A stretch of DNA of 64,000 bases from Jonesiaceae bacterium BS-20 (lineage in GTDB: Bacteria > Actinomycetota > Actinomycetes > Actinomycetales > Cellulomonadaceae): contig CP146203.1 of the NCBI GenBank assembly GCA_039995105.1, positions 496,001 through 560,000 of the forward strand, written 5' to 3'. A program made the translations under genes and the position numbers. The notes beneath the pieces were generated by a model that saw nothing but the letters and a program-made list of their open reading frames with translations, did not search any database and was not told where the DNA came from. Every line of letters starts with the position of its first letter. Positions within the stretch are counted from its first letter, which is position 1. Positions 1 through 64,000 of the stretch are shown piece after piece.

Positions 1-482
1 TTGTGGAGCACTCCCAGGAGGAGGGCATTTTGAGGGACGAACAGGGACTGCTCGCCGGTGCGATTGAATTCTCATCGCGCACCGCAGGCGACGTAATGAT
101 CCCGGTTGAAAAACTCGTTACTCTCACAGAAGGCTTCACCCCTGCGGACTTGGAAAAGGAAGTCACTCGCACTGGGTTCAGTCGATTCCCCATTACAGAC
201 ACCACCGGCGATGTCATTGGCTACGTGCACCTGAAGGACGTGCTGTACGCCGGTACACAGCGCAGGGATGAGCCGCTGGCCCGGTTCAGGTACCGCCCGC
301 TTGCCGTATCCGTATTAACCGATGAGGTGGAAGACTCATTAGTTGCAATGCAGCGGTCGGGTGCTCACCTGGCCCGCGTCATGGACGGCGATGCCCTCGT
401 AGGAGTCGTGTTCCTCGAGGACATTATTGAGGAGCTCGTAGGTGAAGTCCGGGACGCCATGCAACGCAATACCTGGAGCTAG
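1..482 (+). CDS. CBS-domain protein, C-terminal part (CNNM/CorC/HlyC-like), 5' truncated by window
   Basis: Only the C-terminal part is visible; the open frame reaches the left edge, so the true start lies outside the window and the GTG at 3 is not a credible start. The visible part carries the linker and CBS pair typical of DUF21-CBS membrane proteins (CNNM/CorC/hemolysin-like family). The segment around EFSSRTAGDVMIPVEKL is the usual entry to the first CBS motif, and VVFLEDIIEELVGEV is the typical end of the second. Family members are membrane proteins whose CBS pair binds adenine nucleotides and which are linked to divalent cation homeostasis. The protein ends shortly after the second CBS motif, so the C-terminal CorC_HlyC domain found in many relatives is absent. 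The family assignment is firm; the substrate is unknown. Confidence 0.75.
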   Translation, partial: VEHSQEEGILRDEQGLLAGAIEFSSRTAGDVMIPVEKLVTLTEGFTPADLEKEVTRTGFSRFPITDTTGDVIGYVHLKDVLYAGTQRRDEPLARFRYRPLAVSVLTDEVEDSLVAMQRSGAHLARVMDGDALVGVVFLEDIIEELVGEVRDAMQRNTWS

Positions 483-543
483 ACGCTAGCTCAGTGTTAC
501 TCCAAGCACACCCTGTCCCACCCTTTAGGACGTAAGCCCTAAT

Positions 544-587
544 GATTTGGGGGTGACTGTTGAAAACTCAACGCTCACCCCCAAATC
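544..587 (+). terminator. Strong hairpin after the CBS gene
   Basis: Outer arms GATTTGGGGGTGA (544-556) and its complement (575-587) enclose a second stem, GTTGA (559-563) with TCAAC (568-572). No T-run follows, as is common for actinobacterial terminators. It lies 62 bases after the CBS gene stop. Confidence 0.6.
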
Positions 588-719
588 GCGTGCGGGGGAG
601 GTTGGTTTTCCACAGGGGGTTGGCTATGCTTTTGGAGGCACAGCAGCCGGGACCGGGTGAATTATTCCCTGACGTTCCGCATACGGTGGCAAGTGAAGCA
701 TGTAGATAGGCTGCTCAAG

Positions 720-744
720 CCCAAATGCCTAACGTGCATTTGGG
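720..744 (+). promoter_or_regulatory. Hairpin in the leader of the M15 carboxypeptidase gene
   Basis: CCCAAATGC (720-728) and GCATTTGGG (736-744) form a perfect 9-bp stem with a 7-base loop, ending about 30 bases before the AGGGGGAG ribosome-binding site. It could be an attenuator, an mRNA-stability element or the end of an upstream transcript. The rest of 483-784 shows no gene. Confidence 0.4.
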
Positions 745-784
745 TGTTGTGTGGCCAAAAACAGGCGAGTAGTAGGGGGAGTGA

Positions 785-1963
785 GTGGCACAGCGTGAGG
801 CGAAGGCGGAGAACAATCTTCCGTTGACTCGCAAAGCTATGCGTGAGGCGGCACTAGCCACTCAGCAAGAGATCCAGGTATCTCAGCTTTCTGACTCCGG
901 GGCCACTCCACCTGCTAACATCCCACAAGCACCCGTTATGACCCGGGCTATGCTCCGGGCTCGCCAAGAGTCTGTTCCATCGGTTGCTCCAATTGTTCCC
1001 GTGAGCGCCTTTGATGAGGTTGTAGTTCCAGAATTTGATTTGAGCGATCCGCGCGATGCGATGTGCCACGACCACGCTCAGGAGAGCGCTGCGTATAGTC
1101 GCCGCGCACAGCAGCAGGAAGCCACCGCGAAGTTTGCCACTCGCGCAAGCCGCAGGGATGCAACGCCGGTCATTATGTTGGACTCTGTGCCAACTTGGGA
1201 CGCGGTTAACCCTTTGACCGATGCTGAGCCAGAGGCGCGCAAGGCAGCTAAACCTACGCGCGCAAATCGTGGCCGCTTGGCTTCCAAGGTTGCCGTTTTG
1301 GCCTCCCTAGCGATGGCAACGGTGGCAGCTCCAGTTGCACTAGCGCACTCGCCAGAGCCAGAAGCTGAGCCTGTTGCTGAAGAAGCACCCGTGCAGTTGG
1401 TAGGCCCAAGCACTGCGGAGGTAGTTGCATCTCCTCAGCATGTAGACGCTATTCCTAGCGGTATTGCCCAACAGACTTCAGTGGATGATCGAGTAGTTCA
1501 GGTTGCCGCACGCTCTGATATTCGTACCCCGTTGAGTGGTTGCGACAGCAGCCAGAGCGCTCCGGGAGAGAATGGCCAGCTAGATGTCAAGGATCTCTGC
1601 TCAGTAAAGAGGGGGCACACCCTCAGAGCTGATGCCGCAGTTGCCTTCCTAGCTCTAGATGAGGCATACCAGGCTAAGTTCGGTACGCCCATGTGTCTAA
1701 CGGACGCATACCGTCCGCTCGAAACCCAGCGGACGCTCAAGATTCAAAAGGGTAGCCTTGCAGCTACCCCGGGCACTTCCAACCACGGTTGGGGCCTTGC
1801 CGTAGATATCTGTAACACGACGTATCACGCCCAGAATAAGTGGGAGTGGCTCAATGAGAACGCTCCACGATTTGGCTGGGCGCAGCCGTCCTGGGCATCA
1901 CGTTCATATGAACCCTGGCACTGGGAATTTACCGATGCCGTCCAAAGCCAACGCGCAAATTAA
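785..1963 (+). CDS. Membrane-anchored D-alanyl-D-alanine carboxypeptidase, peptidase M15B (VanY-like)
   Basis: The C-terminal 120 residues form an M15B (VanY) zinc peptidase domain. The expected metal and catalytic residues are visible: His334 and Asp341 in SNHGWGLAVDI, and Glu376 and His379 in EPWHWEF. Family members trim the terminal D-Ala from peptidoglycan stem peptides. A single hydrophobic segment at about residues 165-187 would anchor the protein with the catalytic domain outside. Unusually, about 160 mostly polar, Ala/Arg/Gln-rich residues precede this segment and should be cytoplasmic. The start at GTG 785 is supported by AGGGGGAG (774-781). It has no operon partner: hairpins lie on both sides. 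The peptidase assignment is secure; the role of the N-terminal region is unknown. Confidence 0.85.
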   Translation: MAQREAKAENNLPLTRKAMREAALATQQEIQVSQLSDSGATPPANIPQAPVMTRAMLRARQESVPSVAPIVPVSAFDEVVVPEFDLSDPRDAMCHDHAQESAAYSRRAQQQEATAKFATRASRRDATPVIMLDSVPTWDAVNPLTDAEPEARKAAKPTRANRGRLASKVAVLASLAMATVAAPVALAHSPEPEAEPVAEEAPVQLVGPSTAEVVASPQHVDAIPSGIAQQTSVDDRVVQVAARSDIRTPLSGCDSSQSAPGENGQLDVKDLCSVKRGHTLRADAAVAFLALDEAYQAKFGTPMCLTDAYRPLETQRTLKIQKGSLAATPGTSNHGWGLAVDICNTTYHAQNKWEWLNENAPRFGWAQPSWASRSYEPWHWEFTDAVQSQRAN

Positions 1964-2002
1964 GTTCATCCCTTGCCGCCCGTATGAGAAACGGACACAT
2001 AG

Positions 2003-2021
2003 ACCGTGGCTTTCCCACGGT
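2003..2021 (+). terminator. Hairpin after the M15 carboxypeptidase gene
   Basis: ACCGTGG (2003-2009) pairs with CCACGGT (2015-2021) around a 5-base loop, followed by TTTG, 40 bases after the stop codon. Confidence 0.55.
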
Positions 2022-2250
2022 TTGCCCTGACCATACTTAGAAGTAGCTGAATTGTGCCCCGGTGATGGGCCGTCAAAGAAATTTCCCCAAAGGTAGTTTC
2101 CAACTGGCATTTTGAGGCCACAACGGACCGCAAACACACAATAGTCCGTTTGGTCCAGCAGCTTTAGCGAATGTTGCTCACGTGGTGAGTAGTTTTGTCG
2201 TGCCCCAATTCCAGTCTGTCGACACTCGAGAACAACGCCCAATCTCAAAT

Positions 2251-2277
2251 TTTGAAAAAATCCCCTAGATATAGGGG
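2251..2277 (-). terminator. Terminator-like hairpin on the minus strand in the pilus leader region
   Basis: On the minus strand CCCCTA-TATC-TAGGGG (2277 down to 2262) is followed directly by ATTTTTTC. That is a short intrinsic-terminator shape, pointing away from the pilus genes. No minus-strand gene lies upstream of it, so it may end an antisense or divergent transcript starting in 2280-2660. The 764 bases between 1964 and 2727 otherwise contain no convincing gene. Confidence 0.4.
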
Positions 2278-2474
2278 GTTAGAATCGTCCGATTTAGTAG
2301 AACCGTTGGTTGCCGGATCGAATCGAGACCATCTGGCAGGCATCTGTTTATTCAATATACAAAACCGTCCTTCTAGGCTTAAATCCGGCCTGAAGTCGAA
2401 CAACGTGGTTCGAGAGGTCCTGAACACCTGACAGATGGCAGCTTTTGGAACAAATTTTTACAGACCATGTGGAA

Positions 2475-2510
2475 GGTTATGCTTTAATGTCACTCAATGT
2501 CACGGTTATG
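2475..2510 (+). promoter_or_regulatory. Nested direct repeats upstream of the pilus operon (candidate operator)
   Basis: AATGTCAC occurs at 2486-2493 and again at 2496-2503, spaced by one helical turn. The pair is flanked by GGTTATG at 2475-2481 and 2504-2510. Direct repeats of this kind are typical of response-regulator sites. The regulator is unknown and no promoter was fixed with confidence. Confidence 0.3.
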
Positions 2511-2727
2511 GGGGTTGCGACAGAAGGTTAAGCGTTTTGGCCTGCCCGGCAAATCGGCTGTAAAGGATTAAGTGCGCTTAAGGGTCTCCTGTGGGAAATG
2601 CGGAGGCTCAGATCACCTTTTCTGGGATTACACTCGGATTTCATGGGGGACAGGCTAGTGTTTTTTGGCCTCCATGTACCAACGAAGGTATTACCGGCAC
2701 CCGCGTACCCTTGGAGACGACAGAGCC

Positions 2728-5700
2728 ATGATCAGCCAGCCAAATCACACAAGTAACGAATTGCAGCGCCTTTCACGGGCGCCGCGCATCATTTTTGGGC
2801 TTCTCATGACTGCCCTCTTTGTGTTCGCACTCGTTGTCGGAACAACAGGTATGGCTGTTGGTGCGAGCGAGGCTCCCGCGCAGGAACCGGTTACTACCGC
2901 TCTAGTATCTGCCGCTGTCGAAGAACCGGAAGCGGAACCGGTTGCAGTGGTTGAAGAAACTGCCGAGGCAGCGGAGGCTGAGCCTATCCCCCTGGATTTG
3001 GCCCCCGCTGCCCCGGCTGCACCTGCGAAAGCAGCTGCAGCCTCAGAAGCCAAACCAGCAACACAATCAAAGTCGGCCAAACCGCAGCAGCAACAACAAG
3101 CACCCGCCGCAAGCGTCCAATCCCAACCAGCAGTTGACGGGGAATCAGCCGCCGGGGACAGCACGCCGCAAGCTGTCGTCGTGCCAGATGTGGTAGAGCC
3201 AGGCGTCGCAGCACTTCGCTGGGCAGTAACCACTGCCGAGGGTGTGAACCAAACTGATACTTCGTTCGAAATTCAAGGCCCCGGCGGAACTGATGTCAAT
3301 GACGACGCTCAGTGGACCACCGGCCTGGCCGCAACCGTTAAGGACTTCACTGGCCAAGAAAACTACTCCGGTCTAGACCTTGACCCCGCTGCCGGCGTAT
3401 TCGAGGTAGCACAACTGGTATCCGACGATGACTCAGCCGTAACGGAACAGATCGAAGCAGACCAGGCCTACCGTGTCCGCCCAACCGAAGCTCCCGAAGG
3501 TATTGCAGTGGGCAATGACGCCGACTGGCAGCCATCCACCGGTGCCGTCGATCCAAAGAGTGAGATCGATTCCTACCTGCTAACAACTACCATTAGCCAA
3601 GAAGTTACCGGTGGTCAAGATGGTACCGGTGATGAAAGTGACTTGGGTTTACAACCTGGGCCGCAGAGTTTGCAAGCTGCACCCCCAGAATTTGGCACAC
3701 TAGCGGCTGGTCCGGATGGGGCTGCCGCGCCGTACCTTTACTGGAGTGTGAAAGACCAAGATGGCAATCCGGCCGGGGGGACTTCGTTCCGGGTCAGCCA
3801 CCTTGTTTCTTCTAGGCTTGGCGCCTGGACTTGGTCAGGGGATGCGAATTCTAGAGTAGTCGAAGATTGTGTCTCTGCTCCTAAACCATGCCCTGCTGGG
3901 AGCCTGGATAAAGACCCGGATCCCGGCGAATTCTTAATAACGCAATACCAAGAGAGCCAAACCGGCGGCAACACCGTGGTTTTTGGTAATAACTACCGGA
4001 TCCGACCAAATGGCGTGCCGGTGGGAACGACATGGACTTCTGCAACAGGGTGGAAGACGATTAATGGCACTAACAATAACACTGCGGCTTGGAGCAACTC
4101 AGCTGGCCAAACACATAACTTTGGGGCTTTCAATGTAAAATCGCCAACGCTTCTGACTCCTACCTGTGCTGCCGGTTATGTATACAGCATCGCTGGTAAC
4201 GGTCAAATGCGCCAAGTAAGCCCCAACAACGTGGTCACTGCATTTGGTGCCCCCGGCGCTAGCGGTGAGTTTAACGGTCTGGGTATTGGCGCGGATGGAA
4301 GTCAGATTTACTCGTTCACTCGCAGTGACCAGACTGCAACCATTCAGAAATATGATGTTTCTACCGGGCAATGGACTTCAACTGGGAAATCTGTAACTAC
4401 GGGGTCTGGCCAAAATATTTCTGCCTGGGTAGCGGGCGGTGTCGACCTATCAACCGGGGACTACTACTTTGGTGGTTTTGGCACCAAAGTCATTAGTTGG
4501 TCGAATTGGACAGTGTTTCATATTTGGAAGTACAACCCCGGCACCAACACCATTTCGTATTCGGGTTATGCGCGGGTCATCAATTCTACCTCTGGAACTA
4601 GCAACGGTGACCTAGCATTTAACTCGAGTGGTGACATGCTCGTGGTCCGAGGATCCGGTACCTCTGTTCGAATTGTTAGCATCAATGCTGTATCGCTCGC
4701 ATCTGCCAATGGTGGTGAACTTGCTGCTGCGTCATCGGTAGACAAGAGCGGCGTTTCTAGCAGCGTAAATGGTATCGCTTTTGATGCGGCTGGTAAGGGG
4801 TTCTTGGGTAATGGCACCACCGTCACCCAATACAACATGCCAGGGTGGCAAAATGGGGTTTCTAAGACCACGAGTTTGAGTGATAGTACCGACCTTGCAG
4901 GGTGTTCCTCGCCAGCGACGATTGCCCTGTACAAGAACGTCAACGGTGAGCGTGTCAGGATCACGGACCAATTCAAACTGAACCTGAATACGGTTCCGGC
5001 AAGCACCTTGGAAACAGTAACAACGCAAGGCACGGATACCGGGGTGCAAAGTCAAAATATTGGACCGCTGCCGACAGCTCGGGGAACCAAATTCACGTTC
5101 AATGAACAGTTTGTTGGCAGCGGCAACGCCTCAGCCGACTATGTTTCTAAGTGGGTCTGCACAATTGACGGTCAACTTCTGAGCAGGAGCGATACTACCA
5201 CCGGGGCAACAGGAACGAGTGGCACCGTAACTATTCCCGCTACTGGTGATGCTGTTGTTTGTACCATCACCAACGCGCCACTGGTTGCAAATGTGACCGT
5301 GCATAAAGAGATCAATACGGTTGCAAACCCATCCGTCTGGACTCCTAAATCTGGATGGCCTGTTGGGGTTGCGGTAACTTCATTCGATAATCCAACCGTC
5401 ACCCCCCAAGACCCAACTCAAAATACGGGTCCCACGGGTGACGCATCTTGGAAGATCAGGTTTGCTGACCAGAACCATTCTGCAAACCTGTCCATATCTG
5501 AAGGAACAGACACACCCGGCTATGAATTTGAATCCGGTGTATGTACAGTCTGGGACCTAAACGGCGCACTCACGTCGACTGTGGAAATTGAGGATCCAGC
5601 GAGTACGCCAATACCTGGTGTCAAGGCAGGGGACAAGGTTGACTGCACCTTCAGAAACAAGGAAGTTCCCGTTTCGATTGTCGTCAAAAAGCAGTGGGTG

Positions 5701-6780
5701 GTTAATGGTGGCAATCCGATTGCGCACGATGAGCAAGACGTCAGCCTTGGTGCGACTTTGAAATTGGATGATGTTGAGACACCGTGGGGATCAGTCATTG
5801 GCTCCCGAAGTGTTGGTGAAACTATCAACGTTAGTGAACAGTCAACAATTGAGACTGAACAATGTACGTTGACCGCTAGCACGATTTCGGGCCCAGGTCT
5901 CACCGGTGAAGTCTCTATTAAGGATGCTCCGGTAGACGTGGAGTTGGAATTGGGCGAGAACGCCTACATGGTCACCAACTCCCTCGACTGCGTCCAGGAA
6001 CTTACCCTCACCAAGGTAGTAGACAATTCCTTTGAAGGTACTCTGCTTCCAGATGACTGGAGTCTTGCTCCAGCGGACTGGAACCAGAAGCTCGTCGCTA
6101 CATCGGGAGGAACTGAATACAAGTTTGACTCGGGCGAGACGATTAATGTTCCGGAGGGAACCTTTACGCTCTCCGAGTTGGATCAGCCCGGGTACCAATT
6201 TGTCTCGCTTGTTTGTGGAGATGAGACCATCACTGACTCGACAATTGAGATTGGGTTTGCTCAAGCGATTGAATGTACGTTCACCAACAAGATTGCTCCG
6301 GGCTCAGTCATCTGGCAAAAAGTTGATGCGGCAGTTCCTGCTAACTTGCTTGGGCAGTCTGAATGGTCACTTACTGGACCTGATGGCACCGAATTCCTAA
6401 GCGGTCCAATTATTGACTGCGTCGAAGCTACTTCGGGTGAATGCAGTGGACCAGACCAAAACCATCAAGCTGGAAAGTTCGCGCTGTCGGGTCTTCCATG
6501 GGGTGTGTACACCTTGACAGAAACGAAGGCACCTCCTGGATACGTGCTACCGATTCAGAATTCACGCGACTTCATCATTGGACCGGACAACATCGGAGAA
6601 AATATCCGGATGCATTGGGACTTCGACAAGATTGTCAATGAACAGCAGGAAGGCATGAGCCTGCCGTTGACCGGTGGTTTAGGCACACAAATCTTTATTC
6701 TTATCGGCGGTTCCGCCCTTGCAGCCTCGCTGGGAATAACCGCAATGCGTCGCAGGAAGGGAGCCACAGAAACTGTGTAA
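2728..6780 (+). CDS. LPLTG-anchored multidomain surface adhesin, probable pilus tip protein
   Basis: This 1350-residue protein has an N-terminal hydrophobic signal (about 22-45), an Ala/Glu/Pro/Gln-rich linker (46-150, with a short poly-Gln), and two related modules at about 154-285 and 331-460. A region at about 475-730, rich in Gly/Asp/Asn turns, looks like a beta-propeller. Several Ig-like SpaA/DUF5979-type domains follow, with recurrent CTFTN or CTFRN ends. A C-terminal SpaA domain (LPWGVYTLTETKAPPGYVLP) is followed by the sorting signal LPLTG (1312-1316), a membrane segment and an RRRKG tail. ATG 2728 is preferred over TTG 2665 because GGAGA (2713-2717) precedes it and a normal signal peptide results. 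It sits before a shaft pilin and sortase C, as tip pilins do in spaABC/fim-type loci. Ligand unknown. Confidence 0.8.
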   Translation: MISQPNHTSNELQRLSRAPRIIFGLLMTALFVFALVVGTTGMAVGASEAPAQEPVTTALVSAAVEEPEAEPVAVVEETAEAAEAEPIPLDLAPAAPAAPAKAAAASEAKPATQSKSAKPQQQQQAPAASVQSQPAVDGESAAGDSTPQAVVVPDVVEPGVAALRWAVTTAEGVNQTDTSFEIQGPGGTDVNDDAQWTTGLAATVKDFTGQENYSGLDLDPAAGVFEVAQLVSDDDSAVTEQIEADQAYRVRPTEAPEGIAVGNDADWQPSTGAVDPKSEIDSYLLTTTISQEVTGGQDGTGDESDLGLQPGPQSLQAAPPEFGTLAAGPDGAAAPYLYWSVKDQDGNPAGGTSFRVSHLVSSRLGAWTWSGDANSRVVEDCVSAPKPCPAGSLDKDPDPGEFLITQYQESQTGGNTVVFGNNYRIRPNGVPVGTTWTSATGWKTINGTNNNTAAWSNSAGQTHNFGAFNVKSPTLLTPTCAAGYVYSIAGNGQMRQVSPNNVVTAFGAPGASGEFNGLGIGADGSQIYSFTRSDQTATIQKYDVSTGQWTSTGKSVTTGSGQNISAWVAGGVDLSTGDYYFGGFGTKVISWSNWTVFHIWKYNPGTNTISYSGYARVINSTSGTSNGDLAFNSSGDMLVVRGSGTSVRIVSINAVSLASANGGELAAASSVDKSGVSSSVNGIAFDAAGKGFLGNGTTVTQYNMPGWQNGVSKTTSLSDSTDLAGCSSPATIALYKNVNGERVRITDQFKLNLNTVPASTLETVTTQGTDTGVQSQNIGPLPTARGTKFTFNEQFVGSGNASADYVSKWVCTIDGQLLSRSDTTTGATGTSGTVTIPATGDAVVCTITNAPLVANVTVHKEINTVANPSVWTPKSGWPVGVAVTSFDNPTVTPQDPTQNTGPTGDASWKIRFADQNHSANLSISEGTDTPGYEFESGVCTVWDLNGALTSTVEIEDPASTPIPGVKAGDKVDCTFRNKEVPVSIVVKKQWVVNGGNPIAHDEQDVSLGATLKLDDVETPWGSVIGSRSVGETINVSEQSTIETEQCTLTASTISGPGLTGEVSIKDAPVDVELELGENAYMVTNSLDCVQELTLTKVVDNSFEGTLLPDDWSLAPADWNQKLVATSGGTEYKFDSGETINVPEGTFTLSELDQPGYQFVSLVCGDETITDSTIEIGFAQAIECTFTNKIAPGSVIWQKVDAAVPANLLGQSEWSLTGPDGTEFLSGPIIDCVEATSGECSGPDQNHQAGKFALSGLPWGVYTLTETKAPPGYVLPIQNSRDFIIGPDNIGENIRMHWDFDKIVNEQQEGMSLPLTGGLGTQIFILIGGSALAASLGITAMRRRKGATETV

Positions 6781-6880
6781 ATCTGCGTTGCACCGCAACG
6801 CAAGGAACCTGCAACTCAAGCAAGAAAATCCTAGTGGCCGCAGCAAAGATGCGACCAGTCACGAAAGGAACACTAGTCAA

Positions 6881-8383
6881 ATGACTAAGCATCAGCTCTT
6901 CTCTTCCAGACGAGCCTTAGCGGGGTTGAGCGCTTTGGCGTTGGCCTCCGCGAGTTTACTCGGTATGAGCGCCGCATCAGCCGAGACAACCCTTGGAGAC
7001 ATCAATTTTGATGAGACCGGTTCGATTACGGTCCACAAACACAAGCACCAAAATGAAAGTGAACCTGTCGAAGCGAATCCTGATGGTAGCGAAAGTATCG
7101 CTACCGAGGGACTCAACGGGGTGACCTTTACCGTCAAGAAGTTGGAATTTGATCTGACTGATCCAACCGTCTGGGATGACCTGGCGGATCTAGATCCTGC
7201 TGGCTTAACCTGTGGCGGTTCTGGTGGAGTAGTTACGGGTACCGTAGATGGTGTGGATGGTGTTGCGGAGTTCTCGAGCCTTGAATTGGGAGTATATCTA
7301 GTCTGTGAAACTGATGCTCCGGATGAGGTAATTGATAGGGCGGATCCGTTTATCGTGACGGTGCCATACCCTAACCAATTTGCGGGAGACAGCGCGGGTA
7401 CATGGTTGTATGACGTGCACGTCTACCCCAAGAACTCAACTGGTGACAATCCCGTTAAGTCGGTTGGTGCTCCATCAGGTCTGGAGTTGGGCAGCACGGT
7501 AGACTTCCCAGTTGAAATCACGATTCCAACGGTAGGTACTGCCGGCTTCACTGGTTTCACAGTTTCTGATGACTTGGATGCAAGACTAACTCCGGTTGGT
7601 GATGGAGTAGAAAGCGTTATGGTCGGTGGAAGTGAGGTGGATACAGGAAACTATGATGTGACTACATCTGGTAATGAGGTAACCGTAACATTCACAGATC
7701 CTGAAGGTTTGAATTTCTTGGCTACCAAGCAGGGTGCGACGCTAACTGTAACATTCCAAGCAACGGTAACCGGAGTGGGAACCATCGACAACACTGCAAT
7801 TGTCAATGTCAACGGTAAAGACTTCACATCCAATGAAGTCTTTACCAGTTGGGGTGATATTGAGATCACCAAGCAAGATAGTGACAATGAATTGCCACTG
7901 AACGGAGCGGTCTTTGAAATCTATCCTGCAGCAACCCCTTATCCTACTGCAGGTGCCGAATGTGCCAATGTGATTGAAGCTGGTGCTAGCGCACTTTCGT
8001 TTGGTGATCCAGGTGAGACCACCTTCACTACATCTGTTGATGGCACCGTAGTTATTCCAGGAGTCTTTGTCAGTGACAGCAACACCATCCCAAGTTCTAC
8101 GGTTCGTTGCTATGTATTGGTGGAGACTGTGGCACCTGCCGGATACGTGCTGCCAGATAACCCGAATACTGCGGTTAAGGTGTCTGCCTCTGCGACAACA
8201 GAGGTTGGGATAACTCTTGGTGCAGAGGTAACAATCAATAACACCAAGCAAGATGTTCCGCAGCTGCCGTTAACTGGTGCACAAGGACAATTGCTGATGG
8301 TATTTGGTGGAGCAGCAGTCCTGTTGACCGGTGCTGGTCTCATGGTGGCTAGCCGCCGTAAGTCCGCATCAAAGAGTGAGTAA
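6881..8383 (+). CDS. Isopeptide-forming fimbrial shaft pilin (SpaA/FimA type)
   Basis: A 500-residue major pilin. A classical signal peptide ends near SAASA. The pilin motif WLYDVHVYPKN supplies Lys184, the residue a class C sortase joins to the next subunit. The E-box YVLVETVAPAGYVLP contains Glu415, which usually promotes intramolecular Lys-Asn isopeptide bonds. The sorting signal LPLTG (462-466), a hydrophobic stretch and an Arg/Lys tail close the protein. The start at ATG 6881 has GAAAGGA 11 bases upstream; the longer frame from 6788 lacks a site and would bury the signal peptide. It lies 100 bases after the tip gene and 168 bases before the sortase gene, so co-transcription is likely. 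It probably polymerises into the fibre carrying the upstream adhesin. Confidence 0.9.
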   Translation: MTKHQLFSSRRALAGLSALALASASLLGMSAASAETTLGDINFDETGSITVHKHKHQNESEPVEANPDGSESIATEGLNGVTFTVKKLEFDLTDPTVWDDLADLDPAGLTCGGSGGVVTGTVDGVDGVAEFSSLELGVYLVCETDAPDEVIDRADPFIVTVPYPNQFAGDSAGTWLYDVHVYPKNSTGDNPVKSVGAPSGLELGSTVDFPVEITIPTVGTAGFTGFTVSDDLDARLTPVGDGVESVMVGGSEVDTGNYDVTTSGNEVTVTFTDPEGLNFLATKQGATLTVTFQATVTGVGTIDNTAIVNVNGKDFTSNEVFTSWGDIEITKQDSDNELPLNGAVFEIYPAATPYPTAGAECANVIEAGASALSFGDPGETTFTTSVDGTVVIPGVFVSDSNTIPSSTVRCYVLVETVAPAGYVLPDNPNTAVKVSASATTEVGITLGAEVTINNTKQDVPQLPLTGAQGQLLMVFGGAAVLLTGAGLMVASRRKSASKSE

Positions 8384-8415
8384 ACCGGTAATCCCCTAGA
8401 GGTTAACTGACTCAC

Positions 8416-8457
8416 AACTGATGGGGGGAAGGCGAAGTGGCCTTTCCACCATCAGTT
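8416..8457 (+). terminator. Hairpin between shaft pilin and sortase genes
   Basis: AACTGATGG (8416-8424) pairs with CCATCAGTT (8449-8457), with an inner AAGGC/GCCTT stem, followed by CTTTCT. A partial terminator here would give more pilin than sortase message, as is common in pilus loci. Confidence 0.6.
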
Positions 8458-8551
8458 CTTTCTAACGGATACGGTGTGCCGCGCGGCATGCCCAACCGTT
8501 GGTCACAGACTTTGTGACAACAAGATCCACGCCTTGATCCAAGGAGAACAC

Positions 8552-9526
8552 GTGCAAACCCTGACTGAGCACCCAGTTGATGCGCCCCCACCGGTACCAC
8601 CTGTGCATGACGTTCTGTCTGCTCGAGGTCGTAAATGGCGGCCAGGACTCATGACTGTTGCAGCGGCAGTCATCGCGGTATTTGGGTTGACGATTCTGCT
8701 TTACCCATCGGCAGCTAGTTGGGTCTCGTCCTACAATCAATCAAAATTGGTCAAGAACTACTCGGAACAGCTCTCGAATGTGCAGCCGTCTGCTGCTGAG
8801 CAACTACAGATAGCACACGAGTACAACAACGCGTTGAGTTCCGGAGTGCGGTTGGATGCAAACGCGAATGTTCCTACCGGTGATGGCGTCTCAAGCGATG
8901 ACTCATTGATCTATAACGACATGCTGAAAGCCAGTTCGAATGGACTCATGGCTCGGCTACGGATCCCATCGATCGATGTCGACCTCCCTATCTATCACGG
9001 TACAAGTGATCCGGTCTTGCTTCGCGGAGTTGGGCACCTCGAAGGGTCGCACTTGCCAATTGGTGGGATTGATACCCATTCGGTTTTGACAGCCCACCGT
9101 GGTTTGGCGAACGCAACTATGTTCACCAACTTGGACGATGTCAAGGTTGGTGACACTTTCACCATTGAGGTCTTTGGCGAGGTTTTGACCTACCAAGTAA
9201 ATGAGACAAAGGTCGTTGACCCTGGCGATACGGACACGTTGCGAGCCGTGCCAGGCAAGGATCTGGTCACGCTCATTACCTGTACCCCGCTTGGTATCAA
9301 CACCCACCGCATCCTAGTGACGGGGGAGCGGATCACCCCGACTCCGATTAAAGATATTGCAGAGATGGGATCAGCTCCCACAATTCCTGGTTTCCCTTGG
9401 TGGGTAGTCTGGTACGGTACGGGACTGGCCCTCATAGGCGGCTTTGTGTGGCGCGCTGGCCTTACCGATTCAAAACAGCGAGCTCCGCGCAGCGCACGGT
9501 TGAGTGCAAGTGCGGAGAGTGCTTGA
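8552..9526 (+). CDS. srtC: Class C sortase (pilus polymerase)
   Basis: A 324-residue membrane transpeptidase that should cleave LPLTG between Thr and Gly and join the pilins to one another. The catalytic set is present: His182 in LTAHRGL, Cys244 in TLITCTP and Arg253 in NTHRILVTGER. An N-terminal membrane segment (about 34-57) and a C-terminal one (WWVVWYGTGLALIGG) flank the domain, as is usual in class C. The start at GTG 8552 follows a perfect AAGGAG. The lid motif with Asp-Pro-aromatic usually seen about 10-20 residues before the core is not obvious; the corresponding region reads GDGVSSDDSLIYNDML. It is the last gene of the pilus locus and its only sortase. Confidence 0.93.
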   Translation: MQTLTEHPVDAPPPVPPVHDVLSARGRKWRPGLMTVAAAVIAVFGLTILLYPSAASWVSSYNQSKLVKNYSEQLSNVQPSAAEQLQIAHEYNNALSSGVRLDANANVPTGDGVSSDDSLIYNDMLKASSNGLMARLRIPSIDVDLPIYHGTSDPVLLRGVGHLEGSHLPIGGIDTHSVLTAHRGLANATMFTNLDDVKVGDTFTIEVFGEVLTYQVNETKVVDPGDTDTLRAVPGKDLVTLITCTPLGINTHRILVTGERITPTPIKDIAEMGSAPTIPGFPWWVVWYGTGLALIGGFVWRAGLTDSKQRAPRSARLSASAESA

Positions 9527-9567
9527 AAGACGGTGTCAGCGCTAGAACCGCTTTGCATTGAACGCAC

Positions 9568-9600
9568 AAGGTGCGGAATCCAAGCTGGATTCCGCACCTT
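9568..9600. terminator. Bidirectional terminator between srtC and adhE
   Basis: A perfect 15-bp stem (9568-9582 with 9586-9600) with a 3-base loop lies between two convergent genes, 42 bases after the srtC stop and 18 bases after the adhE stop. Confidence 0.8.
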
Positions 9601-9617
9601 CTGAGTGGTCGCTGAGG

Positions 9618-12371
9618 CTACTTCTTCTTGGCGGCCTTCACCTTTTCAGGCTTGGTAGGTGCCTCGTCGGCTGCCGCGGTAAGGACCTGGGCTGCTTGGA
9701 TGGCCGCTTCCTTACGTTGGGCTTTCACCTGGTCAAAGGTGGTGCCGTAGTAGGCGGCTTCCATGAGTAGCTTCATGTCCGCCAGCATTGGCATCCGGGG
9801 GTTGGCCGGTGCACACTGGTCCTCGTAAGCACCCATGGCTAGCTCATCAAGGTTGCCCATGAAGTCAGCCTCGGGAACACCCTGCTCCTGGAAGGACTGC
9901 GGTAGACCAACAGCAAGACGCAGAACTTCAACGGCGGCCGCATAGGATTCCACACCTTCTTGCGGGGTACTAGCTGGCAGACCCAGGTGGTTGGCAATTT
10001 CTTGGAACCGCTCGGGAGCAACGTAGTGCTCGTACTTAGGCCACGCGTTCAACTTGGTTGGCACCGTTCCGTTGTACCTGATCACGTGCGGCAGGTAGGT
10101 GGCGTTGGTCCGGCCGTGTGGCAACCCGTAGGCGGAACCCGTCACGTGGGACATTGAGTGGACTATACCTAGGAATGCGTTACCAAATGCCATGCCGGCA
10201 ATGGTCGATGCATTGTGCATCTTTTCCCGAGCCTTGACCACCTTGGGATCCTTGGAACCGGGACCACCCTTAATTGAGGTGACAATGTTTTCAAAGATCA
10301 GCTTGATTGCGTGCAGGCATAGGCCATCGGTGTAGTCGTTGGCGTAGACCGAAACATAGGCCTCGGTTGCATGCGTAAGTGCATCAAATCCGGAGTCAGC
10401 TACCAAGAAGTCCGGCATCATCGCGGTCAAAGCTGGGTCCACAATCGCAACGGTTGGGGTCAGCGCGTAGTCCGCTAGCGGGTACTTCTTGCCGGCGACG
10501 GGATCGGAGATAACCGCAAACGGAGTCATCTCTGAACCGGTTCCCGATGTCGTAGGCACGCAGACAAGGGAAGCTAGCTTTCCGAGGTCAGGGAACTTGA
10601 ATGCCCGCTTTCGGACGTCGAAGAACTTCTCCTTCATGTCCGAGAACTCGATCTCCGGGTGCTCGTACAACAGCCACATCACCTTGGCGGCGTCCATGGG
10701 GGAGCCACCACCAAGCGCAATGATGGTGTCCGGGTTGAATTCCCGCATCAACTTGGCGCCCTTTTTGACGTAGTCAACCGTTGGCTCAGGCATGACATCG
10801 TCAATAATTTGGAGCGCAATGCGATTCTCCCTGCGGTTTAAGACATCGAGAATCTTGTCCACAAACCCAAGCTTGGTCATGGTTGAGTCCGTAACAATGG
10901 TGACCCTGGAAACCCCGCGCATGTCTGCAAGGTAGCGGATTGCATTGGGCTCAAAGTAAGTCTTGGCTGGAACCTTGAACCACTGCAGGTTATTGTTCCG
11001 GCGGCCAATACGTTTGATGTTCACCAGGTTCACCGCAGAGACGTTGTTGGAAACGGAGTTGTGGCCGTATGAGCCACAGCCCAGCGTGAGTGAAGGAATG
11101 AACGCGTTGTAGATATCGCCAATGCCACCCAGCGACGACGGTGCGTTCGTGATGATTCGCACGGCCTTGACCCGGCTACCAAACTTCTCAATAACTTCTT
11201 GGTTCTCGCTGTGAATCGCACCGGAGTGACCCAGACCGTCAAACTCAACCATCTGTTCTGACAGTGAGATTCCGTGCTCTGCGTCGGTAGCTTTGAGGAC
11301 GGCAAGGACCGGGCACAGCTTCTCCCTGGTCAGCGGCTGGCTTGGCCCAACCTCGGGGACCTCGACCAAGATGATCGAGGTATCCTCGGGGACTTCAAAG
11401 CCTGCTTGCTCAGCGATCCATGCAGGGCTCTGTCCCACCACTGCGGCATTGAGGTTGGCCTCACCACAGTTGGCACCCTGAGCGGCAACACCAAAGATGA
11501 ACTCCTCAAGCAGAGTCTTCTCTTGCGCGGTGGCAACGTGTGCGTGCAACTTCTCGAACTCTTCGAGTGCCTCATCATAGATGGGCTCGTCCAGGATTAC
11601 GGCCTGCTCAGAAGCGCAGATCATTCCGTTGTCGAAGGCCTTGGATAGGACCACATCATTGACGGCGCGCTTGAGCTGCGCGCTGCGTTCAATGAAGGCG
11701 GGCACGTTTCCGGCACCCACACCGAGTGCTGGTTTACCGCACGAGTACGCGGCGCGGACCATGCCGTTACCACCGGTTGCCAGGATCAAGGCCACACCGG
11801 GGTGGTTCATCAGGGCGTTAGTCGCTGCAAGTGAAGGCGACGCAACCCACTGCACACAGTTAGCCGGGGCACCCGCCGCAACTGCGGCATCGTAAACTGC
11901 TTTGGCTGCCGCAACGGAACTGTGCTGAGCGGAGGGGTGGAAACCAAAGATAATTGGGTTCCTGGTCTTGATGGCAATAAGTGCCTTGAAGATGGTGGTT
12001 GAGGTGGGGTTGGTAACCGGGGTGACGCCGCAGATGACTCCGACGGGCTCGGCGATCTCGGTGATTCCGCTGAGTTCATCGCGGTTGATGACACCTACGG
12101 TTTTCAAACCCAACATGGAGTTGGTGACGTGCTCACACGCAAAGATGTTCTTTACAGCTTTGTCTTCAAAAACGCCGCGCCCGGTCTCAGTAACCGCGTG
12201 GGCGGCGAGCTCACCATGCACGGACAGTGCTGCTACGGAAGCTTTCTTAACAATGTAATCGATCTGTTCTTGATCGAAGTTGGCGTATTGACGCAGCGCT
12301 TCTTGGCCGTTGGCCACGAGGGCATCAATTTCGGTGGACACTGCCTCGGGTATTTCGATTGCAGTCATCAT
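9618..12371 (-). CDS. adhE: Bifunctional acetaldehyde-CoA/alcohol dehydrogenase
   Basis: A 917-residue AdhE. The N-terminal half is a CoA-acylating aldehyde dehydrogenase with catalytic Cys252 (DNGMICASEQ). The C-terminal half is an iron-dependent alcohol dehydrogenase with metal ligands Asp663, His667, His738 and His752, in DALTHATEAY, GIVHSMSH and LPHG. It reduces acetyl-CoA to ethanol with two NADH and re-oxidises NADH during fermentation. The protein is about 25 residues longer than E. coli AdhE, mainly through an Ala/Lys-rich C-terminal tail ending VKAAKKK. AGGAAGAGGA precedes two adjacent ATG codons (12371 and 12368). It is a single-gene unit. Its presence argues for a facultative or anaerobic lifestyle. 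Confidence 0.95.
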   Translation of the reverse strand: MMTAIEIPEAVSTEIDALVANGQEALRQYANFDQEQIDYIVKKASVAALSVHGELAAHAVTETGRGVFEDKAVKNIFACEHVTNSMLGLKTVGVINRDELSGITEIAEPVGVICGVTPVTNPTSTTIFKALIAIKTRNPIIFGFHPSAQHSSVAAAKAVYDAAVAAGAPANCVQWVASPSLAATNALMNHPGVALILATGGNGMVRAAYSCGKPALGVGAGNVPAFIERSAQLKRAVNDVVLSKAFDNGMICASEQAVILDEPIYDEALEEFEKLHAHVATAQEKTLLEEFIFGVAAQGANCGEANLNAAVVGQSPAWIAEQAGFEVPEDTSIILVEVPEVGPSQPLTREKLCPVLAVLKATDAEHGISLSEQMVEFDGLGHSGAIHSENQEVIEKFGSRVKAVRIITNAPSSLGGIGDIYNAFIPSLTLGCGSYGHNSVSNNVSAVNLVNIKRIGRRNNNLQWFKVPAKTYFEPNAIRYLADMRGVSRVTIVTDSTMTKLGFVDKILDVLNRRENRIALQIIDDVMPEPTVDYVKKGAKLMREFNPDTIIALGGGSPMDAAKVMWLLYEHPEIEFSDMKEKFFDVRKRAFKFPDLGKLASLVCVPTTSGTGSEMTPFAVISDPVAGKKYPLADYALTPTVAIVDPALTAMMPDFLVADSGFDALTHATEAYVSVYANDYTDGLCLHAIKLIFENIVTSIKGGPGSKDPKVVKAREKMHNASTIAGMAFGNAFLGIVHSMSHVTGSAYGLPHGRTNATYLPHVIRYNGTVPTKLNAWPKYEHYVAPERFQEIANHLGLPASTPQEGVESYAAAVEVLRLAVGLPQSFQEQGVPEADFMGNLDELAMGAYEDQCAPANPRMPMLADMKLLMEAAYYGTTFDQVKAQRKEAAIQAAQVLTAAADEAPTKPEKVKAAKKK

Positions 12372-12422
12372 TCCTCTTCCTGAGGTAACAAGATTTGTTT
12401 GTACAACTCCAATCTAATGCGC

Positions 12423-12438
12423 TGTAATCTGTGTCACC
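12423..12438. promoter_or_regulatory. Crp/GlxR-like palindrome upstream of adhE
   Basis: TGTAA-N6-TCACC resembles the Crp/Fnr/GlxR site TGTGA-N6-TCACA with one mismatch in each arm. It lies about 55 bases upstream of the adhE start. No Rex-type site was seen. Confidence 0.3.
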
Positions 12439-12586
12439 TGAATCTAACGTCCCATGACTTTCGTCCGTGTTATTACTGGTAATTCGTGTGTGCTAGCCAC
12501 GATGGTCCAAATCTGAGGTGCCCAACTACCGCCAAAAAGGGGTTTGACGTATGCTGGCTGGGTGCCGAGAAATATTTTTGGCACAT

Positions 12587-12727
12587 GTGCTCCGGGGTCG
12601 GTGAAATTCCGAACCGGCGGTTATAGTCCGCGACCCTTACTGACGTGATTGCCTTGGCAAGAACACCGGTGAGGTTGAACTGGTGAAATTCCGGTACCGA
12701 CAGTCAAAGTCTGGATGGGAGAAGCAC
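12587..12727 (+). ncRNA. FMN riboswitch (RFN element)
   Basis: The conserved RFN blocks are all present: GGTGAAATTCCGAACCGGCGG, a second GGTGAAATTCCGGTACCGAC and CTGGATGGGAGAAG. Outer strands GTGCT (12587-12591) and AGCAC (12723-12727) can close the P1 helix. It precedes a RibM/PnuX riboflavin transporter gene, a known target of this riboswitch in actinobacteria. FMN binding should switch transporter synthesis off. A possible -10 box (TATGCT, 12549-12554) lies upstream. Confidence 0.93.
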
Positions 12728-12804
12728 AACTGGCTTTGCCGTATCTAGGCTGCCGTTTTGCCATATTTGGCGGAACCGTGGCCGCGGTATTTGCATGAGT
12801 CCGT

Positions 12805-12845
12805 CCTCCCCGAAAGTACATTACGACTCGGAAGGGGGATTTTTT
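12805..12845 (+). promoter_or_regulatory. Riboswitch expression platform: combined terminator and RBS sequestor
   Basis: CCTCCCCGA (12805-12813) can pair with TCGG (12828-12831) and GGGGG (12834-12838), leaving an AA bulge. Six T residues (12840-12845) follow, then directly the GTG start at 12846. The 3' arm is also the ribosome-binding site GGAAGGGGG of ribM. The same hairpin could therefore stop transcription or block translation. Confidence 0.6.
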
Positions 12846-13517
12846 GTGACCATTATTGAATGGCTATTTAACGCTCAGCTCCACATCGGTGATCAGTCGA
12901 TTATGTGGCGTGAGCTCATTGGAAACCTGTTTGGCCTAGCCTCCGCACTCGGTGGCATGCGCCGCAAGGTCTGGGCTTGGCCCATTGGTATCACTGGCAA
13001 CGCCCTACTCTTTACGGTATTCGTGGGTTCGATTTTTGGTACCGCTGACCACGTCAACCTGTTGGGGCAGGCCGGCCGCCAGATCATGTTCATCACGGTT
13101 TCCATCTACGGTTGGTACCGCTGGAAGACCCGTGCTGATGAGGGTAAACCCTTCATCCCGCAGTGGGCTACCGGTAAGCAAAGGACCATGTTGATCGTTG
13201 CAATGGTTGCCGGCACGCTCGCGTTGACCCCCATTTTCCGTGCCTTCGGTTCATATGAGCCGGTCTGGGCGGACGCATGGATCTTTATGGGTTCCCTGCT
13301 TGCCACCTACGGCATGGCCAAGGGCTGGGTTGAATTCTGGCTGATCTGGGTTGTCGTGGACATTGTTGGTGTGCCGCTATTGTTCTCCGCCGGATACTAC
13401 GCCACCGGACTTATGTACGTGTTCTACGGTGTATTCACCCTGGTCGGGTTCTTTGTGTGGTGGCGGGTGCAGCGAAAGGACCGCATCGCCCACCAGAAAG
13501 AACTCATCCCACAGTAG
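12846..13517 (+). CDS. ribM: Riboflavin transporter of the PnuC family (RibM/PnuX)
   Basis: A 223-residue polytopic protein with about seven membrane segments and a PnuC-family core (MRRKVWAWPIGITGN, FITVSIYGWYRW). PnuC proteins usually carry nicotinamide riboside, but the actinobacterial branch behind an FMN riboswitch (PnuX of Corynebacterium glutamicum, RibM of Streptomyces davawensis) imports riboflavin; the riboswitch here points to that function. The start is GTG 12846, 8 bases after GGAAGGGGG. An in-frame ATG at 12795 lies before the regulatory hairpin and has no binding site. The gene is monocistronic and convergent with the permease gene. Flavin uptake by facilitated diffusion is inferred from the family. 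Confidence 0.88.
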   Translation: MTIIEWLFNAQLHIGDQSIMWRELIGNLFGLASALGGMRRKVWAWPIGITGNALLFTVFVGSIFGTADHVNLLGQAGRQIMFITVSIYGWYRWKTRADEGKPFIPQWATGKQRTMLIVAMVAGTLALTPIFRAFGSYEPVWADAWIFMGSLLATYGMAKGWVEFWLIWVVVDIVGVPLLFSAGYYATGLMYVFYGVFTLVGFFVWWRVQRKDRIAHQKELIPQ

Positions 13518-13603
13518 GCAGTCTAGCCTTGTGGTGGTGGCGCGCACCGCTATCACAGGGCAAGGATTGACAATGAATCAAGTTAGGCCCAAATTTTGGG
13601 TCT

Positions 13604-13651
13604 GAGCGGGGCGTGCACTGGGCAAGAAATTTCCCGATGCCCGCCCCGCTC
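13604..13651. terminator. Bidirectional terminator between ribM and lysP
   Basis: GAGCGGGGCG (13604-13613) pairs with CGCCCCGCTC (13642-13651) between two convergent genes. The loop is long (28 bases) and contains a further small stem. Confidence 0.7.
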
Positions 13652-13700
13652 TCATTTGACCGTACGACCAGCCCGGTTACGCACGAGTTTGACTACAGAA

Positions 13701-15188
13701 CTACGTGATGATGGGGCGGGTGAGGTTGGCATCCTTAGGGGCTACGCCCTTGGATTTGGTAACGAGTTTGTGGCCCACCCAGACGGCGATAAATATTGGT
13801 AGTCCAATGTAGGACGAGATGATTTCGATCAAGCTGCCTGAGCCAAAAAATGCTTGGTAATTCTGTCCCAGAATGACAAAAGCACACATGAGGAGAGCGA
13901 TGATGGGCCCCAGTGGGAACCATCTAGCCCGGAACTTGAGGTCCCGCAGGTCATAGCCTTGAGCCTCATAAGCCTTGCGGAACCGGTAGTGGGACCAAGC
14001 AATCCCCATCCACACAATAAAGCCAGACAAACCGGAAACGTTGACCAACCAAATGTAGGCGCCACCATTACCGATGATTGAAGTCAGAAATGCGAAGCCA
14101 CCAATTGCGGTTGTCATGATCAACGCTGGGATGGGAACACCGCGGCGGTTGACCCGGGCAAAGAGCTTGGGCGCCTTGCCATCGGTTGCCAGTGCGTAGA
14201 GCATGCGGGTTGAGGCGTACAGTCCGGAGTTACCCGCCGAGAGTATCGAGGTCAAGATGACCGCATTCATGAGGGTTGCGGCTCCAAGCACGCCGGCATT
14301 CTGGAACACTATGGTGAACGGGGACACCGAAATATCGGTGATGTCGGTGTTGAGCAGGCGTCCGTCGGTGTACGGAATCAAGAAAGAGATCACCAAGATC
14401 GCACCAATGTAGAACAGCATGATGCGCAGGAAGATAGTCCTAATTGAGCGCGGGACGTCTTTTTCTGGGTTCTTAGACTCACCGGCAGCGACGCCCACCA
14501 GCTCGGTTCCTTGGAAGGAGAACCCGGCGATCATGAAGACCGCCAGAATCGCGGTCATACCACCGGGAAACGGGGCATTGTCGATCTTCCAGTTACTAAA
14601 CCCGGGAGACTGGCCACCGAGAATCCCAAAGATCATGGCAATTCCCAAGACCAAGAAGACGACAACGGCGATGACCTTGACCAAGGCAAACCAGAACTCG
14701 GACTCGCCAAAACTACGTGAGCCTAGGAGGTTCAGTGCCAAAAGCAACGCTAAGAAAAGAGCAGACCATATCCACGCTGGAACGTCTGGCAACCAATAAG
14801 ACATGACAATAGCGGCCGCAACCAGCTCAGCGGCGACCGTGATTGCCCAGTTGAACCAGTAGTTCCAACCGGTAGCAAAACCAAACGATGGGCTGACAAA
14901 CCGGCCGGCATACTCTGCAAACGCCCCGGGAACAGGCAGATAGGTGGCCATCTCACCGAGGGACTGCATGAGAAGAAAGACCATGAGCCCAATGACGCCG
15001 TAGGCAACCAGTGCGCCACCCGGGCCAGCCTGGGCAATGGTTCCGCCTGAAGCGACGAATAGCCCGGTGCCAATCGCACCACCAATGGCAATCATTGTCA
15101 TGTGGCGTGCAGAAAGACCTCGATGTAAGGTATTTTCTTGTTCCGGAGCTGCCCCTGGTTGAGGCATAGCAGTAGCAGAATCTGACAT
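13701..15188 (-). CDS. lysP: Amino acid permease, LysP-type (APC superfamily, AAT family)
   Basis: A 495-residue permease with 12 predicted membrane segments. The opening helix motif IGGAIGTGLFVASG is the substrate-binding break of APC transporters. FQGTELVGVAAGESKNP, the loop with DISVSPFT and the block HYRFRKAYEAQGYDLRDL closely match E. coli LysP, the lysine-specific proton symporter that also acts with CadC. I therefore favour lysine as substrate, although related permeases carry other cationic or aromatic residues. The gene lies alone on the minus strand, 157 bases after the TagF-like gene. The window also contains ddh and lysA, but they are far away and there is no sign of a shared operon. 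Confidence 0.8.
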   Translation of the reverse strand: MSDSATAMPQPGAAPEQENTLHRGLSARHMTMIAIGGAIGTGLFVASGGTIAQAGPGGALVAYGVIGLMVFLLMQSLGEMATYLPVPGAFAEYAGRFVSPSFGFATGWNYWFNWAITVAAELVAAAIVMSYWLPDVPAWIWSALFLALLLALNLLGSRSFGESEFWFALVKVIAVVVFLVLGIAMIFGILGGQSPGFSNWKIDNAPFPGGMTAILAVFMIAGFSFQGTELVGVAAGESKNPEKDVPRSIRTIFLRIMLFYIGAILVISFLIPYTDGRLLNTDITDISVSPFTIVFQNAGVLGAATLMNAVILTSILSAGNSGLYASTRMLYALATDGKAPKLFARVNRRGVPIPALIMTTAIGGFAFLTSIIGNGGAYIWLVNVSGLSGFIVWMGIAWSHYRFRKAYEAQGYDLRDLKFRARWFPLGPIIALLMCAFVILGQNYQAFFGSGSLIEIISSYIGLPIFIAVWVGHKLVTKSKGVAPKDANLTRPIIT

Positions 15189-15345
15189 CTTAGTCCTTGC
15201 GAGTAAAGGGTGTTTGTGACAACCAATAACCGCGGAGCTGGTGAGCCGAGCGGCTATTTCCCGCCAATGTCAGCGGATACGTACTCGCCAAGTCTAGAGG
15301 TTAGGTTGGTGAGCGTCCCAATTATGGGGCGGGCTGTGGGCGGAT

Positions 15346-17685
15346 TCACGCTACCGTGCGCTCATGAGGTGCAGTCAGTACCAGACGCACAATTTGCTCG
15401 GTGCAGGATTCCTCCTGAGGTGAATTGACCCAGCGCTGAGCAAACTTGCGCACCGAGGTTAACTCTCCGGAGAAACCTTCAATGTTGTCCCTAAGTTCCT
15501 CAAAGCTGGCCGCGATTGGGCCCGGAGCCTCGGCCTCAAAATCCATGTAAAAACTACGCTTCTGACGGTACTGAGCCAAGTCGGGAGCCAAGATGAAAAC
15601 CGGAATGTCGGCGACAGCGGCCTCAACCATGATTGAAGAGTAATCGGTGACGACATAATCAGCTACTGCCAGCAGATCAAAGGCTGAAACTTCGCGGTAC
15701 CTATTCGGTTTGCCTGCCCCAAGGGAAACCGGGTGTGGTTTGGCAATGAAGGTGAACCCGCGCTGGGCAAAGTACGTTTCTAACGCTGCGGCATCGAACG
15801 TTTGGCCCTTATGGAAAGTCGGCGCAAACAAAATGTTCTTGCCGCCGGCAAGTTCAGGGAACCGCTCAATCAGATTGGCTCGGGTCAAAGCCAGGTACTG
15901 CGCATTGGTCAGCAGATCCACCCGGGGAAGCGGCGCGACAACCACACGGTCAGTGGGAACGTTGAAAGCCTCGGCAAAGAAGGGGGCCGCTGCCGGGGAA
16001 CTGGCAAGGACCACGTCATAGTTGCGGTGCATATGCATAGCCCGCGCAATCCCACCGGAAGAACCTTCGCCCCGGTCCAAAATGGAATAACCAAACTTCT
16101 TGATTGCCCCCATCGCATGCCAGGTCTGGATGATCCGCAGCGACTTCTTGTGCGTCAATGCGCTGACCGGAATGCAGTAGGTGTCCACAACGACCGTGCG
16201 TGACGTGGCAATATGCGCCATCTGTTTAAGGATGTGCGGGATATAGGCCAGCTTCTTGGTCAACGAACTATGAAATTCGTGGGTCAGCACTACGACCTTT
16301 GGGGCCTGAGAGGCCGCCTGCAGTTTGGCAATGAGTAGTTCAAAGTCGATTGACGGTGTATCTGCCTGCCTAGAAATCAGGGTGACTTTGTTCTGGGTGG
16401 GTAAGAGTTTCATTGGGGCGTAGATAACCGCAAGCCCGGTGCGAATAGCGATTGCCGCGGCAACCTTGACGCGTTCCATGGCTGATCCCGATCCCGCACT
16501 GCCTGTTGCCGAGCGAGCTTTGTTTTCAATCTGGCCCAGGTGCGGCGCAAGGAGCTCGTCGACAACCCGCTCGGTGCTGCGACCATCGCACGCCCCAACA
16601 AAGAATTCCCGGAACTGAGCCAGGTCCGCCGGGCTCAGTGCGGCATCGGAAATAGCGTCTGCTAACTCGGAGTAAGTGTGCGCAACCGGACCGAACGTGT
16701 AGCGCTCAAACGGGTAGTAAAAATCGCGGCTGGCCGTGTACTGCTCAAGGTCGGGGCAGAAGAAGATGACCGGACGTTCCAGCAGTGCGTAGTCAAAAAT
16801 AATGGACGAGTAGTCCGTGATTAAAAGGTCCGTTGCCATGAGCAGGGCGTTTGGATCCGGGTATGTGCTGAGGTCGAGAAATCTAGTATCCGTGGTCAGT
16901 GCTGGCGGCGGCACCTTTACAAAGGGGTGCATGCGAATCCCCAGGACGTACTCGTCACTGAACCGGCTAGCTAGGTCTTGCCAATCGATCAGGGAATGAT
17001 CGTAGTACGCGCTGAGCTGGCCATTTCCCCGGAACGTAGGGGCAAATAGGAGAAGTTTCTTGCCCTGCGGAATCTGCAGGTCCGCCCGTACCCGTGTGGC
17101 GGTAGCCTCGACAAAGTCCTGATCAAAAAATGGGTCTGTGCGCGGAATCCCGGTGGCGTGTACCTTAGCCAAAGCGATCCCAAACGCCCGAGCGTAGTCC
17201 TCGCGCACGGACTGTGAGGAGCAAATGGCGGCCGTGTAATTTTTGTGGGTCTTGGACCCCTTGATTGGGCCACCGGGCTTACCCACCCGGCTGAATCCCA
17301 TGGTCTTAAACGCGCCCGATGCGTGCCACAGCTGTAGGAGTTGGGTGCCGGGGCGGAGCCGGATCTGGTAAATCATAGGGAAAAAATCATCGACCATAAT
17401 GACGCGTGCGCGTGCCATCAATATGCAAAGCTCGAAGTGCTCTCGCAAAGTGCGCCGCACCCGTAGGCCGGGACGGGTCACCGTTTGTACCTCGTAGCCG
17501 CGGACGGAAAGCTCCTCAATCACGGCCCTGGCGTTGCCGACCGGGGTTGCTGCAGAATCCGACAGAAATAGCACCAATCCGTCGCGAGGTTTAAGGAACG
17601 CTCGGCACAGGGCGTAGCCAATTATGTAGAACACTTGCCGCAGCGTTTGCAGCACTGACTTGAACGAATGACTTGAGGGCACCAC
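15346..17685 (-). CDS. CDP-glycerol/ribitol phosphotransferase-type teichoic acid enzyme with two catalytic domains
   Basis: A 779-residue protein with two consecutive Glyphos_transf (TagF/TagB-like, GT-B) domains joined by a linker at about 385-430. Each copy has the family motifs: LWHASGAFK near 119 and TDYSSIIFDYA near 290 in the first, TWHAMGAIK near 521 and TDYSSIMVEAA near 680 in the second. Acidic and HP motifs are also duplicated (RMHPFV near 251; KPHPVS near 649). Such enzymes transfer polyol phosphate from a CDP-polyol to build teichoic acid backbones on the inner membrane face. A weak N-terminal hydrophobic patch may aid membrane contact. Most TagF proteins have one catalytic domain, so this may be a polymerase making an alternating or two-step product. 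Start GTG 17685 with AAGGTGG upstream. Confidence 0.82.
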   Translation of the reverse strand: MVPSSHSFKSVLQTLRQVFYIIGYALCRAFLKPRDGLVLFLSDSAATPVGNARAVIEELSVRGYEVQTVTRPGLRVRRTLREHFELCILMARARVIMVDDFFPMIYQIRLRPGTQLLQLWHASGAFKTMGFSRVGKPGGPIKGSKTHKNYTAAICSSQSVREDYARAFGIALAKVHATGIPRTDPFFDQDFVEATATRVRADLQIPQGKKLLLFAPTFRGNGQLSAYYDHSLIDWQDLASRFSDEYVLGIRMHPFVKVPPPALTTDTRFLDLSTYPDPNALLMATDLLITDYSSIIFDYALLERPVIFFCPDLEQYTASRDFYYPFERYTFGPVAHTYSELADAISDAALSPADLAQFREFFVGACDGRSTERVVDELLAPHLGQIENKARSATGSAGSGSAMERVKVAAAIAIRTGLAVIYAPMKLLPTQNKVTLISRQADTPSIDFELLIAKLQAASQAPKVVVLTHEFHSSLTKKLAYIPHILKQMAHIATSRTVVVDTYCIPVSALTHKKSLRIIQTWHAMGAIKKFGYSILDRGEGSSGGIARAMHMHRNYDVVLASSPAAAPFFAEAFNVPTDRVVVAPLPRVDLLTNAQYLALTRANLIERFPELAGGKNILFAPTFHKGQTFDAAALETYFAQRGFTFIAKPHPVSLGAGKPNRYREVSAFDLLAVADYVVTDYSSIMVEAAVADIPVFILAPDLAQYRQKRSFYMDFEAEAPGPIAASFEELRDNIEGFSGELTSVRKFAQRWVNSPQEESCTEQIVRLVLTAPHERTVA

Positions 17686-18304
17686 ACCACCTTATCTGGT
17701 TGGAATTGACGCGATGGTGACCGTCTGCCAACAGAAGCTGAATCACGTGGCCGGCCAAGCGATTGGCCCCAGTTTGAACTGATTGTGGGGTGATATCAGG
17801 ACCCAAGAATTGCTGCAGAGACCGCCGCGTCACGCCCAAAAAGTGATGTAAATTGTCCCAATGCGCGGAATGGTGGTAAAACTCACAGGCCCATGGTTGT
17901 TGCTGAAATATTTGCTGCTTCTTCGAGAGAAGCCAGCAAAACGAACCCACGCCGACGGCCGCCAAAAGATCTAACAGGGCGCAGTGCTCGTTGCCAATGG
18001 GCCATTTATGACGAGTTGGACGCCCGTCATACCGCCACTTTCGGTACATCGGGTTGTGTAAATCATTTGCTGCGTTTACTTGCTTAGGCATGCGCGTTTA
18101 CTCGCTCTTGCATGAGCGGACGATTGAAATTCTCTCGAGGCTTCTCTTGTGCCGCATGGGAAATTTCACCCGATAGAAATCAACAATCTTGTCCAAAGCG
18201 CTGATAAACCATACATGAGCACTGTTTGTTGAGATAACTGCTTTCCAACTGGAAGGTATTGTCTTATGGTGGATGAAATATATCTCTAGGGGAGAAGTAT
18301 CCAT
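17686..18304. other. Long divergent intergenic region, no gene seen
   Basis: This 619-base, comparatively AT-rich stretch separates the TagF-like gene (minus) from the Sdr-type surface protein gene (plus). Open frames in it have poor composition and no recognisable content. A small hairpin, CGCTC-TTGCAT-GAGCG, lies near 18101. It should hold both promoters. Confidence 0.5.
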
Positions 18305-21300
18305 ATGAATAGCATTTTAAGTAGGGCCAATTATGCCCTGCCCGAAAGCAGGCCCAAAAGGGGACTGCAACGACTCTTAGCGGCCATAGTGGCCGTTTTC
18401 CTTGCAATGGCGGGCGTAGTTACTACTGCAGGCGCAGCAACTGCGGCCACTCCGGGCATTGTCTCGGCAGAAGTGCTGCTTGACGGCCAGAAATACAACG
18501 GCACTCAGGTCGTTGCTGCCGGGCAGGAACTAACGCTCAGGGTCCAGTACAACAAGGACGCTGCGCCAGGCTCAACTGTTGAGTTTAAGTTCACAGATTC
18601 AATATCAATTCCCAGCGTTCCGGCTGGTAACGCTGCAGTTGAATCGATTGTTCAGGAAAACAATACCGTTAAGGTGACATTCAAAAATCCTTGGCCTAGC
18701 GGTGTAGACCAGGGTGTTTTTGATCTTAAGCTCAAGGTCAATGAGGTTGAAAAAAGTGAACTGAATAAGATTGCCTGGACCTTAGACGGTGAGGAAACCT
18801 CAATTGACGTCATTGTCAAAAAGCCAAGCGACGAATTTGCCAATGTAACTAATGGGCAGAACAAGTTCATTGATAACAATGCAAACCTTGGCCAGTACGT
18901 CTCTGTGACTGAGGAAAATGGTGTGCGCACGGTCGTAGTGAATCCGAATATCCTTAATGCAGAGATTCAGTACCGTTTGGCCATTGACACCGTTGCTGCA
19001 CAACCCGGCCTGGTCATTAAAGACGTTCTCCCAGCAGGTTTTGCGTATGTGGCGGGATCGTTCGTTACCGAGCACACCACTTGGGATGCAAACGGTCTGA
19101 ACAAGGTAACTAATCCGGGAACCTTCAACCCCCAGATCACCGGCAACACTTCTTCCAGCGCTTTTACCGGTCAGATTGATCTGCCAGCAAATTCCAAGAC
19201 CAAGATCACTTACAAGGTAAAGGTTGCAAACCAGGCAGCGGTAACTGCACTGCAGACTCAACTGCAGGCCTCCCTGGACGCACTTGGTGCAGGTAAGTAC
19301 GGTTCCTTCAACATTCCGGTTAAGAATGTCGCCACATTCGGTACCGTTGACAAGGACGCAACGTTCTCCTTTGGCGGACGTGTAGATGCACCACCAGCTC
19401 CTCCGGGCCCAGAACCGGGTAAGTCATTTAGCAAGAATGCTAGCTGGATCGACCACTCCTTCACTGCCGGCGAGGTTGACCAAGACGGCAAACTAATTAC
19501 GCCATATCCAATCGACTACAAGCTGACGGCCAATCTCACCAAGATCACGGGAGAGTCAGACTTTGAACTAACCCAGAACGTTGTCATCAAAGATCAACTA
19601 CCAGCCCAAGCTGAGTGGCTTGTAGCCGATCCAGCCTTTATTACCGCAACCGGTAATCTGGCTTTAGATAAGGTAACCGGCACGTTAACCGAGGCAGAAT
19701 TTGCCGGTGACGACTACGTTGGTAAGTACTGGGTGGATGGCCAAACCCTTTGGGTTAACGTTGGCAAAGACCACGCAACGACCGTAGTTATTGACGTTAA
19801 GGCGCAAGTAACCACCCTGGCTGGTTTACCTGCTGAGGGTAACAAGACTCAGGTGCAAGGTGCTGAATCATTCCGGCTGCGTAACGTAGCGGAATTTACC
19901 TGGGATGAGGGAAAGGCCGATTCCAGGGGATTCAACTCTTTCCCAACGGTTTTTCCTGAGACCGATGAGGGCTACAACGACCCATCAGTATTCAGCAAAA
20001 AGGGCGCCGCTGTAGGAGCGATTGAACCCGGTGAGACCGTTACAGTTAAGTACAACTTTGTTGTTACTGCGGGTAAGGGAATTGACGTTGCCAAATCCAG
20101 GATTGTTGACTACGTGGACGCAGACATCTTCGATGTCAATGACGCCGACGCAGTCAAGGTGTCTGGAAAGTACAACGGAACTGCTCTAATAGCCGCAGAC
20201 TTTGAACTTGGCACAGATGCGGACGGTAACCTTGTCATCGAACTCAGCGATTCCGGCAAAACTAAGGTGACTGAAGCCAACAAAAAATACGAGGTAGTGC
20301 TGGAACTGACCTCGAAGCCGTTTGATGGCAAGGAAACTAAGACAATTGCGAACAAGGCCACCCTGTTTGGTGAAGACGAAGAACCTTTGTTCTGGTCAGA
20401 GACTGAATCAGAGGTAACCTCCTACGGTGACGAGGCTGAGGTACGCAAACGGGTCTACGACCGTTCTGAATCGGCTTGGGTTCAAACCTTGGACGCCATT
20501 GTTGATGAAGATGGGAACCTACTGCAGGAACAGTATGTTTACCGGGTCGAGTTCATTCCACATGGCTCGTACAACCAGGTAACAATTGCAAACGTGGACG
20601 ACGTATTGCCTGATGCTGCGAACTTCTTAGGGTTCGTAACCGAGGCTAACGCAGCCACCGGAGCAAACCCTACGCCGGGTCCGGTAGATATTGGTGGAAA
20701 CCTTGAGGCTGTTTACAACGACGGCACGGTGACACTGAAGCAGAAGGACGGCACCAAGCTGCAAGCCGGTAACCCAATTGCTGCTTACTTTGCGGTTGAG
20801 ATTACCGATGCCAGCGCTCCAATCGTTAACAAGATTGGTTCTACCACAGCTGAGATCGTTCCGGTTGCATACCCAAGCATTGACATTGAAAAGTGGACGC
20901 TTGAGGCATCCGGTGAGAAGCCGCAGTACAACGCTGCAGGTGTCTTGCAAAACGATGGCTTTGATGGTGACTTTGACACCGACAGCAAGTTGGTTGCTTC
21001 CGGTATCGAGCAAGAGATCCACTTCACCGTTTCTAACGATGGTGGCGAGGCTCTAAAGAATGTTGCCGTTTCTGACGAGCTAGTTGCTGGTGAAGGCGCT
21101 ATTTCAGGCCTAGTCTGCACCTTCCCAGATGGCACTACGGGCGTAACCTGGGACGGACCATTTGCTCCAGGTGGACAGTTCGAATGTGTTGGGACCTTGC
21201 CTGGACTAACTTTGGGTGACACTCACCAGGACCGGGCAAGTGTGACAGCGCAGGGCCTAAAGTCTGACATTGAAGTTGCAGACCAGGATGACTGGAACGC

Positions 21301-23902
21301 AAAGGTCAAGTCGTACGCAGTTGGTGACTATGTTTGGATTGACACCAACCGGGATGGTATTCAGGATGCCGCAGAGGCTGTATTGCCTGGAGTTACCGTA
21401 ATCCTGCTTGATGGTGCGGGCGTTGAGGTTGACCGCACGGTAACGGATGACAACGGTCGCTACCTGTTTGATGAGCTTGAAGCTGGGGAATACCAGATCA
21501 AGTTTGAACTGACCAATGACCAAGCAGCCCTGTACAACTTCACCGAGCAAAATGCCGGTGCAGTAGGTACAGATTCTGACGCTGACGTTACAACGGGGGA
21601 GACCGTCAAGTTCACCCTCGGGGACGACAACGTGAACCTGACCAACCAATACACCGACCAAGACGTCAAAGCGACCGTAGGTATTGACCCAACCTGGGAT
21701 GCCGGTGTTGTTTTGAAGACCTATGCAGTTGGTGACTATGTTTGGATTGACACCAACCGGGATGGTATTCAGGATGCCGCAGAGGCTGTACTGCCTGGAG
21801 TTACCGTAATCCTGCTTGATGGTGCGGGCGTTGAAGTTGAGCGCACGGTAACGGATGACAACGGTCGCTACCTGTTTGATGAGCTTGAAGCTGGGGAATA
21901 CCAGATCAAGTTCGTGTTGACAGATGCTCAGGCCCAGGAATACAAGTTCACTGCTCAGAACGCTGAAGCTGCTGAAAATGGTAACGACTCTGATGCTGAT
22001 GTTGTGTCTGGTCTGTCTGCTAAGTTCAACCTAGACGGCACCAACAAGTCGCTCACGGATGATTACAGTGATCAGGATTTTACGGCTTCCGAGGGTGTTG
22101 ACCCAACCTGGGATGCCGGTGTGGTACTGAAATCCGTGTCCGTTGGTGATTTCGTATGGTTCGACAAGGACCGCGATGGCGCTCAGGGCGAGGGTGAGCC
22201 AGGAATCCCCGGAGTGGTTCTGGTTCTGACGGGACCTGATGGCAAGCCTGTAGTTGATATCTACGGCGAACCAGTTGGCCCGGTAACCACGGATGAAGAC
22301 GGTAAGTACTCTTTTGACAACCTTCCGGTTCTTAAGGACGGCGAGAAGTACATCGTAAACATTGACCGTGAAGATGAGTCCACCGTTGAGGCCCTCAAGC
22401 CTTACGTGCCAACGTATGAAGAAGGCGCAGAGCGCGACAAGGACTCCTCTACCTGGGAATCTGAATCACGCACGCTGACCGAAGATGGCGACCGCGACGA
22501 CACCTTGGACTTTGGATTTATCCTCAAGTCCTACGGTGTTGGTGACGTTGTTTGGGTTGACGCAAACAACAACGGCGTTCAAGACTACGACTCTGAAGAG
22601 CCACTTGCTGGCGTTACCGTAACCCTGTTCCGCGTACTGGAAGACGGCACGCTCGAAGAGGTAACCACGGACATCGACGGCGACGTAGTTGAACCGCAGG
22701 TTACCGATGAAGACGGCTGGTACATGTTCGATTACCTGCCAGCAGGTAACTACCAGGTCCAGTTTGAACTGACCGAGGAGCAGGCGACCAAGTACATCTT
22801 CACCAGCTACGTTTCCGGTGATGATGACTCGATCGACTCCAACGCGAACCCAACCACCGGTTTCACCGATGTCATTGCACTCAATGATGACAACGAGAAC
22901 CTGGATCTTGAGTACCTCGAAGGTGACTTTGGGGCATCGGAAGGTATTGACCCAACCTGGGACGCTGGTGTTGTAGTGAAAACCTACGCCATTGGTGACA
23001 TCGTTTGGGTTGACACCAACCGCGACGGAATCCAAGGTGAAACCGAGGTTCTTGAAGGCGTTACCGTAACGCTGCTCAACGACAAGGGCGACGTCATTAC
23101 GTCAACCAAGACGGACAAGAACGGCCGGTACATCTTCGACGTACTGCCAGCCGGCGACTACCAGGTCAAGTTCGAACTGACCAAGGAGCAGGCTGCCAAG
23201 TACAAGTTCACCTCGGTGAACTCGGGCAAGGACGCTAAGGCTGACTCGGATGCAGATCTTGGCACCGGTTTGACCAAGGTGTTCAAACTCGATGACAACT
23301 CCGCTGGTTTGACCACGGACTATGAGGATCAAGCATTCGAGGCTAACCAGGGTATTGACCCAACCTGGGACGCTGGAGTGGTTCTGAAGTCTGTATCCGT
23401 TGGTGACTTTGTCTGGGAAGACAAGGACGGCAATGGGCGCCAGGACAAGGGCGAGCCTGGAATTCCAGGGGTAGTTCTTGAGGTAACCGGTCCGAACGGC
23501 AAGCCAGTCACCGATGTCTACGGAAACCCGGTTAAGCCGGCAACCACCGACAAGGACGGCAAGTACACGTTTGAGAACCTGCCGGTTCTTGAACCTGGAC
23601 AGTGCTACACGGTAACCATCAACCAGAAGAAATCGGCTAAGGCACTCGAGAAGTACCTGCCAACCAAGTCTGGTGCTGGAGACCGCGGCGGTGACTCATC
23701 CACCTGGACCGTTTGCTCCGAGGGGCTGACTGAAGACGGCGAACGGGATGACACCCTGGACTTTGGATTCGTTCTGAACCCTGAGTTCCTAGCTGTTACC
23801 GGAACGAACCTGCTGGTTCCAGTGTCCGTTGCGACGCTGGCTCTGGGTGCAGGAGCGTACCTGGTACTACGTAACCGCAAGACTGGATCACGCCGCGCCT
23901 AA
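18305..23902 (+). CDS. Large SdrD_B-repeat surface protein with LAVTG sorting signal
   Basis: An 1865-residue secreted protein. A long signal peptide (RRLLAAIVAVFLAMAGVV region) is followed by about 950 residues of adhesin-like beta domains, including DUF11/isopeptide-D2-like modules (GETVTVKYNF, VKDVLPAGFAYVAGS). Six SdrD_B domains follow, starting near residues 1001, 1137, 1276, 1409, 1559 and 1696; each begins VGDxVWxDxxxxGxQ and contains the calcium-binding DxNxDGxxD-like loop. The C-terminus has LAVTG (1829-1833), a hydrophobic helix and an RNRKTGSRR tail. LAxTG signals are typical substrates of actinobacterial class E housekeeping sortases rather than pilus sortases. Start ATG 18305 follows AGGGGAGAAG. 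No sortase is adjacent. A role in adhesion or wall architecture is inferred. Confidence 0.88.
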   Translation: MNSILSRANYALPESRPKRGLQRLLAAIVAVFLAMAGVVTTAGAATAATPGIVSAEVLLDGQKYNGTQVVAAGQELTLRVQYNKDAAPGSTVEFKFTDSISIPSVPAGNAAVESIVQENNTVKVTFKNPWPSGVDQGVFDLKLKVNEVEKSELNKIAWTLDGEETSIDVIVKKPSDEFANVTNGQNKFIDNNANLGQYVSVTEENGVRTVVVNPNILNAEIQYRLAIDTVAAQPGLVIKDVLPAGFAYVAGSFVTEHTTWDANGLNKVTNPGTFNPQITGNTSSSAFTGQIDLPANSKTKITYKVKVANQAAVTALQTQLQASLDALGAGKYGSFNIPVKNVATFGTVDKDATFSFGGRVDAPPAPPGPEPGKSFSKNASWIDHSFTAGEVDQDGKLITPYPIDYKLTANLTKITGESDFELTQNVVIKDQLPAQAEWLVADPAFITATGNLALDKVTGTLTEAEFAGDDYVGKYWVDGQTLWVNVGKDHATTVVIDVKAQVTTLAGLPAEGNKTQVQGAESFRLRNVAEFTWDEGKADSRGFNSFPTVFPETDEGYNDPSVFSKKGAAVGAIEPGETVTVKYNFVVTAGKGIDVAKSRIVDYVDADIFDVNDADAVKVSGKYNGTALIAADFELGTDADGNLVIELSDSGKTKVTEANKKYEVVLELTSKPFDGKETKTIANKATLFGEDEEPLFWSETESEVTSYGDEAEVRKRVYDRSESAWVQTLDAIVDEDGNLLQEQYVYRVEFIPHGSYNQVTIANVDDVLPDAANFLGFVTEANAATGANPTPGPVDIGGNLEAVYNDGTVTLKQKDGTKLQAGNPIAAYFAVEITDASAPIVNKIGSTTAEIVPVAYPSIDIEKWTLEASGEKPQYNAAGVLQNDGFDGDFDTDSKLVASGIEQEIHFTVSNDGGEALKNVAVSDELVAGEGAISGLVCTFPDGTTGVTWDGPFAPGGQFECVGTLPGLTLGDTHQDRASVTAQGLKSDIEVADQDDWNAKVKSYAVGDYVWIDTNRDGIQDAAEAVLPGVTVILLDGAGVEVDRTVTDDNGRYLFDELEAGEYQIKFELTNDQAALYNFTEQNAGAVGTDSDADVTTGETVKFTLGDDNVNLTNQYTDQDVKATVGIDPTWDAGVVLKTYAVGDYVWIDTNRDGIQDAAEAVLPGVTVILLDGAGVEVERTVTDDNGRYLFDELEAGEYQIKFVLTDAQAQEYKFTAQNAEAAENGNDSDADVVSGLSAKFNLDGTNKSLTDDYSDQDFTASEGVDPTWDAGVVLKSVSVGDFVWFDKDRDGAQGEGEPGIPGVVLVLTGPDGKPVVDIYGEPVGPVTTDEDGKYSFDNLPVLKDGEKYIVNIDREDESTVEALKPYVPTYEEGAERDKDSSTWESESRTLTEDGDRDDTLDFGFILKSYGVGDVVWVDANNNGVQDYDSEEPLAGVTVTLFRVLEDGTLEEVTTDIDGDVVEPQVTDEDGWYMFDYLPAGNYQVQFELTEEQATKYIFTSYVSGDDDSIDSNANPTTGFTDVIALNDDNENLDLEYLEGDFGASEGIDPTWDAGVVVKTYAIGDIVWVDTNRDGIQGETEVLEGVTVTLLNDKGDVITSTKTDKNGRYIFDVLPAGDYQVKFELTKEQAAKYKFTSVNSGKDAKADSDADLGTGLTKVFKLDDNSAGLTTDYEDQAFEANQGIDPTWDAGVVLKSVSVGDFVWEDKDGNGRQDKGEPGIPGVVLEVTGPNGKPVTDVYGNPVKPATTDKDGKYTFENLPVLEPGQCYTVTINQKKSAKALEKYLPTKSGAGDRGGDSSTWTVCSEGLTEDGERDDTLDFGFVLNPEFLAVTGTNLLVPVSVATLALGAGAYLVLRNRKTGSRRA
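21314..21504 (+). repeat. 191-bp coding repeat, copy 1 (SdrD_B domain 1)
   Basis: This stretch recurs at 21722-21912 with only four base differences by eye (offset 408 bp). It encodes the conserved part of the first SdrD_B domain. The near-identity, including synonymous positions, points to recent duplication or gene conversion. Confidence 0.9.
21722..21912 (+). repeat. 191-bp coding repeat, copy 2 (SdrD_B domain 2)
   Basis: Second copy of the 21314-21504 repeat. The sequences diverge abruptly after the codons for YQIKF, so the domain ends differ while the cores are almost identical. Confidence 0.9.
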
Positions 23903-23935
23903 CTAGTTAGGTAGCCGTCCCAGTCGGGCAGTGAG

Positions 23936-23969
23936 AGCGGGGATTCACCGGAAACGGTGGGTCCCCGCT
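23936..23969 (+). terminator. Terminator after the Sdr-type gene
   Basis: AGCGGGGA (23936-23943) pairs with TCCCCGCT (23962-23969), with an inner CACC/GGTG stem, followed by TTCGTGTTT. Confidence 0.75.
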
Positions 23970-24094
23970 TTCGTGTTTGGGCAGGACAGTCCCGGGACCT
24001 TTGCCGGCGTCGGAGTCAGCTGCGCCTGATAGTGTAAAAGATCACTAAGAAGTTTTTGGTGGTTAGTGTTCACCGTGTAGCCAAAGGAGTCAAT

Positions 24095-25234
24095 ATGCTT
24101 CATACGGATATCCCGACCAGCAGTGACATCGCCCAACTCATGAGTGCTCGAGCGGCGGCTAGCGTCTCCATTTACCTTGAAACCAGTCCCCTTCCAGACC
24201 GATCAGAAACGGCGCGGCTTTCATTCAAAGACGCGGTGAAGTCCGCGCTCCTGCAGATCCGCCAGGGCGGCCAGGACCGCGAAACAAGGCTCAATGCCGA
24301 TGCCGTAGAACAGTTTGCGCAAGACCTCATGGACGATTCACGATTTTGGGTTTTCCTGTCAAACTCGCTCGCAGTTTTCATCACGCCGCAGGGGATCAAG
24401 ACCTTTCGTCTGCCCAACAACCTCAACCCGAGTGTTGAAGTGGCAGACCGGTTCAACGTCAAGCCACTGCTGCGGGCACTGACTTTTGCTCAGACGGCTT
24501 TTGTGTTGGCACTTTCGCAAAATGGTGTGCGGCTCATTGAGGTGACCGCGGATTTGCCCGCTCACACTTTGACTGTGCCGGGCCTACCGCAAGATGCTGT
24601 CGATGCGGTGAACGTGCCATCAATCTCTGGGCGGTCCCAACACAATCGGATCCAAGGATCCGAGGGGCAAAAGGTGCGGTTGCACCAGTATGCCCGGGCG
24701 GTTGACCAAGCGTTGCGGGGAATCCTATTAGGGCATGACCGGCCCCTTGTACTCGTGGCGCACGAGCCAATTGCAAGCATCTTCCGGGGCGTGAGTTCTT
24801 ATGGAAATCTGTTGCCCCAGGGGATTGCTGATAACCCCGAGACCACAAGCGACGCCGAGCTTGCGCAGTTGGCCCGGCCAATCTTGGACGAGTATTACGC
24901 GGCGGCGCTGCAACGGGTCACGGAACGTTTTGAGGATTTGGTCTCAGCGGGGCGAGCCCAAAAGGATCTGAGCGAGATTGCGCGTTCGGCAACTTTTGGC
25001 GCGGTTGAAACCCTGCTTATCAACATCGACAAGTCCACGGCGGGCACGGTTGATGATGACACCGGTGCGATTGTGTTCGCTGACAAGGATGATTCCGTAA
25101 ACTACCCAATAGTTGACGAGATAGCTCGCCGGGTCTTCCAAAACGGTGGGACTGTGCTGGCCGTGCGTGGCGAGGACCTTCCGGGAGCGGCACAGGAAGC
25201 AGCAGCGATTCTGCGGTTCGCGCAAGCCAAGTAA
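24095..25234 (+). CDS. baeRF-family protein (bacterial archaeo-eukaryotic release-factor-like)
   Basis: A 379-residue soluble protein that resembles the baeRF (family 3) group: bacterial proteins with the fold of archaeal and eukaryotic release factor 1 or Pelota-like domains. Landmarks are the N-terminal SVSIYLETSPL strand, the central SISGRSQHNRIQGSEGQKVR region, the long helix around ARPILDEYYAAALQRVTERF, and the C-terminal VDEIARRVFQNGGTVLAVRGEDLP, which matches the L7Ae-like end of such proteins. A role in ribosome rescue or stress response has been proposed for the family but not shown. Start ATG 24095 follows AAAGGAG; the longer frame from 24056 lacks a site. It is a single gene with terminators on both sides. 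Confidence 0.7.
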   Translation: MLHTDIPTSSDIAQLMSARAAASVSIYLETSPLPDRSETARLSFKDAVKSALLQIRQGGQDRETRLNADAVEQFAQDLMDDSRFWVFLSNSLAVFITPQGIKTFRLPNNLNPSVEVADRFNVKPLLRALTFAQTAFVLALSQNGVRLIEVTADLPAHTLTVPGLPQDAVDAVNVPSISGRSQHNRIQGSEGQKVRLHQYARAVDQALRGILLGHDRPLVLVAHEPIASIFRGVSSYGNLLPQGIADNPETTSDAELAQLARPILDEYYAAALQRVTERFEDLVSAGRAQKDLSEIARSATFGAVETLLINIDKSTAGTVDDDTGAIVFADKDDSVNYPIVDEIARRVFQNGGTVLAVRGEDLPGAAQEAAAILRFAQAK

Positions 25235-25318
25235 CTACTTTTGTTTGGTAACGCTCAGATCCCGCTCTAACGGGCCGGCTCCAACTCAGTAGGTGCACGG
25301 CAGTAGATAAGCACGGTG

Positions 25319-25353
25319 ATAGGGGGATCCCCTCAAGGAAGGGGACCCCCTAT
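25319..25353. terminator. Bidirectional terminator between the baeRF gene and the ABC exporter genes
   Basis: ATAGGGGG (25319-25326) and CCCCCTAT (25346-25353) form the outer stem, with inner CCCCT/AGGGG. It lies between two convergent genes. Confidence 0.75.
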
Positions 25354-25441
25354 TGCCATGCTCGTCGTGTCCATGGATCTCGCTCTGGCCAGTTGCCCGG
25401 TCCGGTAACCGGCGCTGGGGGAGCTTGGCGTTCCAAAAGGA

Positions 25442-27124
25442 TCAGAGTAGATCGCGCCGGTTGAACCCAATGAAGGAGACAGTCAGCAGGACTAGGATGA
25501 CTAGATTAATTGCCAGCCAGCCGCCCCAGTTGATGGTTGCTGCGGTCACTACCGGGACGTGGTGAAACGGGCTGATCCCCAAGATCCAGTGCCAAAGGTT
25601 AAACATGGGGCCAAAAATGGTCAGGGCGAACACCGCGACTAAGCCCAACCACCCCACAATCTTGCGTTGCGGGTGAGCACCAACTACGGCAAATGACAGT
25701 GCGATCACGGTCCACACCGCGGGGATGGTCATAAGACCTTGGCCCAGAATGTTGGGCACGCGCAGATCTTGATCTAGGGCGGAACCCAAAAAAGCGATGA
25801 TGCTCGTAGCTACAAGCATGGCGACAAGCGCGGTCCCAAATGAGACCAGCAGGTAACTAGCCAAATACTTGGTCCGGGTGACCCTGCTGGCAAGCAGAGG
25901 GTCCGTACGCATCGCGGTTTCCTCGGCAGCCATGCGCATGATGATCTGGACGCCCGCAACGGCCGCGATAATGCCCACCATCTTCAGGATCATTCCAATA
26001 AACCCTGACATGAGTTGGCTGGTATCCGTAGCTCCGGACCCTAGGATCTTGCCAATGTTTGGGTCGGTCGCAAACAGGTCCCGAACCGATGAGGACAGGT
26101 ATCCAAATACCAAGCCCAATACCACAAATCCCGCTAGCCATGCGGCCGAGGACGCGAGGTTGAGCTGGAACGTGAACCCAAAGATGCCGCCGCGGTGCTC
26201 CGCGGTAGCGGGCCCCGGCCGCGGCTGAATCAGCGCTGCCCCAAAATCTCTGCGGCCGTTCAACCCGAACGCAACCGCAAGCGTTGCCGCAGTGAACACC
26301 GCAGCCAAAGCGAAGGGCCACAGGGTGTAATCGCCCGCTGGCTTGACCGCCTGCATCCAGCCCAACGGTGTGAGCCAGGTAGTCCATTCGGGTGCGGCGC
26401 TCGCATCCAGGTAACCGCGTAATACAAACCAGCCACCCAAAAGCGCAACGCTCATGGTCTGCGCGGCACGGGCATCGGCACCGATTTGCACCGCAATGGC
26501 GGCAATACCTGTTGCCATCAGCGCGTTTGCGGTAAATGTGGCCGATAGCAACATGGTGTCAAAGGCGCCCGCGCCAAACGCGATGGTGAGTAAGAAGCTA
26601 ACAATCCCCAGCAGCACCGATGCAACGGTGGCAACCAAGACGGCCGCCGCTAGTCGGGTTTGGCGGCCCATGACACCGGAGGCAAAGAGCTCGGCCTGGC
26701 CGGTGTCCTCGTCCGCGCGGGTGTACCGGACCACAATGAACGTCGCCATGAGTGAGCCAAAGAAGCCACCTAAGGCGAGTGCCCGCCAGGTGTTGAAAGC
26801 CTCGGTTGTGCTCAGGTCTCCGGGCGGACCAAAGATGATGCTGAGGGCTGGGTTGCCGCTGAGGGTTGCTGAGAGCTGGGCGCGGCTGGCTTGGTCCGGA
26901 AAGATCCAGATGTAGGCAAGGACGGATGTTACCGAGAGCAGCGAAATTAAGATAACCCACGGCATGAAGTTGCGGACATCTTGGCGCAACACCATCGCGG
27001 CATACGGGCGCAGTCCCGTCGTGCTGGATGTGCTGGGTTTGGTGCCGGGGCTCAAGTCTGGGGTTAGTCCCGGTCTGGTCGTGGCAGGTTCGGGTGCAGC
27101 GTGGCTGCTTTGGTGCCCGGACAT
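25442..27124 (-). CDS. ABC exporter permease (large, polyketide-antibiotic-exporter type)
   Basis: A 560-residue integral membrane protein with about 12 hydrophobic segments in two six-helix halves separated near LNGRRDFGAALIQPRPGPA. This matches the COG3559-type permeases annotated as exporters of polyketide antibiotics, in which one long subunit pairs with a separate ATPase. The start at ATG 27124 overlaps the TAA stop of the ATPase gene (TAATG), with GAGG upstream on the minus strand; the frame stays open further upstream, but that part only shadows the ATPase gene. Substrate unknown. A drug or lipid exporter regulated by the divergent ArsR-like protein is plausible. Confidence 0.82.
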   Translation of the reverse strand: MSGHQSSHAAPEPATTRPGLTPDLSPGTKPSTSSTTGLRPYAAMVLRQDVRNFMPWVILISLLSVTSVLAYIWIFPDQASRAQLSATLSGNPALSIIFGPPGDLSTTEAFNTWRALALGGFFGSLMATFIVVRYTRADEDTGQAELFASGVMGRQTRLAAAVLVATVASVLLGIVSFLLTIAFGAGAFDTMLLSATFTANALMATGIAAIAVQIGADARAAQTMSVALLGGWFVLRGYLDASAAPEWTTWLTPLGWMQAVKPAGDYTLWPFALAAVFTAATLAVAFGLNGRRDFGAALIQPRPGPATAEHRGGIFGFTFQLNLASSAAWLAGFVVLGLVFGYLSSSVRDLFATDPNIGKILGSGATDTSQLMSGFIGMILKMVGIIAAVAGVQIIMRMAAEETAMRTDPLLASRVTRTKYLASYLLVSFGTALVAMLVATSIIAFLGSALDQDLRVPNILGQGLMTIPAVWTVIALSFAVVGAHPQRKIVGWLGLVAVFALTIFGPMFNLWHWILGISPFHHVPVVTAATINWGGWLAINLVILVLLTVSFIGFNRRDLL

Positions 27125-28029
27125 TAGGAGACCTCGTATTGGCTCAAGAAGAGGTCTTCTAGGGATGGCTCGGAGACCGTGAGGTTGGTGATTCCATAGG
27201 GCATCAGTGCAGCGAGGACCGCACCGACCGCGTGGCGGTCGACCCCGGCGCTGAGAGTAGGGCCTTGCCACGAGGGGTTCTTGAGGAGCTCGTCGAGCCG
27301 AACTTTCTCAGCCCGGCTGCTTGGGGGAGTGTTCAGGGTGACCTGCAGTGAGGCTGGGGTGTGGGAGCGCAGTTGGTCGATGGTGCCTACCTCGACGATC
27401 TTGCCGGCTCTGATGATCGACACGCGATCGGCAAGGGCCTCGGCCTCGCTCAGGATGTGGCTGGACAGCAAGATTGTGCGACCTTGGGCCTTTTCGTGAC
27501 GGATCTCGGCTTGAAAGACTGCTTCCATAAGGGGGTCGAGCCCGCTAGTTGGCTCGTCCAGAATGAGTAGATCCACGTTGGCGCATAGTGCGGCGATGAT
27601 GGCGACTTTTTGACGGTTGCCTTTTGAATACTGACGGCCGCGTTTGGTGGGGTCAAAATCAAACTTTTCAATGAGGTCGGCCCGTCGTTGTAAGTCTTGG
27701 CTGCCGCGCAACTTTGCCAGCAGGTCGATCGCCTCGCCGCCGGTGAGCGTGGGCCACAGGGAGACATCACCCGGAACATAGGCGAGCCGGCGGTGGATGT
27801 CCACTACGTTTTTCCACGGATCTTGACCCATGATGTTGACTGCGCCGGCGTCAGCTTTGAGCAGGCCTAACAGGATGCGGATGGTGGTTGATTTTCCTGA
27901 ACCATTTGGGCCCAAAAATCCCATGACCTCGCCCTGCGCCACCTCAAGGTCAAGCCCGTCGAGCGCACGAAACTTGCCATAAGACTTCTCTAGGCTTGTT
28001 ATCTGGATCACAGTTTCAAGGTATCGCAC
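27124..28029 (-). CDS. ABC exporter ATP-binding protein
   Basis: A 301-residue ATPase with Walker A GPNGSGKST, signature YSKGNRQKV and Walker B LLILDEPTSGLDP. The C-terminal 80 residues (about 220-301) form the accessory domain common to ABC-2-type exporter ATPases. The signature has Lys in place of the first Gly of LSGGQ, which is frequent in this exporter subfamily. The start could be GTG 28029 or GTG 28011; neither has a good ribosome-binding site. It is translationally coupled to the permease gene through TAATG and lies divergently from the ArsR-like gene across 180 bases. Confidence 0.88.
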   Translation of the reverse strand: MRYLETVIQITSLEKSYGKFRALDGLDLEVAQGEVMGFLGPNGSGKSTTIRILLGLLKADAGAVNIMGQDPWKNVVDIHRRLAYVPGDVSLWPTLTGGEAIDLLAKLRGSQDLQRRADLIEKFDFDPTKRGRQYSKGNRQKVAIIAALCANVDLLILDEPTSGLDPLMEAVFQAEIRHEKAQGRTILLSSHILSEAEALADRVSIIRAGKIVEVGTIDQLRSHTPASLQVTLNTPPSSRAEKVRLDELLKNPSWQGPTLSAGVDRHAVGAVLAALMPYGITNLTVSEPSLEDLFLSQYEVS

Positions 28030-28165
28030 TTTGTCTGCTGGCGCAGGTGGCGTGCCGCGGTGGAGGAGGGCGGTACGGTCCGCTGGCTGGGTCGCAAGCT
28101 GGGGCGAAGCGTGTGATTGAGGGTGTGTCTAGAGTGCTCGGACCTTAGGTGCCGAAAAAAGAACG

Positions 28166-28191
28166 CAACGACTATTGCGCAACAACTATTG
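28166..28191 (+). promoter_or_regulatory. Tandem CAACnACTATTG operator-like repeats and leaderless promoter of the ArsR-like gene
   Basis: CAACGACTATTG (28166-28177) and CAACAACTATTG (28180-28191) repeat with a 14-base period and share a central TTGCGCAA palindrome (28175-28182). A -10-like TTATAT (28195-28200) lies 10 bases before the ATG at 28210, and no ribosome-binding site is visible. This suggests a leaderless message with the repeats over the -35 region. Confidence 0.45.
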
Positions 28192-28209
28192 TGTTTATAT
28201 GCTGGTGCC

Positions 28210-28806
28210 ATGAATGTTCCAGAAAATTTCCGTGCCACCCTTGAATCTGCGGCATCTATGCGGGTCATGGCCCACCCAACCCGGCTGAAACTATTGGGTC
28301 TCCTGCGCGAGCTGGGGCCGCAAACAGCGGCCCAGCTGAGCGAAAGCGTAGATGAAGCTCCGGGGACTTTGAGTTACCACCTGAACAAGCTGGCATCGAT
28401 AAATTTGATCGAACCGGCGCCGGATCAGGGAAGCGATCGGCGCGAGCGGTGGTGGCGGGCAACCGCCACCATGACCTCGTGGGAACCCGCGGAACTGATG
28501 GATGATCCGGAACAATTTGCGGCATCGACGGCTTTGCTGAAGTCCGTAAGCCAAGGGCATGCGGCCACCTACGGAGAATATCTTGATAAGGCCCCGGAGC
28601 TGGAGCGAAAGTGGGTTGCGGCGGCCGCGAGCAGCGACTATTTGCTGCAGCTGGCGGCCCCGGAGCTGGCGCAGCTTCGCGCCGAGCTAGAAGCGCTCGC
28701 GGAGTGCTGGCTTGAGGTGAGCGCGGCAAATGTGGCGAACGGGTCGGGAGATCAAGCAGATATTCAGTCCGTGGTGCTTATGTTCCAGGCCTACCGCCGT
28801 CCGTAA
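28210..28806 (+). CDS. ArsR-like winged-helix transcriptional regulator
   Basis: A 198-residue regulator with a winged helix-turn-helix in its first 90 residues (RVMAHPTRLKLLGLLRELG, then TAAQLSESVDEAPGTLSYHLNKLASINLIEPA). The C-terminal part is helical, Ala/Glu-rich and may bind a ligand. No cysteine metal site of the classical ArsR/SmtB type is visible, so it more likely senses an organic compound. Position suggests control of the divergent ABC exporter genes and of the MFS gene 24 bases downstream. ATG 28210 is preferred over the upstream open frame because a -10 element lies just before it. Confidence 0.8.
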   Translation: MNVPENFRATLESAASMRVMAHPTRLKLLGLLRELGPQTAAQLSESVDEAPGTLSYHLNKLASINLIEPAPDQGSDRRERWWRATATMTSWEPAELMDDPEQFAASTALLKSVSQGHAATYGEYLDKAPELERKWVAAAASSDYLLQLAAPELAQLRAELEALAECWLEVSAANVANGSGDQADIQSVVLMFQAYRRP

Positions 28807-28830
28807 TGTCGCTTGGAACGGGGTGGCGCC

Positions 28831-30171
28831 ATGAAAATGAAACTGGGTAGGCCGGTGCGAGATTTAGCGCGCGTGGCCAAGAGGCGAAACTTGTCTGCGT
28901 TGATTGGGCTGCTGGGTGCGCACGCAATTTCGCAGACCGGAAACGTGGTTACCGCATTTGCGGTGCCGTTTTATGTTCTTGGCACGGGCGGCTCGGGGAC
29001 TGAGGTTGGGCTTGCGGCATTCTTTGCGACCGCGCCCATCATTATTGGCGGAGGCTTTGGTGGCGTGTTCCTTGACCGCGTGGACCGGCGCCGCGCGGCG
29101 ATCGTTGCGGACCTGATAAGTGGCGGCGCGGTGCTTGCTATTCCGCTGCTTGCGCTCAGCGTTGGTCTGCCGTTTTGGGGTTTGCTCGCGCTGGTCTTTC
29201 TGGCCGGCCTGTTGGATACGCCGGGGCAGACGGCGCGGCGTGTCATGCTGCCGGAACTCAGCGCTCGGGCGGAAGTGCCGCTTGAGCGGAGCGTTGGATT
29301 TCTGGACGGCTCGGAGCGCTTGGCAAAGCTGGTTGGAGCCTCGCTCGCGGGCCTGTTGGTTGCGGTGTTGGGACCGGTTGCGGCGCTCTTTGTCAACGTA
29401 GTTACGTTCGCAATCTCTGGGACCCTGACGTGGTTACTTGTTCCATCGCTGGAGGGTGAGGCGCGAGGCGGGGCCCGGGCGGATTCTGGCGTTGGTGCGG
29501 ATGGGGCTGGCGTGCGGAGGTTTCCCGATGCCCCAGGTGCGCAGGCCCGGCCGCGTGCGTCCTACTGGGCTGAGCTGGGGCAAGGATTGAAGTTTATTGT
29601 TCAAGATCCGCTCTTGCGCCTCATAGTCGCGTTGGTCATGGTGACAAACCTTTTCGATGCCGCTCGTGCGTCCTCACTGATGCCTCTGTATGCGGATACC
29701 CACTTGGGTGGGGCCGGTGCGCTGGGCCTGCTGGTTGCGGTTATGGCCGGCTGTGCGCTAGTGGGAAATGTGCTCTTTGGGCTTGTGGCGCACAGGTTGC
29801 CGCGCCGAGTCACCTTTGGCATCTGTTTCTTAGTGGCAGGTGGACCGTCGTTCCTAGTGTTTGCGCTTCACATGCCGTTTTCCATCCTTCTGGGCGTCAC
29901 CGCCTTGAGTGGGTTAGCGTCAGGGGCGCTCAACCCGATTCTTGGTGCGGTTCAGCTTGAGCGGGTGCCCGATCATATGCGGGGCAGGGTATTTGGTCTG
30001 ACCGGTGCGGGTGCGTGGGCTGGTGTTCCCATGGGCGCGCTGCTTGGGGGCGTGGCCGCAGATCTGGTGGGGATCTCAGTAGCCTTTGGGGCCATTGGGG
30101 TTCTGTATCTGGTGGTCACCACCAGCCCATTCTTTGGGGGATCCTGGCGGCTCATGGAACGTGGAGGCTGA
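28831..30171 (+). CDS. MFS transporter (MFS_3/EntS-like exporter)
   Basis: A 446-residue protein with 12 predicted membrane segments and the MFS loop motif GGVFLDRVDRRRAAI between helices 2 and 3. Similarity in layout to the EntS/MFS_3 branch (siderophore, macrolide or drug exporters) is evident from the N-terminal GAHAISQTGNVVTAFAVPFYVL and the RVPDHMRGRVFGL motif between helices 10 and 11. The central cytoplasmic loop is long and Gly/Ala/Arg-rich (GEARGGARADSGVGADGAG). Start ATG 28831 is preceded by GGGGTGG. It lies directly downstream of the ArsR-like regulator and is probably in the same transcript. Substrate unknown. Confidence 0.82.
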   Translation: MKMKLGRPVRDLARVAKRRNLSALIGLLGAHAISQTGNVVTAFAVPFYVLGTGGSGTEVGLAAFFATAPIIIGGGFGGVFLDRVDRRRAAIVADLISGGAVLAIPLLALSVGLPFWGLLALVFLAGLLDTPGQTARRVMLPELSARAEVPLERSVGFLDGSERLAKLVGASLAGLLVAVLGPVAALFVNVVTFAISGTLTWLLVPSLEGEARGGARADSGVGADGAGVRRFPDAPGAQARPRASYWAELGQGLKFIVQDPLLRLIVALVMVTNLFDAARASSLMPLYADTHLGGAGALGLLVAVMAGCALVGNVLFGLVAHRLPRRVTFGICFLVAGGPSFLVFALHMPFSILLGVTALSGLASGALNPILGAVQLERVPDHMRGRVFGLTGAGAWAGVPMGALLGGVAADLVGISVAFGAIGVLYLVVTTSPFFGGSWRLMERGG

Positions 30172-30195
30172 GAGCGGGCGGGGGCGGTTAGCTTT

Positions 30196-30230
30196 GGGTG
30201 CTGGGTGCTGGGTGCTGGGTGCTGGGTGCT
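30196..30230 (+). repeat. Heptamer tandem array (GGGTGCT x5)
   Basis: Five perfect copies of GGGTGCT stand 24 bases after the MFS stop codon. The unit is not a multiple of three and lies outside any credible gene. Confidence 0.95.
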
Positions 30231-30382
30231 GAGTGGCGATGTCAGACAGTGGATATAGCGTATTTACAAGGTCTCTTCTTGGCGGAAAAACAGTGGGAAA
30301 CGGTTGCGGCTCAACTGGTGTGGCTGGTGAGTCTTGTTGCATGCGGTCGGCTAGATTTCGGTGAATTGGCTGATCGCCCCTA

Positions 30383-30411
30383 TTGCCAATAGAACGCCTG
30401 TACTATAAAAT
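30383..30411 (+). promoter_or_regulatory. Probable promoter of the DUF222-HNH gene
   Basis: TTGCCA (30383-30388) and TAAAAT (30406-30411) are spaced by 17 bases, giving an untranslated leader of about 150 bases. The rest of 30172-30568 holds only the heptamer array. Confidence 0.5.
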
Positions 30412-30568
30412 AGAATTAAGAAGTTCATCACAAAAGCGCGATAAATGAGTATATGGCCCATGTTTGTAGAACCAGGAATCGCGCGCTGAGGAACATAGAA
30501 GTCCCACAGGTTAGCCATCCCAAACGATGCTGATCCGCTACACGGTTATTCCACAAGGAGGTGAAGTC

Positions 30569-32902
30569 ATGGCGGAGAATTCCGATAGTACGCCCAAACC
30601 GGGCGGGGCTAGTCACAAGCAAGAAAAGCGTGCAAGCGAGCTCAAGGAAGTCGATGTGGGCAATGTTGATGTAGGCAACCCTGATGCAGACAATGTTGAT
30701 CTAGACATGGCTGACCCTGTAGTTGTGGCCACAAGACTTATTGAAGAGTTGTATGCGGCTTTGGTGCAGCGCGCGGAATATCCACAATTGGACCATGAAC
30801 AGTCCCATGCATTCCTGTCTGGAGTCGATGCTACTGCGCTGAGTCTGCAGGAGATTAGTTCGCTGAAACTTGAATCTGCGGCTGATCAACGGCTCTCAAG
30901 CCTATTGGATCGGGCAATCACTGCTTTGCAGGTAAAGCAGGCAAGTTTGGTGGTTAAGGGCAAGTCCATGTTCGCTCTTGTTGGGCGCGGGAAGGGCTTG
31001 AAGTCGCATGTAGAAGCGAGGGCCAAGAGTTCAGGGATTGGGCAGCGTGCCGCAGCTAAAGAGATCCGTATTGGTGAGACGTTGGCTGCAAATTCAACGG
31101 CGCAAGCAGCGGTTACTAGTGGTGAATTGGGCCTTGAGCAGGTAGATATCTTGTCTCGAGCGGTCACCAAGTATGAGGAACTGACTGGGAAGAAGCTGAC
31201 CTCAAGTGAAAACTTTGCGGTAGTAACCCTTGGTAAAGGGCGTACCCCAGAGCAGTATGCGGTTGACGTAAAGAAGTACTTAGATTCCCGTGATCCTGAA
31301 GCGCATGACAAATCCCACAAGAGACAACACCTTGAACGGTATTTCAATATGAGCATGGGGCCGGACGGTGCCCATTTTCGAGGATTCTTGGACTCTAGTG
31401 CTGCTCAGTATTTGCGTGCTTCCCTAGATGGGGCAATGGGTAAACCGGCAGCTGGTGATGAGCGTAGTTTTCAACAGCGTCAGGCAGATGCTTTGGTTAC
31501 GGTTGCCAAGACTTCCTTGGGTAGTGGTGAGCTCAAGCCAGGTGCACATGTACCTCCACATGTCTCCTTGATCATGACCCAAGAATCTTTTGTGAATGCT
31601 ACGAAGGAGCTGAAACGCCGGGATCGTGTCCAAGAAGAGTTGCGGCGTAGAAACCTCAGCAGTGTAGACCAGCTACGAAGCCAACTAGAGGATGAAGCCG
31701 GACCCCAAGTTGCCCTCTCCGGTGCTGTAACTAGCCAGGATGAGTTTGATGTCAGTTTGTTGAAGCCTAGTGCAATGGACCCGATTGAATACTCAGATGG
31801 TACGCCTGTGGCTCTCGCTGAGGTGAGCCGGGTCCTCTGTGATTGCCGTATTACTCGGATTGCTCTAGGAGCTAAAGCGCTCCCAACTAATCTTGGCCGC
31901 ACAGTTCGGGTGTATTCCAAGGAGCACCGTATTGCGGTTGAAGCTCGTGATGGTTCCTGCCGGTTTGATGGCTGCGGTACCGTGCCTAAATATTGCGAAG
32001 TCCATCATATTGAATGGTGGGAGCGGGACGACGGGGAAACTTCCCTAGATAATGCGATCTTGGTGTGCCTTTTCCACCATGGACAGATCCATAACGGTTC
32101 ACTTGAAGTCATTGAGAACAGCGATGGAATGCCTGAAGTTGTTGTTGCTGGCTCACGTGCTGGCTCACGTGCTGGCTCACGTGCTGGCTCTCGCACTGAA
32201 ACTCGTGCTGGCTCACGTGCTGGCTCTCGCACTGAAACTCGTGCTGGAGTTTCTGGTGGATCTTCTGCTGGGTCGCGCAGGAATCAGGTATCAAACCCCA
32301 CGAACATGGAATTAGATGGGTCGCCCCCTGCTGAAGAGCGGAATGGCCAAAGTGGATTGGATATAGATACTCCAGACTCAGAATCTGGAAATGTGCAGTC
32401 TGCTCGGGGTAACCATGGAGCGCAAGATGAACCAACTGACTCGTCACGGTCAAACTTGCCGCCGCCTTCTAACCTAACGGAGCCTGATACGGCATTTGTA
32501 GGAGACTCCTCAGAATTGAACTCGTTCCATGCGGGGAATTTAGTGGAGTCTGATGTGGGATTGTCAGAGAATCTTGTGGGGTCAAACTCGTTTTATGCGC
32601 GGGACTCGGTGGAGTCCGACGCGGCACCGACAGAGAACCCCATGGAGACGAAGTCGGTGGCGCCGCAGGGTGTATTCGTGCCCAAGGCAGCATCATCACC
32701 GCCCTCAGTGGATCAGAATTTATCGAGTCTTCCTGAGACTAATGTTGGGCGAGTGAGTACTCAGAAGGATGCACGGCGAGTGAGCTCTCGGAAAGCTGAG
32801 AATCGGTTGCCAATACCGTCCCCAAGAACGCAGGGGCGCAAGCCTAAAGTGCGGCGAGTGGAGACGGGATACGATCTGTTCGGCTCGGTTGATTCAAACT
32901 GA
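30569..32902 (+). CDS. DUF222 protein with HNH nuclease domain and long repetitive tail
   Basis: A 777-residue member of the actinobacterial DUF222-HNH family (related to mycobacterial 13E12 proteins). DUF222 covers roughly residues 45-430. The HNH domain (about 455-512) shows VEARDGSCRFDGCG, then CEVHHIEWW and LVCLFHHGQIHNG, i.e. the zinc-cysteines and the H-N-H residues of an active nuclease. The role of the family is unknown; it is multicopy in many actinobacteria. About 260 residues follow the HNH domain: an AGSR/TETR repeat (32147-32242) and a Ser/Glu/Asn-rich, probably disordered segment ending in basic residues. Start ATG 30569 has AAGGAGG upstream. The gene is followed by the nonamer array. 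Confidence 0.85.
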   Translation: MAENSDSTPKPGGASHKQEKRASELKEVDVGNVDVGNPDADNVDLDMADPVVVATRLIEELYAALVQRAEYPQLDHEQSHAFLSGVDATALSLQEISSLKLESAADQRLSSLLDRAITALQVKQASLVVKGKSMFALVGRGKGLKSHVEARAKSSGIGQRAAAKEIRIGETLAANSTAQAAVTSGELGLEQVDILSRAVTKYEELTGKKLTSSENFAVVTLGKGRTPEQYAVDVKKYLDSRDPEAHDKSHKRQHLERYFNMSMGPDGAHFRGFLDSSAAQYLRASLDGAMGKPAAGDERSFQQRQADALVTVAKTSLGSGELKPGAHVPPHVSLIMTQESFVNATKELKRRDRVQEELRRRNLSSVDQLRSQLEDEAGPQVALSGAVTSQDEFDVSLLKPSAMDPIEYSDGTPVALAEVSRVLCDCRITRIALGAKALPTNLGRTVRVYSKEHRIAVEARDGSCRFDGCGTVPKYCEVHHIEWWERDDGETSLDNAILVCLFHHGQIHNGSLEVIENSDGMPEVVVAGSRAGSRAGSRAGSRTETRAGSRAGSRTETRAGVSGGSSAGSRRNQVSNPTNMELDGSPPAEERNGQSGLDIDTPDSESGNVQSARGNHGAQDEPTDSSRSNLPPPSNLTEPDTAFVGDSSELNSFHAGNLVESDVGLSENLVGSNSFYARDSVESDAAPTENPMETKSVAPQGVFVPKAASSPPSVDQNLSSLPETNVGRVSTQKDARRVSSRKAENRLPIPSPRTQGRKPKVRRVETGYDLFGSVDSN
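32147..32242 (+). repeat. Dodecamer tandem array inside the DUF222-HNH gene
   Basis: Eight 12-base units encode AGSR, AGSR, AGSR, AGSR, TETR, AGSR, AGSR, TETR. The first three units are identical, and a three-unit block (units 3-5) recurs as units 6-8. Confidence 0.92.
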
Positions 32903-32924
32903 ACCCTCAGATGATTTAATCCTT

Positions 32925-33126
32925 CTTGAGGGTCTTGAGGGTCTTGAGGGTCTTGAGGGTCTTGAGGGTCTTGAGGGTCTTGAGGGTCTTGAGGGTCTTG
33001 AGGGTCTTGAGGGTCTTGAGGGTCTTGAGGGTCTTGAGGGTCTTGAGGGTCTTGAGGGTCTTGAGGGTCTTGAGGGTCTTGAGGGTCTTGAGGGTCTTGA
33101 GGGTCTTGAGGGTCTTGAGGGTCTTG
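32925..33126 (+). repeat. Nonamer tandem array (CTTGAGGGT, about 22 copies)
   Basis: About 202 bases of perfect CTTGAGGGT repeats start 23 bases after the DUF222-HNH stop. Because the unit is a multiple of three and contains no stop in any frame, several long artificial open frames arise (Leu-Glu-Gly, Val-Leu-Arg and, on the other strand, Gln-Asp-Pro). No start site or ribosome-binding site supports translation. The remaining sequence to 33370 shows no gene. Confidence 0.97.
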
Positions 33127-33370
33127 CTCCTTCACGAACTGTGTTTTACCTTCATCTCATCGACCCAAGGTGTCCTGATGGCAATATCTTCGTTCCTATG
33201 CATGGCTGGAATGCCAGGAAGCGCTAGATATCCAGTACAACCCAGCTAAAACCGGAAGTCCTGCTACACATGGGCGAACCCAACTAGAGACTCCTTGGAC
33301 CAACGTGGGCCAATAACAAATATCCCGCCAAAATCTGAAGTGCGGCAAATGCTGATACTTGTGAGGGAAA

Positions 33371-33407
33371 GCAAAAACCGCTGGTCAGTACTTGTCTGAC
33401 CAGCGGT
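33371..33407 (-). terminator. Intrinsic terminator of tRNA-Arg
   Basis: A perfect 12-bp stem (ACCGCTGGTCAG at 33377-33388 with 33396-33407) is followed on the minus strand by TTTTTGC, directly downstream of the tRNA. Confidence 0.85.
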
Positions 33408-33419
33408 TCTACTGTTTTG

Positions 33420-33492
33420 TGCCCTCGATATGATTCGAACATACGACCTTCTGCTCCGGAGGCAGACGCTCTATCCCCTGAGCTACGAGGGC
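33420..33492 (-). tRNA. tRNA-Arg (anticodon CCG)
   Basis: The minus strand folds into a complete cloverleaf: acceptor GCCCTCG with CGAGGGC, D-arm AGCTCAGGGGATAGAGC, anticodon stem TCTGC/GCAGA with loop CTCCGGA (anticodon CCG, reads CGG) and T-arm GTTCGAATC. The discriminator base is A. The CCA end is not encoded. An intrinsic terminator follows. Confidence 0.96.
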
Positions 33493-33621
33493 TTGGGAAC
33501 GAGAACTACATTACCAGTATGTCTGCAAAAACTAGTCGCCGTGACGGTATCTGGACGCGATTGAAAGTGTTGAACGTGTCACGTGCTAGAAACTAACCGT
33601 TCCACGTACCTGAAGTTGGAG

Positions 33622-34287
33622 TCACTCGGGCTGACCCTCAATATAAGTTTCGAGGTAGGAGCCCATCTCTTCCATCGCTAAGAAGGAATCGCCCAACACA
33701 ATAGCTTCGATGAGGTCATCGTGGTCGTCACGGACCTGGCTGCGAAGGAGCAACTCCACATTGCGCCGGATGGTGGCCTGAACGGAATCGGTAAGCGAGT
33801 CATATAGGGAAGCCAAGACTGGATTCTTGGAAACTCTGGCGATCTCCGAGTGCAGGTGCATGTCGGCTTGAACCATCCGGTCAATATCCTGCTCCAAGAA
33901 CGCCTCTTGGCGTAGCCGATTAGCCTCACGCAACGCAGTAATGTCTTCTTCGGTACGGTGCGTAGCTGCGAGCCGGGCCGCCTCCACCTCAAGACTACGT
34001 CGGACTTCCAAGATGTGGGTGTAGTGGGCATCCTCAAGGTGGCGGCCAATCGCCATGGACATTTCAGAGATTGATTTTACGTAGGTGCCGGAGCCTTGCC
34101 TGCGCACCAAAAGGCCAGCGTGGACTAGAGCCTGGACTGCCTCTCGGACAGTATTACGCCCCACCCCAAGTTTTGCGGTGAGTTCAGGCTCTGTGGGAAT
34201 ACGGTCTCCAACCTGCCACTGCCCACCCAAGATTTGAGAGCGCAGCTTTTGCACGGTTTTTTCAATCAGACCGGAACGATCAGACAT
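33622..34287 (-). CDS. GntR-family regulator, FadR subfamily (FCD domain)
   Basis: A 221-residue regulator. Residues 8-75 form the GntR winged helix (LGVGRNTVREAVQALVHAGLLVRRQGSGTYV). Residues about 90-215 form an all-helical FCD ligand domain with the metal/acid-binding histidines in ADMHLHSEIAR and the later Arg/Asp-rich helices. Such proteins commonly sense organic or amino acids. A TTGGGCCCAA palindrome at 34321-34330, about 34 bases upstream of the start, could be an autoregulatory site. The ddh gene upstream on the same strand is separated by a strong terminator, so co-transcription is unlikely. Target genes unknown. Confidence 0.85.
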   Translation of the reverse strand: MSDRSGLIEKTVQKLRSQILGGQWQVGDRIPTEPELTAKLGVGRNTVREAVQALVHAGLLVRRQGSGTYVKSISEMSMAIGRHLEDAHYTHILEVRRSLEVEAARLAATHRTEEDITALREANRLRQEAFLEQDIDRMVQADMHLHSEIARVSKNPVLASLYDSLTDSVQATIRRNVELLLRSQVRDDHDDLIEAIVLGDSFLAMEEMGSYLETYIEGQPE

Positions 34288-34388
34288 TGCAACGAGGTCC
34301 TACCTGTAAAGGGCGCAACTTTGGGCCCAAACTAGTTACCCAACCGGGCCATGTGACCCAAGCCAAATTCTAGCTGAGCTTCACGCAA

Positions 34389-34420
34389 ACAGGGGACAAC
34401 ACTCGTGTGTTGTCCCCTGT
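34389..34420 (-). terminator. Terminator after ddh
   Basis: A perfect 14-bp stem (ACAGGGGACAACAC at 34389-34402 with 34407-34420) with a 4-base loop lies 80 bases after the ddh stop and is followed on the minus strand by TTTGCG. Confidence 0.8.
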
Positions 34421-34500
34421 CAGGGCTGTTCGAGGTAGCTCGGCATCCTGTCTTGCGGTAGTGCTGTTGCTAACTCTATGTGCGTTTCATAGAAATACTT

Positions 34501-35484
34501 CTACAACAATTCCTTACGCAGGTCAGCAGGGGACTTGGGAGACAACAGGCCAGGGGCAACGTCAAATACGGTTGCGGCGCCCGTGTGACCACTTTGATTC
34601 ATTCGGTTGGCAGCGCGTGCGTACGCAATCAGAACCGCCGCGGTGAACTGCGGGTTTGAATCCAGTTGGAGGCGGTATTCAACAACTTGGTTTACTCCGT
34701 CCGTGGTGTTTCCGCTACGGATTACAAAGCCGCCGTGTGGCATTGCGGAGTGGTTTTCGGCCAACTCCTGAGCAGAGATGAAATTAACCTCGGTGTCGTA
34801 GTCAGCAAAGTAATCCGGCATCGTAACGATCGCCTGTTCGACCTCAGACGCGTTGGCTCCTTCTGCCAAAACAATAAAGCACTGGCGGGTGTGCTTCTGG
34901 CGGGTCGATAGCTGCGGACGTGAACCGCTGCGTACCTCGGCAATGGCGGTTTCCGAAGGCAAGGTGTACTGGACCCCGCCCGCTACTCCTGGAACGCGAC
35001 GTACCGCGTCAGAGTGTCCCTGGCTCAAGCCGCGACCCCAAAACGTGTACGTGTCTCCGTCTGGCAATAGGGCTTCACCAAAAAGGCGGTTGATCGAGAA
35101 CAAGCCCGGGTCCCAACCAGCTGAGATGATCGCGGTCTTGCTTCCGGAGGAGGCTGCAGCATCGACAGCCGCAAAGTGCTCGGGCACCTTGGCGTGGGTA
35201 TCAAAACTATCGACGATGTTGAACTTGGCCGCCAGCTCCGGGCTCTGGGTGGGCAGATCGGACTTGGAGCCACCACACAAAATCAGTACGTCAATGCGGT
35301 CGCTGTACTCATCGAGGTCCGCTAACGGAAATACTGCGGTCTGCTCAAGGGCCGGAGTGAGGTCCTTGGGATTACGGCGAGTAAAAATACCTACGAGTTC
35401 GAGGTCTGGGTTCTTGAGCAGGCCAAGTTCTACGCCTCGTCCCAAATTTCCGTAGCCAACAATCCCAATACGCGTGCGTGCCAT
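34501..35484 (-). CDS. ddh: meso-Diaminopimelate D-dehydrogenase
   Basis: A 327-residue NADPH-dependent enzyme that converts tetrahydrodipicolinate, ammonia and NADPH to meso-diaminopimelate in one step, a shortcut used by corynebacteria and a limited number of other bacteria. The N-terminal Rossmann motif is GIVGYGNLGRGVE. The substrate domain shows FNIVDSFDTHAKVPEHF, SAGWDPGLFSINR and FWGRGLSQGHSDAVRRVPGV, all characteristic of the family. Its product feeds both peptidoglycan and, through LysA encoded 2 kb away on the other strand, lysine. The gene is monocistronic, with a terminator at its end. Start ATG 35484 is preceded by GGAGAAGAAC on the minus strand. Confidence 0.95.
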   Translation of the reverse strand: MARTRIGIVGYGNLGRGVELGLLKNPDLELVGIFTRRNPKDLTPALEQTAVFPLADLDEYSDRIDVLILCGGSKSDLPTQSPELAAKFNIVDSFDTHAKVPEHFAAVDAAASSGSKTAIISAGWDPGLFSINRLFGEALLPDGDTYTFWGRGLSQGHSDAVRRVPGVAGGVQYTLPSETAIAEVRSGSRPQLSTRQKHTRQCFIVLAEGANASEVEQAIVTMPDYFADYDTEVNFISAQELAENHSAMPHGGFVIRSGNTTDGVNQVVEYRLQLDSNPQFTAAVLIAYARAANRMNQSGHTGAATVFDVAPGLLSPKSPADLRKELL

Positions 35485-35748
35485 GTTCTTCTCCTTGATT
35501 GGTGTACCGGGGTCAATTGTATGGCTCCCCGATCAAGAGTGGTTTTCCAGAATATTTCGGGCGTGTAACCAAACCCGAGGTAGCGCATGTAACTACGGCA
35601 CCAGCAATTGAAAGTCTGGCTCGGACCTGTGGGTGCTGGGTGGTGAGTGCGGCATCGGGAAGCCCGTAATTGTGGACCGCCAACGCGCGTGTAATGGGAA
35701 TTACGCGGCCTGTGATGGAATCAAGTTCCCGCCCGCTGGTAAAGCCGA

Positions 35749-35763
35749 TAGAATCACGGGGTG
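35749..35763 (+). promoter_or_regulatory. -10 element placing argS as a leaderless transcript
   Basis: TAGAAT (35749-35754) ends six bases before the GTG start at 35761, and no ribosome-binding site is visible. Transcription would begin at or next to the start codon. The -35 region (TTCCCG) is weak. Confidence 0.45.
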
Positions 35764-37440
35764 AATCCCAATGAACTCTCCCTCGCAATCCACGGTGCGT
35801 TGACCAGCGCCATTGAAGACGAAACCTTTGCATTAAGTGTTTCTGACCTACCTGACCAGGTGCACGTGGAGCGACCACGCCAGCGCGAGCACGGTGACTG
35901 GGCCACAAACATTGCCCTCCAGTTGGCAAAGAAGGCCAAGGTTGCTCCCCGCGTTATCGCTGATGAGCTAGCTAAGCGTCTGAGCGTAACCCCCGGCATC
36001 GCCGCCGTGGACGTTGCCGGACCCGGCTTCCTCAACATCACCCTCGATGCCGCCGCAGCTGGCGAACTGGCCAAAACCATTCTTGAGGCGGGCACTGCCT
36101 ACGGCACCAGCCAAACCGGCGTGGGCAAGAACATCAACCTAGAGTTCGTGTCAGCCAACCCAACCGGCCCCATCCACATTGGTGGAACCCGCTGGGCCGC
36201 CGTTGGTGACTCCCTAGCCCGCGTGCTGCAGGCAACCGGCGCAAAGGTAACCCGCGAGTACTACTTCAACGACCACGGCGCCCAGATTGACCGCTTCGCT
36301 CGCTCACTCATGGCACGCGCTCGCAACGAAGACGCACCTGAAGACGGCTACGGCGGTCAGTACATCGAAGACATTGCTAACGCGGTAACCGCAGCAGCCA
36401 AGGCCGCCGGTGACCCCGACCCGCTGACGCTTCCAACCGACGAAGGTCAGGAATACTTCCGGGCCAAGGGCGTGGAACTCATGTTTGGTGAGATCCGCAA
36501 GTCCCTGCACGAGTTCGGCGTGGACTTTGACGTCTACTTCCACGAGAATGACCTCTACGTCTCCGGTGCGGTAGACCGCGCGATCGCACGCCTCGAAGAG
36601 GCCGGCAAGATGTATGACGAGGGTGGCGCTAAGTGGCTGCGCACCACCGACTACGGCGACGACAAGGACCGCGTAGTCATCAAGTCCGACGGCGACGCCG
36701 CCTACATTGCCGGAGACATCGCCTACTACCTCGACAAGCGCGAACGCGGCTTTGACGAGGTCGTCCTCATGCTCGGCGCCGACCACCACGGCTACGTTGG
36801 TCGCCTCCAAGCGGTTTGCGCCGCGTTTGGCGACGAGCCCTACAAGAACCTACAGATCCTTATTGGCCAAATGGTCAACCTCGTCAAGGACGGCGCCCCC
36901 ATGCGCATGTCCAAGCGCGCCGGAACGGTAGTCACCCTCGAAGACCTCGTTGAGGCAGTAGGCGTGGATGCCGCGCGCTACTCGCTCGTGCGCTCATCGG
37001 TTGACTCCTCAATCGACGTGGACCTCGACCTGCTGGCAAAGCAGACCAACGACAACCCCGTCTTCTACGTCCAGTACGCACACGCACGCACCGCCAACGT
37101 GGCCCGCAACGCGGCCGCTGCCGGCGTTAAGCGCGAGGACGCTTTTGACCCAGCAACGCTCACCCACGCAACCGAAGCTGCGCTCATTGGTCAGCTCACC
37201 GAATTCCCGCGCGTGGTCGCCCAGGCCGCAGAACTGCGCGAGCCACACCGCGTGGCCCGCTACGCCGAGGCGCTCGCAGGCTCGTACCACAAGTGGTACG
37301 CCGAATGCCGCGTCACCCCGGTTGGCGAGGAAGCGGTCACGGACACCCACCGCACCCGCCTGTGGCTCAACGACGCAACTCGCCAGGTCCTCGCCAACGC
37401 GCTTGGCATGCTCGGAGTCTCGGCACCGGAGCGCATGTGA
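35761..37440 (+). CDS. argS: Arginyl-tRNA synthetase
   Basis: A 559-residue class I synthetase that charges tRNA-Arg. The HIGH-type motif reads [15 protein letters not shown] and the KMSK-type motif reads MRMSKRAGT. The N-terminal ArgRS-specific domain that recognises the tRNA elbow covers about 1-95, and the C-terminal DALR anticodon-binding domain about 440-559 ([20 protein letters not shown]). Length is normal. The start GTG 35761 appears leaderless. Its TGA stop overlaps the ATG of lysA, so the two genes are co-transcribed and translationally coupled, an arrangement common in actinobacteria. Confidence 0.97.
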
Positions 37441-38849
37441 TGACTTCGAATACTGACCTTTTGGCAGCCGGGCCGTCCCAGCGCACCGAACTCGCCGCCC
37501 ACGTGTGGCCGCAGTCCGCGCGCTTGGTTACGGACGAGCTTCACGATGCCTCACTTGCGATCGGTGGCATCGACTGCGCCGCGCTCGCGGCAGACTTTGA
37601 CACCCCGGCGTTCATCATCGATGAGGCGCACTTTCGGGACCGCGCCAAGCTATTTGTTACCGCCTTCAACGAGGCGTTTTCAGAAATTGGCACCGGCGTG
37701 GATGTTTACTACGCAGGAAAGTCATTCCTTTCGGTAGCGGTTGCCAAATGGGCACGCGAAGAAGGCCTGTTCATTGACACCTGCTCCGACGGGGAAATGG
37801 CAGTTGCCGAGCGGGCCGGCGTAGCCGGGGCTGACATGGGTCTGCACGGCAACAACAAGTCGGACGCTGAGATTAGCCGTGCGATTCGCCTTGAAGTTGG
37901 CCGCATTGTTGCCGACTCCCTGCCGGAAATCGACCAGATCGCACGGCTGGCTACGGCTGCTGGACGCACCGCAGAAAACCCGGTTCCCGTTATGATCAGG
38001 GTCACCACCGGTATTCATGCCGGCGGCCACGAGTTCATTGCAACCGCAACCGAGGACCAGAAGTTTGGCCTCTCCCTAGCCGGCGGTCAGGCAATGGCGG
38101 GCTTGGAAAAGGTGCTCTCATATAAGAACCTGAGACTCATTGGGGCCCACGCTCACATTGGGTCGCAGATTCAGGACCCCACCGCATTTGAGCTCAACGC
38201 TCGCAAGATGCTGGTGTTGCGTCAGGAACTGGAAGCCAAGACCGGGTTCCTCATGCCTGAACTCGACCTCGGTGGGGGCTACGGCATTGCCTACACCCCC
38301 GAGGAAACCCCAATCGATGTGGTTGCACTGGCAAAGGCATTGGCGCAGACGGTAAATTCCGTGGCGCAGGAGTTGGGCACCTCGGTTCCGCGGATCTCAA
38401 TCGAACCCGGACGCTCAGTGGTTGGTTCAACCACGGTCACCCTGTACCGCGTGGGAACCATTAAGCCGGTCACCCTCGAGGACGGAACCGTGCGCACCTA
38501 TGTTTCGGTCGACGGTGGCATGAGTGACAACTTGCGGCCCATGCTTTACGAGGCCGAGTACACCGCGCGCCTTGCAAACCGTGCCGGTAGCGCGACTCCC
38601 ATGCTGGCTCGTTTGGTAGGCAAACACTGCGAAAGCGGTGACATCTTGATTTCGGAGATCGCGCTGCCGCAGGATACTGCCGCTGGAGACCTCATAGCAG
38701 TCGCAGCAACCGGGGCCTATGGGCGCTCGATGGCCTCGAACTACAACAACCTGCTCAAGCCGCCGGTCATTGCCGTCAAAGATGGTCAGGCCCGGGTTAT
38801 TGTGCGCCGGGAAACCGAAGATGACCTGCTCGCACTTGATCTTGGGTAG
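37440..38849 (+). CDS. lysA: Diaminopimelate decarboxylase
   Basis: A 469-residue PLP enzyme of alanine-racemase fold type III that converts meso-diaminopimelate to lysine. The PLP lysine lies in VYYAGKSFL. Other landmarks are ELDLGGGYGIAYT (phosphate-binding glycines), RISIEPGRSVV, VDGGMSDNLRP and the cysteine motif KHCESGDIL from the neighbouring subunit. The start ATG 37440 overlaps the argS stop (TGATG); an upstream extension of the frame only shadows argS. The reading frame lies directly downstream of the synthetase gene, as in many actinobacteria where arginine-dependent control of argS-lysA is known. Confidence 0.96.
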   Translation: MTSNTDLLAAGPSQRTELAAHVWPQSARLVTDELHDASLAIGGIDCAALAADFDTPAFIIDEAHFRDRAKLFVTAFNEAFSEIGTGVDVYYAGKSFLSVAVAKWAREEGLFIDTCSDGEMAVAERAGVAGADMGLHGNNKSDAEISRAIRLEVGRIVADSLPEIDQIARLATAAGRTAENPVPVMIRVTTGIHAGGHEFIATATEDQKFGLSLAGGQAMAGLEKVLSYKNLRLIGAHAHIGSQIQDPTAFELNARKMLVLRQELEAKTGFLMPELDLGGGYGIAYTPEETPIDVVALAKALAQTVNSVAQELGTSVPRISIEPGRSVVGSTTVTLYRVGTIKPVTLEDGTVRTYVSVDGGMSDNLRPMLYEAEYTARLANRAGSATPMLARLVGKHCESGDILISEIALPQDTAAGDLIAVAATGAYGRSMASNYNNLLKPPVIAVKDGQARVIVRRETEDDLLALDLG

Positions 38850-39019
38850 TTGCTGCCTAGTCTTGCCGTGACTGCTGTTTGAACGCAGTGGTTGCCCATT
38901 GGACGTGGCTTAACTTGCTGATCTGAGGGTGAGCGTAAAAGTTCCCAAAAAGAAACATGACTAAAGTCTCTTTCAGTTTGGCAACGCCAGTGTTGTGTAA
39001 TTCGAAGCCACCCAATAAA

Positions 39020-39038
39020 TTAGGATAGGCAAACCTTA
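39020..39038 (+). promoter_or_regulatory. DtxR/IdeR-type iron box
   Basis: TTAGGATAGGCAAACCTTA matches the DtxR/IdeR operator (TTAGGTTAGGCTAACCTAA) at most positions and keeps the dyad. It overlaps a possible -10 (TAGGAT, 39021-39026) and precedes the heme uptake genes. Repression by iron-loaded DtxR/IdeR is expected. Confidence 0.8.
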
Positions 39039-39039
39039 G

Positions 39040-39074
39040 TCGGGCTCGCTAAATGTTAGCGGGCCCGATTTTTT
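39040..39074 (+). terminator. Intrinsic terminator-like hairpin directly after the iron box
   Basis: TCGGGCTCGCTAA (39040-39052) pairs with TTAGCGGGCCCGA (39056-39068) with a 3-base loop and six T residues. It lies 190 bases after lysA and 60 bases before the hmuT start, so it may end the lysA transcript or attenuate the hmu transcript. Confidence 0.75.
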
Positions 39075-39133
39075 GTACGGGTATTGATGTGCCCGTCCAA
39101 AGTTGCTATCTGATCAGAATTGGATGGGATCAA

Positions 39134-40300
39134 GTGCACTTTCTCGCCGGCCCGCGTGCCCGCACCCGCTCCGTTGCTCAGCGCCCAAAAGGCGTTGCTC
39201 TAGCCGCCTTGGCACTCATCGTGAGCGTGAGCTTGGCTGCATGCGGAGGTAACTCGAACCAAGGTGAAGGTCCTTCTAAGGAACAAACCCATGAGCTCGA
39301 TGGCGGCAAAGTCCTTGCTGAAACACAGGAGTTCATTTCCGCCGATCCGCTCGCTGTCGAGGGCCCCAGCACCGCGCTGATCCACGAGTCGACCATGGAA
39401 GCTCCCGAGGTTTTGCCCACGCCCGAGCTTCCCGTCACGGTCACCGATATGCAAGACACCGAGGTCACCGTGACCGATACGTCGCGGATTTTGGCGATCG
39501 ACATGTACGGCACCACCTCACGCATTGTGTACCGCCTTGGACTTGGGGATAACCTGGTGGGCCGGGACACCTCAACAAACTTTCCCCAAGCTGAGCACCT
39601 ACCGCTTGTGACCGTTGGCGGTCACGACCTGACCGCTGAGGCGATCCTTGCTCTGGACCCAAGCGTGATTATTACGGACACCTCGCTGGGTCCGTGGGAC
39701 GTGATCCTGCAGATGCGTGAGTCCGGCATACCCGTGGTCGTGGTCGATTCCCAGCGCAACATCCATAACGTGGCACCGATGGTGCAACAGATTGCCGATG
39801 CCTTAGGCATCTCCCAGCGGGGCGAGGAGTTGGCCGCCGAGGTAGATTCCGAGATTTCCGCAAAGATCGCTGAGATTGCCAAGAATGCGCCGTCCGATGA
39901 GGCCAAGAAACTGCGCATGGCGTTCCTCTACGTCCGCGGAGACTCTGGGGTCTACTACATGTTTGGCCAGGGCACCGGGGCGGATACTCTCATTACGGCA
40001 CTGGGTGGAATCGATGTCTCAGCCGAGATTGGCTGGGACGGCATGCGGCCGATCTCGGACGAGGGGCTTATCTCTGCGGCCCCCGATGTCATCTTTGTGA
40101 TGTCTAAGGGACTCGAATCGGCGGGCGGCGTAGACGGGTTGATCAGTACGCTTCCTGCTGTCGGGCAAACACCAGCGGGGGAGAAGAAACGGATCATCGA
40201 CATGGATGACACCCAAATCCTTAGTTATGGTCCTGCCACCGCTGACGTGCTCGACGCTCTTGCGGTTGCTGTGTATGCACCGGAGGCCAATAACAAATGA
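39134..40300 (+). CDS. hmuT: Hemin ABC transporter substrate-binding lipoprotein
   Basis: A 388-residue lipoprotein of the periplasmic-binding-protein class III (iron/heme) family. The signal peptide ends with lipobox LAAC (Cys37), giving a lipid anchor on the outer membrane face. Two Rossmann-like lobes are joined by a long helix (MVQQIADALGISQRGEELAAEV). GGHDLTAEAI and SGVYYMFGQG contain a His and a Tyr placed like the axial heme ligands of corynebacterial HmuT; this residue match is an inference. GTG 39134 (GGATGGGA upstream) is preferred over the frame start at 39053, which falls inside the terminator hairpin. It is the first gene of hmuTUV, under an iron box. Siderophore rather than heme transport cannot be excluded. 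Confidence 0.82.
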   Translation: MHFLAGPRARTRSVAQRPKGVALAALALIVSVSLAACGGNSNQGEGPSKEQTHELDGGKVLAETQEFISADPLAVEGPSTALIHESTMEAPEVLPTPELPVTVTDMQDTEVTVTDTSRILAIDMYGTTSRIVYRLGLGDNLVGRDTSTNFPQAEHLPLVTVGGHDLTAEAILALDPSVIITDTSLGPWDVILQMRESGIPVVVVDSQRNIHNVAPMVQQIADALGISQRGEELAAEVDSEISAKIAEIAKNAPSDEAKKLRMAFLYVRGDSGVYYMFGQGTGADTLITALGGIDVSAEIGWDGMRPISDEGLISAAPDVIFVMSKGLESAGGVDGLISTLPAVGQTPAGEKKRIIDMDDTQILSYGPATADVLDALAVAVYAPEANNK

Positions 40301-41433
40301 GCCTGACCACCAAGAGGGGCATCGAGCCGAAGCTCAGCGCGCAGACCCATGAGCCAAACGGGTGCGTCACCAAGAAGGAACTGCACATTTTTAGGATGCG
40401 GCGTCTCAAGACCCTGATCCTGTTCTCGCTTCTCGCGGTAGCGCTGGTAGTTCTGCTCATCGTCAGCGCGAGCAGTGGACAACTCCATGTCCCCGCGGGA
40501 GAAGTGTTTTCATCCCTCTTAAATAAACTTGGACTAGGCGGCAGCCCGGTAACCTCGCACGCCAACGGTGAGGCCGCACTGTGGCAGATTCGGTTCCCGC
40601 GCGTGGTACTCACCATGCTTGTGGGAGCCGCACTGGCAACCGGTGGCGCGCTCATGCAGGGCGTCTTTGGTAACCCGCTAGCCGACCCGGGCGTGGTCGG
40701 CGTCTCCTCAGGAGCCGCCGCAGCCGCGTGCACCGCGATGGTGTTTGGCTGGGCATTCTTTGGTAACTGGACCGTGGCAATTTTCGCGTTTGCCGGCGGA
40801 TTAGTGGTGACACTCCTGGTTTACGCAATCTCTAGATCTAACGGCCGCACCGAAGTAGTAACCCTGGTCTTGACAGGTGTAGCCGTCAACGCCGTGTGCG
40901 GGGCAATCATTGCCCTGATGACGTTCTTGGGCGACCAGCAATCACGCGAGCAAATTGTGTTTTGGCAGTTGGGCTCCATGAATGGAACCCGCTGGGATTA
41001 CGTAGCCGTGGTCGCCCCAATCGTCATTGTGGGGATCGTGTTGGTCATGTTCTTAACCCGCAAGCTCGATCTACTTTCGCTGGGGGAACGCTCCGCTCGC
41101 CACCTAGGCGTTGACGTTGAGCGCCTGCGAATTGGCTCCATTATCTTGGTTGCGTTCTTGACCGCAGCTGCCGTTGCGTTTGCGGGCATCATCTCCTTTG
41201 TGGGGCTGGTAGTTCCGCACATTATCCGCATGATTGTGGGTCCGGGTCACCGGGTACTGATTCCGGCATCGGCATTAGGTGGAGCTGTTCTGCTCAGCGG
41301 CGCGGACCTCATAGCCCGCACGGCCGTGCCCTTTGCGGACCTGCCAATCGGCATGCTGACCGCGCTGGTGGGTGGGCCGTTCTTCTTCTGGCTCATCCGC
41401 AAGACCCGTAAGAGTTCAGGAGGCTGGGCGTGA
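40297..41433 (+). CDS. hmuU: Hemin ABC transporter permease (FecCD family)
   Basis: A 378-residue permease with about ten membrane helices, FecCD/BtuC type. Characteristic blocks are FPRVVLTMLVGAALATGGALMQGVFGNPLADPGVVGVSSGAA and, near the C-terminus, GIISFVGLVVPHIIRMIVGPGH, which contacts the ATPase. The first 35 residues are polar and cytoplasmic, a little longer than usual. The start ATG 40297 overlaps the hmuT stop (ATGA) and the end overlaps the ATPase start (GTGA), so the three genes form one translationally coupled operon. It moves heme or a ferric chelate delivered by HmuT across the membrane. Confidence 0.88.
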   Translation: MSLTTKRGIEPKLSAQTHEPNGCVTKKELHIFRMRRLKTLILFSLLAVALVVLLIVSASSGQLHVPAGEVFSSLLNKLGLGGSPVTSHANGEAALWQIRFPRVVLTMLVGAALATGGALMQGVFGNPLADPGVVGVSSGAAAAACTAMVFGWAFFGNWTVAIFAFAGGLVVTLLVYAISRSNGRTEVVTLVLTGVAVNAVCGAIIALMTFLGDQQSREQIVFWQLGSMNGTRWDYVAVVAPIVIVGIVLVMFLTRKLDLLSLGERSARHLGVDVERLRIGSIILVAFLTAAAVAFAGIISFVGLVVPHIIRMIVGPGHRVLIPASALGGAVLLSGADLIARTAVPFADLPIGMLTALVGGPFFFWLIRKTRKSSGGWA

Positions 41434-42245
41434 GCGCAACCATGCAAGATTCAGCAACAAGTACGGTGGCGCTTGAAGCCAAGAACGTTGTGTTTGAGGT
41501 CCCCGGAAAGACCATCCTCGATGGTGTTTCCGTGGCTATCAAGCACGGCACCGTGGTTGCGCTAGTCGGCCCAAATGGGGCCGGAAAATCGACCCTGCTT
41601 TCAGTGTTGGCGGGAGACGAGAGCCCCAGCGCCGGCGAGGTCTACCTGGACGGCAAGCACCTGACCGACCACAAACTGGCTCACCTTGCGCGCAAGCGTG
41701 CGGTCTTGCTCCAGGAGCAGAAACTCTCCTTCCCGTTTCAGGTCTTCGATGTGGTCCTCATGGGCCGGGCGCCGTGGCGGGGACTGCCGCAAGAAGATCA
41801 GGATGAGGTGGTAGTTGCCAACGCGATCGAGGTTGGCGAGGTTGCCCACCTGACCACGCGACTGTTTCCTACCCTGTCCGGTGGGGAAAAGGCACGGGTT
41901 TCTTTCGCACGAGTGCTGTCCCAACAGACCAAAATCATTATGCTCGACGAGCCCACCGCGGCCCTTGATATTCGGCACCAGGAAGCTGTTCTGGCACACG
42001 CCCGAGTCGAAGCAGCCGCGGGTGCGGCCGTAGTCGTAGTCCTGCACGACCTCTCCTTGGCCGCGGCCTATGCGGATGAAGTCGTTGTGCTCCAAGACGG
42101 GCACATTGCGGGTGCAGGAAGCCCGCGTGAGGTCTTTACCACCGAGCTGCTGACCGAGGTCTACCGGTACCCAATCGAAGTACTAGACCACCCGGTGACC
42201 GGAGAACTCATAGTCTTGCCGGTACGCGGTGGGTCAAACGCATGA
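41430..42245 (+). CDS. hmuV: Hemin ABC transporter ATP-binding protein
   Basis: A 271-residue ATPase. Walker A is GPNGAGKST, the Q-loop lies at LLQEQKLSFPF, the signature is LSGGEKARVSFARVL and Walker B is IIMLDEPTAALD, followed by an H-loop in LHDLSLAAAYADEV. This is the FecE/HmuV type that powers FecCD permeases. The start GTG 41430 overlaps the hmuU stop. It ends the transporter operon; the next gene, for an anchored secreted protein, begins 91 bases later and may be read through. Confidence 0.9.
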   Translation: MSATMQDSATSTVALEAKNVVFEVPGKTILDGVSVAIKHGTVVALVGPNGAGKSTLLSVLAGDESPSAGEVYLDGKHLTDHKLAHLARKRAVLLQEQKLSFPFQVFDVVLMGRAPWRGLPQEDQDEVVVANAIEVGEVAHLTTRLFPTLSGGEKARVSFARVLSQQTKIIMLDEPTAALDIRHQEAVLAHARVEAAAGAAVVVVLHDLSLAAAYADEVVVLQDGHIAGAGSPREVFTTELLTEVYRYPIEVLDHPVTGELIVLPVRGGSNA

Positions 42246-42336
42246 GCGGTGAGGCATCACTGTTCAGGGAAGGTCCCACGGGACTGATCTGGGACAACTA
42301 ACAAAATCAAAATGCATACCCTACTTGGAGAAAACC

Positions 42337-43242
42337 TTGAATCTGTTACAACGTAGTGGCATGACGGCTGCCGCACTTGCGCTAGGCTCCATGCTGACCG
42401 TGGCCGCTCTACCGGCAAGTGCAGCGGGCGAAGCGACCGTGACCATCACCAACGAGCAAGGCGCACAGGCCCTCACCGCCGGTGGCACCACACTTTCGTT
42501 GACCGGTTCCGGTTTCCAATCCGTCAAGGGTGGTCAGGGCGGAATTTACGTGGCCTTCGGTTGGGTAAATGCAGAGGGTGGAGCAAGCTGGCAGCCAAGT
42601 GCCGGCGGTGAAAACGGAACGGACTACAGGTTCGCTCCGGACACCGAAGACGTGGACAACGCCGGCTTCCTCAAGTTTGTTTCATTCCCGGGTGGGGCAA
42701 CCTCCGCTGCGGCAAATGGTGGGTTGCTAGAAGAAGACGGTACCTGGGCTACCGACCTTGCAATCCCAGCGGCCCAATTTGAGAGCAAGGACCGCGATGG
42801 CAACCCCACCGTGGTTGACTGCCTCGAAGTGCAGTGCGGAATTGTGACCATTGGTGCGCACAACATCAAGAACGCCAATAACGAGACCTTTACCCCGATC
42901 GAATTTGTTTCTGAGTATGTAGCAGGTTCGGGAGTAGCAGGAACTGACTCCGGCGACGCGGACAGTAACGGTGCGGAAGCTGACGGTGCGGGCACCGATG
43001 TTGCAGACGCGGGCGAGGCTGACGCGGGAGCCGCTGAGGAACCGGGAGCGGCGGACGCCCAGGATGCACAAGACAATGCGGACTCCGATGGCTCGGCACC
43101 CGAGGAATCTGACGTGGAAGGATCCGGTGACTCCGGCAAAGACGGATCCAATCTGCCAATCATCTTTGGCTCGGTAGGAGCGGCACTAGTTGTTGGAGTC
43201 GTTGTGGCCCGCCAAGTGTTGCGCAAACGCATGGCTGGTTAG
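42337..43242 (+). CDS. Secreted, membrane-anchored protein linked to the heme uptake operon, function unknown
   Basis: A 301-residue protein that I do not recognise. It has a signal peptide (AALALGSMLTVAALPASAAG) and one compact domain of about 170 residues, beta-rich by pattern (ATVTITNEQGAQALTAGGTTL, YVAFGWVN, WQPS, VTIGAHNIKN) with two cysteines (DCLEVQCG) that may form a disulfide. An acidic Ala/Asp/Gly/Glu linker of about 80 residues follows, then a C-terminal membrane helix and a basic RKRMAG tail. No LPxTG motif is present. The best start is TTG 42337, with GGAG six bases upstream; the frame opens at TTG 42325. Position after hmuTUV suggests a surface heme- or hemoprotein-binding role like that of corynebacterial Hta proteins, but no HtaA motif was seen. 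Confidence 0.6.
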   Translation: MNLLQRSGMTAAALALGSMLTVAALPASAAGEATVTITNEQGAQALTAGGTTLSLTGSGFQSVKGGQGGIYVAFGWVNAEGGASWQPSAGGENGTDYRFAPDTEDVDNAGFLKFVSFPGGATSAAANGGLLEEDGTWATDLAIPAAQFESKDRDGNPTVVDCLEVQCGIVTIGAHNIKNANNETFTPIEFVSEYVAGSGVAGTDSGDADSNGAEADGAGTDVADAGEADAGAAEEPGAADAQDAQDNADSDGSAPEESDVEGSGDSGKDGSNLPIIFGSVGAALVVGVVVARQVLRKRMAG

Positions 43243-43268
43243 GTCGCTGCCACCTAGGTTATGGTTTC

Positions 43269-43459
43269 GCTCGGATGCTCGGATGCTCGGATGCTCGGAT
43301 GCTCGGATGCTCGGATGCTCGGATGCTCGGATGCTCGGATGCTCGGATGCTCGGATGCTCGGATGCTCGGATGCTCGGATGCTCGGATGCTCGGATGCTC
43401 GGATGCTCGGATGCTCGGATGCTCGGATGCTCGGATGCTCGGATGCTCGGATGCTCGGA
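43269..43459 (+). repeat. Octamer tandem array (GCTCGGAT, about 24 copies)
   Basis: About 191 bases of perfect GCTCGGAT repeats lie between the hmu-linked gene and hom. The 8-base unit runs through all three frames, giving an artificial 8-residue peptide repeat on each strand. No ribosome-binding site or domain supports translation. The remaining sequence to 43662 holds no gene; a possible -10 box TATTCT (43597-43602) stands before hom. Confidence 0.97.
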
Positions 43460-43662
43460 ATGGGCCTCCGGGCGTTCGGCTTTCCGGACGCGATATTCAC
43501 CTGCCTGGTGAGCTTGAAATGGGCTCCGATAGCAGGTGCGGAAGGTGCCGGCGTACCGGAGGTTGAAACCACAAACACGCAGCGCACGATTGCGCGTATT
43601 CTAATAGCCGGTGCTCAGTAGCCTGAGTCCAGCCCCGTTTTCCCAATGAAAGGTTCTCTTCT

Positions 43663-44964
43663 GTGCCTACCTCTATCGCGCCTACCGCGTTGAACGTTGC
43701 CCTCTTGGGTTGCGGCGTTGTTGGAACCGAAGTCGCAAGAATTTTGACCCAGGACGCTGAGAACCTGAAATTCCGGGTCGGAGCTCAACTTAACCTCATT
43801 GGCATTGCGGTGCGTGACACTTCAGTACCGAGATCCGAGATTATCGACCCAGCATTGCTGACCACCGACGTTGAGGCCCTTATTGCCAAGGCAGACATTG
43901 TGGTTGAGGTCATGGGCGGCATTGAACCGGCCAAGTCATACATCAACCAGGCCATCGCCAGCGGCGCCGCAGTCATCACCGCAAACAAGGCCTTGTTGGC
44001 ACAGGACGGCCCCGCGTTATTCCAAGCGGCGGATGACGCCGGCGTGGACCTCTCATTCGAGGCCGCGGTTGCCGGAGCGATCCCAATTATTCGCCCCATC
44101 CGTGAGTCCCTTGCCGGTGACACCATCAAGCGCGTCCTTGGGATCGTCAACGGCACTACTAACTACGTGCTTGACCAGATGACCAAGAATGATTTGGCCT
44201 TTGACCAGGCAGTGGCCCAAGCCCAGGAACTCGGTTACGCGGAAGCAGACCCAACCGCGGACGTTGAAGGGCACGATGCCGCAGCTAAGGCAGCGATTTT
44301 GGCTTCCCTTGCGTTCCACACACGCGTGGGAATTACCGATGTCGGTTGCGAAGGTATCACTAAGGTAACGGCTCAGGACGTTGCGTGGGCAAAGAGGTCC
44401 GGGCACACGATCAAGTTGCTGGCCATCTGCGAGCAGACATCCCAGGGCATTTCCGCCCGTGTCCACCCCGCGTTGGTACCAAACGAGCACCCACTAGCGA
44501 CCGTCTCGGGCGCGTTTAACGCGGTTTTCGTTGAGGCAGAGAACGCTGGATCTCTCATGTTCTACGGACAGGGTGCCGGAGGCGCCCCTACGGCATCGGC
44601 AATCATGGGCGACCTGGTATCTGCGGCTCGCAACCGCGTTGCCGCCGGCCACGGCGCGGGTGAATCCGCTTATGCAAACCTTCCAGTTCTGGATCAGGGC
44701 GAGACAATTACCCGCTACCAAATCCGGTTGTCAGTCGCTGACCGTTCAGGCGTGCTGTACCAGATCACCGAGGTGTTCTCGGAGCATGACGTATCAATCG
44801 AAACGGTTACCCAAGCCCCACGGCCGGACCGCGAAGATGAAGCCTACTTGATTGTGACCACTCACGCAGGCAGGGAAAAGGCGCTCGCCAAAACGGTTGC
44901 CGCCTTGGAGGACCTCGAGGTTGTCCAAGAAATCATGTCGGTTCTGCGGGTCGAAGGTTTCTGA
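43663..44964 (+). CDS. hom: Homoserine dehydrogenase
   Basis: A 433-residue NAD(P)H-dependent enzyme that reduces aspartate semialdehyde to homoserine, the entry to threonine and methionine. The Rossmann motif is LLGCGVVGTEVA. The catalytic region contains GIVNGTTNYVLDQM and EADPTADVEGHDAAAKAAILA. A C-terminal ACT domain (about 350-433; RLSVADRSGVLYQITEVFSE) is the usual site of threonine feedback inhibition. Start GTG 43663 with AAAGG upstream. thrB follows 143 bases later and probably shares the transcript. Length is typical of actinobacterial Hom. Confidence 0.96.
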   Translation: MPTSIAPTALNVALLGCGVVGTEVARILTQDAENLKFRVGAQLNLIGIAVRDTSVPRSEIIDPALLTTDVEALIAKADIVVEVMGGIEPAKSYINQAIASGAAVITANKALLAQDGPALFQAADDAGVDLSFEAAVAGAIPIIRPIRESLAGDTIKRVLGIVNGTTNYVLDQMTKNDLAFDQAVAQAQELGYAEADPTADVEGHDAAAKAAILASLAFHTRVGITDVGCEGITKVTAQDVAWAKRSGHTIKLLAICEQTSQGISARVHPALVPNEHPLATVSGAFNAVFVEAENAGSLMFYGQGAGGAPTASAIMGDLVSAARNRVAAGHGAGESAYANLPVLDQGETITRYQIRLSVADRSGVLYQITEVFSEHDVSIETVTQAPRPDREDEAYLIVTTHAGREKALAKTVAALEDLEVVQEIMSVLRVEGF

Positions 44965-45107
44965 CCCGCCTAAGAACTTAACCTGACTGGAACACGAAGC
45001 CGCTTGCGGGCTAACGCCGGTAGTAAGTATTCAGCGGTCAGGAACCAACGAAGTAGTTGCCATGCCCACGGGCATATCTTGAGAAGAACACGATTGAGGA
45101 ACAAAAC

Positions 45108-46046
45108 ATGCGGTTAGGTGCAGACCGGGTACGGGTGGTTGTGCCAGCAACGAGCGCCAATTTGGGTCCCGGTTTTGACTCCTTAGGGATGGCCCTGAAC
45201 TACCACGATGAGCTGGTAGTTGAGGCCCTTGGCAGCGACCGAGTCGAAGTTGCAGTGCACGGACAGGGGGCCGGACAGGTCCCAACCGATGGCACCCACC
45301 TGGTAGCTCGTGCAATTCACCGCGCCCTCGAGCACGTTGGTGCACCGCTTGTGGGGCTGCGCCTGACCTGCGATAACCACATTCCGCATGGGCGGGGCAT
45401 GGGTTCATCCGCCGCAGCAGTCGTAGCCGGACTCTTCGCCGCCCGCGGACTTATTGCCGAGCCCGAGGCCTTAGACGATCACACGATCTTGCAGCTCGCA
45501 ACCGAGTTTGAGGGCCATCCAGACAATGCGGCTCCCGCGATCTATGGTGGAGCAACCGTGGCATGGATGGAAGAATCCTTACCCCACGCCGTCCGCCTTG
45601 CCCTTCACCCGGATGTCACACCAACGGTCATTGTCCCAACCGTTAGTCTTTCAACCAACCGAGCCAGGGGAGTGTTGCCTCCGGCGGTAAAGCACGCTAG
45701 CGCCGCATTTAACGCCGGCCGCACCGCATTGCTGGTTCACGCGCTTGCCCAAGCCCCCGACCTGCTATTTGCGGCAACCGAAGACAAACTGCACCAGGAC
45801 TTCCGTTCCGAAGTCATGCCGGATTCCTACGCGCTCATGAAGCAACTGCGGTCCAAAGGATTGGCCGCGACTATCTCGGGTGCAGGACCAACCGTTTTGG
45901 TGCTTGACCGGGCAACTCATGGCGACCGAGTACGTAACGTCGTAACCGATTTACTGGGCCAAAATGCGCTCGAGGCAGTGAACCCTGCGTGGCAAGTTTG
46001 GGAGACCGGTGTGGACGCCGAAGGTGCCGTAGTTACAGCCGTGTGA
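45108..46046 (+). CDS. thrB: Homoserine kinase
   Basis: A 312-residue GHMP-family kinase that phosphorylates homoserine with ATP before threonine synthase. The N-terminal PATSANLGPGFDSLG, the ATP-binding loop PHGRGMGSSAAAVVAG and the C-terminal ATISGAGPTVLVL are the three GHMP motifs in order. ATG 45108 follows TGAGGA; the frame upstream to 45057 has no ribosome-binding site. Threonine synthase is not in the window, so the pathway is completed elsewhere. Confidence 0.96.
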   Translation: MRLGADRVRVVVPATSANLGPGFDSLGMALNYHDELVVEALGSDRVEVAVHGQGAGQVPTDGTHLVARAIHRALEHVGAPLVGLRLTCDNHIPHGRGMGSSAAAVVAGLFAARGLIAEPEALDDHTILQLATEFEGHPDNAAPAIYGGATVAWMEESLPHAVRLALHPDVTPTVIVPTVSLSTNRARGVLPPAVKHASAAFNAGRTALLVHALAQAPDLLFAATEDKLHQDFRSEVMPDSYALMKQLRSKGLAATISGAGPTVLVLDRATHGDRVRNVVTDLLGQNALEAVNPAWQVWETGVDAEGAVVTAV

Positions 46047-46391
46047 CTTAGTTGTCAAAATCCGTGCCAGAAAATGTCCGATTGATGGCCAACAGATGTT
46101 ATAGTGACTGTAGTTTCTATGCGCAGGGGTTACCCCGCCGGTCAAAAATTTAGCGTTGACACCCTAAAGTTTTGCGGCGCGCGCTTCCAAACATCATCAG
46201 AAATGATTCCCTTAAAATAACAGTCCAGTTGGCAACGAAAAAGTTCTAGCTGGAGTTTTTGGGAAGAACCTCTGCCGTTTAGTTAAGAGACTTCCAGTAA
46301 CTGCGTAATAGCGTAATCTTCGCTGTGCGTTAACCGCCAACGGCCGTTTTCAAATCTATTTATGGCCGTAAACGAGGGGGAAGGGTCCTTC
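46047..46391 (+). promoter_or_regulatory. Long leader/promoter region of rho
   Basis: A -10-like TATAGT stands at 46100-46105 and a TTGACA at 46156-46161 without a good partner. A GGGGT-TA-CCCC hairpin lies near 46127. No gene was seen. A leader of up to 280 bases would allow the Rho autoregulation known in other bacteria; that is inference. Confidence 0.35.
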
Positions 46392-48521
46392 GTGTCACAA
46401 GATACCCCAGCTGCCAAATCACAGGCTGGCTCTACATCAACCGGTTCATTGACCGCTCTGCGTTTGCCAGAGTTGCAAAAAATGGCCTCCGGGTTAGGTG
46501 TAAAGGGAATTTCCAAACTGCGCAAGGGTGAATTGGTTGCAGTATTAGCCGCACACCAGTCAGGAACCCCGCAGGCATCTGCTGCGCCCGCCAAGGCGAA
46601 AGCATCAACCGCTGACTCAGCATCGGCTGGTCCAGCAAAGTCGAGTGCTAAGGCAACGACTTCTAAATCAGCGCCCGCCTCCAAGGCTCGCGCTCCCAAA
46701 ACTACCGCACCACAGTCGGATGCAACCGCCGCTATTGTGCTGGATCTGCCTACCCCGGTTACAAACGACTCAGCTTCCACCACGGAATCTGGTCGTTCCT
46801 CACGGTCAGGTCAAGACGGTCGCACAGGCCAGGACGCACGTTCTGACAAGGACAAGCGTGGCCGCAGCAACTCTGCCCGCCGGTTCGAGTCCGACAATGA
46901 AGAGACTTCGGACCGTTCCGGTCAGGCCTCCGCAGTTGTTGCCGGTGACTTTGAAATTAAGTTGCCAATCGCGGAAGAACGCCGGTCCAATAACCGCAAC
47001 AACCGCAACCGTAATGATCGCAACGATCGTAAAGATCGTAATGATCGCAACCGCAACGACCGCGGACGCAATACGAGCGATGGTGACGCGAACGAGCGCT
47101 CGGACATCCGCGACAGCCGTACGGACAACCGCAGCGAAAGTCGTGACAACCGGACCGACAACCGCACGGACAACCGCAGTTCCGGTCCAAACCAGAACCG
47201 CAATACCAGCCGCTTCGATGAGGATGATGACAGCCCGGGCAACCGCCGCCGTCGGGGCCGTGATCGCCACCGCGACCGCGACCGCAACACGCGTCCTCGC
47301 CGCGGGAACGAACTAGGGTTTGATGACACCGAGGCAGCCGAGGGCGAAGTACTGATCCCGGTTGCCGGTGTCCTAGACATCCTTGATAACTACGCGTTTG
47401 TGCGCACGACCGGGTACCTGCCCGGACCAAACGACGTGTACGTTTCACTCGGCCAGATCAAGAAGTCCGGCCTGCGACGCGGAGACGCCATCACCGGCGC
47501 AATCCGCCCACCACAGGACAACGACCACCACTCAAACAACCGCCAGAAGTTTAACGCCCTGGTTCGGTTGGATACCGTGAACGGTCTGCCCGCTGCAGAG
47601 GCAAAGGACCGTGTTGAGTTCAACAAGCTCACCCCCCTGTACCCACAGGAGCGGTTGCGTCTGGAGAACAACGAGGTCAACCGCATGGCTCCACGTGTCA
47701 TCGACATTGTGGCGCCAATCGGTAAGGGCCAACGCGGCCTTATTGTCTCCCCGCCAAAGGCCGGTAAGACAATCGTTATGCAGCAGATTGCGAACGCAAT
47801 CGCCATGAACAACCCTGAGGTTCACCTCATGGTCGTTCTGGTTGACGAGCGCCCAGAAGAAGTTACAGACATGGAGCGCACGGTTCAGGGTGAGGTCATT
47901 GCCTCAACCTTTGACCGCCCAGCTTCCGACCACACCATCGTTGCCGAGCTCGCCATCGAGCGCGCTAAGCGCCTTGTTGAGCTGGGCCAAGACGTAGTGG
48001 TTCTGCTGGACTCAATCACTCGCCTAGGCCGGGCCTACAACCTGGCTGCTCCGGCATCGGGAAGAATCCTTTCCGGTGGTGTGGACGCCGCTGCGCTGTA
48101 CCCGCCAAAGCGTTTCTTCGGTGCTGCGCGCAACATTGAAAATGGCGGATCCCTGACCATCTTGGCCACGGCGCTCGTAGAGACCGGATCCAAGATGGAC
48201 GAGGTCATCTTTGAAGAGTTCAAGGGAACCGGCAACATGGAGCTGCGTCTGTCGCGTCAACTCGCGGAGAAGCGCCTCTTCCCAGCCGTCGACGTCAACT
48301 CCTCAAGCACCCGCCGCGAAGAGATCTTGGTTTCCCCTGAGGAACTTAAGATCACCTACAAGTTGCGCCGCGTGCTGCACGCACTGGATCAGACCAGTGC
48401 ACTTGAGCTGCTGTTGTCCAAGCTCAAGGAGAACAAGACCAACGTTGAGTTCCTCCTGCAGGTCCAAAAGACCACGCCGGATAGCTTGATGGATCTGCAC
48501 GATGACGGTGGACACGTTTAA
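46392..48521 (+). CDS. rho: Transcription termination factor Rho
   Basis: A 709-residue Rho. The N-terminal helix bundle ([34 protein letters not shown]) is separated from the RNA-binding cold-shock domain (about 318-385) by an insertion of some 250 residues. Within it, 46970-47310 encodes Arg/Asn/Asp-rich repeats such as [19 protein letters not shown]. Such insertions are typical of high-GC actinobacterial Rho and help it act on structured RNA. The hexameric RecA-like motor shows P-loop SPPKAGKT (Lys459), [22 protein letters not shown] and [22 protein letters not shown] 46392 with a strong GGGGGAAGGG is preferred to ATG 46362, which has no binding site. Confidence 0.95.
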
Positions 48522-48541
48522 TCTGTCTGCGGAATCACAGT

Positions 48542-48578
48542 ACTGGGGTGCCTAGAATCTTTTATTCTGCACCCCAGT
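48542..48578 (+). terminator. Terminator after rho
   Basis: ACTGGGGTGC (48542-48551) pairs with GCACCCCAGT (48569-48578), with an inner AGAAT/ATTCT stem, 20 bases after the rho stop. Confidence 0.8.
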
Positions 48579-48686
48579 TCTGGCACAATTAAGTGTTGCT
48601 TCCGCGCCTCGCGCGAAAGAGCTAAGTTGCTGGTTCACAGAATTCAAAAGGATTCTGACCCAGGAACACTCATCCAAGGAGAAGTA

Positions 48687-48899
48687 GTGAAGGCTAACAT
48701 TCACCCAAGCTACGTTGACACCACGGTCACCTGCACCTGTGGCAACGTATTTGAAACCCGCAGCACCCAGACTTCCGGCAAGATTGCCACCGAAGTTTGC
48801 TCTGCCTGCCACCCGTTCTACACCGGTAAGCAAAAGATTTTGGACACCGGTGGCCGCGTAGCCCGCTTCCAGGCCCGCTACGGCGACAAGAAGAACTAG
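48687..48899 (+). CDS. rpmE: Ribosomal protein L31, zinc-binding form
   Basis: A 70-residue L31 of the zinc-ribbon type: Cys16 and Cys18 in VTCTCGN and Cys38 and Cys41 in [11 protein letters not shown]. Zinc-containing L31 is commonly replaced by a zinc-free paralogue under zinc limitation; that paralogue is not in the window. Start GTG 48687 follows AAGGAGA. It lies between two terminators and is thus probably its own transcription unit, in the conserved order rho-rpmE-prfA. Confidence 0.95.
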
Positions 48900-48909
48900 C
48901 TACATTTCA

Positions 48910-48976
48910 AGCGCCGGCTGGCTCAACCAAAAGCAACCTCTCCAGGGGCAGTTTTTGGTTAGAGCCGGCCGGCGCT
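48910..48976 (+). terminator. Terminator after rpmE
   Basis: AGCGCCGGC-T-GGCTC (48910-48924) pairs with the GAGCC-G-GCCGGCGCT arm ending at 48976, with an inner ACCAAAA/TTTTGGT stem. Confidence 0.78.
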
Positions 48977-49180
48977 GTTGCTATATCTGAGCCGGGTTAG
49001 CTGCAGGAGGTGGCGGCCAGCAAGGAAATCCGCAGATCGCAACCAGCGGTTGGGACACCGACAACTGGGAGCCGAATAGGCGGAGGACCAACAGCCGTGC
49101 CCCCGCTAACCGCTATGCACGGCCTAAAACCAGCTAGATCATAAGAGTCATCCGTACCCCAGTTAGAAGAGTTGAGAACC

Positions 49181-50266
49181 ATGAGCGAGTCCTTTGCCGC
49201 CGCGCAGCCACTGTTAGCCGAACACGCCGAAATTGAGGCAAAGCTTTCAGATGCCTCCGTGCACGCGGATCAGGACCTCGCCCGTAAACTGGGGCGCCGC
49301 TATGCAGAATTAGGCCAGGTTGTGGCTGCCTACCGCGCGTGGGAAAGCGCGTGTGAGGATCTTGAAGCGGCCAAAGAAATGGCCGCCGAGGACGAATCTT
49401 TTGCCGAGGAAATCCCGGCCATGGAGGAAACCCGCGATGAGGCAGCCGAGCGCCTGCGCCGCCAACTCATCCCGCGTGACCCCGATGACATCCGTGACGT
49501 GATCCTTGAAATCAAGGCCGGTGAAGGTGGCGCCGAGTCCGCGCTGTTCGCCGGTGACCTCCTGCGCATGTACCTGCGGTACGCCGAGCGTCAGGGTTGG
49601 AAGACAGAGATTTTGGAGTCCAACGAGTCTGATCTCGGTGGATACAAGGACGTGCAGGTAGCCGTTAAGGCCCGCGGCACCATCACCCCCGAGCAGGGCG
49701 TGTGGGCTCACCTGAAGTATGAGGGTGGCGTGCACCGCGTCCAACGCGTCCCCGTGACCGAGTCACAGGGTCGCATCCACACCTCGGCAGCCGGTGTTCT
49801 GGTCTTCCCAGAGGCTGAGGATGAGGGCGAAGTCCACATTGAGCAGCACGAGCTACGCATTGACGTGTACCGCTCGTCCGGCCCCGGTGGTCAGTCGGTG
49901 AACACGACCGACTCCGCCGTGCGCATTACCCACATCCCAACCGGCATTGTCGTTGCCATGCAAAACGAGAAGTCGCAGTTGCAAAACCGCGAAATGGGTA
50001 TGCGCGTATTGCGTGCCCGTATTATTGCCGCCCGCCAAGAAGAGGCCGATGCCGCAGCTCAGAACCTGCGCAAGTCTCAGGTGCGCACCATGGACCGTTC
50101 CGAGCGGATCCGTACCTACAACTTCCCGGAGAACCGGATTGCGGATCACCGCACCGGTTACAAGGCGTACAACCTCGATCACGTGCTCGACGGTGACCTC
50201 GAACCGGTGATTGCATCCGCAATCGAAGCCGATGAGGCCGCACAGTTGGCAAACACCGGGGAATGA
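49181..50266 (+). CDS. prfA: Peptide chain release factor 1
   Basis: A 361-residue release factor that recognises UAA and UAG. The codon-reading tripeptide is P191-V192-T193 in [10 protein letters not shown]. The GGQ motif at 236-238 ([18 protein letters not shown]) triggers peptide release; its Gln238 is the residue methylated by PrmC, encoded next. ATG 49181 is preferred over TTG 49172, three codons upstream. The stop overlaps the prmC start (ATGA), so substrate and modifying enzyme are co-translated. Confidence 0.97.
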
Positions 50267-51219
50267 GCGCCGTGCCACCTGCGGTCGCACCTACGGAAAT
50301 TGACACTCCGCGGACCGCGATTACGTGGGCTACCTCAGTTTTACAGGCCGCAGGGGTTCCGACCCCAGCGGTCGATGCCGCATTGCTTGCCGCGCACAGC
50401 GCGGGTTTGTCGCGGTCTGAGTTTGAAAAGGCTCTCCTGCTAGGTTCTGATATTTGGGCCGCCGAGGTCAGCAACCAGTTTGCGGACTTGGTTAGGCAGC
50501 GAGCGGAGCGCGTGCCGCTGCAGCACCTGACCGGGATGGGGGCCTTTCGGTACCTCGAATTGGCCGTGGGCCCCGGGGTGTTTATTCCGCGCCCCGAAAC
50601 CGAAGTGGTTGCCCAGCAGGGGATTGATTTCGCGTTGGAATTGCCCCAACCGGCGCTCTTAGTAGATCTGTGCACGGGCTCGGGAGCGATTGCGATTAGT
50701 CTGCTGACCGAGGTACCCGGCGCGCAGGTTTACGCGGTTGAGCTAGACCGCGCTGCCCATGCTTGGGCGGCCAAGAACGTGGCGGCAAATCCAAATGCGC
50801 ACGGCCAGGTAGTACAGCTTGTCCGCGGCGATGCCCGGACCGCACTGCCACAACTCAACGGCACGGTAGACGCGGTAATTTCTAACCCGCCCTACGTACC
50901 CCCGGGTCACATCCCGCGTGAGGTCGAGGTTTCGGTCCATGACCCCCAGGTTGCCCTGTACGGCCTGGGCGATGATGGCCTTGAGGTACCGCGCGGCATT
51001 ACGCTCGCCGCGGCCAGGCTATTGAGGCCCGGTGGGCTGTATGTCATGGAACATGCCGAGGTCCAGGCCCTTGGGGCCCGGGAGATGGTTGACGCAACCG
51101 GCTACTTTGAGCCAGCACGGACCATACTTGACTTGACCGGGCGTGACCGCATGGTAGTTGCTCGGCGTAATACCCGGCCCTTTGAAGCCGGATCAGTTTT
51201 GGAAGGACAACCACTGTGA
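50263..51219 (+). CDS. prmC: Release factor glutamine N5-methyltransferase
   Basis: A 318-residue SAM-dependent methyltransferase. The N-terminal helical domain (about 15-90) binds the release factor. The Rossmann domain shows the SAM loop [15 protein letters not shown] and the catalytic NPPY at 208-211, which holds the glutamine amide. It modifies the GGQ glutamine of RF1 and RF2. It overlaps prfA by ATGA at its start and sua5 by GTGA at its end. Confidence 0.96.
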
Positions 51220-52250
51220 GTGCAGTTCGCAGCGCGCAGGACGCCTCCTCTTGGGGGCCAGCAATTGATGAGGCCGTCAATGCGATTGGTCGGGGCGCAA
51301 ACATTGTGCTGCCCACGGACACCGTCTATGGGATTGGTGCGGACGCCTTTAACGAGGACGCTGTTGCGGGGTTGCTCCGGGCAAAAGGCCGCGGCAGGGA
51401 CATGCCACCGCCGGTGTTGATCGGTAACGTGGCCACCATGTCCGCCCTTGCAATCGATATTCCAGACGGCGCGACCGCGTTGGCGCAGAAGTTCTGGCCC
51501 GGTGGCCTGACCCTGATCTTGCGGGCTCAGCCCTCGTTAGCTTGGGACTTGGGGGAGACCAACGGAACCGTAGCTTTGCGCGTGCCGGACCACCCAACTG
51601 CGATTGCGTTGTTGTCCCGGACCGGCCCACTGGCAGTTTCAAGTGCGAACGCGTCGGGGCAGCCAGCTGCCGTGACCGCGCAGGAAGCCCAAGAACAGCT
51701 TGGGACCTCGGTTGCGGTCTACCTTGATGCCGGTCACGCACCGGGGCAGGTGGCCTCCACTATTGTTGATGCAACCGGACCTCGCCTCAAAGTGGTGCGC
51801 CAGGGTGCTATCTCGCTCGAGGCACTGCGAGAGATCACCGATGTTGCCGATATTTCCGAGAACGTGCACGCAACGAAGGACGAGCAGACCGAAACTGACG
51901 GGCAGATCGAAACTGACGGGCAGACCGAATCTGACGGGCAGACCGAAACTGACGGGCTGATCGAAACTGACGGGCAGATCGCAACTGACGGGCAGACCGA
52001 ATCTGACGGGCAGACCGAAACTGACGGGCTGATCGAAACTGACGGGCAGATCGCAACTGACGTGCAGACTGAAACTGACGGGCAGACTGAAACTGACGGG
52101 CAGCCGCTCGAAGACTCTGCCTCGGCAAAGGCCTCGGCGCCGTTAGATGACTCCTTAGGATCAGACGATGCCGCGCTGTCTAAGGATGCCGCGCAACCCC
52201 GGAGCACTGAGGAGTCTAGTAACTCCTTAGACCAGGAAAGCGTGGGATAA
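51216..52250 (+). CDS. sua5: L-threonylcarbamoyladenylate synthase (Sua5/YrdC family) with repetitive C-terminal tail
   Basis: Residues 1-210 form the YrdC domain (NIVLPTDTVYGIGADAF, FWPGGLTLILRAQ, VALRVPDHPTAIALL, LAVSSANASGQPA), which makes threonylcarbamoyl-AMP from threonine, bicarbonate and ATP for t6A37 modification of ANN-decoding tRNAs. The last 122 residues have no similarity to the Sua5 domain of longer homologues: residues 224-295 are twelve hexapeptides of type QTETDG, followed by an acidic, Ser/Ala-rich end. The tail is strongly acidic and probably disordered. Start GTG 51216 overlaps the prmC stop. The order prfA-prmC-sua5-wecA is conserved in actinobacteria, but the tail is not expected. 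Confidence 0.9.
   Translation: MSAVRSAQDASSWGPAIDEAVNAIGRGANIVLPTDTVYGIGADAFNEDAVAGLLRAKGRGRDMPPPVLIGNVATMSALAIDIPDGATALAQKFWPGGLTLILRAQPSLAWDLGETNGTVALRVPDHPTAIALLSRTGPLAVSSANASGQPAAVTAQEAQEQLGTSVAVYLDAGHAPGQVASTIVDATGPRLKVVRQGAISLEALREITDVADISENVHATKDEQTETDGQIETDGQTESDGQTETDGLIETDGQIATDGQTESDGQTETDGLIETDGQIATDVQTETDGQTETDGQPLEDSASAKASAPLDDSLGSDDAALSKDAAQPRSTEESSNSLDQESVG
51885..52100 (+). repeat. 18-bp tandem array inside sua5 (12 units)
   Basis: Twelve in-frame 18-base units encode hexapeptides QTETDG, QIETDG, QTESDG, LIETDG, QIATDG or QIATDV. A four-unit block (QTESDG-QTETDG-LIETDG-QIATD) occurs twice in a row (72-bp superrepeat), which points to stepwise expansion by slippage or unequal exchange. 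Confidence 0.95.
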
Positions 52251-52256
52251 GCCAAG

Positions 52257-53405
52257 TTGAAGGTCTATCTTCTGGTCCTGCTCATTGCGGCAGCCACCAC
52301 ATACCTCTTGACACCGCTTGCGCGCTGGCTAGCCCTGCGCACCGGTGCGGTCACCGCAGTGCGGGCTAGGGACGTCCATACGGTCCCTACACCGCGCCTT
52401 GGTGGGGTTGGCATGCTCTTGGGAATGACGGTGGCCTTCATCTTTGCCTCGCAGGTACCCTACCTGCGTGATGTATTTTCCGGCGACTTATCTACCTGTT
52501 TGGCGGGCAGCTGTAACTCGGCCTGGACCATCTTAATTGGCGCCGCAATGGTGTGCGTGCTCGGGGTAGCCGACGATATTTGGGACCTCGACTGGATGGT
52601 CAAACTCGTGGGCCAAGTTGCCGCCTCCGGGTTTGTGGCCTGGCAGGGTGTCCAACTGATTTCGGTGCCAATTGGTGGACTAACAATTGGTTCCTCACGT
52701 ACGTCCATGCTGGTGACCATCTTTGTCATTGTGCTCGTGATGAACGCCGTGAACTTTGTTGACGGCCTCGACGGTCTGGCCGCCGGTATTGTGGCGATCG
52801 GTGGCGCGGGCTTCTTTGTTTACACCTACCTGTTGACTCAGCAGACCAGCCCCGGCGGCTACGCCTCGGTTGCGATCACCGTGATCGCCGCGGTAGTGGG
52901 GGCCTGTATTGGCTTCCTGCCACATAACTTCCACCCCGCCAAGATCTTCATGGGGGACTCCGGATCCATGGTTCTGGGCTTCATGATGGCCTCCGCCTCG
53001 ATCCTTGTGACCGGCCAGATCGATCCCTCCTCGATTGCCCCGGGCAGATCGATTCCGGCACTGGCACCAATCCTCTTGCCAGCCGCAGTTCTGATTTTGC
53101 CCCTTGTCGATATGGGGTTGGCTGTCATTCGCCGCCTGGCCGCAGGAAACTCCCCGTTCGCACCCGACCGGTTGCACATTCACCACCGATTGTTGGGCCT
53201 GGGACATTCCCACCTGCAGGCAGTGTGGGTCATGTACCTGTGGAGTGCGGTCTTTGCTTTTGGGGCCGTAGCCCTGTTCATCTTCCAATTCCGCTACGTA
53301 GCTGCCGCCGGATTTGGCGCCATCTTGATTATGCTTGTAGTTACCGTGTGGCCCATGCTCGCCCGGAAATTCCACGCGCAACCCAGCACAGAAAGGGCCA
53401 TGTAA
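52257..53405 (+). CDS. wecA: Undecaprenyl/decaprenyl-phosphate GlcNAc-1-phosphate transferase (WecA/TagO family)
   Basis: A 382-residue integral membrane enzyme with about 11 helices. It moves GlcNAc-1-phosphate from UDP-GlcNAc to the polyprenyl phosphate carrier, the first step for teichoic acids, arabinogalactan or other wall glycans. The family's cytoplasmic motifs are present: VPTPRLGGVGM, VADDIWDL, NAVNFVDGLDGLAAG (catalytic aspartates), FMGDSGSMVLGF and the basic HIHHRLLGLGHS loop. Start TTG 52257 has only a weak ribosome-binding site, so coupling to sua5 (6 bases upstream) is likely. It may supply the linkage unit for the polymer made by the TagF-like enzyme at 15.3-17.7 kb; that link is inferred. 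Confidence 0.93.
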   Translation: MKVYLLVLLIAAATTYLLTPLARWLALRTGAVTAVRARDVHTVPTPRLGGVGMLLGMTVAFIFASQVPYLRDVFSGDLSTCLAGSCNSAWTILIGAAMVCVLGVADDIWDLDWMVKLVGQVAASGFVAWQGVQLISVPIGGLTIGSSRTSMLVTIFVIVLVMNAVNFVDGLDGLAAGIVAIGGAGFFVYTYLLTQQTSPGGYASVAITVIAAVVGACIGFLPHNFHPAKIFMGDSGSMVLGFMMASASILVTGQIDPSSIAPGRSIPALAPILLPAAVLILPLVDMGLAVIRRLAAGNSPFAPDRLHIHHRLLGLGHSHLQAVWVMYLWSAVFAFGAVALFIFQFRYVAAAGFGAILIMLVVTVWPMLARKFHAQPSTERAM

Positions 53406-54083
53406 ATGACCCAGCAACCAACTCCCGAGCAACCAGAAGCGGGCGGGCACAGCCAGCCAGCCGAAGCTACATCAAACGTGACCCCACAGGAAACCACCGG
53501 GGGCACCCCAACTGCCACCGGCCAAACCCCAGCTCAGGGTGCAAACGCACCTGAGGCATCGGAAACTGGCGACGCAGCGGCAAGCAGCTCAGCACAGCCA
53601 GCATCACTGTGGCAGACGGGACAGGCCACACCGCAGGCTCCGCAGGCCTTGGCGGACCTACCCGTCGTGCCGGCGCACGTGACCAAGGAAATCTTCAACT
53701 CCGCGCTGCGTTCGATGCTCATCTTGGTAGCGGTGGTCCTTGTGGTTGGTTCCGCACTTGGGTATCTGTTTGCGGGACTGCCTGGACTGTGGGCAGCGCT
53801 CATGGCCGTCGGCGTCACCCTGATCTTCTCGGGCACCACCATCTGGTCCATGATCTACACGACGGACAAAAGTCCCAACACCACGATGGCGGTTGTGCTC
53901 GGGGCCTGGGTGGGCAAGATGGCACTCTTTGTCGTTGTTTTGGCACTATTGTCCGGCGCCACGTTCTACCACAAACTAACGTTTGGAATCATTGTTCTGC
54001 TGTCTGTATTTGCCAGTGCAATACTCGACATGCGAGCCGTGGTTAAGGGACGAATGCCCTACGTACAGCCCACTTCGAGCTAG
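53406..54083 (+). CDS. atpI: AtpI-like membrane protein with disordered N-terminus
   Basis: A 225-residue protein. Residues 1-95 are Pro/Gln/Ala/Thr-rich and probably disordered. The C-terminal 130 residues contain four membrane helices (LILVAVVLVVGSALGYLF, LWAALMAVGVTLIFSGTTIW, VLGAWVGKMALFVVVLALL, FGIIVLLSVFASAIL) with the charged WVGKM helix start typical of ATP synthase protein I. It lies between wecA and the atp operon, where actinobacterial atpI is expected. AtpI assists c-ring assembly or magnesium supply in other bacteria. The 250-base gap before atpB suggests a separate promoter for the main operon. Confidence 0.78.
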   Translation: MTQQPTPEQPEAGGHSQPAEATSNVTPQETTGGTPTATGQTPAQGANAPEASETGDAAASSSAQPASLWQTGQATPQAPQALADLPVVPAHVTKEIFNSALRSMLILVAVVLVVGSALGYLFAGLPGLWAALMAVGVTLIFSGTTIWSMIYTTDKSPNTTMAVVLGAWVGKMALFVVVLALLSGATFYHKLTFGIIVLLSVFASAILDMRAVVKGRMPYVQPTSS

Positions 54084-54335
54084 TGTGATCGGATTCACCA
54101 AACCCCTGTAATCTCAACGAAATACGTGTTTACAGCGGCGTTTGCTCTGGTTCTTCGATCGAACTGGGGCCCAAACAGTAGTGACGTGCGGATAATTCCT
54201 GAAACACCTGTGAATTATTTACACTAAATAGGTTAAGATTCTTGCGATCCATAACGCATAGGTGCCCAGACGCTTGGGCGAAGCCGCCCAACGACAAAGC
54301 ACCATGACAACCGGGAGATTAAACTGTCCACGCTA

Positions 54336-55136
54336 GTGACAATCCAGCACCTCGCCGCCTCAGGTGACGGGGGCGGTTTCATTCCGCCGTCAATTTCTGA
54401 ATTTTTCCCGGCAGCGATCTTCGGTGAGGGACAAATTTGGGAATTCAACCGGATCATTCTGGTCCGCGTCATCGCCGCCATAGTTCTTGTGATGCTATTC
54501 GTCATGGCCGCACGCCGGGCCAAGCTGGTTCCCAGCCGCGGTCAGAACGTCGCGGAAATGGCACTCGACTTTGTGCGCGTTCAAATCGTTGAGGAAATCC
54601 TCGGCGAGAATGCACGCAAGTACCTGCCAATGCTGACCACCATGTTCTTTGCCATCTTGGCGTTCAACATGACCGGTGTTATTCCGCTGTTGAACATTGC
54701 GTCAACATCGCTGGTCGGTATGCCAATTCTGTTGGCTCTGTGGACCTACTTCATGTACCTGACCTCAGGAGTCAAGAAGTTTGGCTTCTTTGGGTACCTC
54801 AAGAACTCACTGTTCCCACCGGGCATCCCATGGCCCCTGTACATCCTGATCACCCCGATCGAGATCCTCCAGGTGTTCATCTTCCGCCCGGCCACGCTCG
54901 CACTGCGTCTTACCGCCAACATGATCGCAGGTCACCTGCTGTTGGTGCTCTGCTTCATCACCGCTAACTTCTTCTTCTTCCAAATGGCTGGTGCCATGAA
55001 GGGAATGTTCGTTGTCGGTGTGGCAGCCGGTGTGGTCTTCACCCTGTTCGAAATCCTCGTTGCAGGACTTCAGGCATACGTCTTTACCCTGCTCTCTGCC
55101 GTGTACATTTCCATGGCGATTGAAGAAGAGCACTAA
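54336..55136 (+). CDS. atpB: ATP synthase F0 subunit a
   Basis: A 266-residue membrane subunit forming the proton half-channels beside the c ring. The essential arginine lies in TLALRLTANMIAGHLLL, and the C-terminus AGLQAYVFTLLSAVYISMA is the standard last helix. GTG 54336 has no ribosome-binding site at the right distance. A CTG at 54324, four codons upstream and in frame, stands six bases after GGGAGA and would give an N-terminus (M)STLVTIQH. It is the first gene of atpBEFHAGDC; a -10-like TAAGAT stands at 54234-54239. Confidence 0.95.
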   Translation: MTIQHLAASGDGGGFIPPSISEFFPAAIFGEGQIWEFNRIILVRVIAAIVLVMLFVMAARRAKLVPSRGQNVAEMALDFVRVQIVEEILGENARKYLPMLTTMFFAILAFNMTGVIPLLNIASTSLVGMPILLALWTYFMYLTSGVKKFGFFGYLKNSLFPPGIPWPLYILITPIEILQVFIFRPATLALRLTANMIAGHLLLVLCFITANFFFFQMAGAMKGMFVVGVAAGVVFTLFEILVAGLQAYVFTLLSAVYISMAIEEEH

Positions 55137-55253
55137 TCTTCGAGATCCTGGTCAATTGACCTACGATTCCGTACCGCTTTACCGCGCAGATAACCTATCT
55201 GCGCTGCACTAAATCTCCAATTCAGTATTGACGCCCAACAGGTGGGCGCCTAA

Positions 55254-56073
<820 letters not shown>

Positions 56074-56074
<1 letters not shown>

Positions 56075-56889
56075 TGCGCGGGACCAGCCAGGCATCTTAT
56101 GAAGCGACAAGAGCAGCGGTAGACCCCGTTCTTGTTGCTGCAGGTGAAGATGCAAAGACAATCGGTGAACAGTTGTTTGCCGTTGTTGATGCGCTTGACA
56201 GTTCTGGGTCCCTGCGCCGGTCAGTTGCGGACCCTTCCCGGTCCGCCAAGGACAAGTCGGCGCTGATTAGCGCGGTCTTGTCAGGCGGATTTGACCCACG
56301 GACCGTCTCCATCATGGAGGCGCTTGTGTCCCAGCGCTGGTCGCGGGATACCGAGCTGGTGAACTCCGTCTCCCTGCTCGCCATCGACGCTTACCTTGCG
56401 TCCGCACAGTCCCGTGACGCTTTGATCAGGGTTGAGTCTGAACTCTTCGCGATCATTCACGGATTGGACGGACAACGAGAGCTACGTCAAGCACTGTCTG
56501 ACTCTTCGACTGACGCAAGTCGCCGAGTGAGACTGGTTGAAGAGCTGGTTGCGGGTAAAGCTGACCCGGTTACGGTTGCACTAGCAGCGCGTGCCACAGC
56601 GGTACCCCGTGGGGAGCGGTTTGTGCCGGCCTTGGCCCGAATTTCCGACGTTGCAGCCGCGCGCCGTAAGCGCACAGTTGCTCACGTAAAGACCGGAAGT
56701 CCGCTAAGCCAGGCTCAGCAGGATCGCCTTGAACAGCTACTGACCAACGCTTATGGCTACGGCATGCAACTAGACATTGCAGTCGAACCATCGGTGATCG
56801 GCGGAATGCGCATTCAGGTGGGTACGGACGTGGTTGATGCCACCGTTCTATCCCGCTTGGCAGACGCACGCCGCGAACTAGCTGGCTAA
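56074..56889 (+). CDS. atpH: ATP synthase F1 subunit delta
   Basis: A 271-residue subunit, longer than the 180 residues of E. coli delta but usual in actinobacteria. The C-terminal block TAVPRGERFVPALARISD and the end GGMRIQVGTDVVDATVLSRLADARREL are the conserved parts. ATG 56074 is preferred to GTG 56071 because AAAGGGGAA (56062-56070) then has normal spacing. Either start overlaps the atpF stop. It bridges the b stalk to the top of the alpha subunits. Confidence 0.93.
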
Positions 56890-56973
56890 TACCCACATAC
56901 GCAGCCGGCCCGCAAGCCGGCACCACAGGACATAACAGTTGACCGCATTGCGGCCACGACAGGAGAAGAGCTA

Positions 56974-58605
56974 ATGGCTGAGCTGACGATCCGGCCGGAC
57001 GAGATCCGGGCCGCTCTTGACAGCTTTGTGAAGTCCTACGAACCTGCCAAAGTTGTCACAGAGGAAGTGGGACGTGTTTCCCTCGCTGGTGACGGTATTG
57101 CGCACGTAGAAGGACTTCCAGGGGCAATGGCTAATGAGCTGTTGCGATTTGCAGATGGAACCCTTGGACTTGCACTGAGCCTCGACGTACGAGAGATCGG
57201 TGTCGTTGTTCTTGGAGAGTTCACAGGAATTGAAGAGGGACAGGAAGTTCGCCGTACCGGTGAAGTTCTGTCCGTCGCCGTGGGAGATGGCTACCTTGGC
57301 CGCGTTGTTGACCCATTGGGTAACGCAATCGATGGTCTTGGTGAGATCGAAACTGTCGGGCGCCGTGCACTTGAGCTGCAGGCACCGGGCGTTATGGACC
57401 GTAAGTCCGTACACGAGCCACTGCAGACCGGTATGAAGGCGATCGACTCCATGATCCCAATCGGTCGCGGTCAGCGTCAGCTGATCATTGGTGACCGTCA
57501 GACCGGTAAGACCGCAATCGCGGTTGACACCATCATTAACCAGAAGGCTAACTGGGAAACCGGTGACCCAACCAAGCAGGTGCGTTGCATCTACGTGGCG
57601 ATCGGTCAAAAGGGTTCAACCATTGCTTCGGTTCGTTCCGCACTGGAAGAAGCCGGTGCACTGGAATACACCACGATCGTTGCTGCGCCAGCCTCAGACC
57701 CAGCAGGGTTCAAGTACCTGGCTCCGTACACCGGCTCGGCCATTGGCCAGCACTGGATGCACGATGGCAAGCACGTTCTGATCGTCTTCGATGACCTGTC
57801 CAAGCAGGCAGAGGCATACCGTGCCGTATCGCTTCTGTTGCGTCGTCCACCGGGCCGCGAGGCTTACCCAGGTGACGTCTTCTACTTGCACAGCCGTCTG
57901 CTTGAGCGTTGTGCAAAGCTCTCCGATGAACTCGGTGGCGGTTCGATGACCGGTCTGCCGATCATTGAGACCAAGGCAAACGACGTCTCCGCATTCATTC
58001 CGACCAACGTAATTTCGATTACCGATGGTCAGATCTTCTTGCAGTCAGACCTGTTTAACGCTAACCAGCGTCCAGCCGTTGACGTGGGTATCTCGGTATC
58101 CCGTGTTGGTGGTTCGGCTCAGATCAAGGCGATGAAGCAGGTATCGGGAACGCTCAAGCTCGAGCTGGCTCAGTACCGTTCACTCGAGGCATTCGCACTG
58201 TTTGCCTCCGACCTTGACGCCGCATCCAAGGCTCAGTTGACCCGTGGAGCACGCCTCATGGAGCTGCTTAAGCAGGGCCAGTACACCCCGTACCCGGTTG
58301 AAGACCAGGTCGTTTCGGTGTGGGCTGGAACCAAGGGCAAGCTGGATGATGTCCCGGTTTCCGACGTACTGCGTTTTGAAAACGACATGATTGATTACCT
58401 GCGCCGTAACACCGAGGTATTGACCACGATTGCCGAGACAGGCAAGTTCGGAACCAACACCGAGGACCAGCTGAACGCTGGCATCGACGCCTTCCGTAAC
58501 CTGTTCATCAAGGGCGACGGAACCGCTCTTGTTGAGACGGAAGACGAAGTCGAGGCACCAGCCGAAGTTGAGCAGGAAAAGATCGTTCGCCAGAAGAAGG
58601 CTTGA
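56974..58605 (+). CDS. atpA: ATP synthase F1 subunit alpha
   Basis: A 543-residue subunit with P-loop GDRQTGKT (173-180) and the non-catalytic nucleotide-binding site. The arginine finger lies in the conserved segment [11 protein letters not shown]. The C-terminal end is extended by an acidic/basic tail ([20 protein letters not shown]), as in many actinobacteria. Start ATG 56974 follows AGGAGAAG. Three copies alternate with beta in the F1 head. Confidence 0.98.
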
Positions 58606-58608
58606 TCT

Positions 58609-59505
58609 GTGTCCGGTAACCAACGCGTCTTTAAAGCGCGTATCAAATCGACTCAGTCGCTGAAGAAGATCTTCCGTGCCATGGAGTTGATCGCTGCCTC
58701 ACGTATTGGAAAGGCTCGCGCTCGTGTGAACGCGAGTGTTCCATACGCCGATGCACTGACCAACGCCGTGGTTTCGGTTGCGTCTAATTCAGATGCGGAA
58801 CACCCGCTAACCTCTGAGCGCACCGACACCAACCGGGTTGCGGTTCTTCTTGTCACCTCTGACCGCGGAATGGCCGGGGCCTACTCGGCCAGCGCTATCC
58901 GCGAGGCCGAGTCGCTTATTGAGCGCTTGACCGAAGAGGGTAAAGAAGTTGTCTTGTATGTTACGGGGCGCCGTGGGATTGCCTACTACCAGTTCCGAGG
59001 CCGCGAGTTGGCTCAGGAATGGGCGGGCTTCTCTGACGCTCCGACCGTGGAGATCTCTAACGAGATCGCACAAACCCTGCTCGATGCCTTCCTGGCCAAG
59101 CCGGAAGATGGCGGGGTAGGTGCGCTGCACGTCGTGTACACGCAGTTTGTGAACATGGTGACGCAGCGGCCACGCGTCGTACGTCTCTTGCCGCTGGCAG
59201 TTGTGGACGCGGAAGAGGGCGATCAACTCGATCAGGTCCTCCCGTTCTACGACTTTGAGCCTTCGGCCGGTGAGGTGCTGGATGCGCTGCTACCACGGTA
59301 CGTATTCTCCCGGATCTACAGCTTCTTGCTCGAGGCAGCTGCCTCCGAGCTTGCGGCTCGCCAAAGTGCAATGCACACGGCAACGGAGAATGCTGAAGAC
59401 ATCATCCGCTTGAACACCCGGCTTGCCAACGCGGCCCGTCAGGCTGAGATTACCCAGGAAATTTCCGAGATCGTGTCCGGTGCGGACGCACTCGTAGCAT
59501 CCTGA
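58609..59505 (+). CDS. atpG: ATP synthase F1 subunit gamma
   Basis: A 298-residue central-shaft subunit. The N-terminal helix (RVFKARIKSTQSLKKIFRAMELIAASRIGKA) and the C-terminal helix (ARQSAMHTATENAEDIIRLNTRLANAARQAEITQEI) form the coiled-coil rotor, and the middle part is the Rossmann-like globular domain. Start GTG 58609, three bases after the atpA stop, with AGAAGAAGG upstream. Confidence 0.96.
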   Translation: MSGNQRVFKARIKSTQSLKKIFRAMELIAASRIGKARARVNASVPYADALTNAVVSVASNSDAEHPLTSERTDTNRVAVLLVTSDRGMAGAYSASAIREAESLIERLTEEGKEVVLYVTGRRGIAYYQFRGRELAQEWAGFSDAPTVEISNEIAQTLLDAFLAKPEDGGVGALHVVYTQFVNMVTQRPRVVRLLPLAVVDAEEGDQLDQVLPFYDFEPSAGEVLDALLPRYVFSRIYSFLLEAAASELAARQSAMHTATENAEDIIRLNTRLANAARQAEITQEISEIVSGADALVAS

Positions 59506-59557
59506 TCCGACTAAATGCGATTCGCATGACGTCACGCAAGAAACTTATGTTTGCTAA

Positions 59558-61090
<1,533 letters not shown>

Positions 61091-61141
61091 TCCTTTGAGG
61101 ATGAGACTAGTATTTCTTTTAGCCCAAGTTAAGGAGTCCCA

Positions 61142-61417
61142 GTGGCACAGCTTGTCGTAGATGTCGTGGCAGCAGACCGCAAGGTTTGGTCCGGCACGGC
61201 AACACTAGTGAGCGCACCGGCGGCAGATGGTGAAATCGGTATTCTTGCCGGACACACGCCGATTCTGTCCGCTCTGCGCGCTGGAAACATCCGTATTACA
61301 CCGGACAAGGGCGACAGGGTCCTCCTCGAGATCACGGGCGGTTTTTTGTCCGTTGACCACGATGAGGTAACTATCGTTGTTGACCAGGCTACTGTGCTTT
61401 CGGGCACGGACGCGTAA
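61142..61417 (+). CDS. atpC: ATP synthase F1 subunit epsilon, short form
   Basis: A 91-residue subunit consisting only of the beta-sandwich domain (VAADRKVWSGTATLVSAPAADGEIGILAGHTPILSAL). The C-terminal helical hairpin that inhibits ATP hydrolysis in E. coli is absent, apart from a short DQATVL tail. Short epsilon subunits are frequent in actinobacteria. Start GTG 61142 follows AAGGAG. It ends the atp operon. Confidence 0.95.
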   Translation: MAQLVVDVVAADRKVWSGTATLVSAPAADGEIGILAGHTPILSALRAGNIRITPDKGDRVLLEITGGFLSVDHDEVTIVVDQATVLSGTDA

Positions 61418-61444
61418 GCCGCCCGGGAAATTTTAGACGAAGCC

Positions 61445-61873
61445 GTGAGTACCTTCGGTTGGTGTGTGACAGCACTGTTGTGTGTCGTTGTCATCCTGAC
61501 ACTGTGGGGATACTTGCGGCTTCGTCGTCTCTCCTTCCAATTTGGCACGTTTGACTGCGCTTGGCGCACCGTCAAGGACGGCTCCGACCCAACCGACCGA
61601 TGGGTGCAGGGGCTAGGAGAGTACCGGTCTGACCGGTTGGTCTGGTGGAAGGCATATTCGCTTTCACCCAGACCGCGCCGGGTATGGCTGCGCAGCGAGT
61701 TTGAACTCGTTGGCCGGACCCCACTGAACCTGGTGGACCTACCCGGCATGTATTTGGTCGCCTGCAAGTATGCGGGCGTGCCGTTTGAAATGATGATGTC
61801 AGCGGAGGCCTACCATGGGCTTTCCTCATGGAGTGAATCCGCACCGCCTCACCTTCGAGGCTTCGTACTGTAA
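61445..61873 (+). CDS. DUF2550 family membrane protein
   Basis: A 142-residue protein with one N-terminal membrane helix (GWCVTALLCVVVILTLWGYL) and a small soluble domain with LSFQFGTFDCAWR and SPRPRRVWLRSEFELVGRT, characteristic of DUF2550. This family is found downstream of the atp operon in many actinobacteria; its function is unknown. Start GTG 61445, 27 bases after atpC, so read-through from the operon is likely. Confidence 0.88.
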   Translation: MSTFGWCVTALLCVVVILTLWGYLRLRRLSFQFGTFDCAWRTVKDGSDPTDRWVQGLGEYRSDRLVWWKAYSLSPRPRRVWLRSEFELVGRTPLNLVDLPGMYLVACKYAGVPFEMMMSAEAYHGLSSWSESAPPHLRGFVL

Positions 61874-61885
61874 AAAGGACTATCT

Positions 61886-62581
61886 TTGCGTTTAGTTGTG
61901 GCTCAGTGTTCCGCCCACTACACGGGACGGCTCTCGGCTCACCTGCCATTCGCCACCCGGCTGATCATGGTCAAGGCCGATGGCAGCGTGCTGTTGCACT
62001 CCGACGGTGGCTCGTACAAGCCACTGAACTGGATGTCTCCACCGTGCGGCATGGCCATCAACGAACCGGACGAGTTAGCCGCGCAGCGCGGAGTAACCCA
62101 AGTGTGGGTCGTGCAGAACGCCAAGAGCGATGACCGCCTAGAGATCGAACTCTTCGAGGTCTTCCATGACTCTGAGCACAACCTTGGGATTGACCCGGGC
62201 CTCATCAAAGATGGGGTTGAGGCTCACCTGCAAGAGATGCTTGCGGAACAGATTCACCTGCTCGGTGAGGGGCACAACCTGGTACGCCGGGAATACCCCA
62301 CCGCAATTGGACCGGTCGATCTCCTAGCTAAGGATCCCAATGGTGGGACGGTAGCGATCGAGATCAAGCGGCGCGGCGATATCGACGGTGTTGAGCAACT
62401 CACCAGATACCTAGACCTACTCAACCGTGACCCTAACCTAGCTCCCGTCAAGGGCATCTTTGCAGCCCAGGAGATCAAACCGCAGGCCCGCGTGCTGGCC
62501 AACGACCGGGGGATTGATTGCCTCATCCTCGATTATGCGGCTATGAAGGGGTTCGACGACGTCGACTCCCGGCTCTTTTAG
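61886..62581 (+). CDS. nucS: Endonuclease NucS (non-canonical mismatch repair)
   Basis: A 231-residue EndoMS/NucS enzyme. The N-terminal dimerisation and DNA-binding domain covers about 1-110. The C-terminal RecB-like nuclease has the PD-(D/E)xK residues Asp145, Glu159 and Lys161 in GPVDLLAKD and AIEIKRRGD. The protein ends DSRLF, a tail of the type that binds the sliding clamp. In actinobacteria lacking MutS-MutL, NucS cuts both strands at G-T, G-G and T-T mismatches; it is not known to correct insertion/deletion loops. Start TTG 61886 with AAAAAGGA upstream. It lies 12 bases after the DUF2550 gene. Confidence 0.95.
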
Positions 62582-62642
62582 TTAGCGTCTTCACCTTTCA
62601 AGTACTCAGCCCCACGATCGGGCTGGATCTTTGAGTTTGCCG

Positions 62643-62693
62643 ATTGGCAGCAGGTTGTCACCGGATCGGGGACTCAGCCTCCTGCCAATTTTG
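62643..62693 (+). terminator. Terminator after nucS
   Basis: ATTGGCAG-C-AGG (62643-62654) pairs with CCT-C-CTGCCAAT (62678-62689), followed by TTTTG-type sequence. The rest of 62582-62878 shows no gene. Confidence 0.65.
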
Positions 62694-62878
62694 TACGTGA
62701 CGCAGGACGGTTTTTCAAGATTGTTGGCTAGGTCTGTCTTCGTAGCTCGAAGCGTGTTGTACTTGTAACGGCTAGGACCTAGGCGATGACGGCGAATACT
62801 GGAGTTGAAGTATTTGGCGTTGTTTACCTTGGGAAAATTTTCTGGCCTTAACCGGATTGGCTTTCAAGGAGTGACTCA

Positions 62879-64000
62879 ATGACGAGCGTTCGTACATTCC
62901 CAACAGACTTTGTTTGGGGTTCCGCAACGGCTGCATACCAAATTGAGGGGGCCGCGCAAGAAGGTGGCCGTGGTCCATCAATTTGGGATACGTATTCGCA
63001 CACCCCGGGATTGGTGCAAAATGGTGACACCGGCGACGTAGCGGATGACCACTACCACCGCTGGGAAGAGGACATTGAGCACATGAAGTATCTAGGCCTC
63101 AAGGCCTACCGGTTCTCTATTTCATGGCCCCGGGTGCAGCCCGGTGGAAGTGGGGTGTTCAATGAGGAGGGTATTGCGTTCTACAAAAACTTGGTTGCCG
63201 GGCTCGTCGCTGCTGGCATCAAGCCGGTTGCGACCCTGTACCACTGGGACCTTCCTCAGGAACTTGAGGATGCGGGCGGCTGGACTAATCGTCAGACCGC
63301 ACTGAACTTCGGTGTGTATGCGCGCCGGATGGCGCAGGAACTCGGAAGCGACATCGATGTTTGGACCACACTGAACGAGCCGTGGTGCTCGGCGTACCTT
63401 GGGTACGGCTCCGGTGTGCATGCCCCGGGTCGCACCGAGCCACTTGCTGCGCTGCGGGCGGTCCACCACCTGAACCTGGCGCACGGTCTGGCGGGCCGGG
63501 CTATCCGGGAAGTGCTGGGTGAGGAAACCCAAGTTTCCATCACGCTAAACCTGCACGTCACCCGCATGGTAGACCCTAATGATCCAGGGGATCAGGACGC
63601 ATTGCGCAGGATTGATGGGTTGGCTAACCGTTTGTTCTTGGGCCCTATTCTGGATGGAGAGTATCCCAAGGACGTCCTTGAGGACACTGCGGGCGTTACC
63701 AACTGGGACTTCATCCTTGATGGTGACTGCGAGATCATCCACATTCCAATTCAGGTGTTGGGTGTGAACTACTACTCAACCGGAATGGTACAGGCCTCTA
63801 GGCGCGGTAACGCGACCTCAGATAATGACGGTCACGGTAACTCGGCGCACTCGCCATGGATTGGTAGTGAAGACGTGGAGTGGATGGCCATGCCTGGTCC
63901 GTACACGGCAATGGGCTGGAACATTGACCCGGCAGGTCTCACCGAGCTGCTGGTTTCTCTGCACAAGAATTACCCCAACCAGCCGCTCATGGTCACCGAG
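62879..64000 (+). CDS. Glycoside hydrolase family 1 beta-glucosidase, 3' truncated by window
   Basis: The first 374 codons of a GH1 enzyme, open to the window edge. The N-terminal signature [20 protein letters not shown] and [27 protein letters not shown] are diagnostic. The acid/base glutamate is Glu167 in TLNEPW. The last visible codon is Glu374 of MVTE, the start of the nucleophile motif (usually TENG), so only about 90-110 residues are missing. It hydrolyses beta-glucosides such as cellobiose or aryl glucosides; no phospho-sugar-binding motif could be judged in the missing part. Start ATG 62879 with AAGGAG upstream. No signal peptide, so it acts in the cytoplasm. Confidence 0.93.

Follow-up and report, generated by a model that had tools for sequence, protein, structure and literature searches.

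The genomic window analysed here, a stretch of 64,000 nucleotides of contig CP146203.1 of Jonesiaceae bacterium BS-20, very probably carries a standard FMN OFF riboswitch of ribM, in which a hairpin formed in the FMN-bound state would hide the Shine-Dalgarno (SD) sequence and a tract of six U residues (U6) may add partial termination. The aptamer, the gene, the SD position and the U6 tract are established from the sequence and the hairpin from its predicted fold. The features are listed below in window coordinates; G000 is the genome under study, G012 a genome of another genus and G016 a genome with the same ribM leader sequence as Jonesia quinghaiensis.

12584..12730, + strand: FMN aptamer (RFN element), RF00050, 96.6 bits
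12731..12802, + strand: linker with a long hairpin at about 12741-12790; 50% identical in G012
12803..12813, + strand: 5' arm (anti-SD) of the sequestor/terminator-like hairpin, predicted fold
12828..12840, + strand: 3' arm of the hairpin, predicted fold
12830..12838, + strand: SD sequence of ribM, GGAAGGGGG, 7 nt ahead of the GTG
12840..12845, + strand: U6 tract separating the hairpin from the start codon, from the sequence; also in G012, absent in G016
12846..13517, + strand: ribM (pnuX), riboflavin transporter, PF04973, 162.6 bits

Aptamer, gene and start codon

The aptamer was matched over the full RF00050 model (positions 1-138) with an E-value of 4.5e-21, and its score exceeds the curated cut-off of 66.2 bits. 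It is the only RF00050 match at E 0.001 in this genome of 3.53 Mb, the single representative of its genus in the comparison set. The original prediction of an FMN riboswitch is supported by this match and by the PF04973 gene directly downstream, with FMN binding predicted from the sequence. The stretch ahead of the aptamer was found at one place in the uniqueness check, and a search of the plasmid collection returned just two records, matching with pieces of 48-50 bases inside the aptamer. An inverted repeat (GTGCC...GGCAC) is located at 12562-12584, directly 5' of the aptamer. A consensus scan of the leader region found no promoter or terminator; TATGCT at 12550-12555 is a possible -10 element.

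The ribM product has 223 amino acids counted from the GTG and shares 81% identity with the G012 copy and 80% with that of Jonesia quinghaiensis. According to the cited part of PMC4418817, ribM is a known FMN-riboswitch gene. The mechanically called open reading frame starts at an in-frame ATG at 12795, inside the leader, and adds 17 codons running through the hairpin. This start was rejected: no purine-rich site lies ahead of it, and in G012 the corresponding frame hits a TAG two codons ahead of the ribM ATG. For most relatives, the alignment of RibM begins at the GTG at 12846 or only a few residues away. GTG 12846 is thus the better start, in agreement with the original prediction, and we judge ATG 12795 to be unused.

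The sequestor hairpin and its relatives

In the sequence, GGAAGGGGG at 12830-12838 is followed by A at 12839, TTTTTT at 12840-12845 and GTG at 12846-12848. The predicted fold pairs 12803-12813 with 12828-12840 at -14.8 kcal/mol. Its loop of 14 nt is flanked by 12813 and 12828, the two A residues at 12832-12833 bulge out, and 12807 and 12836 form a U-G wobble. The SD sequence is situated within the 3' arm of this hairpin (12803-12840), whose stem ends at 12839/12840, 5-6 nt from the GTG. Both structural claims made earlier, namely that the SD sequence lies in the 3' arm and that a six-U tract abuts the GTG, are upheld by the sequence and the predicted fold.

The energy of the hairpin alone was not unusual compared with dinucleotide shuffles (z -0.62 for 12795-12848, z -1.15 for 12800-12845), and extra stability was discarded as evidence. 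Linker and hairpin together (12731-12848) are unusually stable against such shuffles (z -3.76), and the linker fold at 12740-12800 reaches -26.0 kcal/mol (z -2.93). The long linker hairpin is not preserved in sequence in G012. In the full-length predicted fold the SD sequence is 0.22 unpaired; in a 70-nt accessibility test of this leader it was 0.34 unpaired versus 0.32 in shuffles.

The proposed mechanism would work as follows. At low FMN, upstream sequence, probably including the 3' end of the aptamer, would hold the 5' arm (12803-12813), so that the SD sequence is free and RibM can be made. Upon FMN binding the aptamer would close and the 5' arm, once released, would pair with 12828-12840; at high FMN the ribosome-binding site would thus be hidden in the hairpin and translation turned OFF. 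Should the U6 tract that follows the hairpin also bring about some intrinsic termination, as it may in this lineage, the leader would be a dual platform. We infer the FMN dependence, the translational control and any termination from this arrangement. The candidate anti-sequestor partner is GGATGGG at 12713-12719, in the 3' end of the aptamer, to which 12800-12806 is complementary; the modelled duplex reaches -10.7 kcal/mol, and -13.6 kcal/mol in G012. When the transcript is cut off at 12827, its predicted fold pairs the arm with the linker at 12784-12792 and with the 5' side of the aptamer at 12589-12597. When the 5' strand of P1 was barred in silico, the SD sequence was not freed (0.21 unpaired). 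Since the ON state does not emerge from equilibrium folding, we infer the release of the 5' arm as a step of the mechanism.

The family search covered 221 genomes of 25 genera. Loci were collected in three ways: through FMN matches in the family (30 given, with 40 more hand-picked among the listed places), through RibM in named genomes (the best 80 of 528) and through RibM within the family (30 loci). An aptamer was present in 19 of these best 80 of 528 RibM loci, one of them on the opposite strand; in Gryllotalpicola ginsengisoli (L131:1771-1896) the FMN aptamer lies ahead of ribM but on the opposite strand. In total, 52 distinct ribM leaders were defined by the aptamer 3' motif upstream of ribM, a pattern that misses leaders with a variant motif. 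Fifty of the 52 have a C-rich arm (CCTC/CTCC or CCC(C)GG/CCCCGA) ahead of the SD sequence, the exceptions being L113 and L080, and in all except L059 (51/52) the predicted fold pairs half or more of the G residues between -17 and -4 with upstream sequence; both counts come without a shuffle control, and many of the leaders are GC-rich. After L003 and L004 were dropped for want of a recognizable SD word, 50 of the 52 leaders could be compared for accessibility: the unpaired fraction of the SD sequence is one half or less in 44 of these 50, with a mean of 0.26 versus 0.38 when the upstream sequence was shuffled.

The GTCCTCCCCGA arm of the 5' side is also found in G012 and G016, and in predicted folds the ribM relatives combine a C-rich arm with pairing over the SD sequence. 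Between this genome and G012, identity is 77% for the aptamer, 50% for the linker and 84% for the hairpin. RNAalifold gave no consensus on a MAFFT alignment of the 52 ribM leaders, and in a comparison of the three closest leaders, pairs that differed had changed on one side only, were gapped or, in two cells, were broken. Covariation, which had been proposed earlier as a check, was therefore not demonstrated in either set. Because formal covariation failed, the sequestor is rated as a plan which, by sequence and predicted fold, relatives share, not as a proven covarying helix. Among the ribM leaders examined, an arm that would face the SD sequence is common and the U-tract is not.

The U-tract and a possible terminator

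Within its final 20 nt, the leader has a run of at least four T in two of the 52 ribM cases, those of this genome and of G012; the run was absent in G016 and the remainder (50/52). For the family as a whole, 99 loci gave 80 distinct FMN leaders after removal of 8 without the motif and 11 duplicates, and the same two genomes account for the only cases of a hairpin with T5 anywhere before the gene. The phylum sample comprised 45 distinct leaders from 50 loci (30 best scoring and 20 hand-picked among the listed places; 4 without the motif and 1 without an ORF were left out). In this sample, a hairpin with T5 was located far from the gene in 13 leaders, was lacking in 30 and was flagged near the start in two. 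The latter, L205 (480 nt after the aptamer) and L231 (about 355 nt), were not counted as dual cases because in our judgement their starts look misplaced. GGATTTTTT is present in both G000 and G012, although the T-run is split in the alignment and an additional AGTTT precedes the ATG of G012; there the stem ends 11 nt from the ATG and the U6 tract leaves a gap of 12 nt between SD sequence and start. Among the genomes seen, the U-tract thus appears lineage-specific, and its apparent conservation rests on one comparison between two carriers.

Within this genome, T6 occurs at a density of about 0.11 per strand-kb (464 kb), and in 142 genes examined it lies in the gap between SD sequence and start in two, ribM being one of them. 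The pattern GGRGGNTTTTTTN{0,6}RTG was found four times in the whole genome versus once for its reversed control. By these counts, the combination seen at ribM is unusual.

The U6 tract could serve simply as an A/U-rich spacer through which the start region stays open, with no termination involved, and we give this explanation close to an even chance. It is favoured by the absence of a hairpin with T5 in 78 of the 80 family FMN leaders and by the flagellin gene (PF00669; L184:19232-19248, G000:C1:619232) of this genome, which has GGAGGATTTTTTAAATG with a U6 spacer as at ribM, one of the four GGRGGNTTTTTTN{0,6}RTG occurrences, while no Rfam match was found in 601 bases around it and local pairing at its SD sequence is weak. 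The rarity of T6 spacers (2/142 genes) argues against it, as does the 12-nt gap in G012. A gap of that length lies outside the optimal SD-start spacing.

The layout seen at ribM, but lacking the FMN aptamer, was also observed ahead of a 482-aa transporter (MFS_1, PF07690) on the minus strand at L192:12163-12177 (G000:C1:1972163-1972177), where a 7-bp CCTCCGG/CCGGAGG hairpin over the SD sequence is followed by ATTTTTT and ATG. No Rfam match was found in 801 bases and no tRNA by ARAGORN; when 201 nt of this leader were compared with 220 family genomes, the only matches were to G000 itself and, over a piece of 25 nt, to G059.

Alternatively, hairpin and U6 could form an intrinsic terminator as well as an SD sequestor, so that FMN would end transcription and silence the transcripts that escape. 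We regard this as quite possible, at somewhat less than even expectation. A hairpin of -8 kcal/mol or lower with T4 was found within 120 nt of the stop in 35 of 265 long ORFs versus 16 of 265 mid-gene controls (464 kb), and U-tailed terminators therefore exist in this genome. The U-tail score of the ribM hairpin (4.54; G012 4.76) is second only to the best gene end (4.66, 464 kb) and lies near that of the ilvB-type leaders (4.48). Its stem, at -13.0 kcal/mol in that scan, is weak beside those at the gene ends, of which seven of the eight best-tailed have stems of -17.7 to -41.3 kcal/mol. On a d'Aubenton-type terminator score, the ribM leader reached -0.0 in G000, 7.9 in G012 and -73.2 in G016, compared with 13.8-17.0 for four ilvB-type leaders. 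The hairpin is bulged and has a 14-nt loop, and a simple terminator scan, in which loops of 3-8 nt were allowed, did not report it.

The ilvB-type leaders of G000, G012, G016 and G038 show that a hairpin followed by T6 occurs elsewhere in the lineage, which favours a terminator at ribM. The gene that follows in G000 and G012 has TPP_enzyme_M and _N domains (Pfam) of the acetolactate-synthase type, and we take it to be ilvB. Near position 1500 of L235, L259, L260 and L261, the leaders of four genomes have a common hairpin and then TTTTTTCATG, an arrangement that is likely a conserved attenuator. Terminators in ilvB leaders of other Actinobacteria are described in the cited part of PMC1262725.

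The ribM stem ends 5-6 nt from the GTG, inside the 10-nt rule given in the relevant part of PMC2258182, while that of G012, at 11 nt from its ATG, falls just beyond it; the lack of the U-tract in G016 and in 50 of the 52 ribM leaders also counts against termination. The hairpin (84%) and GGATTTTTT are kept in G012 while the linker has diverged to 50%, and a second, terminator role of the ribM hairpin is therefore plausible. Taken as an intrinsic terminator in such models, the hairpin is borderline but possible. Tentatively, and with some doubt, an inherited translational sequestor may have become a terminator-sequestor when the ancestor shared by this genus and the genus of G012 gained U6; if so, the riboswitch has been caught while passing from single to dual control.

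It is rather unlikely that FMN-dependent loss of ribM mRNA comes about through Rho and RNase acting on untranslated mRNA and not through the U-tract, although this has a precedent in C. glutamicum ribM (Takemoto et al. 2015, as cited in PMC11647493 and PMC10974012) and can coexist with a translational OFF-switch.

Comparison with known riboswitches

The FMN OFF riboswitch preferred here for ribM represents a further case of a known arrangement, because a dual class of riboswitches (PMC2258182) and SD-sequestering RFN elements (PMC1262725) are both described in the cited parts of these papers. The original prediction had considered a single structure acting at both transcription and translation to be a compact platform not typical of FMN riboswitches. 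Action at both levels may occur, in view of U6 and of the SD sequence inside the hairpin; the novelty of the platform does not stand, since one hairpin with two modes has been known since 2007. According to Barrick and Breaker (2007; PMC2258182), the dual class comprises riboswitches in which a terminator hairpin adjoining the gene, at most 10 nt from the start codon, carries the ribosome-binding site in its 3' side; the set of mechanisms used there is said to have been predicted earlier for TPP, AdoCbl, FMN and lysine riboswitches, and translation attenuation is given as the commonest mode outside the Firmicutes. In the ribM leader, too, a terminator-like hairpin has the ribosome-binding site in its 3' side, with a U-tract and 5-6 nt to the start. 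It differs in that its hairpin is borderline as a terminator and termination is only putative; the program used in that paper was Rnall. Actinobacterial RFN elements, as described in PMC1262725, sequester both SD sequence and start codon.

Transcript-level effects besides translation are cited for the FMN riboswitches of E. coli ribB and C. glutamicum ribM in parts of PMC11647493, PMC10974012 and PMC11487190. The ribB riboswitch (Pedrolli et al. 2015) is said there to act at both levels, as may be the case here, but controls another gene and is cited with Rho-dependent termination. The C. glutamicum riboswitch (Takemoto et al. 2015) likewise has an FMN aptamer before ribM in an actinobacterium, with cited effects on mRNA, but there Rho and RNase were invoked. 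The closest comparison is the ribM leader of Jonesia quinghaiensis (L071, identical in leader sequence to L031 from G016), which has the aptamer, the GTCCTCCCCGA arm and the SD-covering hairpin but no U-tract. Apart from their use as a set for such comparisons, these results are routine annotation. The relatives share aptamer, gene and SD-covering hairpin, two of them with the U-tract and Jonesia quinghaiensis without it, and form a natural set for tests of dual control which could show what a translational riboswitch gains from a U-tract.
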